The notes beneath the pieces are model-generated. The model made no database searches. It saw only the letters and a program-made list of their open reading frames with translations, and had not been told where the DNA came from. Shown here piece after piece: positions 1 to 36,797 of a stretch of 36,797 nt of DNA (positions are counted from its first letter, which is position 1; every line of letters begins with the position of its first letter). A program made the position numbers and the translations under genes. The stretch lies in contig JAIBDW010000011.1 in NCBI GenBank assembly GCA_024686035.1, positions 1 to 36,797 of the forward strand, written 5' to 3'. The DNA is from Oceanospirillaceae bacterium. Lineage in GTDB: Bacteria; Pseudomonadota; Gammaproteobacteria; Pseudomonadales; Balneatricaceae.

Positions 1-259
1 GACCTAAGGGCTTTTGGTTACGATTACCAAAATCATCCACCACTTCATGGGGCGGCATGGGGATGTATTCTAGTTTACAGTCTAGTTTTTTGCTCCATAT
101 AGCTAAAGTTTCAGCTACTTTGTTCAAACCTGCTACATTGTAACTGCCCGAATTGATGCTGGCCAAAGTCCATAAGTCTTGCACCATAACGTTTTGCTGG
201 GTGGCAATCCATGCTAAGGTTTGCGCTTCTATTGCATTGTTTACAGTAAAGTCAGTCAT
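1..259 (-). CDS. M20-family metallopeptidase/hydrolase, N-terminal part only
   Basis: This reading frame is absent from the ORF track because it runs off the left edge. It starts with ATG at 259 and gives 86 residues beginning MTDFTVNNAIEAQTLAWIA. The stretch LASINSGSYNVAGLNKVAE matches the N-terminal segment of M20 (carboxypeptidase G2/ArgE-like) zinc hydrolases, where an 'INSGS/T' motif precedes the metal-binding core. The metal ligands lie beyond the window, so activity and substrate cannot be judged. It begins 21 nt after the stop of the aminotransferase on the same strand and is probably the third gene of the gdhB operon, which hints at an amino acid or acyl-amino acid substrate. No strong Shine-Dalgarno sequence precedes the ATG. 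Family call fairly sure, function unsure. Confidence 0.72.
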   Translation of the reverse strand, partial: MTDFTVNNAIEAQTLAWIATQQNVMVQDLWTLASINSGSYNVAGLNKVAETLAIWSKKLDCKLEYIPMPPHEVVDDFGNRNQKPLG

Positions 260-280
260 GGATTGTTGGGGGCCTGTCTA

Positions 281-1498
281 TTATGTGGCGTTAATGATGT
301 CGCTAATGGCCGCTTCTAAAATAGCTAAACCGGCATCAATATCAGCCTCAGGTATTAAAAGAGAAGGTGCCATGCGAATGACATTTGGCCCTGCCACCAA
401 TACCAACAAACCTTTGTCTTGCGCAGCTTTTAAAAACTCACCCGCACGGCCTTGGTATGCATCATTAAGCGCACAGCCTAACAACAAGCCCTTACCTCGG
501 ACTTCCTTACAAAAAGGTAAGCGCGCATTGATGGCTTCAAGGCCAGCTTTAAAGCGTTTGCTCTTGGCATTAACACCTGCTAAAACTTCGGGAGTGTTGA
601 CTATGTCGATGACTGCTTCAGCAACTGAGCAAGCCAATGGGTTACCACCGTAAGTGCTGCCGTGGGTGCCAATGGCTAGGCTTTTGGCTACTTTGTTGGT
701 GGTGAGCATGGCGGCGACAGGAAAGCCATTACCCAAGCCTTTAGCTGTGGTGAGGATGTCGGGAATGACACCAGTTTGTTGATACCCGTATAACGTGCCT
801 AAACGCCCGGCCCCAGTTTGTACTTCATCCAGAACCAACAAAGCGTTATGTTGGTCACACAGTTCACGGGCGCGTTTTATGAACGCAGGGTCTGAGTCTA
901 TAATGCCGCCTTCACCTTGCAATGGCTCCATAATAATGGCGCACGTTTTAGCTGAAACAGCCGCCTCTAGGGCTTTAATATCGTTAAAAGGTAAGTGGGT
1001 AATGCCTTTTATAGCTGGGCCAAAACCTTGGCTGTATTTAGGCTGGCCACCGACGCTCACGGTAAACAATGTGCGACCATGGAACCCTTGTTCAAAGGCG
1101 ATAATTTCACTTTTTTCTTCACCAAAGTTATCCACCGCGAAGCGGCGCGCCAGTTTAAATGCAGCTTCGTTGGCTTCGGCGCCAGAGTTTGCAAAATATA
1201 CTTTTTGGGCAAATGTGGCATCTGTTAGCTTTTTTGCCAAGCGCAAAGCAGGCTCGTTGGTCATTACGTTGGAAATGTGCCATAGCTTTTCACCTTGCTC
1301 TTTTAAGGTAGCAACTAGCTTAGGGTGACTATGCCCCACACTTGTGACGGCAATACCACCTGCAAAGTCAATGTATTCTTGATCATTTTGGTCCCAAATA
1401 CGAGAGCCTGCACCACGCACTGGTATCACAGGGGCTGGCGCATAGTTAGGCACCATTACCTCATCAAATTGGGCACGTGTTACTGGGGTGTTCGTCAT
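281..1498 (-). CDS. astC: Acetylornithine/succinylornithine aminotransferase (ArgD/AstC/AruC type)
   Basis: This is a class-III pyridoxal-phosphate aminotransferase of 405 residues, the usual length. It moves the delta-amino group of N-acetyl- or N-succinylornithine to 2-oxoglutarate, giving glutamate. Visible motifs are [17 protein letters not shown] near residues 43-59, the cofactor phosphate loop NSGAEANE (104-111), [12 protein letters not shown] (221-232) and the Schiff-base lysine in [11 protein letters not shown] (K253). An AGGAA ribosome site lies about 7 nt before the ATG. It sits 53 nt after gdhB on the same strand. Because the product glutamate is the GdhB substrate, a role in arginine/ornithine catabolism (AruC/AstC) is favoured, although such enzymes commonly also serve in arginine synthesis as ArgD. 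The exact acyl preference cannot be read from sequence. Confidence 0.9.
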
Positions 1499-1551
1499 AA
1501 AAAATTCCTAAATTTTGATGTGAATAATAATCTCTTCAACCAAACGCATGG

Positions 1552-4500
1552 CTAAGCACAGCCGGCTTTAAGTTTGGCAATTTCTCTCACTGCAACAGAG
1601 AGCATGGCTAAATTGATGCTGGTATTGCTTTGTAGTTCGCTAAAAACGCTTAAACAGCGCTCAATCATGTCTTTATTACGCAATTCCCACGCTTGGTTTT
1701 GATCACTTGAAATAACCACTTGGGTGAGCTGGGCTAAACTGCCTTCAAACTCTTGCTTAAGGCTAGTCCTGGCTTTGCGTTGCCATGGGTCTTGGCTTGG
1801 CAAGTGGGCAATGGCTTGGGTGAGCCAGTCTCCTTCAAAGCGTTCATATAAACTGTACCATGTTTGAGCAGTGGCAATCACTTGCGCATCGCATTGGTTA
1901 GCTACTTGTACGACATCCAGACCATGGTATAAGAAATCTAGTAAGCTCAAACGCCTACTTATACTTGGCGCCATGCCGTTTGCGATTAACTCATCCACTT
2001 TTGTGCTGATACGCTGTGAAACCACTTGCGGCAATAGTTCACCCAAAGCCGCGTAGTATTTTGCCATGGGTCCTTTATACAGGTCTACCATGGTTTGAAT
2101 AGGTTCGCCTTGGTGGTTGCTCAATAACCATAGGGTAAGGTCTTCTAATAAGGATTGAATGTTTTTATGCAGCGCCATCGATTGGGGGTAGTCTAGTATC
2201 AAAGTGACTCTATCCAGCTCATTCCACAGGCTTTTGGTGTCTATAATGTCGCATGCTGCAGTAAATGCGCGGGCGATATCGCCTGCTTGTGCGCCCATAT
2301 CTTCTTGCAAATGGTTACCAAAAGTCGCGCCCATGCGGTTGCCAATTTGGTTGGTGACGTGGGTTGCAATAATTTCACTGCGCAGGGGGTGAGTGGCGAT
2401 GGCAGGAGCATATTTTTGGTTAAGTACCTTTGGAAAATAGTCTTCTAAGCTCAAAGCTAAATAGCTATCATTGCCAATGTCTGCTGCCATCAACTGGTCA
2501 AACCAGCGCATTTTACTATACGCCAATAATACTGAAATTTCAGGGCGAGTTAAGCCATCTTGGGCTCTAGCAAGCTCGTCTATATTGGCATCATCAGGCA
2601 AGCCTTCTATGATACGATTCAAACGGCCTTGCTTTTCTAGGCTGTGTATAAGTCGTTTGTGATCACTTAAGCGAGCGCTAGATTGGGCTTGGGCGATGCT
2701 TAACACCAAGGTTTGGTGATAATTGTGGTTCAGCACTAAATCGCCCACCTCATCGGTCATGCTGGCCAGTAGGGTGTTGCGCTGTTTTAGGGTCATGTCG
2801 CCCGCATCTACCAACTGGCTTAGAAGTATTTTGATATTAACTTCATGGTCAGAACTGTCTACACCTGCAGAGTTATCGATGGCGTCGGTGTTGATGAAGC
2901 CTGAAGCTTGGGCAAATTCAATACGCCCATGTTGGGAAAAGCCTAAATTACCCCCTTCGCCAACCACCTTAGCACCCAACTGATTGCCATTCACGCGTAA
3001 GCTGTCATTGGCAGGGTCACCAATGTCACTATGGCTTTCGTGGCTGGCTTTTACATAAGTACCAATACCACCGTTCCAGAATAGGTCCGCAGGCATTTTT
3101 AATAAAGCATGGATTAATTCATTAGGGGCCATTTTGCTTGCATCAGTACTGAGCATGCTCTGTATTTGTGGGCTAAGGTTGATGGACTTGGCCGAACGAT
3201 CAAATATGCCGCCACCTTTAGAAATAAGCTTTGTTTTATAATCACTCCAGCTGGAGCGAGGTAACTCAAATAACCGTTGGCGCTCGGCAAATGTTTTGGC
3301 TGCATTAGGTGTTGGGTCAATAAAAATATGCATATGGTTAAATGCAGCTTGTAAGCAAATGTGCTTTGACAAAAGCATGCCGTTGCCAAACACATCGCCC
3401 GCCATGTCGCCCACGCCCACCACGGTAAAATCTTGGGTTTGGCAGTCTCGGCCTTGTTCGGCAAATAAACGCTTTACAGACTCCCATGCACCACGGGCAG
3501 TAATACCCATTTTTTTATGGTCATAACCATTGGCGCCGCCAGAAGCAAAAGCATCGCCTAGCCAAAAATTATTTTTTTCTGAAATAGAGTTTGCTAGGTC
3601 AGAAAAAGTGGCAGTCCCTTTATCGGCTGCGACCACTAGGTATGGGTCATCATCATCGTAACGCACCACCTGCTTAGGGGAGATTACCTGCTTGTCGACA
3701 ATATTATCAGTGATATCAAGCAGTGCTTGAATAAACGTAGAATAGCTGCGGATCACTTCTGCCATCAGCACTTCTCGGTCTTTTGTGATGGGTAATTGCT
3801 TACAGACAAAACCACCTTTAGCACCCACAGGCACAATAACGGCATTTTTCACCATTTGTGCCTTTACCAAGCCCAACACTTCTGTGCGGTAATCCTCTCG
3901 ACGATCAGACCAGCGTAAGCCCCCCCTCGCCACCTTGCCACCCCGCAGGTGAACACCTTCTACCCAAGTGGAGTAAATAAATATTTCATATTTAGGCAGA
4001 GGTAATGGCACGCCAGGAATAAGGCTAGGATCTAGTTTGCACGATAAATATGCATGGCGTTGGCCAAGGACATCCGTTTGATAGTAGTTGGTGCGCAGCA
4101 TCGCCATAATAATGGCTAAGAAATATTTTACGATACGGTCTTCATCAAGGTTGCTCACCTTCTCTAAACCTGAAGCAATATCGTCTTGCAATTGATTAAT
4201 CAACTCGTTTTCTTGCTTACTTTCAGGGTCAAATCTAGCTTCAAATAAGCGCACTAAGGTGTGAGTAATGCTGGCATTGCTCACCAAGGTTTTTTGCATA
4301 TATGTTTGGCTAAAGGGCACTTGAATTTGCAGTAAATAGCGGCTGATAGCGCGAATAAGTATGGCCTGTTGCCAAGTGAGCTGAGCGGTCAATACGAGGC
4401 TATTAAAACGATCGTTAGCTACATGTCCAGTATAAATTTGGCTAAAGGCGTCTTGGAAGCGTTCCTTTACATTGGCTGCTTCAAGGTCTATTTGATGGTC

Positions 4501-6360
4501 AATTTCAATAACAAAATTAATAATCCACTGGTCTAATCCAGATTCGGATTGAATAGTATAAGGATGGGCATTAATGACTTTGACCCCCATTCGTTCCAAA
4601 ATCGGCAACACATCTGATAAGGCTTTAGCTTCGCCATGGCCAAACACTTTGAAGTTTAAGCTCTGCTGAGCATGCAATGAACGGTACAAGTAGGTAGATA
4701 AGGGATTTTCAGGGCTAATGTTTTGCAAGCGCATTACATCCATCACCGCCACTTGCGCTGAAAATTTTTCTTGGTAGGCCAAAGGAAAGGCTTGACTATA
4801 TTGCTTAAAGAGTTGGTTGCCTTTGGCTTCACCTTGCGTACTATTTAAAGCGTGATGTAAGTGATCACTCCAAGACAGCATTGCATCACGCATTTGGTGC
4901 TCAATGTCGTTAATGTCAAAGTCTGTATTGTTAATATCATGGCCATGTACAGTCAGCTGAACTCGAGCTAAGGGCTGCTCCGAAAACATCACATTAAATT
5001 CAACACTTGAGCCATCAAACTCAGCTATGAGAATGTTTTGCATTTTAATACGCAAAGCGGTGTTAAATTTTTCTCGTGGGACATAAACCAGGGCTGTAGC
5101 AAAGCGTCCAAAGGTGTCAAGACGCAAGAATAGTCGTAAATGATGACGTTCTTGAGTTTGTAGTATGCCGCGAATAGTAGGATAGAGTTCATCAACGGTG
5201 GCTTGTAACATCTCATCACGGGGGTAGCTGTTGAGTATGTGCTGTAAGGCTTTGCCTTTATGGCTGTTGGGTAGTTGTTCAATACGGTCACGCAGGTCTT
5301 GGGCTTTGCGTCTAAGCAATGGGATCTCATCTATACGGGCAGTATAAGCAGCAGAAGAATACAAACCAAAGAAGCGCTCTTCGCCGACCACGTGGCCTTG
5401 CTCATCAAATCGTTTGAGTCCAAGGTAATCAAAATTCACTGGGCGGTGCACGGTAGAGCGGCTAGTTGACTTGGTTATTACTAGCATGTCGCTACGCAGG
5501 GCTAAATCCGAATGCTGTAATGACAAGGTGCTCGGTAAAAGGCTATCAGCTGTGCAATTTTCATCCCGAAAACTTCCCAACCCTGTGCCTTTTTTAGGTG
5601 TGAGTTCACATAAGCCCGTCACGGGGTCTTTTTTAAGCCCATAAGAGCGATAACCAATAAAGGTAAAATGGTTATTGGCTACCCAACGTAAAAAGGCAAT
5701 ATTTTCTTCTAAGTCTTGTGGTGCAATAGGTAATTTTTGCGACTCCAGGGTGTCAATCATCGACACTAACTTGCTACGCATTGGCACCCAATCATCCACA
5801 ACTAAGCGCACGTCACCAATAATTTCATTGAGGGTGGCAATGATTTGTGCAACAACGCTAGGCTCATTTTGCTGATCAATTTCAAAGCGCATGACCGCTT
5901 CTAAGTTGGCACTTTCGGCTTTGCCTGTAAAGGCAGAAATACTTTTGACATTGCCTTTTGTGTCTCGCTCTACGGCCACTACGGGGTGTGTGGTGACATG
6001 AATAGTGTGGCCTAGATGAGTTAAGGCGTTGGTGATTGAGGACACTAAAAAGGCTGCGTCAGCGCACACGATATCTACTACGGTATGGCTGGTATACCAC
6101 TGGTGCTCTTCATGGTTGGGGTTATATACGCGTATATTAACCTGGTCACCATGGCGCAGCTTTACACTATTCCATAAGCTAGAAACGCCACCATATAAAT
6201 TGTCTGTATCAAATTGTAATAACTCTGCAGGAATACTTTCAGCATAGTAGAGGCGTGAAAATTGCTGCATAAGCTCACTGTTTGGCTTCTTTTGACGCTT
6301 ACGAATAAGGTCGCAAACTAGGTCTATAGCGTTATTTTTTTTATCCATTAAAGTGCGCAT
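1552..6360 (-). CDS. gdhB: NAD-specific glutamate dehydrogenase, large (180 kDa) class
   Basis: This 1602-residue protein belongs to the large bacterial NAD-GDH family (Pseudomonas GdhB type, about 1600-1620 residues), which oxidatively deaminates glutamate to 2-oxoglutarate and ammonia. A long N-terminal regulatory region with ACT-like segments precedes the catalytic core. In the core are GGLRWSDRREDYRTEVLGL (about residue 815), GAKGGFVCK, the dinucleotide-binding VVGVGDMAGDVFGNG (about 985), WNGGIGTYVKAS (about 1100) and VVGEGGNLGFSQ. The ATG at 6360 is preferred over the Met at 6348 because AAGGAA sits about 7 nt before it. It is the first gene of a minus-strand operon with the aminotransferase and an M20 peptidase, and is divergent from an ArgR-like regulator, which suggests arginine-responsive control. 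The frame is intact throughout. Confidence 0.95.
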   Translation of the reverse strand: MRTLMDKKNNAIDLVCDLIRKRQKKPNSELMQQFSRLYYAESIPAELLQFDTDNLYGGVSSLWNSVKLRHGDQVNIRVYNPNHEEHQWYTSHTVVDIVCADAAFLVSSITNALTHLGHTIHVTTHPVVAVERDTKGNVKSISAFTGKAESANLEAVMRFEIDQQNEPSVVAQIIATLNEIIGDVRLVVDDWVPMRSKLVSMIDTLESQKLPIAPQDLEENIAFLRWVANNHFTFIGYRSYGLKKDPVTGLCELTPKKGTGLGSFRDENCTADSLLPSTLSLQHSDLALRSDMLVITKSTSRSTVHRPVNFDYLGLKRFDEQGHVVGEERFFGLYSSAAYTARIDEIPLLRRKAQDLRDRIEQLPNSHKGKALQHILNSYPRDEMLQATVDELYPTIRGILQTQERHHLRLFLRLDTFGRFATALVYVPREKFNTALRIKMQNILIAEFDGSSVEFNVMFSEQPLARVQLTVHGHDINNTDFDINDIEHQMRDAMLSWSDHLHHALNSTQGEAKGNQLFKQYSQAFPLAYQEKFSAQVAVMDVMRLQNISPENPLSTYLYRSLHAQQSLNFKVFGHGEAKALSDVLPILERMGVKVINAHPYTIQSESGLDQWIINFVIEIDHQIDLEAANVKERFQDAFSQIYTGHVANDRFNSLVLTAQLTWQQAILIRAISRYLLQIQVPFSQTYMQKTLVSNASITHTLVRLFEARFDPESKQENELINQLQDDIASGLEKVSNLDEDRIVKYFLAIIMAMLRTNYYQTDVLGQRHAYLSCKLDPSLIPGVPLPLPKYEIFIYSTWVEGVHLRGGKVARGGLRWSDRREDYRTEVLGLVKAQMVKNAVIVPVGAKGGFVCKQLPITKDREVLMAEVIRSYSTFIQALLDITDNIVDKQVISPKQVVRYDDDDPYLVVAADKGTATFSDLANSISEKNNFWLGDAFASGGANGYDHKKMGITARGAWESVKRLFAEQGRDCQTQDFTVVGVGDMAGDVFGNGMLLSKHICLQAAFNHMHIFIDPTPNAAKTFAERQRLFELPRSSWSDYKTKLISKGGGIFDRSAKSINLSPQIQSMLSTDASKMAPNELIHALLKMPADLFWNGGIGTYVKASHESHSDIGDPANDSLRVNGNQLGAKVVGEGGNLGFSQHGRIEFAQASGFINTDAIDNSAGVDSSDHEVNIKILLSQLVDAGDMTLKQRNTLLASMTDEVGDLVLNHNYHQTLVLSIAQAQSSARLSDHKRLIHSLEKQGRLNRIIEGLPDDANIDELARAQDGLTRPEISVLLAYSKMRWFDQLMAADIGNDSYLALSLEDYFPKVLNQKYAPAIATHPLRSEIIATHVTNQIGNRMGATFGNHLQEDMGAQAGDIARAFTAACDIIDTKSLWNELDRVTLILDYPQSMALHKNIQSLLEDLTLWLLSNHQGEPIQTMVDLYKGPMAKYYAALGELLPQVVSQRISTKVDELIANGMAPSISRRLSLLDFLYHGLDVVQVANQCDAQVIATAQTWYSLYERFEGDWLTQAIAHLPSQDPWQRKARTSLKQEFEGSLAQLTQVVISSDQNQAWELRNKDMIERCLSVFSELQSNTSINLAMLSVAVREIAKLKAGCA

Positions 6361-6386
6361 GCAATATTTCCTTGAGTCAAAATAAG

Positions 6387-6461
6387 AATCCTGTTATTAC
6401 AGCGTCTATTATTCAAGAAATTACTTGTGAGCACTAGAGGGGAAGTTGAGTTAGTGCGACC
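6387..6461 (-). promoter_or_regulatory. Candidate gdhB promoter with ArgR-type tandem half-sites
   Basis: Read on the minus strand from 6461, GGTCGC-N8-AA is followed exactly 21 nt later by a weaker half-site, CCTCTA-N8-AA, ending at 6420. The Pseudomonas ArgR (AraC-family) half-site is described as TGTCGC-N8-AA-N5 in tandem, so the first half differs at one defined base; the second keeps mainly the AA. A possible -35 (TTGAAT, 6416-6411) starts 3 nt downstream and a weak -10 (CAGGAT, 6393-6388) follows at 17 nt spacing. Abutting the -35 is where an AraC-type activator would sit. Pattern seen in sequence; function inferred. Confidence 0.4.
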
Positions 6462-6524
6462 GATTTTTTGGTAAAATGACGTTTTGGTGCCCCCACTTAA
6501 TAATACAGTGTATCCTTGCGACTT

Positions 6525-7520
6525 ATGTCTAAATCTCAAAATGTTTACACAGTAGGTTTGCTTATACTCCCTCATGCTAGTCTAAGTCATTATGGACAAA
6601 TTGCTGAGATGCTAATACACGCCAACCAGGTACTGGAGCACAACAGATACAAACTACAGCCTATGGGTGTAGGCGGTGAGTGTGTGTTAGGTAAAGTAGC
6701 CTATTATGGAGACAGTGCGAAAGTAGAGACTTTGTTTGTTATTGGGAATTTGATCGGGCCTTATGAAGCTGATGCCATGTTAGAGCGCTGGTTGGTACAG
6801 CAAGCTAAAATGGGTGTAAATATTTTGTCCATCGGTACCGGCATCTATGCTCTGGCGAATGCGGGCTTGCTCAATAATAAGCATAGTTGTTGTCATTGGT
6901 CGATGATTGAAAAGCTACGCATTAGCTACCCCAAAGTACTTTGGACGCATCAGCTTTTTGAACAAGAAGGGCCGCTGATGACCTGTGCTGGTGGCGCTTC
7001 AACCTCAGACCTTTTGCTGGCATGGTTAGCCCGACACCAAGGGTTAGATGCGGCAGTGCAGCTGTCTGAATGGTTCTTAGTAGAGCGTATGCGCCCCCAA
7101 GACTCACAGCAACGCATTCCACTTAAAGCACGTATTGGCACTAGCCAGCCCAAGCTTATCGAAGCGGTTACCTTAATGGAAACTAATATTGAAGAACCGC
7201 TATCACCGGATGACTTGGCCTATCATGTGGGCCTTTCCAGACGACATTTGGAGCGCTTATTTAAAAAACATTTAGATAATGTCCCTTCACGTTTTTATTT
7301 ACAGCTAAGGTTAGACAAGGCTCGACAGATGTTACGAGACACTGACCGCTCTATTGTAGAGGTAGGCATGGCGTGCGGATTTTCCTCTGCCAGTCATTTT
7401 AGCACCACGTATCGCACGCACTTTAATGTGACCCCACGCCAAGAACGTGGGCGAGCTACTTATGTAGAAGCCACCCCAAGTTGGAATCATACCGTTGCTA
7501 TTCAGCGACGTTTAGATTAA
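6525..7520 (+). CDS. argR: AraC/XylS (GlxA-like) transcriptional regulator, ArgR-like
   Basis: The protein has about 331 residues from the ATG at 6525; the ORF track uses TTG at 6516, and neither start has a clear ribosome site. The N-terminal two thirds is a DJ-1/PfpI-like (class I amidotransferase-like) sensor fold, with FVIGNLIGPYEAD and MTCAGGASTSDLLLAWLARH. The C-terminal 100 residues form an AraC double helix-turn-helix: LAYHVGLSRRHLERLFKKHL and SIVEVGMACGFSSASHFSTT. The linker IPLKARIG and NIEEPLS resemble what I recall of Pseudomonas aeruginosa ArgR, the arginine-responsive AraC-family regulator of aot and gdhB, unrelated to E. coli ArgR. Its divergent position beside gdhB fits. CdhR/GbdR-type relatives are alternatives, so family is sure but the effector is inferred. 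Confidence 0.75.
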   Translation: MSKSQNVYTVGLLILPHASLSHYGQIAEMLIHANQVLEHNRYKLQPMGVGGECVLGKVAYYGDSAKVETLFVIGNLIGPYEADAMLERWLVQQAKMGVNILSIGTGIYALANAGLLNNKHSCCHWSMIEKLRISYPKVLWTHQLFEQEGPLMTCAGGASTSDLLLAWLARHQGLDAAVQLSEWFLVERMRPQDSQQRIPLKARIGTSQPKLIEAVTLMETNIEEPLSPDDLAYHVGLSRRHLERLFKKHLDNVPSRFYLQLRLDKARQMLRDTDRSIVEVGMACGFSSASHFSTTYRTHFNVTPRQERGRATYVEATPSWNHTVAIQRRLD

Positions 7521-7545
7521 TTGTTTATTGCCTATTGAGACCTCT

Positions 7546-8136
7546 ATGGATATTTTTGCAGCAGCCACTTTATTGTTTTTAGTTATGGACCCGTTGGGAA
7601 ATATTCCATTATTTTTGTCAGTATTAAAACAAGTGCCTGAAAAAAGGCGCACTTTGGTGCTGCGTCGTGAACTGCTGATTGCTTATCTTGTCTTGTTAAT
7701 GTTTTTGGTGCTGGGCCCCTATATTTTGTCGTTTTTGCAAGTTTCTCAGGAAGCCATTCGTATCGGTGGGGGTATTGTGTTGTTTGTGATTGCCCTAAAG
7801 ATGGTGTTTCCACAAGAAGCAGGCTTGCTGGGTAAAACACCAGCAGGTGAACCATTTATTGTGCCATTAGCCATTCCTTTAATGGCAGGGCCTTCTAGTT
7901 TAGCTATGATTATGCTGATGCGTAAGTCAGCTGAAGGTCAATGGCTTGATCTCTGGTTAGCGGTGACCGCTGCTTGGGTTGTATCGGCAGCCATTTTGTT
8001 GGCCTCCAAGCAGCTTTATCGTTTGTTGGGAGAAAAAGGCCTGTTTGCCATTGAGCGTTTGATGGGTATGGTGCTCATTATAATGGCGGTGCAGATGCTG
8101 CTGGAAGGCACAGCGCAATACTTGCATTTGCGATAA
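7546..8136 (+). CDS. yhgN: MarC/YhgN-family integral membrane protein
   Basis: This 196-residue, six-transmembrane-helix protein is of the MarC family. It matches E. coli YhgN along its length, with VMDPLGNIPLFLSVLK at the first helix, PFIVPLAIPLMAGPSS in the middle and LLGEKGLFAIERLMGMVLIIMAVQM at the end. Its function is not established: the MarC name came from a disproved link with multiple antibiotic resistance, and a transport role is only presumed. I place the start at ATG 7546 (MDIFAAATLL), aligning with the YhgN N-terminus, rather than TTG 7528 in the track. It follows the ArgR-like regulator by 25 nt and is probably cotranscribed, though no functional link is apparent. Confidence 0.88.
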   Translation: MDIFAAATLLFLVMDPLGNIPLFLSVLKQVPEKRRTLVLRRELLIAYLVLLMFLVLGPYILSFLQVSQEAIRIGGGIVLFVIALKMVFPQEAGLLGKTPAGEPFIVPLAIPLMAGPSSLAMIMLMRKSAEGQWLDLWLAVTAAWVVSAAILLASKQLYRLLGEKGLFAIERLMGMVLIIMAVQMLLEGTAQYLHLR

Positions 8137-8187
8137 GCGTATTTTATGACTTGAAGCGATGTGGCGCTGTTATGCTTTTATTGCTCA

Positions 8188-8952
8188 TTAGCCTGCAGTC
8201 CAACCACCATCTACCATTAATGCGCTGCCTGTCACTAAGGAGGAAGCGTCACTAGCCAAGTAGAGGACTGCGCCCATAATATCTTGTACGTTGCCGACTC
8301 GGCCAAGTTTAATTTTGCTATCAATCCATGCACGCTTTTCTTTGTTGGCAAAGGTTGCCGCAGTGAGCTTGGTGAGAATAAACGTGGGACAAATAGTATT
8401 CACACGAATGCCTTGTTTACCCCATTCAATCGCCATCGCCTTTGTAAATCCTTCCACTGCATGTTTGGAGGCACAATAGACAGCCCTTTCTTGGCCTCCG
8501 ATTTGTGCCATTTGACTAGAAATATTGATCAAACTACCTGCTTTATTGCATTCAAGTAGCCCCTTGGCCACTGCTTGGGTAAGAAAATAAGCTCCTTTAA
8601 GGTTAAGGTTCATTACTGCATCAAAATCCTCTACATTGGTCTCCAGAGCTTTGCCATGGCGAGCTAGGCCAGCAGAATTGACCAGCACGTCAAATGGACC
8701 AAGGTTCTTAATCAGGGCTTGAGTTTGCTCTATTTGTGAGACGTCCATCATGACAGCCTTAGCGTTTAAGCCTTCTTTATGGAGCTCGTCTACAATCGCA
8801 TTGAGTTCAGTTATGCGCCTTGCTGCTAATGTTACATCAGCTCCCGATCTAGCAAGAGCCACAGCGCAGGCTGCGCCTATTCCTGAAGAAGCACCTGTTA
8901 TTAAAGCTTTTTTTCCGGCCAAGCTAAAACTAGGTGATGCGGGTAAATTCAT
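8188..8952 (-). CDS. Short-chain dehydrogenase/reductase (SDR), classical type
   Basis: This 254-residue classical SDR has the NAD(P)-binding TGASSGIG near residues 19-26, an AARR segment after beta-2 suggesting NADP preference, DVLVNSAGLA (a variant of NNAG), NISSQMAQIGG with the catalytic Ser, and YCASK with the catalytic Tyr and Lys. It ends with LVTGSALMVDGGWTAG, typical of FabG- and gluconate 5-dehydrogenase-like enzymes. The substrate cannot be assigned. It is transcribed alone, converging on yhgN and diverging from the serine ammonia-lyase operon with about 260 nt between. The ATG at 8952 lacks a good ribosome site. Confidence 0.85.
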   Translation of the reverse strand: MNLPASPSFSLAGKKALITGASSGIGAACAVALARSGADVTLAARRITELNAIVDELHKEGLNAKAVMMDVSQIEQTQALIKNLGPFDVLVNSAGLARHGKALETNVEDFDAVMNLNLKGAYFLTQAVAKGLLECNKAGSLINISSQMAQIGGQERAVYCASKHAVEGFTKAMAIEWGKQGIRVNTICPTFILTKLTAATFANKEKRAWIDSKIKLGRVGNVQDIMGAVLYLASDASSLVTGSALMVDGGWTAG

Positions 8953-9071
8953 ATGTATGTGCTTTGAGTATGATTTAGAATGTTGCTTATATTGCAGGGT
9001 TTGTATAGTACACGCAAGTATGCCAACTTATCCTCCACCCAATTTATGGATATGAGTATAAGAAATTCATA

Positions 9072-9112
9072 GGGCAAGGCATTTATTGCCCCCTTGGTAG
9101 CTTAAAAGCTAC
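9072..9112. repeat. Two adjacent inverted repeats far upstream of sdaA
   Basis: GGGCAA (9072-9077) pairs with TTGCCC (9086-9091) around an 8-nt loop. Five nt later GTAGCTTAAAAGCTAC (9097-9112) is a perfect 16-bp palindrome. Both lie in the intergenic region between the SDR and sdaA, before any likely sdaA promoter. Neither is followed by a T run on either strand, so a terminator is unlikely; operator function is possible but unproven. Confidence 0.45.
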
Positions 9113-9164
9113 TTCTATGTCGCACCAAGATAGATGGCTTAGCGCATATTAGTTGATAGTCAAA

Positions 9165-9197
9165 GGTTAACGAATTAACCTTGTGGTCTGACCACAA
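9165..9197. promoter_or_regulatory. Back-to-back palindromic operator candidates before sdaA
   Basis: GGTTAACGAATTAACC (9165-9180; arms GGTTAA/TTAACC) abuts TTGTGGTCTGACCACAA (9181-9197), a perfect 17-bp dyad. The second has the TGGT-N3-ACCA core typical of FadR-subfamily GntR operators such as those of PdhR and LldR. It ends 15 nt before the sdaA ATG, and the AAAGG ribosome site follows at 9200. A possible -35, TTGATA (9153-9158), lies just upstream, so a bound protein could block the promoter or early elongation. The symmetry is directly visible; the regulator is unknown and no GntR gene is in the window. Confidence 0.55.
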
Positions 9198-9212
9198 AGA
9201 AAGGCAGCGATC

Positions 9213-10601
9213 ATGACTTTAAGCGTATTTGACCTACTAAAAATAGGTATAGGCCCGTCTAGTTCCCACACGGTTGGCCCAATGAGGGCGGCCTTAGCTT
9301 TTGTGCAACAGCTTAAACATGAAGATAACCTCACTGACGTGGCACGTGTTAAGGGTGAACTCTTTGGCTCTCTTGGCGCTACGGGCAAAGGCCATGCTAG
9401 TGATATTGCTGTTATCCTTGGATTGTTGGGTGAGGCCCCGGACACAATCGACCCTCCAAAAGTACAACCTATGCTGGATGAGGTTTTGCTTAATGAGCGC
9501 ATGCCGTTAAACCGTGAGCACGAAATTGAGTTCATTCAGCATCGCGACATCATTCTTAATCTTGAAGAATCTTTACCTTATCATCCCAATGGCATGGTGA
9601 TGAGCGCTTTTAACGATGGTGGGGATGTGTTGTTGGAAGCTTGCTATTATTCTGTGGGTGGCGGGTTTATTGTTGATGAAGTGGCTGCCAAGGCGGACGA
9701 ATTACCAGTTGATGATGACCAACCTAAAGTGCCTTACCCGTTTACCTCAGCATCCGAGTTACTAGCCCATTGTAAAAATACAGGGCTAAGTATTAGTGAA
9801 GTGATGATGGAAAATGAAAAAACTTGGCGCACAGAAGATGAGATCAGAACTGAAATTTTACACCTGTGGAAGGTGATGAAAGAGTGTGTCCACAATGGTT
9901 GCCATACGGGAGGTGTCTTGCCAGGTGGTTTGAATGTGAAACGACGCGCTGCAGATTTGTATCAAAAGCTAAGCAGCTTAGGTTCTATCAAAGTAATTAC
10001 ACCGCAATTGTCAGCGATGGATTGGGTTAACCTATACGCCATGGCAGTTAATGAAGAAAACGCTGCCGGTGGTCGTATTGTTACTGCCCCGACCAACGGT
10101 GCTGCAGGAATTATCCCTGCAGTATTGCATTACTACGACAATTTTTACCCATCAGCCAACGATAAAGGTATCGTTAGCTTTGTATTGGCTGCAGCTGCGG
10201 TGGGTATTTTATGTAAGCTCAACGCCTCTATTTCAGGCGCAGAGGTGGGTTGTCAGGGTGAGGTAGGTAGTGCATGCGCAATGGCTGCTGCTGGTTTAGC
10301 GCAGGTGATAGGTGGCACTCCTGAACAGGTAGAAAATGCTGCAGAAATAGGCATGGAGCATAATTTGGGCCTTACTTGTGACCCGATTGCAGGCTTGGTG
10401 CAAGTGCCATGTATAGAGCGTAATGCTATGGGTTCTATCAAAGCTATTAACGCAGCTCACATGGCTATGCGTGGAGACGGTGAACATCTGGTATCATTAG
10501 ATGACGTGATTAAAACGATGCGTGAAACGGGTGCTGATATGCAAGACAAATACAAAGAAACCTCAAGGGGTGGTCTTGCAGTCAACGTAACTAATTGTTA
10601 A
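9213..10601 (+). CDS. sdaA: L-serine ammonia-lyase (serine deaminase), iron-sulfur type, single chain
   Basis: This 462-residue enzyme deaminates L-serine to pyruvate and ammonia using a [4Fe-4S] cluster instead of pyridoxal phosphate. The N-terminal beta domain begins [21 protein letters not shown], and the alpha catalytic domain contains [15 protein letters not shown]. The cysteines expected to bind the cluster are C347 (GCQGEVGS), C389 (CDP) and C400 (VPCIERN), spaced as in the Legionella enzyme. The protein also ends in Cys462, the 'tail-in-mouth' cysteine that caps the cluster in that structure. AAAGG lies 8 nt before the ATG. It heads a likely operon with an XRE-cupin regulator (13 nt downstream). 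SdaA and SdaB cannot be separated by sequence alone. Confidence 0.95.
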
Positions 10602-10614
10602 AAAAGGAGAAATC

Positions 10615-11229
10615 ATGTCTACACTTCGCCCTGAAGCGGGCATATTGCCTCCTGTGCCTAGCCCAGCGGTGCAACAAAATAATTTTGGTGAGCGTTTAAG
10701 AGCACTACGACAAGACCGAAAAATGACGCTGCAACAAGCCAGTAAAGTCACAGGGGTTGCACAATCGACTTTGTCGAAAATGGAAAACAATCAACTTTCA
10801 CCTACCTTTAATTTGATGCAAAAGCTGGCATTAGGCTTGGGTATCGATATGCCTCAATTATTTGCGCCTGTAAAAGACGTACGAATATCAGGCCGTCGCA
10901 GTGTCACTAAAAAACAACAAGGTCGCGAGCACTTAACGGCCACTTATGAGCATGAGCTACTGGCAACAGAATTAGACTCCAAGCGGATGGTGCCTTTTAA
11001 GAGCCGTGTGCGAGCTAGGACATTAGAAGAGTTTGGAGACTGGGTAAGGCACGAAGGTGAAGAGTTATTACTAGTGTTAGAAGGTGATGTGCTGGTATAC
11101 ACTGAAGAATACGAGCCCTTAGCTCTGACTGAAGGCGACAGCACTTATTTTGACAGCACGATGGGACATGCGGTGGTGTCTACTAGCAAAGGGGATGCGT
11201 TAATACTTTGGGTATGTTCCGCCACTTAA
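10615..11229 (+). CDS. XRE-family regulator with C-terminal cupin sensor domain
   Basis: The protein has 204 residues. A flexible N-terminus leads into a Cro/CI helix-turn-helix at about residues 24-78 (LRALRQDRKMTLQQASKVTG, QSTLSKMENNQLSP, LALGLGIDMPQLF), and a cupin_2 beta barrel follows at about 120-200 (HEGEELLLVLEGDVLVYTEE, EGDSTYFDSTMGHAVVS). This two-domain plan is that of small-molecule-sensing repressors such as PuuR and SutR. A strong AAAGGAG ribosome site precedes the ATG, 13 nt after sdaA, so coupled expression is likely. I infer that it senses an amino acid or related metabolite and controls sdaA, possibly through the palindromes upstream, but neither ligand nor site is shown. 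Confidence 0.87.
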   Translation: MSTLRPEAGILPPVPSPAVQQNNFGERLRALRQDRKMTLQQASKVTGVAQSTLSKMENNQLSPTFNLMQKLALGLGIDMPQLFAPVKDVRISGRRSVTKKQQGREHLTATYEHELLATELDSKRMVPFKSRVRARTLEEFGDWVRHEGEELLLVLEGDVLVYTEEYEPLALTEGDSTYFDSTMGHAVVSTSKGDALILWVCSAT

Positions 11230-11259
11230 TTAAGCCAATGCTAAGCACAAGGTTAAGCA

Positions 11260-11865
11260 ATGAAAAAGGTCGTATTAGCTAGCGGTAACGCTGGGAAATT
11301 AAAAGAGTTTGGCCAGTGTCTAACTCCCGTGGGCATTGAACTGATTCCCCAAGACCAATTTATTACCCAAGAAGTGGAAGAAACAGGCCTAAGCTTTGTG
11401 GAAAATGCCATTATCAAAGCCCGCTATGCTGCACAAATGTCAGGTATGCCAGCGTTAGCCGATGATTCAGGTTTAGAAGTTGATGCGTTAGGGGGCGCCC
11501 CTGGTATTTATTCAGCCCGCTACGCAGGCTCTTCACTTACAGGGCAATACAAAGATGCGGCTAATTGCGCTCAACTAGTTAAAGATCTTGCGCCAATCCC
11601 ATCCGCACAGCGCAGCGCACGGTTTCAATGTGTATTAGTGTATATGCGCCACGCTAAAGACCCTACCCCATTGATATGCCAAGCTTCGTGGGAAGGAATG
11701 ATTGTGGACAGTGCAAAAGGAGAACATGGGTTTGGTTACGATCCTATTTTTCAAGTATTAGAAAAAGATTGCCGGGCTGCACAGCTTACCCCAAAAGAAA
11801 AAATTGCCATTAGCCACCGTGGAAAAGCCCTAGCCAAACTACAAAAAGCGTTAGCTGAAATTTAA
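11260..11865 (+). CDS. rdgB: RdgB/Ham1-type dITP/XTP pyrophosphatase
   Basis: This 201-residue cytosolic house-cleaning enzyme hydrolyses dITP, ITP and XTP to monophosphates and keeps deaminated purines out of DNA. Motifs are LASGNAGKLKEF at the N-terminus (substrate loop), PALADDSGLEVDALGGAPGIYSARYAG with the catalytic acidic residues, GEHGFGYDPIF and the C-terminal ISHRGKAL. It lies 30 nt after the XRE-cupin gene and its TAA overlaps the hemW ATG by one base (TAATG), indicating translational coupling. The rdgB-hemW pair is widely conserved in gammaproteobacteria. Confidence 0.95.
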   Translation: MKKVVLASGNAGKLKEFGQCLTPVGIELIPQDQFITQEVEETGLSFVENAIIKARYAAQMSGMPALADDSGLEVDALGGAPGIYSARYAGSSLTGQYKDAANCAQLVKDLAPIPSAQRSARFQCVLVYMRHAKDPTPLICQASWEGMIVDSAKGEHGFGYDPIFQVLEKDCRAAQLTPKEKIAISHRGKALAKLQKALAEI

Positions 11866-13025
11866 TGATATCCCCTAAAAATTTGCTCGCATTGCCCACG
11901 CTTAGTCTCTATATACACATCCCTTGGTGTGTCCGCAAATGCCCATACTGTGACTTCAACTCCCATGCGACGCAAGGCGGGGAAGCTATCCCTGAAGCGA
12001 GCTATCTCAAAGCGTTGCTTGGCGATTTAGCTCAAGAGTTAGCCGCTGTAAATGGCCGCACTTTGCATAGTGTTTTTATAGGAGGTGGTACACCAAGCTT
12101 AATGAGCGCTAAGGGTATTGGCAGCATACTCAATTTTGTTAAAGCTAACATTGCCTGTGAAAAGAATATGGAGGTGACTCTAGAGGCCAACCCAGGCACC
12201 TTTGAGCAAGCAAAGTTTGCAGGCTTTTTAGAGCAAGGTGTGAACCGTTTGTCTATTGGGGTGCAAAGTTTTGATAATGATTGCTTGCAAGCACTAGGGC
12301 GCATTCATGATGCGAATCAGGCTAAGCTTGCGATTGGTAAGGCACAATCTTTAGGCTTTAATCGGATTAATTTGGATTTAATGCACGGCTTACCAGGCCA
12401 AACAGTGCAGCAAGGCCTAATGGATTTGCAACAAGGGTTAGCATTTGGCACAGATCACCTGTCTTGGTACCAATTGACCATTGAACCTAATACTCAGTTC
12501 CACAACAGTCCTCCTGCATTGCCTGATGAAGATATTCTTTGTGACATACAAGATCAAGGTCAGCTTTTAATTGAGGCCGCAGGCTTAAGCCAGTACGAAA
12601 TCTCAGCCTATGCCAAACAAGGCAGTCAAGCTAGGCACAATCTCAACTACTGGCAGTTTGGTGATTATATCGGGGTAGGTGCAGGTGCTCATGGCAAAGT
12701 GAGTTATTTAAAGGCAGGTCAAATGCAGATAGAGCGCAGGGTAAAGCTACGGCAACCTAAGGCTTATATGGCAGCTATATCACCTCTTGCATCAAGCCAT
12801 TATGTGACGCCCAAAGAACTAAAGCTTGAGTTCTTTATGAACGCTTTGCGGCTTGAAAAAGGGGTGCTTGAAACGAGTTATTTAGCTCAAACAGGGCAAC
12901 CTTTAAGCACTGTTGAAAATGCTATTTTTTCTGCCAGACAAGCTGGCCTGATGATGCCTGATCGCCTGCAAGCTAGCCCATTGGGGTGGCGCTTTTTGAA
13001 TGATTTATTGAGCTATTTTGAATAG
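11865..13025 (+). CDS. hemW: HemW, radical-SAM heme chaperone (formerly 'oxygen-independent coproporphyrinogen oxidase-like')
   Basis: This 386-residue radical-SAM protein has the cluster motif CVRKCPYCD, with the three cysteines at residues 22, 26 and 29, followed by FIGGGTPSLM (SAM binding) and LSIGVQSFDNDCLQALGR. The C-terminal HemW region includes HNLNYWQFGDYIGVGAGAHGK. HemW is thought to deliver heme to respiratory enzymes and lacks coproporphyrinogen oxidase activity; true HemN is longer and has an extra N-terminal cysteine. It starts inside the rdgB stop codon and ends one base from the stop of the convergent DUF4426 gene. Confidence 0.93.
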   Translation: MISPKNLLALPTLSLYIHIPWCVRKCPYCDFNSHATQGGEAIPEASYLKALLGDLAQELAAVNGRTLHSVFIGGGTPSLMSAKGIGSILNFVKANIACEKNMEVTLEANPGTFEQAKFAGFLEQGVNRLSIGVQSFDNDCLQALGRIHDANQAKLAIGKAQSLGFNRINLDLMHGLPGQTVQQGLMDLQQGLAFGTDHLSWYQLTIEPNTQFHNSPPALPDEDILCDIQDQGQLLIEAAGLSQYEISAYAKQGSQARHNLNYWQFGDYIGVGAGAHGKVSYLKAGQMQIERRVKLRQPKAYMAAISPLASSHYVTPKELKLEFFMNALRLEKGVLETSYLAQTGQPLSTVENAIFSARQAGLMMPDRLQASPLGWRFLNDLLSYFE

Positions 13026-13026
13026 A

Positions 13027-13482
13027 TTACTGCTCTAAATAAAAGATTTGACTAAACTTTAATGGGATTGGCTTTGCATTTAAATCAGGCTGTATCTGTA
13101 GTTCAAAGCGCCACATTTCTTCTTCGGTGAAGCGTAATTGTGCAATGTAATAGATGGCGTTCTCTTCTTTAATTTGTTGAAACTCTAACGGCAAAACTTG
13201 CCCAATAATATTGCTTCGAGTGCCAGTCACAACGGCAGGTAAAGCTTCTTTTGTGGACGTATCCAGTATTGAAATATTCAACAAAGCACGGTTTCTAGCG
13301 CGTGTGAAGCCATAATTTTGAGCTATCTCTGGCGTCACCATCATGGTGTTAAAAGCATTATAGTGAATGCTATATTTTGGACTTTCGATGGACTGCTCTG
13401 CGTAGCTAGGTAGCGCCCAAGAAAGCAGCAGTGAGGCTAGTAATGGGCAAAAGATGTGGCTAAGATTACGTAAAGGTTTCAT
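13027..13482 (-). CDS. DUF4426-family exported protein
   Basis: This 151-residue protein starts with a clear Sec signal peptide (hydrophobic LASLLLSWAL then PSYA, cleavage about residue 28) and is therefore predicted periplasmic. The mature part, with YSIHYNAFNTMMVTPEIAQ and AQNYGFTRARNRALLNISI, matches DUF4426, a beta-rich family of unknown function. In many gammaproteobacteria DUF4426 genes lie near metX-metW, rdgB and hemW, and the position against hemW fits that, although met genes are absent here. Its stop codon is a single base from the hemW stop, with no visible terminator between. Confidence 0.83.
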   Translation of the reverse strand: MKPLRNLSHIFCPLLASLLLSWALPSYAEQSIESPKYSIHYNAFNTMMVTPEIAQNYGFTRARNRALLNISILDTSTKEALPAVVTGTRSNIIGQVLPLEFQQIKEENAIYYIAQLRFTEEEMWRFELQIQPDLNAKPIPLKFSQIFYLEQ

Positions 13483-13586
13483 AAGTTGCTCATTGTCGTT
13501 TGTGCCATAGTTAAAGGACGTTAAATAATGCGCTTATTGTGCGTGATCGGTGCGGGAAAGTAAAAACAAAAGCACGGGAGGGTTAA

Positions 13587-14330
13587 ATGGGTAACGTCTT
13601 AATCACTGGAGCTAGTCGGGGGATTGGCGCCGCTACGGCTCGTGCTTTAGCTGCCAAGGGCCACAATGTGTGTATCAACTACCACACACAAAAAGACCTT
13701 GCGCAAAAGCTGGTGGTTGATCTAACCCGCCAAGGCGTTAAAGCCATCGCGGTGCAGGCTGATGTGTCCCAAGAACACCAGGTGGTGGGTTTGTTTAACA
13801 CCATTGACAAGCAACTAGGGCCATTAACTGGATTGGTTAACAATGCGGGTATGTTACGGCCACAGATGCTGGTGGAGCAGATGGATGCACAGCGTATCAA
13901 CCAATTACTTAGCACCAATGTCACTAGCTACTTTTTATGTTGCAAAGAGGCCATTAAGCGTATGGCGCTAAAACACGGTGGGCAAGGTGGTGCTATTGTT
14001 AACGTCTCTTCTGCTGCAGCTAGGCTTGGGTCAGCGTTTGAATATGTTGATTATGCTGCAAGTAAAGGTGCTATCGATACGCTAACCCGAGGTTTGTCCA
14101 TAGAAGTAGCCAAGGAAGCCATTCGAGTTAATTGTGTGCGCCCAGGTTTTATTGCTACTGGTATGCATGCCGATGGCGGCGAGCCTGATCGTATTGAGCG
14201 CATCAAGCCTTCCATCCCAATGGGCCGTGGTGGCCAACCAGAAGAAGTGGCTAATGCAGTGGCTTGGTTGTTATCCAATGAGGCATCGTATGTGACTGGG
14301 TCATTTATAGAGGTCGCAGGTGGGCGTTGA
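13587..14330 (+). CDS. YgfF-like short-chain dehydrogenase/reductase
   Basis: This 247-residue classical SDR is closely similar to E. coli YgfF. It has TGASRGIG (residues 7-14), LVNNAGML, LSTNVTSYFLCCKEAIKRMA, GGAIVNVSSAA with the catalytic Ser, and YVDYAASKGAIDTL with the catalytic Tyr and Lys. It ends in NEASYVTGSFIEVAGG. YgfF is annotated as a putative NAD(P)-binding oxidoreductase (glucose 1-dehydrogenase-like) without a confirmed substrate. A strong GGGAGGG ribosome site precedes the ATG. It diverges from DUF4426 and is separated from yggT by about 95 nt. It is only distantly similar to the SDR at 8188-8952. Confidence 0.88.
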   Translation: MGNVLITGASRGIGAATARALAAKGHNVCINYHTQKDLAQKLVVDLTRQGVKAIAVQADVSQEHQVVGLFNTIDKQLGPLTGLVNNAGMLRPQMLVEQMDAQRINQLLSTNVTSYFLCCKEAIKRMALKHGGQGGAIVNVSSAAARLGSAFEYVDYAASKGAIDTLTRGLSIEVAKEAIRVNCVRPGFIATGMHADGGEPDRIERIKPSIPMGRGGQPEEVANAVAWLLSNEASYVTGSFIEVAGGR

Positions 14331-14425
14331 GAGGGCTGTTTACTGGCATCTCTAGTAGTGCGAATGCATTCAATATGAGACACTTGGCACAGTTAACCTA
14401 AGTTTATGAAGGGCGTTGTTTTATC

Positions 14426-15007
14426 ATGGCAAATGCAGGTATTTTTTTAGTCCAAAGCGTTTTTGGTTTGTATCTTACGATCGTCATCGTAAGGGTTATG
14501 TTGCAGCTGGTTAAGGCTGATTTTTATAACCCTTTAGCTCAAGCAGTGGTGAAGCTAACCCAACCATTTGTTGCGGTGTTGCAAAAGCTGATGCCTCGCA
14601 CTGGAAGGTTAAGTCTGCCTGCTCTAGTGTTGGCACTGATAGTGCAGTTGTTATTAATAATAGCAGTGTTGTTGATTGTAGGGTTCCAGCTGCCAAATCC
14701 CCTGAGTTTAGTAATCTGGAGCCTCATTGGTGTGATGTCTCAAGCACTTGATTTGTTATTTTTTGCGGTGCTTGCAGGCATTGTTTTAAGTTGGCTTGCC
14801 CCCCAAACTAGGCACCCTGGGGCTCATTTGCTATACCAGCTTACAGAACCTGTTATGGCTCCAGTGCGCCGTATGTTGCCTAATATTGGGGGATTGGATT
14901 TTTCACCTATTTTGGTATTTATTATGATTAACTTAGTGGATGAGTTAGTGATCCGAAAGTTGGCAGCGACCTTTGGTATGCCTAGTGGACTGGTATTGGG
15001 GTTATAG
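14426..15007 (+). CDS. yggT: YggT-family integral membrane protein
   Basis: The protein has 193 residues with two YGGT repeats, each a pair of membrane helices around an amphipathic loop: FGLYLTIVIVRVMLQLVKADFYNP with LTQPF in the first half, VLAGIVLSWLAPQ with YQLTEPVMAPVRRMLP in the second. YggT has been linked to membrane organisation and osmotic tolerance but its activity is unknown. In most relatives yggT directly follows proC; here proC is about 7 kb away on the other strand and yggT instead precedes xseB, so the usual yggS-proC-yggT cluster has been split. The xseB ATG follows its stop immediately. Confidence 0.9.
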   Translation: MANAGIFLVQSVFGLYLTIVIVRVMLQLVKADFYNPLAQAVVKLTQPFVAVLQKLMPRTGRLSLPALVLALIVQLLLIIAVLLIVGFQLPNPLSLVIWSLIGVMSQALDLLFFAVLAGIVLSWLAPQTRHPGAHLLYQLTEPVMAPVRRMLPNIGGLDFSPILVFIMINLVDELVIRKLAATFGMPSGLVLGL

Positions 15008-15253
15008 ATGACAAAAATTGAACAGGCAAGTGCATTTAATTTCGAAGCATCGTTGGCTGAACTAGAAGCCTTAGTGCAGCAAATGGAGCAAGGGGACTTA
15101 ACCTTAGAAGACTCTTTAGCTGCTTTTGAGCGTGGTATTTCACTCACCAGGGGCTGCCAAACTGCCTTGGCGCAAGCTGAACAGAAAGTGCATGTGTTGA
15201 TGCAAGATGCCCAAGGAAAAGTGCTTGAAAAGCCCTTTAATAAGGAGTCTTAA
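15008..15253 (+). CDS. xseB: Exodeoxyribonuclease VII small subunit
   Basis: This 81-residue, mostly helical protein has the XseB core FEASLAELEALVQQMEQGDL, then LTLEDSLAAFERGISLTRGC and a coiled-coil second helix. XseB assembles in several copies on XseA to form exonuclease VII, which degrades single-stranded DNA. It directly abuts yggT and is followed after two bases by ispA, the usual xseB-ispA-dxs order of gammaproteobacteria. xseA is not in the window. Confidence 0.95.
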   Translation: MTKIEQASAFNFEASLAELEALVQQMEQGDLTLEDSLAAFERGISLTRGCQTALAQAEQKVHVLMQDAQGKVLEKPFNKES

Positions 15254-15255
15254 CG

Positions 15256-16152
15256 TTGCACTTTGATTCATTGGATGAGTTTTTAGACCATTCTAAGTCA
15301 CGGGTCGAAAAAACGCTCAATACCGTTATTTCTCGCCATGGAGCCAGTGAGACTTTGTCCAAAGCTATGGCCTATAGTGCCGGACAAGGTGGCAAGCGAG
15401 TAAGAGCGGCCCTAGTCTATGGCGCTGCCCGTGCGTGTGGCATAGAGGGTGCTGCTTTGGACCCCTTGGCTGGCGCAGTTGAAGCCATACACGCCTATTC
15501 TTTGATTCATGATGACCTGCCTGCTATGGACGATGACGATTTACGTCGAGGCAAACCTAGTTGCCATATTGCCTTTGATGAAGCCACGGCCATTTTAGCA
15601 GGCGACGCCTTACAAGCCTTAGCATTTGAATTACTAACCCAAGCACATGGTACTCAAATCAATGCCAAACAATGTTTAGCTATGGTGTCATGCTTAGCTC
15701 AAGCCTCTGGTGCTAAAGGCATGGTGGCTGGGCAAATGCTTGATATGGCAGCCGCACATGATGCCGTAGACCTATCCCAACTAGAACGTTTGCACGAGCT
15801 AAAAACTGGAGCACTAATCGTTGCCAGTGTAGAACTTGGCGCCTTATCATGCGCTCACGTATCCCCTACCCAGCTTGAGCATTTGCGCCACTATGCCAAA
15901 GCCATTGGATTGGCCTTTCAGGTACAAGATGACATTTTAGATATTGAAAGTGACACCATCACCCTAGGCAAAGCTCAGGGCTCTGATGTCATCAATGAAA
16001 AATCAACATACCCAGCATTACTTGGTATGAAGGCCGCTAAAGAGCGCTTGAGTCAATTGCATCATACGGCCACCAGTAATGTAAAAGAATTTGGTGAAGC
16101 GGCACAACCTTTGATCTGGTTGGCAGACTTTATCGTGACTCGAAAGTACTAA
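15256..16152 (+). CDS. ispA: Farnesyl diphosphate synthase (geranyltranstransferase)
   Basis: This 298-residue prenyl synthase condenses isopentenyl diphosphate with dimethylallyl and geranyl diphosphates to make farnesyl diphosphate. The first Asp-rich motif is DDLPAMDDDD (about residues 86-95), the second is QDDILDIE (about 225), and GQGGKRVRAAL and EKSTYPALLG are also typical. It starts with TTG at 15256, chosen because AAGGAG lies 8 nt upstream and no ATG occurs before the conserved N-terminus. It lies two bases after xseB and four before dxs, so it feeds directly on the pathway that dxs initiates. Confidence 0.95.
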   Translation: MHFDSLDEFLDHSKSRVEKTLNTVISRHGASETLSKAMAYSAGQGGKRVRAALVYGAARACGIEGAALDPLAGAVEAIHAYSLIHDDLPAMDDDDLRRGKPSCHIAFDEATAILAGDALQALAFELLTQAHGTQINAKQCLAMVSCLAQASGAKGMVAGQMLDMAAAHDAVDLSQLERLHELKTGALIVASVELGALSCAHVSPTQLEHLRHYAKAIGLAFQVQDDILDIESDTITLGKAQGSDVINEKSTYPALLGMKAAKERLSQLHHTATSNVKEFGEAAQPLIWLADFIVTRKY

Positions 16153-16156
16153 GCTG

Positions 16157-17956
16157 ATGTTTCCCACTATCCTAAGTATTGCGCAGCAGCCACCCATAAC
16201 GCCATTGTTTGACACGGTGAATGGTGTCCAGGATTTACGTAAACTCACTCCTGAACAGCTTCCTCAGTTAGCTTATGAGCTGCGTTTAGCATTGCTCTAC
16301 AGTGTAGGCCAAACAGGGGGGCATTTGGGGGCTGGTTTAGGTGTAGTCGAGCTCACCATTGCTTTACATTATTTGCTCAACACGCCTAATGATCGATTAA
16401 TATGGGATGTGGGCCATCAGGCCTACCCACACAAAATGCTCACTGGGCGCAAAAATGCTATGTTGAGTATGCGTCAACGTGGCGGTCTAGCTCCATTTCC
16501 TAAGCGCAGCGAAAGCCCATTTGATGCGTTTGGTGTGGGCCACGCCAGCACCTCAATTAGTGCTTTACTGGGTATGGTCTTGGCGAGTAAAAACCCTATG
16601 GCGCAGCATGTAGCTGTGATTGGTGATGGAGCGCTGACAGCCGGTATGGCTTTTGAGGCGCTAAATCACATGGCCCATTGCCAAGCTAACGCGCTGATTA
16701 TTGTTAATGATAATGATATGGCGATTGATGAAAATTTGGGTGGGCTAGCTACATTTTTGGACGATCACCAAGGATATGGTGGGCCATCTCAGTGGTTTAC
16801 TGCCCTAGGTTTTACCTATCGTGGGCCTGTGGATGGGCATGATTTACCTGAGTTAATGTCCCACATAAGTGACTTGTTGGCTCTTTCTGGCCCTAAACTA
16901 TTACACATTCATACCCTTAAAGGCAAAGGATATGGGCCAGCACAAAGTGACCCTGTGGGCTATCACGCCTTGGCGAAAATCGACCCTATTCAAAAACTAG
17001 CTGACGCGCCTACATGCAATAAAAAAAACCCAACCTTTGCCCAAGTCTTTGGTCAGTGGATTTGCCAAAAAGCCCGTGAAGATGATCGATTAATGGCCAT
17101 TACACCCGCCATGGTAGGTGGCTCAGGCCTTGTACCTTTTGCCAAAGAGTTTGGTGCGCGTTTGTTTGATGTGGCTATTGCTGAACAACATGCCATTACT
17201 TTAGCAGCAGGCATGGCCTGTGAAGGCGCAAAGCCGGTGGTAGCGATTTATTCTACTTTTTTACAACGTGGTTATGACCAGCTGATTCATGACATTGCGT
17301 TGCAAAATTTAGATATATTATTGGCCATAGACCGCGCTGGGGTGGTGGGGGAGGACGGAGCAACTCACACAGGAGCCTATGATCTGGCATTTTTGAGATG
17401 TTTGCCCAATCTCACGGTGATGACACCAAGCACTGCTGCAGAAACTCATGCGATGTTAGATTTTGCTTATGCATATGATGGCCCTGTTGCAGTGCGTTAT
17501 CCTCGAGGTGAAGCCTTTGATGGGACACTTTTGAGCGCTCCTATAGCGCTGGGTAAAGGGCAGTTACTGCGCATTACAGAAACCTCTTCTGGTATCGCTA
17601 TACTTAATTTTGGCTCCTTATTAGACAAGGCTGTAGTAGTTGCGAGCACATTAGATGCCACTTTAGTGGATATGCGCTTTGTAAAACCATTGGATGAAAG
17701 TTTATTAGAGCAGCTGCTTGAACAGCATCTTGGCTTTGTGACCATCGAAGACCACAGTGCTATCGGTGGTGCAGGTTCTGCAGTGAGTGAGTGGCTAGTT
17801 AAGCAACAGACAAAGGCTGCGCTTTTATGTCTAGGCCATGAAGACAATGCACTTGCTCATGGTTCTCGTGAGCAAGTGTTAGATGATACAGGCTTATCCG
17901 AACTTGCAATGACAGCAAAAATTAAGCTTTGGCAAGCGCAACTACTTGCCAAATAA
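16157..17956 (+). CDS. dxs: 1-deoxy-D-xylulose-5-phosphate synthase, with shortened loop
   Basis: Dxs makes 1-deoxyxylulose 5-phosphate from pyruvate and glyceraldehyde 3-phosphate, the first step of the MEP isoprenoid pathway. Catalytic features are present: [11 protein letters not shown], thiamine diphosphate binding [10 protein letters not shown] and VNDND, the catalytic Glu in [26 protein letters not shown], the His in GATHTG and VRYPRG. It has 599 residues against about 620 in E. coli. The deficit is almost all in one place: between the segments matching E. coli SENVGAL and FEELGF only about 19 residues remain of about 53. ITPAMREGSG also reads [11 protein letters not shown]. The gene follows ispA by four bases; its last 15 bases overlap the end of ribA on the other strand. 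Confidence 0.92.
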
Positions 17957-18538
17957 GTGATCTAGTTTGCTGGCTTTAGTGGCCAAATAGGCTTCATTGT
18001 GACTGTTTTCGCCGACCTCTAATGCTTGGCGTTGCTCTACATTAATGCCAAGATCTGCAAGGGCTTTGACTTTTCGAGGATTGTTAGTCATTAGCTGGAC
18101 GGACTTGATCTGGAGGTGATCAAGCATATCTTTGGCCATACTATATTCACGCATGTCTGCATCAAAACCTAACTGTTCATTTGCCTCTACCGTGTCTGCA
18201 CCTTTATCTTGTAGGTTGTAAGCCCTTATCTTGTTTAATAATCCAATGCCTCGGCCTTCTTGGCGCAAGTATAAAAGCACCCCTTGGCCTTGTGTAGCAA
18301 TGCGTTTTAAAGCTTCTTGTAACTGGTATCCACAATCACAACGCATACTAAACAAGGCATCACCTGTTAAGCATTCTGAGTGCAAACGAGCCAGTACAGG
18401 GCCTCCACTTGAGACGTCACCCATACTGAGGGCTAAATGCTCCTTATTAGTTTTGCTATCAGCAAAAGCATGCATATCGAAAGTGCCATAAGGGGTGGGC
18501 AGCAATGAAGAGGCAACGTGGGTAGTAGGCACGGACAT
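17942..18538 (-). CDS. ribA: GTP cyclohydrolase II
   Basis: This 198-residue enzyme opens the GTP ring to start riboflavin synthesis, releasing formate and pyrophosphate. The zinc site is C56, C67 and C69 in [17 protein letters not shown]. Other motifs are [32 protein letters not shown] and [12 protein letters not shown]. It is a stand-alone RibA, not fused to a RibB domain. Its final 15 bases overlap the dxs 3' end on the opposite strand. I saw no FMN riboswitch upstream. Confidence 0.95.
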
Positions 18539-18570
18539 TCCTTAAACAACAATGGTAACAAAAATAGACT

Positions 18571-18588
18571 ATCCCCATTAGTGGGGGT
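18571..18588. repeat. Hairpin in the ribA-ettA intergenic region
   Basis: CCCCA-TTAG-TGGGG (18573-18586) forms a tight 5-bp GC-rich stem with a 4-nt loop, extendable by a G-U and an A-U pair. It lies about 35 nt upstream of the ribA start and 120 nt upstream of ettA, between divergent genes. No T run follows, so it is not an evident terminator; it could affect the ribA leader. Confidence 0.3.
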
Positions 18589-18664
18589 TGCAAACCATAC
18601 CACAAGTGGGCAGATGGCTAAATACTATGGTGGCTGGTTTCCCCCTTTTAATGACGTCTCAGGG

Positions 18665-18670
18665 TATAAT
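18665..18670 (+). promoter_or_regulatory. Likely -10 element of the ettA promoter
   Basis: A perfect TATAAT lies 36 nt before the ettA ATG, in the context CAGGGTATAATAG. No convincing -35 is seen at 16-18 nt spacing, so this rests on the -10 alone and its position. Confidence 0.4.
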
Positions 18671-18705
18671 AGTGGGATATTTTTTTGAATTGATCAGGAA
18701 ATCAC

Positions 18706-20364
18706 ATGGCTCAGTTTGTGTATACGATGAATCGGGTTGGAAAAGTAGTTCCTCCCAAACGTGAAATTTTAAAAGACATCTCCTTGTCCTTTTTCCCGGG
18801 CGCCAAAATTGGTGTGCTGGGCCTAAATGGCTCTGGTAAATCTAGCTTGTTGAGGATCATGGCAGGTGTTGATACAGAATATAACGGTGAAGCACGCCCT
18901 CAACCTGGTATCAATGTAGGTTACTTAGAGCAAGAACCTAAGCTGGACGATTCTAAAACTGTGCGTGAAGTGGTTGAGGAAGGTGTTGCTGAAGCTAAAA
19001 ATGCCTTAACGGCATTAGATGCCGTGTATTCTGCTTATGCTGAACCTGATGCAGATTTTGATGCATTAGCGGCCCAGCAAGCTAAGCTAGAGGACATTAT
19101 ACAAGCCAGTGACGCCCACAACTTAGAGCGCACGCTAGAAGTGGCTGCTGAAGCATTGCGTTTGCCAAGCTGGGATGAAAACGTAGCGCATTTATCTGGC
19201 GGTGAGCGTCGCCGTGTGGCTTTGTGCCGCTTGCTATTGAATAAGCCAGATATGTTGTTACTAGATGAGCCTACTAACCATTTGGATGCTGAATCTGTGG
19301 CTTGGTTAGAACGTTTTCTAGTGGATTACAATGGCACGGTCGTAGCTATTACCCACGATCGTTATTTTCTTGATAATGCAGCCGGTTGGATTCTTGAATT
19401 AGACCGCGGTCATGGTATCCCATACGAAGGTAATTATTCGTCTTGGTTAGAGCAAAAAGAAGCGCGTTTGGTGCAAGAAGGCCGTCAACAAGCCTCGCAC
19501 GAAAAAGCGGTGAAGTCCGAATTGGATTGGGTGCGCAGTAATGCAAAAGGTCGCCAGGCTAAATCGAAAGCACGTCTAGCTCGATTTGAAGAATTAAGCT
19601 CCCGCGAGTTCCAAGAAAGAAATGAAACCTCCGAAATTTACATTCCACCAGGGCCACGTTTAGGTGACAAAGTGATTAACGTGCAGGGCGTCAGCAAAGC
19701 CTTTGGCGATAAAATGTTAGTGGAAAATTTGGAATTTAGCATGCCCCAAGGTGCTATTGTGGGTGTGGTAGGTGGCAACGGTGCAGGTAAATCCACCTTG
19801 TTCAAAATGCTTACAGGCGCAGAACAGCCAGACTCAGGCAGCATCGAAATAGGCGACACGGTTGAATTGGCTCATGTGGATCAAACCCGTGCCTTAGATG
19901 GCACCAAAACGGTTTGGGAAGAGCTTTCAGACGGGCAAGACATTATCACTGTAGGCAGTTATCAGGTGCCGTCAAGAGCCTATGCAGGCCGTTTTAACTT
20001 TAAAGGTAATGATCAGCAAAAGTTTGTTAAAGACTTGTCAGGGGGTGAGCGTAACCGCTTACATCTAGCCAAGCTGCTTAAGCAAGGCGGCAACGTATTG
20101 TTATTAGACGAGCCGACCAATGACCTAGACGTTGAAACCTTACGAGCACTAGAGGAAGCTTTACTGGCGTTTCCAGGCGCAGCTATTGTTATTTCCCATG
20201 ATCGGTGGTTCTTAGACCGAGTGTGTACTCACACACTTGCTTATGAGGGCGATTCTAAGGCGGTCTTCTTTGAAGGTAACTACACAGAGTATGCTGAAGA
20301 TTATAGGGCTCGCACGGGTAAAGATCACCAACCTACGCGAGTAAAGTATAAGAAATTGGCTTAA
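18706..20364 (+). CDS. ettA: Energy-dependent translational throttle protein EttA (ABC-F)
   Basis: This 552-residue ABC-F ATPase has two nucleotide-binding domains and no membrane segments. The first has Walker A GLNGSGKSS, LSGGERRRVAL and LLLDEPTNHLD; the second has GGNGAGKST, LSGGERNRLHLAKLL and LLLDEPTNDLD. Between them is the basic linker RSNAKGRQAKSKARLARFEEL, with the arm insertion (NALTALDAVYSAYAEPD) in domain 1. In E. coli EttA binds the ribosomal E site and gates the first peptide bond according to ATP/ADP. AGGAAATCAC precedes the ATG. It ends 3 nt before a bidirectional hairpin terminator shared with convergent mscS. Confidence 0.96.
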   Translation: MAQFVYTMNRVGKVVPPKREILKDISLSFFPGAKIGVLGLNGSGKSSLLRIMAGVDTEYNGEARPQPGINVGYLEQEPKLDDSKTVREVVEEGVAEAKNALTALDAVYSAYAEPDADFDALAAQQAKLEDIIQASDAHNLERTLEVAAEALRLPSWDENVAHLSGGERRRVALCRLLLNKPDMLLLDEPTNHLDAESVAWLERFLVDYNGTVVAITHDRYFLDNAAGWILELDRGHGIPYEGNYSSWLEQKEARLVQEGRQQASHEKAVKSELDWVRSNAKGRQAKSKARLARFEELSSREFQERNETSEIYIPPGPRLGDKVINVQGVSKAFGDKMLVENLEFSMPQGAIVGVVGGNGAGKSTLFKMLTGAEQPDSGSIEIGDTVELAHVDQTRALDGTKTVWEELSDGQDIITVGSYQVPSRAYAGRFNFKGNDQQKFVKDLSGGERNRLHLAKLLKQGGNVLLLDEPTNDLDVETLRALEEALLAFPGAAIVISHDRWFLDRVCTHTLAYEGDSKAVFFEGNYTEYAEDYRARTGKDHQPTRVKYKKLA

Positions 20365-20367
20365 GCC

Positions 20368-20406
20368 TTTTAGACACACTGCCTAGCGTAAGCCGTGTGT
20401 CTAAAA
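20368..20406. terminator. Bidirectional rho-independent terminator between ettA and mscS
   Basis: TTTTAGACACAC (20368-20379) pairs perfectly with GTGTGTCTAAAA (20395-20406) around a 15-nt loop. The A/T ends supply a short U tract for transcripts in either direction. It sits exactly between the convergent stops of ettA and mscS. Confidence 0.75.
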
Positions 20407-20413
20407 CGTAGGT

Positions 20414-21235
20414 TTAGTCCTTTGTCACTTGATGTATGTGAATGTCTTGTTGTGGGTATGGGATGGAAATGCCATGTTCATCAAATGAGACTTTTATTTG
20501 ACCAATAAGGTGCCACCTTACTATCCAGTAGTCGGCCGTATTCACCCATGGACGAACGATAAAGTTTACACTGTTATCTGCCAGTTCTGCCACGGCAACG
20601 GTGGGCTCTGGGGTCACTAAAATACGCTGATCAGCGCGGATGCATTGCAGTAATAATGCTTCAACTTTTTGTAAATCATCACTGTATCCAACGCCAATAA
20701 TAAGGTCGATACGCCGTGTTTCTTTAGCGGAAGCATTAATGATCACGCCGCCATAGATCTGACTATTTGGTACTGTGATTTCACGATTGTCGCCGGTTCT
20801 CATTTGGCTAGTAAAAATGCCAATTTTTTCTACGACGCCGCCTACTCCAGCGGCTTCGACATAATCACCGATAGTGAACGGTTTAAATAAAATAAGCATG
20901 ACGCCAGAGGCAACATTACTAAGTGTGTCTTTTAACGCTAAGCCAATCGCTAAGCCTGCAGCGGCAAAAACCGTAAGCAATACAGCAGTATCGAAACCCA
21001 AAAAATCCAGCGCAATCATCAGTGCCACAAAACTCAGTGCCAACCGAGTAATGGTCACTATAAAGTACTGTAAAGGGTCGTTAATGCTGCGTGATAATAG
21101 GAGACGTTTCACCAAATTAGCGATTAAGCCTGCAACACAAAAGCCAATAAAGAAAATTATGGTTGCCAAGGATAGGTTAATTAAGCCATCTAAGGCCATT
21201 TCTAGCCAATCATTAGTCAATGCAAAGTCCATCAT
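20414..21235 (-). CDS. mscS: Small-conductance mechanosensitive channel (MscS family)
   Basis: This short MscS channel has about 273 residues. Helices TM1 and TM2 are followed by the pore helix TM3, with AAAGLAIGLALKDTLSNVASGVM carrying the Gly/Ala ridge. The cytosolic beta domain begins FKPFTIGDYVEAAGVGGVVEKIGIF, and the C-terminal segment ends ISIPYPQQDIHIHQV. It opens under membrane tension to release solutes during hypo-osmotic shock. I place the start at the Met of MMDFALTN (21235) because GGAG lies 9 nt before it; the upstream ATG at 21250 has no good ribosome site. It follows proC by about 95 nt and may share its transcript. Confidence 0.92.
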   Translation of the reverse strand: MMDFALTNDWLEMALDGLINLSLATIIFFIGFCVAGLIANLVKRLLLSRSINDPLQYFIVTITRLALSFVALMIALDFLGFDTAVLLTVFAAAGLAIGLALKDTLSNVASGVMLILFKPFTIGDYVEAAGVGGVVEKIGIFTSQMRTGDNREITVPNSQIYGGVIINASAKETRRIDLIIGVGYSDDLQKVEALLLQCIRADQRILVTPEPTVAVAELADNSVNFIVRPWVNTADYWIVRWHLIGQIKVSFDEHGISIPYPQQDIHIHQVTKD

Positions 21236-21329
21236 CGATGGCTGCTCCATTAAGGATAATAAACCTTGTGATTTAACGCCTTTATTAGCACTATCGCAAG
21301 TAGTTTGTGATGGATTCTATAGAACAATG

Positions 21330-22157
21330 CTACGCTTTAAATAACTGCGCCAACTCTTTAGAACGTTGATATGCAGCCGACATGGCTTGGCTACAAAGTG
21401 CACTAAAGCCACCTGCATTAAAGGTATTCAAGGCTTGTTCGGTAGTACCTTTGGGCGAGGTGACTGCAATTCTTAATTGAGAGGGTGTTTGGTCACTTTG
21501 TTGGGCCATTTGAGCAGCGCCAAGGGCCGTTTGGAGCACTAATTCTTGAGCCACTTGCTTGCTTAACCCAAGCTTTTGTGCACCTGCAACCATAGCCTCC
21601 ATCATCAAAAAGTAATAAGCAGGGCCGCTGCCAGACACTGCAGTAACAGCGTCAATATGTTCTTCTGATTCCACCCATAACGTTAAACCTACAGATTGCA
21701 TAATAGCAGTGGCTGTGTCTTTTTGCGTTGCACTAACATTGTCGGTGGCAAATAGTCCAGCAGCTCCATACCCTACCAGTGAAGGGGTATTGGGCATGCA
21801 GCGCACAATAGGCATTTTTTCACCAAGCCATGTTTCTATACTACTTGCTAAAATACCCGCAGCTACAGAAACGATAAGATGCTTGGATCCGTCTATTGCT
21901 GGGGCAATGCTTTTTACTAAATCCCCCATCACCGCAGGCTTTACGCCTAAAACGACCACGTCTGCCTGTTTACACAGGGCTAAGTTGTCTGTGCTGGTTT
22001 GAATGCCTGTTTGTGCGGCTAGTATGTCCATTTTGGCTTGGGTGCGGCCACTAGCGCAGATTTTTTCTTGCGGGTAACCTGCAGCGAGCATCCCTTTGAG
22101 GATAGCTTGAGCCATGTTACCAGCGCCAATAAATGCAATGTGAGGGGTGTGAAGCAT
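21330..22157 (-). CDS. proC: Pyrroline-5-carboxylate reductase
   Basis: The enzyme has about 275 residues and reduces 1-pyrroline-5-carboxylate to proline with NAD(P)H. The N-terminal Rossmann motif is IAFIGAGNMAQAILKGML, followed by VVLGVKPAVM and RCMPNTPSLVGYGA. The dimerisation domain carries AVSGSGPAYYFLMMEAM and SPKGTTEQAL. The start at 22157 is chosen over 22175 because CAGGAA lies about 7 nt before that ATG and the shorter product begins just before the Rossmann strand, as in relatives. It follows yggS on the same strand, a conserved pair. Confidence 0.95.
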   Translation of the reverse strand: MLHTPHIAFIGAGNMAQAILKGMLAAGYPQEKICASGRTQAKMDILAAQTGIQTSTDNLALCKQADVVVLGVKPAVMGDLVKSIAPAIDGSKHLIVSVAAGILASSIETWLGEKMPIVRCMPNTPSLVGYGAAGLFATDNVSATQKDTATAIMQSVGLTLWVESEEHIDAVTAVSGSGPAYYFLMMEAMVAGAQKLGLSKQVAQELVLQTALGAAQMAQQSDQTPSQLRIAVTSPKGTTEQALNTFNAGGFSALCSQAMSAAYQRSKELAQLFKA

Positions 22158-22223
22158 AATGTATTCCTGGTGCATGTTAAATGTAAATTCTTGATCTAAA
22201 GCGAGGGGCTAAACGCTTAAGGC

Positions 22224-22937
22224 TTAAGGGCTAGAAGTGCTGCGTGCGCCAAATATATCTGTGCCAATACGAACAATACTTGAGCCGCAAGCAATAGCGT
22301 AGCCAAGGTCGCCTGACATGCCCATAGATAAGTGTGTAATTAATGGATATGTCTGTTTAAGGCGGTCTCGTGCCGCAGCCATTTGAGTGAAAGCTGCTCG
22401 CTGCATGTGTTCAGTTTGGCCCGCAGCAGGGATGCACATCAAACCGCATAACAATAAGTTAGGCAGTTGTGATACTTGTGCTACGAGATCTTCTAGCTGC
22501 GCTAGAGCCACACCACTTTTATTCACTTCGTTACTGATATTAACTTGTATAAGCACCTTTAAAGGAGGTAGATGAGGGGGCCTATGTTGATTAAGCAGCA
22601 AGGCAACCTTGTGCCGGTCTAGAGTGTGAACCCAGTCAAATTTACTGGTTATGGTCTTGGCCTTTTTGCTTTGAATAGTTCCAATAAAATGCCACCCTAT
22701 ATCTTCAACAGTACAGTGTTCAATCTTTTCCAAGGCATCTTGAAGATAGTTTTCCCCAAAATGGCGCTGCCCTTGGTCATAGGCGGCCATTACATCACTT
22801 AAAGGTTTGGTTTTGCTGACAGCTAAGAGCATGACTTCATCAGTGGTTCTAGCAGAAGCTTGGCAGGCTTCTTGAATTCGCTTGTGAGTCTGCATTAATG
22901 CAACAGTAATGGCTTGTTGGTTCGTAGGTGGGGGCAT
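22224..22937 (-). CDS. yggS: YggS-family pyridoxal-phosphate homeostasis protein (PLPHP)
   Basis: This roughly 237-residue TIM-barrel protein binds PLP without known catalysis and maintains vitamin B6 and amino acid balance. The PLP lysine is in LLAVSKTKP (K42 from this start). Also present are RHFGENYLQDALEKIEH, WHFIGTIQSKKAK, LIQVNISNEVNKSGV, LSMGMSGDLGYAIACGSSIVRIGTDIFG. The start is uncertain: ATG 22937 fits the family N-terminus, while the track uses TTG 22961; neither has a clear ribosome site. It precedes proC and diverges from the ABC transporter genes. Confidence 0.93.
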   Translation of the reverse strand: MPPPTNQQAITVALMQTHKRIQEACQASARTTDEVMLLAVSKTKPLSDVMAAYDQGQRHFGENYLQDALEKIEHCTVEDIGWHFIGTIQSKKAKTITSKFDWVHTLDRHKVALLLNQHRPPHLPPLKVLIQVNISNEVNKSGVALAQLEDLVAQVSQLPNLLLCGLMCIPAAGQTEHMQRAAFTQMAAARDRLKQTYPLITHLSMGMSGDLGYAIACGSSIVRIGTDIFGARSTSSP

Positions 22938-23017
22938 AAGCAAGCCAATAAAAGGCGACAAGTGAACGATAGTGCCATGGTAACAATTCTAGCAGGGCTC
23001 TCATAGTGCGTTATAAA

Positions 23018-23063
23018 AGCCAAAACTTTTGGCTGATAGACTTAAACTTAACACGATGCGACT
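23018..23063. promoter_or_regulatory. Candidate ArgR-type operator plus a 17-bp palindrome upstream of aotP
   Basis: On the minus strand, reading from 23063, AGTCGC-N8-AAGTTTA is followed with no gap by AGTCTA-N8-AAGTTTT, a tandem repeat with exact 21-nt period. The first half differs by one defined base from the TGTCGC-N8-AA half-site described for Pseudomonas ArgR. Overlapping the second half is AGCCAAAACTTTTGGCT (23018-23034), a perfect 17-bp palindrome. A weak promoter-like pair, TTGAGC (23091) and CATAAT (23112), lies downstream, placing the sites where an activator could act. Patterns are seen directly; binding is inferred. Confidence 0.5.
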
Positions 23064-23165
23064 TAGTTCAATACCTATGGAATGAATTGCTTGAGCTTGG
23101 CGGTGTTAGATCATAATATGGGCCACAAGATTAACTATGAAAATAGCCCTACAGCATTTGGATCC

Positions 23166-23933
23166 ATGATGACCTTAGCCCTATCTATTACAGATTTACA
23201 CAAAAGTTTTAATGAAAATGAAGTGATCAAAGGCATGTCTCTTGAAGCTAATCAAGGTGACGTGATTTCTTTGATCGGTGCGAGTGGGTCTGGTAAAAGC
23301 ACGTTTTTGCGGTGCATTAATTTGTTAGAGACGCCCAACAGTGGTGAAGTGCGGGTAGACGGTGAGTTAATTGCAATGAAGACTGACAGCAAAGGCCATC
23401 GTATGCCTGCTGACCAAAAGCAAGTCGATCGAATTCGCACGAAATTAGGCATGGTATTCCAAACTTTCAACCTTTGGAGTCATATGACTATTTTACAAAA
23501 TATAATGGAAGCCCCAATACATGTTTTAGGGCAAAGTAAATCTGAAGCGCATGAAAAGGCGATGAAGCTATTGGACAAAGTGGGTATTGCTGATAAAGCG
23601 CATCAATATCCAGATCACCTGTCTGGCGGACAACAGCAACGAGCAGCTATAGCACGTGCATTAGCCATGGACCCAGAAGTGATGCTGTTTGATGAGCCTA
23701 CATCTGCCTTAGACCCAGAGTTAGTTGGAGAGGTGCTTAAGGTGATGCGCCAGTTAGCAGATGAGGGTCGTACTATGATTGTGGTGACCCATGAAATGAG
23801 TTTTGCGCGAGAAGTATCATCTAAAGTGGTATTTCTCCATCAAGGACTAATTGAAGAGCAAGGTACACCAGAAGAGGTGTTTCAAAACCCAAAATCAGAA
23901 CGATGCCGCAAATTTTTGGCGTCGAGCTATTAA
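23166..23933 (+). CDS. aotP: Basic amino acid ABC transporter ATP-binding protein (AotP/HisP type)
   Basis: This ABC ATPase of about 255 residues has Walker [10 protein letters not shown], the Q-loop segment [12 protein letters not shown], signature [15 protein letters not shown], Walker [13 protein letters not shown] and switch His in [16 protein letters not shown] and [11 protein letters not shown] are characteristic of HisP and Pseudomonas AotP, which energise histidine or arginine/ornithine uptake. The start at 23166 gives [15 protein letters not shown] and matches relatives; the track's start at 23082 would add 28 unrelated residues. It is the first of four transporter genes in the order ATPase, binding protein, two permeases, different from the Pseudomonas aotJQMOP order. 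Confidence 0.9.
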
Positions 23934-23988
23934 CCAGTCGCCTTTTTTGGGCTTACTAAAACTACAATAACTCAATGATGAGGTTCTT

Positions 23989-24744
23989 ATGAATAAATTA
24001 CTTGCTGCGGCCCTAGCTGTAGGTGCGCTAACAATGTCTTTAGGAGCGGTTGCTTCTGACAAAGTTTTAATGGGTACCGAAGGTGCCTATCCTCCATTTA
24101 ACTATTATGACAATGACAATAACTTAATCGGTTTTGACATTGATGTAGGTAATGCCATTTGTGTTGCGATGAAAGCAGATTGTGAATGGGTCACCTCTGA
24201 CTGGGATGGCATTATCCCAGCGCTACTAGCTAAAAAGTTCGACACAATTATAGCATCTATGTCTATTACGCAAGAACGTATGCAAAAGATCGACTTCACA
24301 AATAAATACTACAACACACCTAGCCGTTTCGTGCGTGCTGCTGGTTCTAGTACGCAAGCCACTTCGGGCATGGTTGTCGGTGTACAAAGCTCTACGATTC
24401 AAGAAAACTACCTGCGTGGAGAGTTTGGCGATACTTTATCGGTTCGTACTTACGGCACCCAAGAAGAAGCCAACCTAGACTTTGCTTCTGGCCGTGTAGA
24501 TTTGTTGTTTGTAGACGTGATCGTGGGTGACGAAATGATGAAAGGCGCCAACATAGAAGGCGAATTTTTTGGCCCCGATATCTCAGATCCTAAGTACTTT
24601 GGTGCAGGAGTTGGCATTGGTGTGCGCAAAGAAGACATGCAATTGCGTGACAAGATGAATCAAGCTATTGATCAGATCATTGCTGATGGCACCTATGATG
24701 CTATTAGCAACAAGTGGTTTGGTTTTAGTGTGTATGGTGGCTAA
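23989..24744 (+). CDS. aotJ: Periplasmic basic amino acid-binding protein (AotJ/HisJ/ArgT type)
   Basis: This 251-residue solute-binding protein of the SBP_bac_3 family has a Sec signal peptide ([23 protein letters not shown], cleaved near residue 22). The mature part starts with [29 protein letters not shown], the ligand-contact region of lysine/arginine/ornithine- and histidine-binding proteins. Later motifs are [23 protein letters not shown] and [10 protein letters not shown]. An arginine or ornithine ligand is plausible given the ArgR-like sites upstream, but histidine or lysine cannot be excluded. GAGG precedes the ATG. Two tandem hairpins follow it, before the permease genes. Confidence 0.9.
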
Positions 24745-24754
24745 TCCAGCCACC
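24736..24754 (+). repeat. Small hairpin across the aotJ stop codon
   Basis: GGTGGCT-AATCC-AGCCACC is a perfect 7-bp stem with a 5-nt loop and includes the TAA of aotJ. With the terminator-like hairpin just downstream it may protect the aotJ mRNA 3' end from exonucleases. Confidence 0.5.
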
Positions 24755-24756
24755 GG

Positions 24757-24794
24757 AAAGGGCGGCTTAGGTTAGCTTAGGCCGCCTTTTTTTT
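24757..24794 (+). terminator. Intra-operon terminator/attenuator between aotJ and aotQ
   Basis: AAAGGGCGGC and GCCGCCTTTT form a GC-rich stem (six G-C pairs extended by A-U pairs) with a 14-nt loop, followed by eight T residues. This is a textbook intrinsic terminator. Since permease genes on the same strand start 20 nt later, it probably lets only part of transcription through, giving more binding protein than permease. Confidence 0.82.
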
Positions 24795-24814
24795 AACTAT
24801 TAGGCAGTGTTTTT

Positions 24815-25501
24815 ATGTTAGATTTGCATGGCTACGGCTGGCTTTTATTTGACGGTTTACAATTGACCATCGCAGTAGGTCTGTGTGCGATGTTGGTTGC
24901 TGTATTATTAGGTTTATTAGGCAGCTGGGGCAAATTGACCAGCAATCGGTGGGCCAATTTCGCCGCTAACACCTACACCACTATTATTCGCGGTGTGCCT
25001 GAACTAATTCTTTTATTGTTGGTGTACTTTGGTATGCCAACATTGATTCAATCCATCGCGACGAGCATGGGGTATGACATACGTGTTGATGTAAATCCGT
25101 TTATTGCAGGCACTATAACCATAGGGTTTATCTACGGTGCATTTTCTACAGAAGTTTTGCGGGGGGCCTTTCAAGCCATCCCTAAAGGCCAATCTGAAGC
25201 CGCTAGAGCCATTGGCATGTCGCGTTTGCAGGTGTTTCAGCGTATTTTATTACCCCAAGCCTTGCGCTTTGCTTTACCTGGCTTAGGTAATGTTTGGATG
25301 GTGTTGATTAAAGCGACGTCCCTCATCTCGATCATTCAGTTAGACGAACTGATGCGTAAAACTAAAATTGCCTCCAATGCGACCCATGAACCTTTCACCT
25401 TTTACTTATTAGCATCGTTTATCTATCTAGGTATTACTTTAGTGTCAATGATGGTACAAAAACAGGCTGAAACTTGGGCTAACAAGGGGGTGGCACGCTA
25501 A
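24815..25501 (+). CDS. aotQ: Basic amino acid ABC transporter permease (AotQ/HisQ type)
   Basis: This 228-residue inner-membrane permease has about five helices of the His/Glu/Gln/Arg family. The N-terminus LLFDGLQLTIAVGLCAMLV and TTIIRGVPELILLLLVYFG are typical. The cytoplasmic EAA loop, EAARAIGMSRLQVFQRILLPQALR, contacts the ATPase. It pairs with the next gene to form the heterodimeric channel. Its stop codon overlaps the ATG of the next permease (TAATG). No strong ribosome site precedes its own ATG. Confidence 0.92.
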   Translation: MLDLHGYGWLLFDGLQLTIAVGLCAMLVAVLLGLLGSWGKLTSNRWANFAANTYTTIIRGVPELILLLLVYFGMPTLIQSIATSMGYDIRVDVNPFIAGTITIGFIYGAFSTEVLRGAFQAIPKGQSEAARAIGMSRLQVFQRILLPQALRFALPGLGNVWMVLIKATSLISIIQLDELMRKTKIASNATHEPFTFYLLASFIYLGITLVSMMVQKQAETWANKGVAR

Positions 25502-26208
25502 TGGATTTCTCGATTGTATGGCAGTATTTTCCGATGTTATTGGAAGGAGCATGGGTCACATTATGGATCACAGTGGTTAGCTTGCTGATCGGTTTGGGTC
25601 TAGCCATCCCCTTGTCTGTTGCTCGATTATCTAAAAATCGTTTTGTTTCATCCCCGGCCTACCTGTTTGTTTTGTACTTTCGCGGGACACCTTTGTTAGT
25701 GCAAATATTTTTGATCTATTATGGCAGTGGTCAATTTAGGCATGAACTCTCAGACCTAGGATTATGGGGTTTTTTCCGTGATCCATGGTTCTGTGGCATT
25801 TTAGCTTTAGTGTTAAACACTACAGCTTATTCTGCTGAAATTTTTCGTGGTGCAATTAGCGCTGTTCCTCGTAACGACATCGAAGCCGGTCGAGCGTGTG
25901 GTATGTCAGGATTATTATTATTTCGGCGTATTACTATGCCAAAGGCATTTCGTATCGGTTTGCCAGCTTACGGTAATGAAGTCATTTTTTTATTACAGGC
26001 AACATCACTAGTATCTACTATTACCATTTTGGACTTAACCGGCATCTCTCGCCAGCTAATCTCTAAAACCTTTGCTGTATATGAGTTTTATCTCACTGCA
26101 GCAGCTATGTATTTAGTAATGACGTATCTACTGGTTTACATTTTTCGTGTGTGGGAGAAGCGGATGAATGGGCACTTGAAAGAACGACTCACCAGTAAAA
26201 CTAGCTAA
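25501..26208 (+). CDS. aotM: Basic amino acid ABC transporter permease (AotM/HisM type)
   Basis: This second 235-residue permease has LLEGAWVTLWITVVSLLIG at the start, YLFVLYFRGTPLLVQIFLIYYG and the EAA loop IEAGRACGMSGLLLFRRITMPKAFR. It forms the transmembrane channel with the preceding protein. It begins inside the stop codon of aotQ, implying translational coupling. No aotO-like hydrolase gene follows, unlike the Pseudomonas aot operon. Confidence 0.92.
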   Translation: MDFSIVWQYFPMLLEGAWVTLWITVVSLLIGLGLAIPLSVARLSKNRFVSSPAYLFVLYFRGTPLLVQIFLIYYGSGQFRHELSDLGLWGFFRDPWFCGILALVLNTTAYSAEIFRGAISAVPRNDIEAGRACGMSGLLLFRRITMPKAFRIGLPAYGNEVIFLLQATSLVSTITILDLTGISRQLISKTFAVYEFYLTAAAMYLVMTYLLVYIFRVWEKRMNGHLKERLTSKTS

Positions 26209-26234
26209 TCAACAACCCAGGGTTTGGTTGCATT

Positions 26235-26265
26235 TATCTCCTTAGGCTAATCGCTTAAGGAGATA
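26235..26265. terminator. Perfect 10-bp hairpin between aotM and the HTH-receiver gene
   Basis: TATCTCCTTA (26235-26244) and TAAGGAGATA (26256-26265) pair perfectly around an 11-nt loop. It lies between convergent genes, where a bidirectional terminator is expected, but no T run follows on either strand, so termination efficiency is doubtful. The TAAGGAG arm resembles an anti-Shine-Dalgarno partner, but no gene starts there. Confidence 0.45.
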
Positions 26266-26287
26266 GAGCTTCATAGATGTCATGGGG

Positions 26288-26881
26288 CTATTTAGCAATC
26301 GCTTGCAACACGAGTGCTTTCAGTTCATCCACAGGGATCGGCTTATGAAGTACTGGCACACTTTTAGGCAATTGATTTGCCGTCACTTCAGCTTCGCCTA
26401 ATGCGGTGACTACGATGGGTGTGAGGTGGTCATATTGAGGATCACTGTGTAAACGCTCAATGATGGCGTAGCCTTCAAGTTGCGGCATGTGTAGGTTAGT
26501 GATCACAACCGTGGGTTTAAATTCGCCAATTTTAACAAGCGCGTCAACGCCATTTGATGCGGTTTTTATTTGCAGGCTAGGGAACCAATTACTCACTAGC
26601 ATTTGATACAAGAGTAAGGTGTCTTGATCTTCATCTACAATCAGCACCACTTTCGAATTTTTTCTTTGTGTATTGTGTAAGGGTGTTTGCTTCTCGCGTT
26701 TTTCATCAAGTAACTGCTGCACTGACTCTACACTGATGCGTCGGTGACCCCCAGCTGTTTTCCAAGCTTGTAGCGCACCACGCTCCACCCAAAGCTGCAC
26801 AGAGCGAACTGACACGTTAAGTAATGTTGCCGCTTGGCGAGTAGTGAGCTCCGTCATGGTAGTGAGGTCTATACGTTTCAT
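26288..26881 (-). CDS. Excisionase/MerR-type HTH fused to an atypical receiver domain
   Basis: The protein has 197 residues. Residues 10-60 form a BldC/excisionase-type winged helix-turn-helix (TTRQAATLLNVSVRSVQLWVERG, then the wing AWKTAGGHRRIS). Residues 77-197 form a CheY-like receiver. The acidic pair (D83, E84/D85), the switch Thr (T159) and the Lys (K180 in LHKP) are present. The phospho-acceptor position, expected as Asp in 'D-x-x-MP', is Asn: VVITNLHMP, N129, codon AAC at 26497-26495. Ordinary Asp-based phosphorylation is therefore unlikely unless the Asn is deamidated. The HTH-before-receiver order is the reverse of standard response regulators. No histidine kinase is nearby and it appears to be a single-gene unit. 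DNA-binding function likely; input signal unknown. Confidence 0.85.
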   Translation of the reverse strand: MKRIDLTTMTELTTRQAATLLNVSVRSVQLWVERGALQAWKTAGGHRRISVESVQQLLDEKREKQTPLHNTQRKNSKVVLIVDEDQDTLLLYQMLVSNWFPSLQIKTASNGVDALVKIGEFKPTVVITNLHMPQLEGYAIIERLHSDPQYDHLTPIVVTALGEAEVTANQLPKSVPVLHKPIPVDELKALVLQAIAK

Positions 26882-26918
26882 TTTCAGCGTTCACCCAAGT
26901 TTGTAGTATATTTATAGC

Positions 26919-26963
26919 ATAAAGTAGATATATCAAATTTACCATTTACTAATGTATAAAGTA
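26919..26963. repeat. AT-rich direct repeats upstream of the HTH-receiver gene
   Basis: ATAAAGTA occurs at 26919-26926 and again at 26956-26963 in a very AT-rich spacer between pyrC' and the divergently placed HTH-receiver gene start. TTTATAGCATAAA at 26911-26923 is also a short dyad. These could be promoter elements or an autoregulatory site; AT-rich sequence makes chance repeats common. Confidence 0.25.
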
Positions 26964-26991
26964 TATAAGTAATACGCGTTATTTGAAAAAA

Positions 26992-28272
26992 TTATAAAGC
27001 GTAACTAATCAAACCTTGCTTGATGGTCAGTTTCACTCGTGCTTTAAGCGTTTGGCTAGCTAGTGCCTGATTGGTGCCCTGGCTTATCTTTGTCACTTCA
27101 TTAAGTATCCAGTGATGGTTTGGGTCGATCAAGGTCAGATTGGCGCTGTTGCCAACGGCTAAGCTTGAAGCTTTATGTTTGGCAATGCTTGCGCTGTTAG
27201 TACTGAGTGCTTGGATAGCATGCATCCAGGTAAGCTCCCCTGCATCGACTAAGATTTGCATAAGGGGCACGAGCATGTCATACACAGCCATGCCTGAAGC
27301 AGTGGCGGCAAAAGGTGCGCACTTAGCCGCAGATTCATGAGGTTGGTGGGCAGAGCAAATAGCATCTATGGTGCCATCTTTAATACCAGCAACTAATGCT
27401 TTACGATCTAGCTCTTCACGTAAGGGTGGCTGCACGTGGTACTGGCTGCAGTAGCCCTCTATCTTCGCGTCAGTGAAGCAAAGGTGAGCAATGCCTGCAT
27501 CGGCAGTCACTTTTATACCTTGTGCTTTTGCCTGGCGAATGAGCGCCACGCCCTTTGCGCTAGACAGTTGGTTAAAATGGCCCTCTACCCCCGTATGCTG
27601 CATAAGCTCTAAATGGCGACTAATAGAAAGGGTTTCAGCGATGACCGGAATGCCGTCTAAACCCATCCGTGTCGCGGTTGGGCCAGCGTGCATATGCCCG
27701 CTACCCAGTTTCTCATCTTGAGCTTGCACTAATACTTTTAAGCCAAAGGTGGCGGCGTACTCATAACAACGAAGCAGCACCGTATTGTCTGATATATCGT
27801 AGCCTGCGTTGCTAAAGCCCATACAACCAGCACCAGATAATGACTCCATATTACTTAACGCAGCGCCTTTTAAACCTTTGGTGAGGGCTGCCACAGGGAG
27901 TATGTCACAAAATCCTGCGCCCTCAACTTTACTTTTGATCAGGCTAATGACTGAGCTTGAATCACTGCATGGCTGGGTGTCTGGGCTAGGGCATAAATGA
28001 GTAAAACCAGCGCTGGCAGCGGCATGAGTTTCACTGGCTATGGTGCCTTTTTGAATTTGATTTAAATCTCTTAGGCAGGTATTTAGGTCTACAAAACTAG
28101 GGCTTAAAATCATCCCCTTAGCATCAACCTGAATATCAACTTGGGTGTCGATGGAGGTATTGCTAAGATCGCCGATGGTGTCTATAACCCCGTCTTTTAT
28201 GAGTACATCTGCCACACGGTCAAGGGCTTGGTTAGGATCTAAAAGGCGTGCGCCACGAATCATTATCTTCAT
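26992..28272 (-). CDS. pyrX: Non-catalytic dihydroorotase-like protein PyrC' (PyrX)
   Basis: This 426-residue amidohydrolase-fold protein is related to type-I dihydroorotase but has lost the active site. The metal-binding HxH of DLHxHLREP reads DLNTCLRDL (N64, C66), a later metal His is Gln (HFNQLSS), and the catalytic Asp of 'DHAPH' is Ala (SAHQPH, A308). In Pseudomonas the equivalent PyrC' is not a dihydroorotase but is needed to assemble the active aspartate transcarbamoylase dodecamer with PyrB. The gene overlaps the pyrB stop by four bases (ATGA), matching that partnership. A functional pyrC should exist elsewhere. It is the last gene of the metK-to-pyr run. Confidence 0.92.
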
Positions 28273-29288
28273 GCTTTTTTCTCCCCACTCAAGCTAGACG
28301 TTTGATTAGCTTGGGCTTGACGCTGTTGCATTTGGCCACTCATCGCCATTGACATCACCGCCATGCGTAACGCAATGCCATACCCAACTTGATTTAGGAT
28401 CATCGACTGTGGGCCATCAGCGACCGCCGATTCAATTTCAATGCCGCGATTTATAGGCCCAGGGTGCATGACGATGGCATCAGGTTTAGCTTGCGCCAGA
28501 CGCGCCGTTGTCAGTCCATATAAACGAAAATACTCGCCGGCAGAGGGCAAAAAAGCGCTCGCCATACGTTCTGTCTGTAACCGCAGCATGATGATTACGT
28601 CAGTGCCAGATATGCCGCTGTCCATGTTGTTATGGGTTGAGACTCCCATATTCTCAATGCCTTGCGGCATAAGTGTGTTGGGCCCCACTAGACGTATATC
28701 CTTGCAGCCTAATATTTTTAGCGCGTGGATCTGGTCTCGAGCCACTCTGGAGTGAGAGATATCACCCACTATGGCGACTGATAGTGGTTCAAAGTGGCCT
28801 TTATGGCGGCGAATGGTCAGCATGTCCAGCATCGCTTGAGTAGGGTGTGCGTGGCGGCCATCTCCGGCATTGATAATGGCTACATTGGGAGTGACTTGTT
28901 CGGCAATAAAGTGTGCTGCACCTGAGTCGCTATGACGCACCACAAACATATCACTGTGCATGGCGCGTAAATTTTGTAAGGTATCTAGCAAGCTTTCACC
29001 CTTGCTGGTGGCGGAGGTTTTAATATCTAAGGTCAATACATCGGCAGATAGTCGTTTGGCTGCAAGTTCAAAGGTGCTGCGAGTGCGAGTAGAGTTCTCA
29101 AAAAATAAGTTCACTACGGTTCGGCCACGCAGCAAAGGCACTTTTTTGATCTCTTGATTACCGACCACTACAAATGAATCAGCGGTATCTAAAATACGCT
29201 CTAGCATTAGGCGATCTAGCCCTTCTGGGGTTAAAAAGTGGCGTAATTCACCGTCCTTAGTGAGCTGTAAATTAGATGAACTACTCAT
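28269..29288 (-). CDS. pyrB: Aspartate carbamoyltransferase catalytic subunit
   Basis: This 339-residue enzyme makes carbamoyl aspartate, the first committed step of pyrimidine synthesis. Carbamoyl phosphate binding is shown by [15 protein letters not shown], the active-site loop by [11 protein letters not shown] (here TSATSKGES), then [11 protein letters not shown], the aspartate loop MLRLQTERM and [13 protein letters not shown] roughly 20-residue N-terminal extension before [10 protein letters not shown] is typical of Pseudomonas class A ATCase, where it carries allosteric nucleotide sites. No pyrI regulatory gene is seen. The start is ATG 29288 (MSSSS) within the end of pyrR, or ATG 29297; both overlap pyrR. 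Confidence 0.95.
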
Positions 29289-29817
29289 GATTAGCATGCT
29301 CTATAATGGATAATTGAAGTACTTCAGGTCCTTGAAGTTGTAAATACTGCCCTGGTGCTAAGTCTAATGTAAGTGCACACGCATCGGCTTGGATAGGGAG
29401 CTCCCTTTGGTTAACACTGCAAAGGGTGATTAGCTTTATGCTTGCAGGCCTGCCAAAATCAAACAACTCATTCATCGCTGCACGCACAGTGCGGCCGCTC
29501 ATTAAAACATCATCCACCAGCAGTAAATGCCGGTCATTAATGTTGAAGGGTAACGATGAAGGGCGAACGATAGGGTGTAATCCATTTTTAGAAAAATCAT
29601 CTCTATAAAAAGTGATGTCTAGTTCGCCAAAGGGGACTTGGAGGTGGCTTGCAACAACCTTAGCTAGCCAAGCGCCACCGGTGTGAACACCTATAACAAG
29701 AGGCTGTTCGATGTTTTGGGACGTCAGTAATTGGTCTACTTGATCTAATAAATTGGTAACAAGGGCGGGAGTATCTGCCAATTCTGGGTATTGTGGGGTG
29801 CGTGTAGCTCCCATCAT
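29281..29817 (-). CDS. pyrR: PyrR: pyrimidine regulatory protein/uracil phosphoribosyltransferase
   Basis: This 178-residue type-I phosphoribosyltransferase has the PRPP loop [18 protein letters not shown] (about residues 98-115), the FYRDD element ([11 protein letters not shown]) and [10 protein letters not shown]. PyrR proteins can bind pyr mRNA in Gram-positives, and many also convert uracil to UMP; in pseudomonads the regulatory role is less clear. GAGGAACC precedes two consecutive ATG codons (29817 and 29814); the second has better spacing. It overlaps pyrB by 8 or 17 nt and lies 56 nt after ruvX, the largest gap in this operon, but I see no attenuator there. Confidence 0.93.
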
Positions 29818-29873
29818 GGTTCCTCTTTGTCAGTGTGTGCACGCTTATCTTAGTGCTTATTGAAATTAGCGAT

Positions 29874-30320
29874 TTAAAAAGGCACAGTCGATAAGCGGTG
29901 TTGAGTTTCATTAAACCAGCTTTGGAGTATCAATGCAGCCGCAATGCCGTCAACTCCGTGTTTTTTCCAATCTGTGCCACCGCCGCTTTGAAGATGCTCT
30001 TGTTTTGCAGCTTGGGTGGAAAGTCGTTCATCCACTAGATAACAAGGGCAGTCAAAGCGGGCACTAATTCGGTTTGCAAACTTGCGTGCTCTTATGGCCA
30101 TCTCACTAGTAGTGCCGTCCATATTATACGGAATTCCTACTACAAATGCTTGTGCATGCCATTCGGTGACTAAGGCATCAAGTATTTGCCAATTAGGAAT
30201 ACCATCTTTAGCGTTTATCGGCGCTAGGACAATGGGCTGGGTATGCGGGTTACTTGCAAAAGCAGCCCCAATACGTTTGGAACCAAAGTCAAAGCCTAAC
30301 AAATTTAGGGGTTTATCCAT
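29874..30320 (-). CDS. ruvX: RuvX/YqgF-type Holliday junction resolvase-like protein
   Basis: The protein has 148 residues in an RNase H-like fold. The first catalytic Asp is in LLGFDFGSKRIGAAF, the middle acidic motif in YLVDERLSTQAA and the last Asp in HGVDGIAAALIL. YqgF is essential in E. coli and acts in 16S rRNA 5'-end processing; resolvase activity is reported for some homologues. I take ATG 30320 rather than TTG 30326; it lies inside the algH/yqgE 3' end with an 8-nt overlap. Confidence 0.94.
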   Translation of the reverse strand: MDKPLNLLGFDFGSKRIGAAFASNPHTQPIVLAPINAKDGIPNWQILDALVTEWHAQAFVVGIPYNMDGTTSEMAIRARKFANRISARFDCPCYLVDERLSTQAAKQEHLQSGGGTDWKKHGVDGIAAALILQSWFNETQHRLSTVPF

Positions 30321-30891
30321 GGCCAATTTTTGTCGAAATTAGGTTGATGTCGATACCAAGTGAATCGGTCGCAGCTTGGAAGCGATCTTCTGGCGCCATA
30401 TTAAATACGATGTCGGCATCAAAAGGGCAACATAACCAAGCGTTGTCGGCCAACTCCGCTTCTAATTGGCCAGGCCCCCAGCCAGCGTACCCTAAGGCTA
30501 TCAAACTATGCTCTGGTCCAGCAGAATGGGCAATGTCATCAATGACATCAGAGGAGGTGGTCAGGCATAAGTCCTCAGATACACGAATGCTAGAGGTCCA
30601 TTCTTTGTTACTTAAAGGGGTATGCAACACAAAGCCATGCTCTGGCTGCACAGGGCCACCAGCAAATATGATTTTATCTGCGTCAGTTACATTGCGATCT
30701 GAGATATTAAGCTGTGGCAATATGTCAATAAATTCAATGTTATTGGCCCTATTTATCACTAATCCCATAGCGCCTTGTTCATTGTGCTCACAAATGTAGA
30801 CCAAACTACGAACAAAATTCTCATCTTCCATTTGTGGCATTGAAATGAGCATAAAATTATGTAGGTTGTTTTCGTTTGGTTTTTCAGTCAC
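30313..30891 (-). CDS. algH: UPF0301 protein AlgH/YqgE
   Basis: This 192-residue cytosolic protein is of the UPF0301 family, with HNFMLISMPQMEDENFVRSLVYICEHN at the start, GAMGLVINRA, FAGGPVQPEHGFVLH and ALGYAGWGPGQLEAEL. The molecular function is unknown; in Pseudomonas it was named for an effect on alginate production. It starts with GTG at 30891, which overlaps the gshB stop (TAGTG), and is followed by ruvX, its near-universal partner. The pilGHIJ chemotaxis-like genes that separate gshB from this gene in Pseudomonas are absent. Confidence 0.94.
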   Translation of the reverse strand: MTEKPNENNLHNFMLISMPQMEDENFVRSLVYICEHNEQGAMGLVINRANNIEFIDILPQLNISDRNVTDADKIIFAGGPVQPEHGFVLHTPLSNKEWTSSIRVSEDLCLTTSSDVIDDIAHSAGPEHSLIALGYAGWGPGQLEAELADNAWLCCPFDADIVFNMAPEDRFQAATDSLGIDINLISTKIGHG

Positions 30892-31850
30892 TAAACACTC
30901 CTTGTGGCCAATACTTGGCTGATGTGCTGCATGAGCACACCCGCAATATTAGAGCCTGTTTGTTCATCAATTTCACGAATACATGTGGGGCTTGTGACGT
31001 TAATTTCTGTGAGGCTGTCACCAATGACATCAAGGCCTGCAAAGTGTATTTCTTTAGCTCTAAGAACAGGGCCGATCTTTTCACAGATCCAGCGGTCACG
31101 ATCTGTAAGTGGCCTAGCTACACCCAAACCACCTGCGGCTAAGTTACCTCGTGTTTCACCAGAAGAGGGTATGCGGGCTAAAACGTGGTCCACTGGATAC
31201 CCATTGATCATTAAAATACGCTTGTCACCATCTTTAATTTCTGGCAAATAACGCTGTGCCATAATTTGTTGTTGGCCAAATTCAGTGAGAGTTTCAATAA
31301 TCACATTAAGATTGGGCTCGTCTTTACGCGCGCGGAAAATAGACGCACCACCCATGCCGTCAAGGGGTTTGAAAATGACATCTTCATGCAGGGTATGAAA
31401 GGCTTTAAGGACACCTGCATCACTTGCGACTAAAACCTGCGGACAGCATTCAGGAAATTGTGTGGCAAATAGTTTTTCGTTACAGTCTCGCAAGCTTTGA
31501 GGCTTATTGATAATCAACGCCCCAGCTTCTTCCGCCTGGCTAAGTAGGTAGGTAGTGTGTAAAAAATTAGTGTCAAAAGGCGGATCTTTGCGCATTAATA
31601 TGACATCAAGATCACCCAAAGCCTGGGGTTGTTGCACGCCTAAATCATAAAAGTGAGTTGGATCGCGCATGACTTTTAATTCACACATAAGTCCCATCGC
31701 TTCACCTTGCTGCGCATAGAGGTGTTGGGGTTCCATATAAAATAAGTCCCAGCCCAAATCTTGCGCAGCCCACAACATGGCTAGAGAACTGTCTTTTTTA
31801 TAGTTAATGTTGTGGATCGGATCCATCACAATGCCAAGGCGTATGGTCAT
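30891..31850 (-). CDS. gshB: Glutathione synthetase
   Basis: This 319-residue ATP-grasp enzyme joins glycine to gamma-glutamylcysteine. MTIRLGIVMDPIHNINYKKDSS is the family N-terminus; MRKDPPFDTNFLHTTYLL, VIFKPLDGMGGASIF (ATP-grasp loop), PSSGETRGNLAAGG and DVIGDSLTEINVTSPTCIREI follow. It lies 26 nt after rsmE and its stop overlaps the algH start. The ribosome site is weak (GAGA). Confidence 0.95.
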   Translation of the reverse strand: MTIRLGIVMDPIHNINYKKDSSLAMLWAAQDLGWDLFYMEPQHLYAQQGEAMGLMCELKVMRDPTHFYDLGVQQPQALGDLDVILMRKDPPFDTNFLHTTYLLSQAEEAGALIINKPQSLRDCNEKLFATQFPECCPQVLVASDAGVLKAFHTLHEDVIFKPLDGMGGASIFRARKDEPNLNVIIETLTEFGQQQIMAQRYLPEIKDGDKRILMINGYPVDHVLARIPSSGETRGNLAAGGLGVARPLTDRDRWICEKIGPVLRAKEIHFAGLDVIGDSLTEINVTSPTCIREIDEQTGSNIAGVLMQHISQVLATRSV

Positions 31851-31876
31851 GGGTTCTATGTCTCAATGAATAGGAG

Positions 31877-32602
31877 TTAAAGATCGCCCCAAATATATTG
31901 CAGTAATGTTAAAGCTGCTAGGGGTGCTGTTTCTGTGCGCAGTATGCGCGGGCCCAAATTTAACCCAGTATAGCCTTGTGCTTGAGCTTGCTCAACTTCT
32001 TGATCAGTGAATCCGCCCTCTGGCCCTATGAGCAAGGCGCAGCTTACAGGCGTCTGTTGTGATGCTAAAGGTTGAGTTTGGTGTGGGTGCAATACAAGCT
32101 TGCTTTGGGCGTGAGTGCGTTCAAGCCAGTCATTTAATAATGCGGGAGGGTAGATATGAGGAATATCTATTCGGCCACTTTGTTCGCAGGCACTAATAGC
32201 AATTTGTTGCCAATGGGCGAGGCGTTTTGCTTGGCGCGTAGCATCTAGCTTGACTTCACAGCGACGACTAAAAAGAGGGGTGATTTCGTTTACCCCAAGT
32301 TCAGTGGCTTTTTGAATAGCGTAATCCATGCGTTCGCCACGAGACATCACTTGGCCTAAGTGAGTGTGTAATGAAGAGGCGGGAGGACCAGGCAAGCAAG
32401 CGTTTACAAACACCTTGACGTGCTTTTTATTCACACTTTCGATGTGAGCACTTACTTGCTCTGCAAGATCGTTAAAAATAATGACTTCTTGCTGGGCCTG
32501 CATGCGCAGAACCTTGCCTATATAATGACTAGCAGCTGCTTCAAGCGTTATGGTTTGCTCTAATGGCAGTGGCTGCGGTGTATATAGGCGAGGAATACGC
32601 AA
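31877..32602 (-). CDS. rsmE: 16S rRNA m3U1498 methyltransferase RsmE
   Basis: This 241-residue SPOUT methyltransferase has an N-terminal PUA-like domain (MRIPRLYTPQPL; HYIGKVLRMQ) and the C-terminal SAM knot with LLIGPEGGFTDQEVEQA and NLGPRILRTETAPLAAL. It methylates U1498 in 16S rRNA with S-adenosylmethionine, made by the gene just upstream. It appears to start with TTG at 32602, three bases after metK, because the conserved MRIPRL begins there and no ATG is available. Translation probably depends on coupling with metK. Confidence 0.94.
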   Translation of the reverse strand: MRIPRLYTPQPLPLEQTITLEAAASHYIGKVLRMQAQQEVIIFNDLAEQVSAHIESVNKKHVKVFVNACLPGPPASSLHTHLGQVMSRGERMDYAIQKATELGVNEITPLFSRRCEVKLDATRQAKRLAHWQQIAISACEQSGRIDIPHIYPPALLNDWLERTHAQSKLVLHPHQTQPLASQQTPVSCALLIGPEGGFTDQEVEQAQAQGYTGLNLGPRILRTETAPLAALTLLQYIWGDL

Positions 32603-32605
32603 GGC

Positions 32606-33775
32606 TTATAAACCAGCAGCTTGGCGTAAAACGTCAGCTTTGTCTGTGTATTCCCAAGTGAAGTTTGGGTTTTCACGGCCAAAGTGGCCATAGGCAGCAG
32701 TCGCTCGATAAATAGGGCGCTTTAGATTTAACATATCCACTAAACCTCCTGCATTGAGGTTGAAGTGTTTGCGTACTAAGGCTTCAATAGCTGTGTCGCT
32801 TATTTTGCCGCTGCCAAACGTATTAAGACTAATAGAAGTAGGCTCAGATACCCCAATAGCGTATGAAATTTGTATTTCGCAACGATCAGCTAATCCAGCA
32901 GCAACAATATTTTTAGCCACATATCGGCCAGCATAGGCCGCGCTGCGATCAACTTTAGAGGGGTCTTTGCCAGAGAAGGCACCGCCACCATGGCGAGCCA
33001 TACCACCATAGGTGTCTACAATAATCTTACGCCCAGTTAAGCCACAATCACCGACAGGGCCACCAATCACAAAGTTACCTGTTGGGTTGATATGATATTT
33101 GGTTTCTTTTGTGAGCCAGTGTGCAGGTATTACAGGGCGAATGATATGTTCCATAACGCCTGCCCGAAGACTTTCTAAATCAATATCAGAGCTGTGTTGG
33201 GTCGATAATACGACCGCGTCTATGGATAAAGGCTTGCCATCAGCACCGTAACGGAATGTAAGTTGGCTTTTAGCATCTGGGCGCAGCCAAGACAAGGTGC
33301 CATTTTTGCGCACTTTAGCCTGTTGTTGCATTAACCGATGAGCATAATGAATTGGTGCAGGCATGAGGCTTTCGGTCTCATTGCTGGCATAGCCAAACAT
33401 TAGGCCTTGATCGCCAGCGCCTTGCTCTTTGTTATCTTCAGCATTTTGGTCTACACCCATAGCAATATCTGAAGACTGTTTGCCAATGGCATTTAAGATA
33501 GCGCAAGAGGCGCCGTCAAAGCCCATTTCAGAAGAAGTGTAACCGATGTCTGTAATCACTTCTCTCACTAGGTCTTCTATATCGACCCAAGATTTGGTGC
33601 GCACTTCACCTGCCACCAAAACCAAACCAGTTTTAATGAGGGTTTCTACTGCAACGCGGGATTCGGGGTCTTTGTCCAGCATGGCATCTAGGATGGCATC
33701 GGAAATCTGGTCGGCGATTTTATCAGGATGCCCTTCGGACACTGACTCGGAGGTAAATAGAGTGTATTGGTTCAT
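32606..33775 (-). CDS. metK: S-adenosylmethionine synthetase
   Basis: This 389-residue enzyme makes S-adenosylmethionine from methionine and ATP. Motifs are [52 protein letters not shown] and [20 protein letters not shown]. The start is set at 33775 (MNQYTLF) rather than 33781 because GAGG lies 7 nt before it, while it would be only one base from the upstream ATG. It is the first gene of the minus-strand run to pyrX, behind a leader of about 135 nt. No SAM riboswitch is recognised. Confidence 0.96.
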
Positions 33776-33842
33776 AACCATGCCTCGTAATTGAATACTA
33801 ATCGACGCTTTACTGACATCGTTAGCAGTGACTTAATTACCA

Positions 33843-33862
33843 GCCTAGAACATTGTTCTGGC
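33843..33862 (-). repeat. Hairpin in the metK 5' leader
   Basis: AGAACATTGTTCT (33847-33859) is a 13-bp perfect dyad, and flanking GCC/GGC extends it to a nine-pair stem with one bulged base. It lies about 70 nt before the metK start in the predicted untranslated leader; it could be an operator or RNA element. Confidence 0.35.
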
Positions 33863-33916
33863 GAGTGCCTAAAGTTTTGCGGAAAAACTCAAACATGAGG
33901 TAGCAAAACGAGCCGT

Positions 33917-33922
33917 ATTATA
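33917..33922 (-). promoter_or_regulatory. Likely -10 element of the metK promoter
   Basis: TATAAT on the minus strand (plus ATTATA). The -35 at 16-18 nt is weak. If used, the metK transcript has an untranslated leader of about 135 nt. Confidence 0.4.
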
Positions 33923-34067
33923 GGCTATGAGAAGATATATTGCACAGCTAATTGCAGTCAAGATTGTGTAAAAATGCATCTGGTGTCGTGGTGTTTTTAG
34001 ACCAGCACAGACGCTCTTTTAGTGAGTCGTGTAATTTAGAAATCCACATCAATGCTTCCCAGAGTGT

Positions 34068-34073
34068 TATAAT
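34068..34073 (+). promoter_or_regulatory. Likely -10 element for the small membrane ORF
   Basis: TATAAT within GTTATAATAAA, 32 nt before the ATG at 34106. A -35-like TCCACA sits at 19-nt spacing, which is longer than ideal. Confidence 0.4.
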
Positions 34074-34105
34074 AAATGGTTGCCATTATTTATGAGGAAA
34101 TATAC

Positions 34106-34375
34106 ATGAAAGACAAAGGGTACGCTGCGTGGGCTGTATCAAGAGCAAAGGGTAGAAATAAATACATATTTTTTAATGGTGTTCTTTTATACGGCATTCC
34201 CATGTTTATTTTTTCTGCCTTCGTTATTAATAAACCACTTGAAGGTGGGTACAACGTGATTAGTATGGCCCAAAGTTTAGGTATTTGGAGTTTTGCTGGA
34301 ATGGTGATTGGGATAAACACCTGGTTCAATAATGAGCGCCAATATCGCAAAGCCACAAAAACTCACGAGAAAACT
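34106..34375 (+). CDS. Small hypothetical membrane protein, two predicted helices
   Basis: I do not recognise this protein. From ATG 34106 (GAGGAA lies 7 nt upstream) it gives about 90 residues. A basic N-terminus (MKDKGYAAWAVSRAKGRNKY) leads into a hydrophobic segment FFNGVLLYGIPMFIFSAFVI, a short loop with NKPLEGGYN, a second segment SLGIWSFAGMVIGINTWF and a basic, polar tail. Two transmembrane helices with both ends inside the cell are predicted. The track's start at 34076 would add ten residues before the ribosome site and is unlikely. It stands alone between metK and tkt, with its own -10. The good ribosome site and membrane pattern argue that it is real. Confidence 0.7.
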
Positions 34376-34554
34376 TAAGCGTGTGGGTTAGGATGCACGA
34401 CCATCTATAAACCTAAATTGACGATTTTGGTGATCTAAATCTAACTTTCTGAAATAAAATCATTCAGATTGCTCCTTAGCAAGTACTAATTGCGCTAAAT
34501 AAGAATTAATCCTTTAAGAATGCCATATCTTGATTGTGTCTGAGGCTTGAGTAG

Positions 34555-34591
34555 GGGAAAATACACGTTTACAAATTTGTGTATTTAACCC
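34555..34591 (+). promoter_or_regulatory. Hairpin with nested palindrome in the tkt leader
   Basis: AAATACAC (34559-34566) pairs with GTGTATTT (34579-34586), and outer GGG/CCC (34555-34557, 34589-34591) extends it across a small internal loop. Within the loop and right arm is ACAAATTTGT (34571-34580), a perfect 10-bp palindrome. The structure ends 16 nt before the tkt ATG, just before the AAGGA ribosome site. It could be an operator or an mRNA element affecting translation. Confidence 0.4.
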
Positions 34592-34607
34592 TCTGAAGGA
34601 ACCATTC

Positions 34608-36797
<2,190 letters not shown>

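Follow-up and report, generated by a model that had tools for sequence, protein, structure and literature searches.

The 36,797-nucleotide stretch of DNA analysed here (the window), from a marine Oceanospirillaceae bacterium, encodes a regulator that seems to be in transition from control by phosphate to independence of it. It joins an N-terminal winged HTH to a CheY-like receiver and has Asn at the position of the phospho-acceptor Asp. The reading we favour, at a probability of roughly 60%, is that this response regulator was orphaned by deletion of the kinase from its operon, that its phosphorylation pocket is eroding, and that it has been kept as a phosphorylation-independent, probably autoregulatory DNA-binding protein.

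An HTH-receiver protein with Asn at the acceptor position

The gene lies on the minus strand, from an ATG at 26881 to 26288 (197 codons; protein P0001, 197 aa), and is present in a single copy in the genome, a MAG of 159 contigs. Pfam places HTH_17 (PF12728) at residues 12-61 (3.5e-11; 43.6 bits against a cut-off of 27) and Response_reg (PF00072) at residues 79-191 (8.4e-12; 45.7 bits, cut-off 30.2). The protein also passes TIGR01764 'excise' (42.9 versus 28.8 bits), and falls below the curated cut-offs of the BldC family NF033787 (35.9 versus 77 bits) and of MerR PF00376 (27.4 versus 28.2 bits). An AlphaFold model computed with 46 homologues (mean pLDDT 86.7) consists of a winged HTH, a linker of low confidence at residues 66-73 and a (beta-alpha)5 receiver. 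Together, these assign the excisionase-like winged HTH to residues of about 10-62 (26696-26854), the linker to residues 63-76 (26654-26695) and the receiver to residues 77-195 (26297-26653). The best Foldseek matches of the model are receivers, including 3cnb and 3lte; among the structure matches listed, only the receiver was matched and none had the two-domain arrangement. The GGHR motif in the wing of the HTH does not vary in the 46 homologues.

The reversed order of HTH and receiver, pointed out in the original prediction, was borne out by the Pfam matches, and all homologues retrieved have it too, which makes it a feature of the family rather than a peculiarity of this locus. The predicted Asn was likewise confirmed by alignment with the homologues: codon 129 (26495-26497, GTT on the plus strand) reads AAC. 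Of the remaining pocket residues, all of which had been described as kept, Thr159 (26402-26407 together with Ala160 at T+1) and Lys180 (26342-26344, located from the homologue alignment) are indeed present, but the acidic pair (26630-26635) is Asp83-Glu84 instead of Asp-Asp, kept only in that both residues are acidic. All kinase-bearing congeners have Asp at DD2 and Gly at T+1. Among the homologues read, this species shares Glu at DD2 with just two others, both of them kinase-less congeners. In place of the canonical response-regulator set DD, D, T and K, the protein thus has D83-E84, N129, T159 and K180. It shares with aspartate-less receivers (ALR/PsR) a PF00072 receiver and, in the alignment of this one MAG's copy, the absence of the acceptor Asp. 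The proposal that the receiver fold is preserved while canonical phosphorylation is lost is supported by Pfam, the model, Foldseek and N129.

Asn129 is found in this species only

We tabulated residue 129 across the HTH-REC homologues and found 107 Asp and 1 Asn, with Asp in 13 congeneric species and in 94 more distant HTH-receiver homologues. A first alignment of 87 homologous frames, including the copy studied here, gave the same picture (86 Asp; Asn in this copy only). Within the genus, the gene is present in 14 of 15 genomes, the one without it being 72% complete, and Asp129 is present in all 13 other congeners, including a 92%-identical sister with the codon GAT. Outside the genus but within the family, a further 19 homologues all have Asp at both position 129 and DD2. 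Because every other homologue has Asp, Asn129 is not a family trait, and we rejected the reading of an unusual family. Asp in close relatives is the outcome that the original prediction had itself set against its reading, and the evidence gives no support to the idea that the family as a whole consists of settled phosphorylation-independent or ligand-gated proteins. A search of the viral collection and phage records found no relatives.

The kinase and HD-GYP genes have been lost from the locus

The HTH-receiver gene is flanked by a hisM-like gene that ends at 26208 and a pyrC-like gene that ends at 26992. No kinase adjoins it, as had been stated from the sequence; moreover, related species do have one, which this genome has lost. 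The 79-bp gap between the hisM-like gene and the HTH-receiver stop (26209-26287) is the site at which nine congeners have a histidine kinase gene and eight of these also a degenerate HD-GYP gene.

There is evidence in the nine congeners for a same-strand NtrB-like kinase gene 3' of the HTH-receiver gene. The encoded histidine kinase is soluble and some 350 aa long, matches HATPase_c at 8e-23 and HisKA weakly, and has the histidine motif 'GICHEVNQPLNAMRLR'. The kinase, 46-100% identical to the probe, occupies the 3' side in six congeners; in G007 it is on a separate contig, with a kinase start also seen behind the HTH-receiver gene, and in G006 and G014 it is present as contig-edge pieces (in G014 the kinase start only, at the contig end). 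In G006 and G007 an assembly break at this point leaves the kinase and HD-GYP genes wholly or partly on a different contig. The HD-GYP-like partner (L005:7665-8582, L008:4663-5598 and L009:4274-5167) keeps the HHExWDGSGYP motif, and its HD_5 match begins at profile position 60. The HD dyad seems to be lost, so the partner may be non-catalytic.

Neither a close kinase homologue (best matches 23-34% identity) nor an intact HD-GYP homologue was found in this genome or in four other species (G003, G008, G011 and G012). In one of these, G008, a C-terminal remnant of the degenerate HD-GYP gene sits right behind the HTH-receiver stop (L214:5620-5800; G008:C119:13635-13771), which shows that genes were deleted here and not acquired late elsewhere. 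On a species tree built from 14 flanking proteins, the kinase occurs on both sides of the root and its pattern takes three changes by parsimony (the starred branches force two), so that its absence from this genome and the four other species amounts to three losses. A canonical two-component system would have its kinase in the operon or a clearly assignable partner; here the kinase is absent at the locus and has no close homologue in the genome.

A kinase relocated within the same genome was also considered and rejected, since no close one was found and most of the kinases that were found lie near a regulator of their own. Across the genome there are 13 matches to HATPase_c and 11 to the receiver; gyrase/HSP90/MutL-type proteins, as judged by length, were left out of the HATPase_c kinases. 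A NahK/ErcS-like kinase adjoins an ErdR-like regulator, a PhoR-like kinase a PhoB-like regulator, and a CpxA-like kinase a regulator; NtrB goes with NtrC by position, sortase-system-like kinases have their own regulators, and there is a further kinase-regulator pair (C76). There are also two short kinase fragments, including a UhpB-like one, and none of the genome's other kinases stands out as a partner for the HTH-receiver gene. A GacA-like regulator (C155) likewise has no kinase beside it.

In several congeners a FAD/2Fe-2S oxidoreductase trio (Pyr_redox_2, Fer2_4, DAO) lies between the locus and hisM (L003:6604-9417, L005:8570-11374). It is missing from L006 and from 26209-26287 of the window, so this gap has lost other genes too. 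On the other side, the PyrC-like amidohydrolase (26992-28272), beside pyrB, seems to be without the usual HxH metal motif and has DLNTCLRD instead, so it looks like an inactive dihydroorotase partner of aspartate transcarbamoylase.

Pocket residues may change mainly in kinase-less species

Sixty-one receiver columns are invariant in the nine kinase-bearing species, and 12 of them differ in at least one kinase-less species. Many of the 12 ring the phosphorylation pocket: DD2 (D to E in three species), DD+1, D, D+2, D+7, T+1 and T+2. In true receivers, D+2, T+1 and T+2 matter for phosphorylation chemistry or access (PMC12632262). By parsimony, a pocket set of 12 positions has 7 changes on kinase-less and 3 on kinase-bearing branches, compared with 48 and 113 in the rest of the receiver, and the kinase-less branches contribute under a quarter of the tree (0.40 out of 1.79). 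The enrichment has a Fisher p of 0.013, is equalled by random column sets in 0.6% of draws, and gives a median p of 0.014 over 200 bootstrap trees (5-95% range 0.0003-0.17); as the counts are small and the positions were chosen with the alignment already in view, the test is suggestive only. It suggests that pocket residues constant in kinase-bearing species change mainly in kinase-less ones.

Five pocket changes, D84E, Q131H, D136E, G160A and M161L, are common to this species and its kinase-less sister. The dN/dS of the HTH-receiver gene between the two is 0.053, against 0.028-0.109 for the flanking genes, so the gene is still under purifying selection. The 16 amino acid differences from the sister, polarised by majority rule, fall 7 on this branch (including N129) and 6 on the sister's, with 3 undecided; the two branches are alike.

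How the regulator may have become independent of phosphorylation

The ancestral unit in the genus would have been the HTH-REC gene followed by the soluble NtrB-like kinase and the degenerate HD-GYP protein, in the order seen in congeners. In the kinase-bearing congeners, the downstream kinase most likely phosphorylates Asp129 and thereby controls DNA binding by the HTH, a step suggested by the operon order and by betaproteobacterial relatives with adjacent PAS/GAF kinases. Several lineages would then have lost the kinase and, along with it, the HD-GYP protein. After this trimming the regulator may still have been useful unphosphorylated, perhaps as an autoregulator, leaving the pocket free from selection; Asp129 would have been lost in this lineage (D129N) after the pocket changes shared with the sister. 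DNA binding through the HTH has most likely been retained, probably at a conserved candidate AT-rich repeat in the promoter of the gene itself, and the receiver would serve as a static module for structure or dimerisation in place of a switch. Against this reading, four other kinase-less species keep Asp129. A species can thus lose the kinase and retain the site, and those four may receive phosphate from another donor. Whether the series within the genus (kinase-paired, kinase-less with Asp, kinase-less with Asn) records the origin of a pseudo-receiver by kinase deletion, pocket erosion and acceptor loss, while the regulator was retained as a constitutive autoregulator, seems to us an even call.

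The Asn depends on one G-to-A change in a single fragmented MAG, Asp is present in all 13 congeners, and the four kinase-less species above are among those that keep it. All of this would fit an error in the assembly or consensus, or a minor strain polymorphism, in which case the species truly has Asp129 and a non-cognate kinase or acetyl phosphate phosphorylates the regulator. We regard this as rather unlikely: the reading frame and the neighbouring genes are intact, and D84E, Q131H, G160A and M161L recur in the independent sister assembly, so the pocket was already altered and the Asn fits the trend. An early pseudogene, in which the orphan has become dispensable and N129 would be the earliest damage to be fixed, would agree with the deletion of the kinase and HD-GYP genes and with the position of the gene outside any evident pathway. 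This is improbable given the intact ORF, the low dN/dS (0.053), the roughly equal numbers of polarised changes on the sister branches, the invariant HTH wing, and the presence of the gene in every genome of the genus except the 72% complete one.

It is more doubtful still that N129 is adaptive, locking the active state or admitting another signal such as a ligand, redox or Asn deamidation. Asn followed by Gly is prone to deamidation; the residue after N129 is Leu, not Gly, and the change is seen in one species only. Nothing that we found pointed positively to a ligand or redox site, and the activation by ligand or by deamidation raised in the original prediction gained no positive evidence. 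Such a role does have precedents, since Asn is, after Glu, the second commonest substitute in Asp-less receivers (16%), RitR with Asn is functional, and reversion of Asn to Asp by deamidation has been reported (PMC4395418).

Relation to known systems

The ALR/PsR regulators RitR (Asn53), HP1043 and ChxR are similar in joining a PF00072 receiver without the phospho-Asp to a DNA-binding domain and in being orphans, and RitR also has Asn at the acceptor position. The present protein differs from them in its N-terminal HTH_17 output, in having lost the Asp in one species only, and in that congeners still show the ancestral kinase beside the gene. Several percent of receiver domains are pseudo-receivers; those studied are typically orphans (18 of 20), and their activation is described as unknown (PMC12632262). 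Here, close relatives still have the kinase beside the regulator, which makes the sequence of events legible and lets ancestral and derived forms be compared head to head at the bench. We found nothing direct in the literature on an HTH-first MerR-type regulator or on kinase loss leading to a pseudo-receiver.

The HTH-first architecture is shared with MerR-family HTH-receiver regulators, namely the one of Colwellia psychrerythraea, whose 'merR' DNA-binding response regulator contributed the receiver in 3cnb, one of the top fold matches here, and betaproteobacterial HTH_17-REC copies (36-45% identity). All of those read keep the Asp, and many of the HTH_17-REC examples scanned with Pfam have an adjacent kinase or hybrid kinase, of the GAF/PAS type in betaproteobacteria.

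A conserved element upstream of the gene

The upstream alignment contains a conserved element, TGGTAAATTTGATA, at 26931-26944 on the minus strand. It is a TGGTA-N4-TGATA direct repeat and a candidate promoter or operator, and the repeat or a variant of it is present in the leader of all 14 congeneric copies. The exact TGGTAAWTTTGATA occurs once in this genome, at 26931-26944. Allowing one mismatch, the window has 6 matches, which is near chance (mean 2.4; 5 of 100 shuffles had as many), so we claim no regulon. BldC, which has a winged HTH of the same superfamily, is a protein of 68 residues without a receiver, and the HTH-receiver protein scores below the cut-off of the BldC family model as given above. 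BldC sites are AT-rich direct repeats, and the form of the candidate element is compatible with them (PMC5859096). Immediately downstream of the TGGTA-N4-TGATA element, this species and its sister have roughly 12 additional bases.
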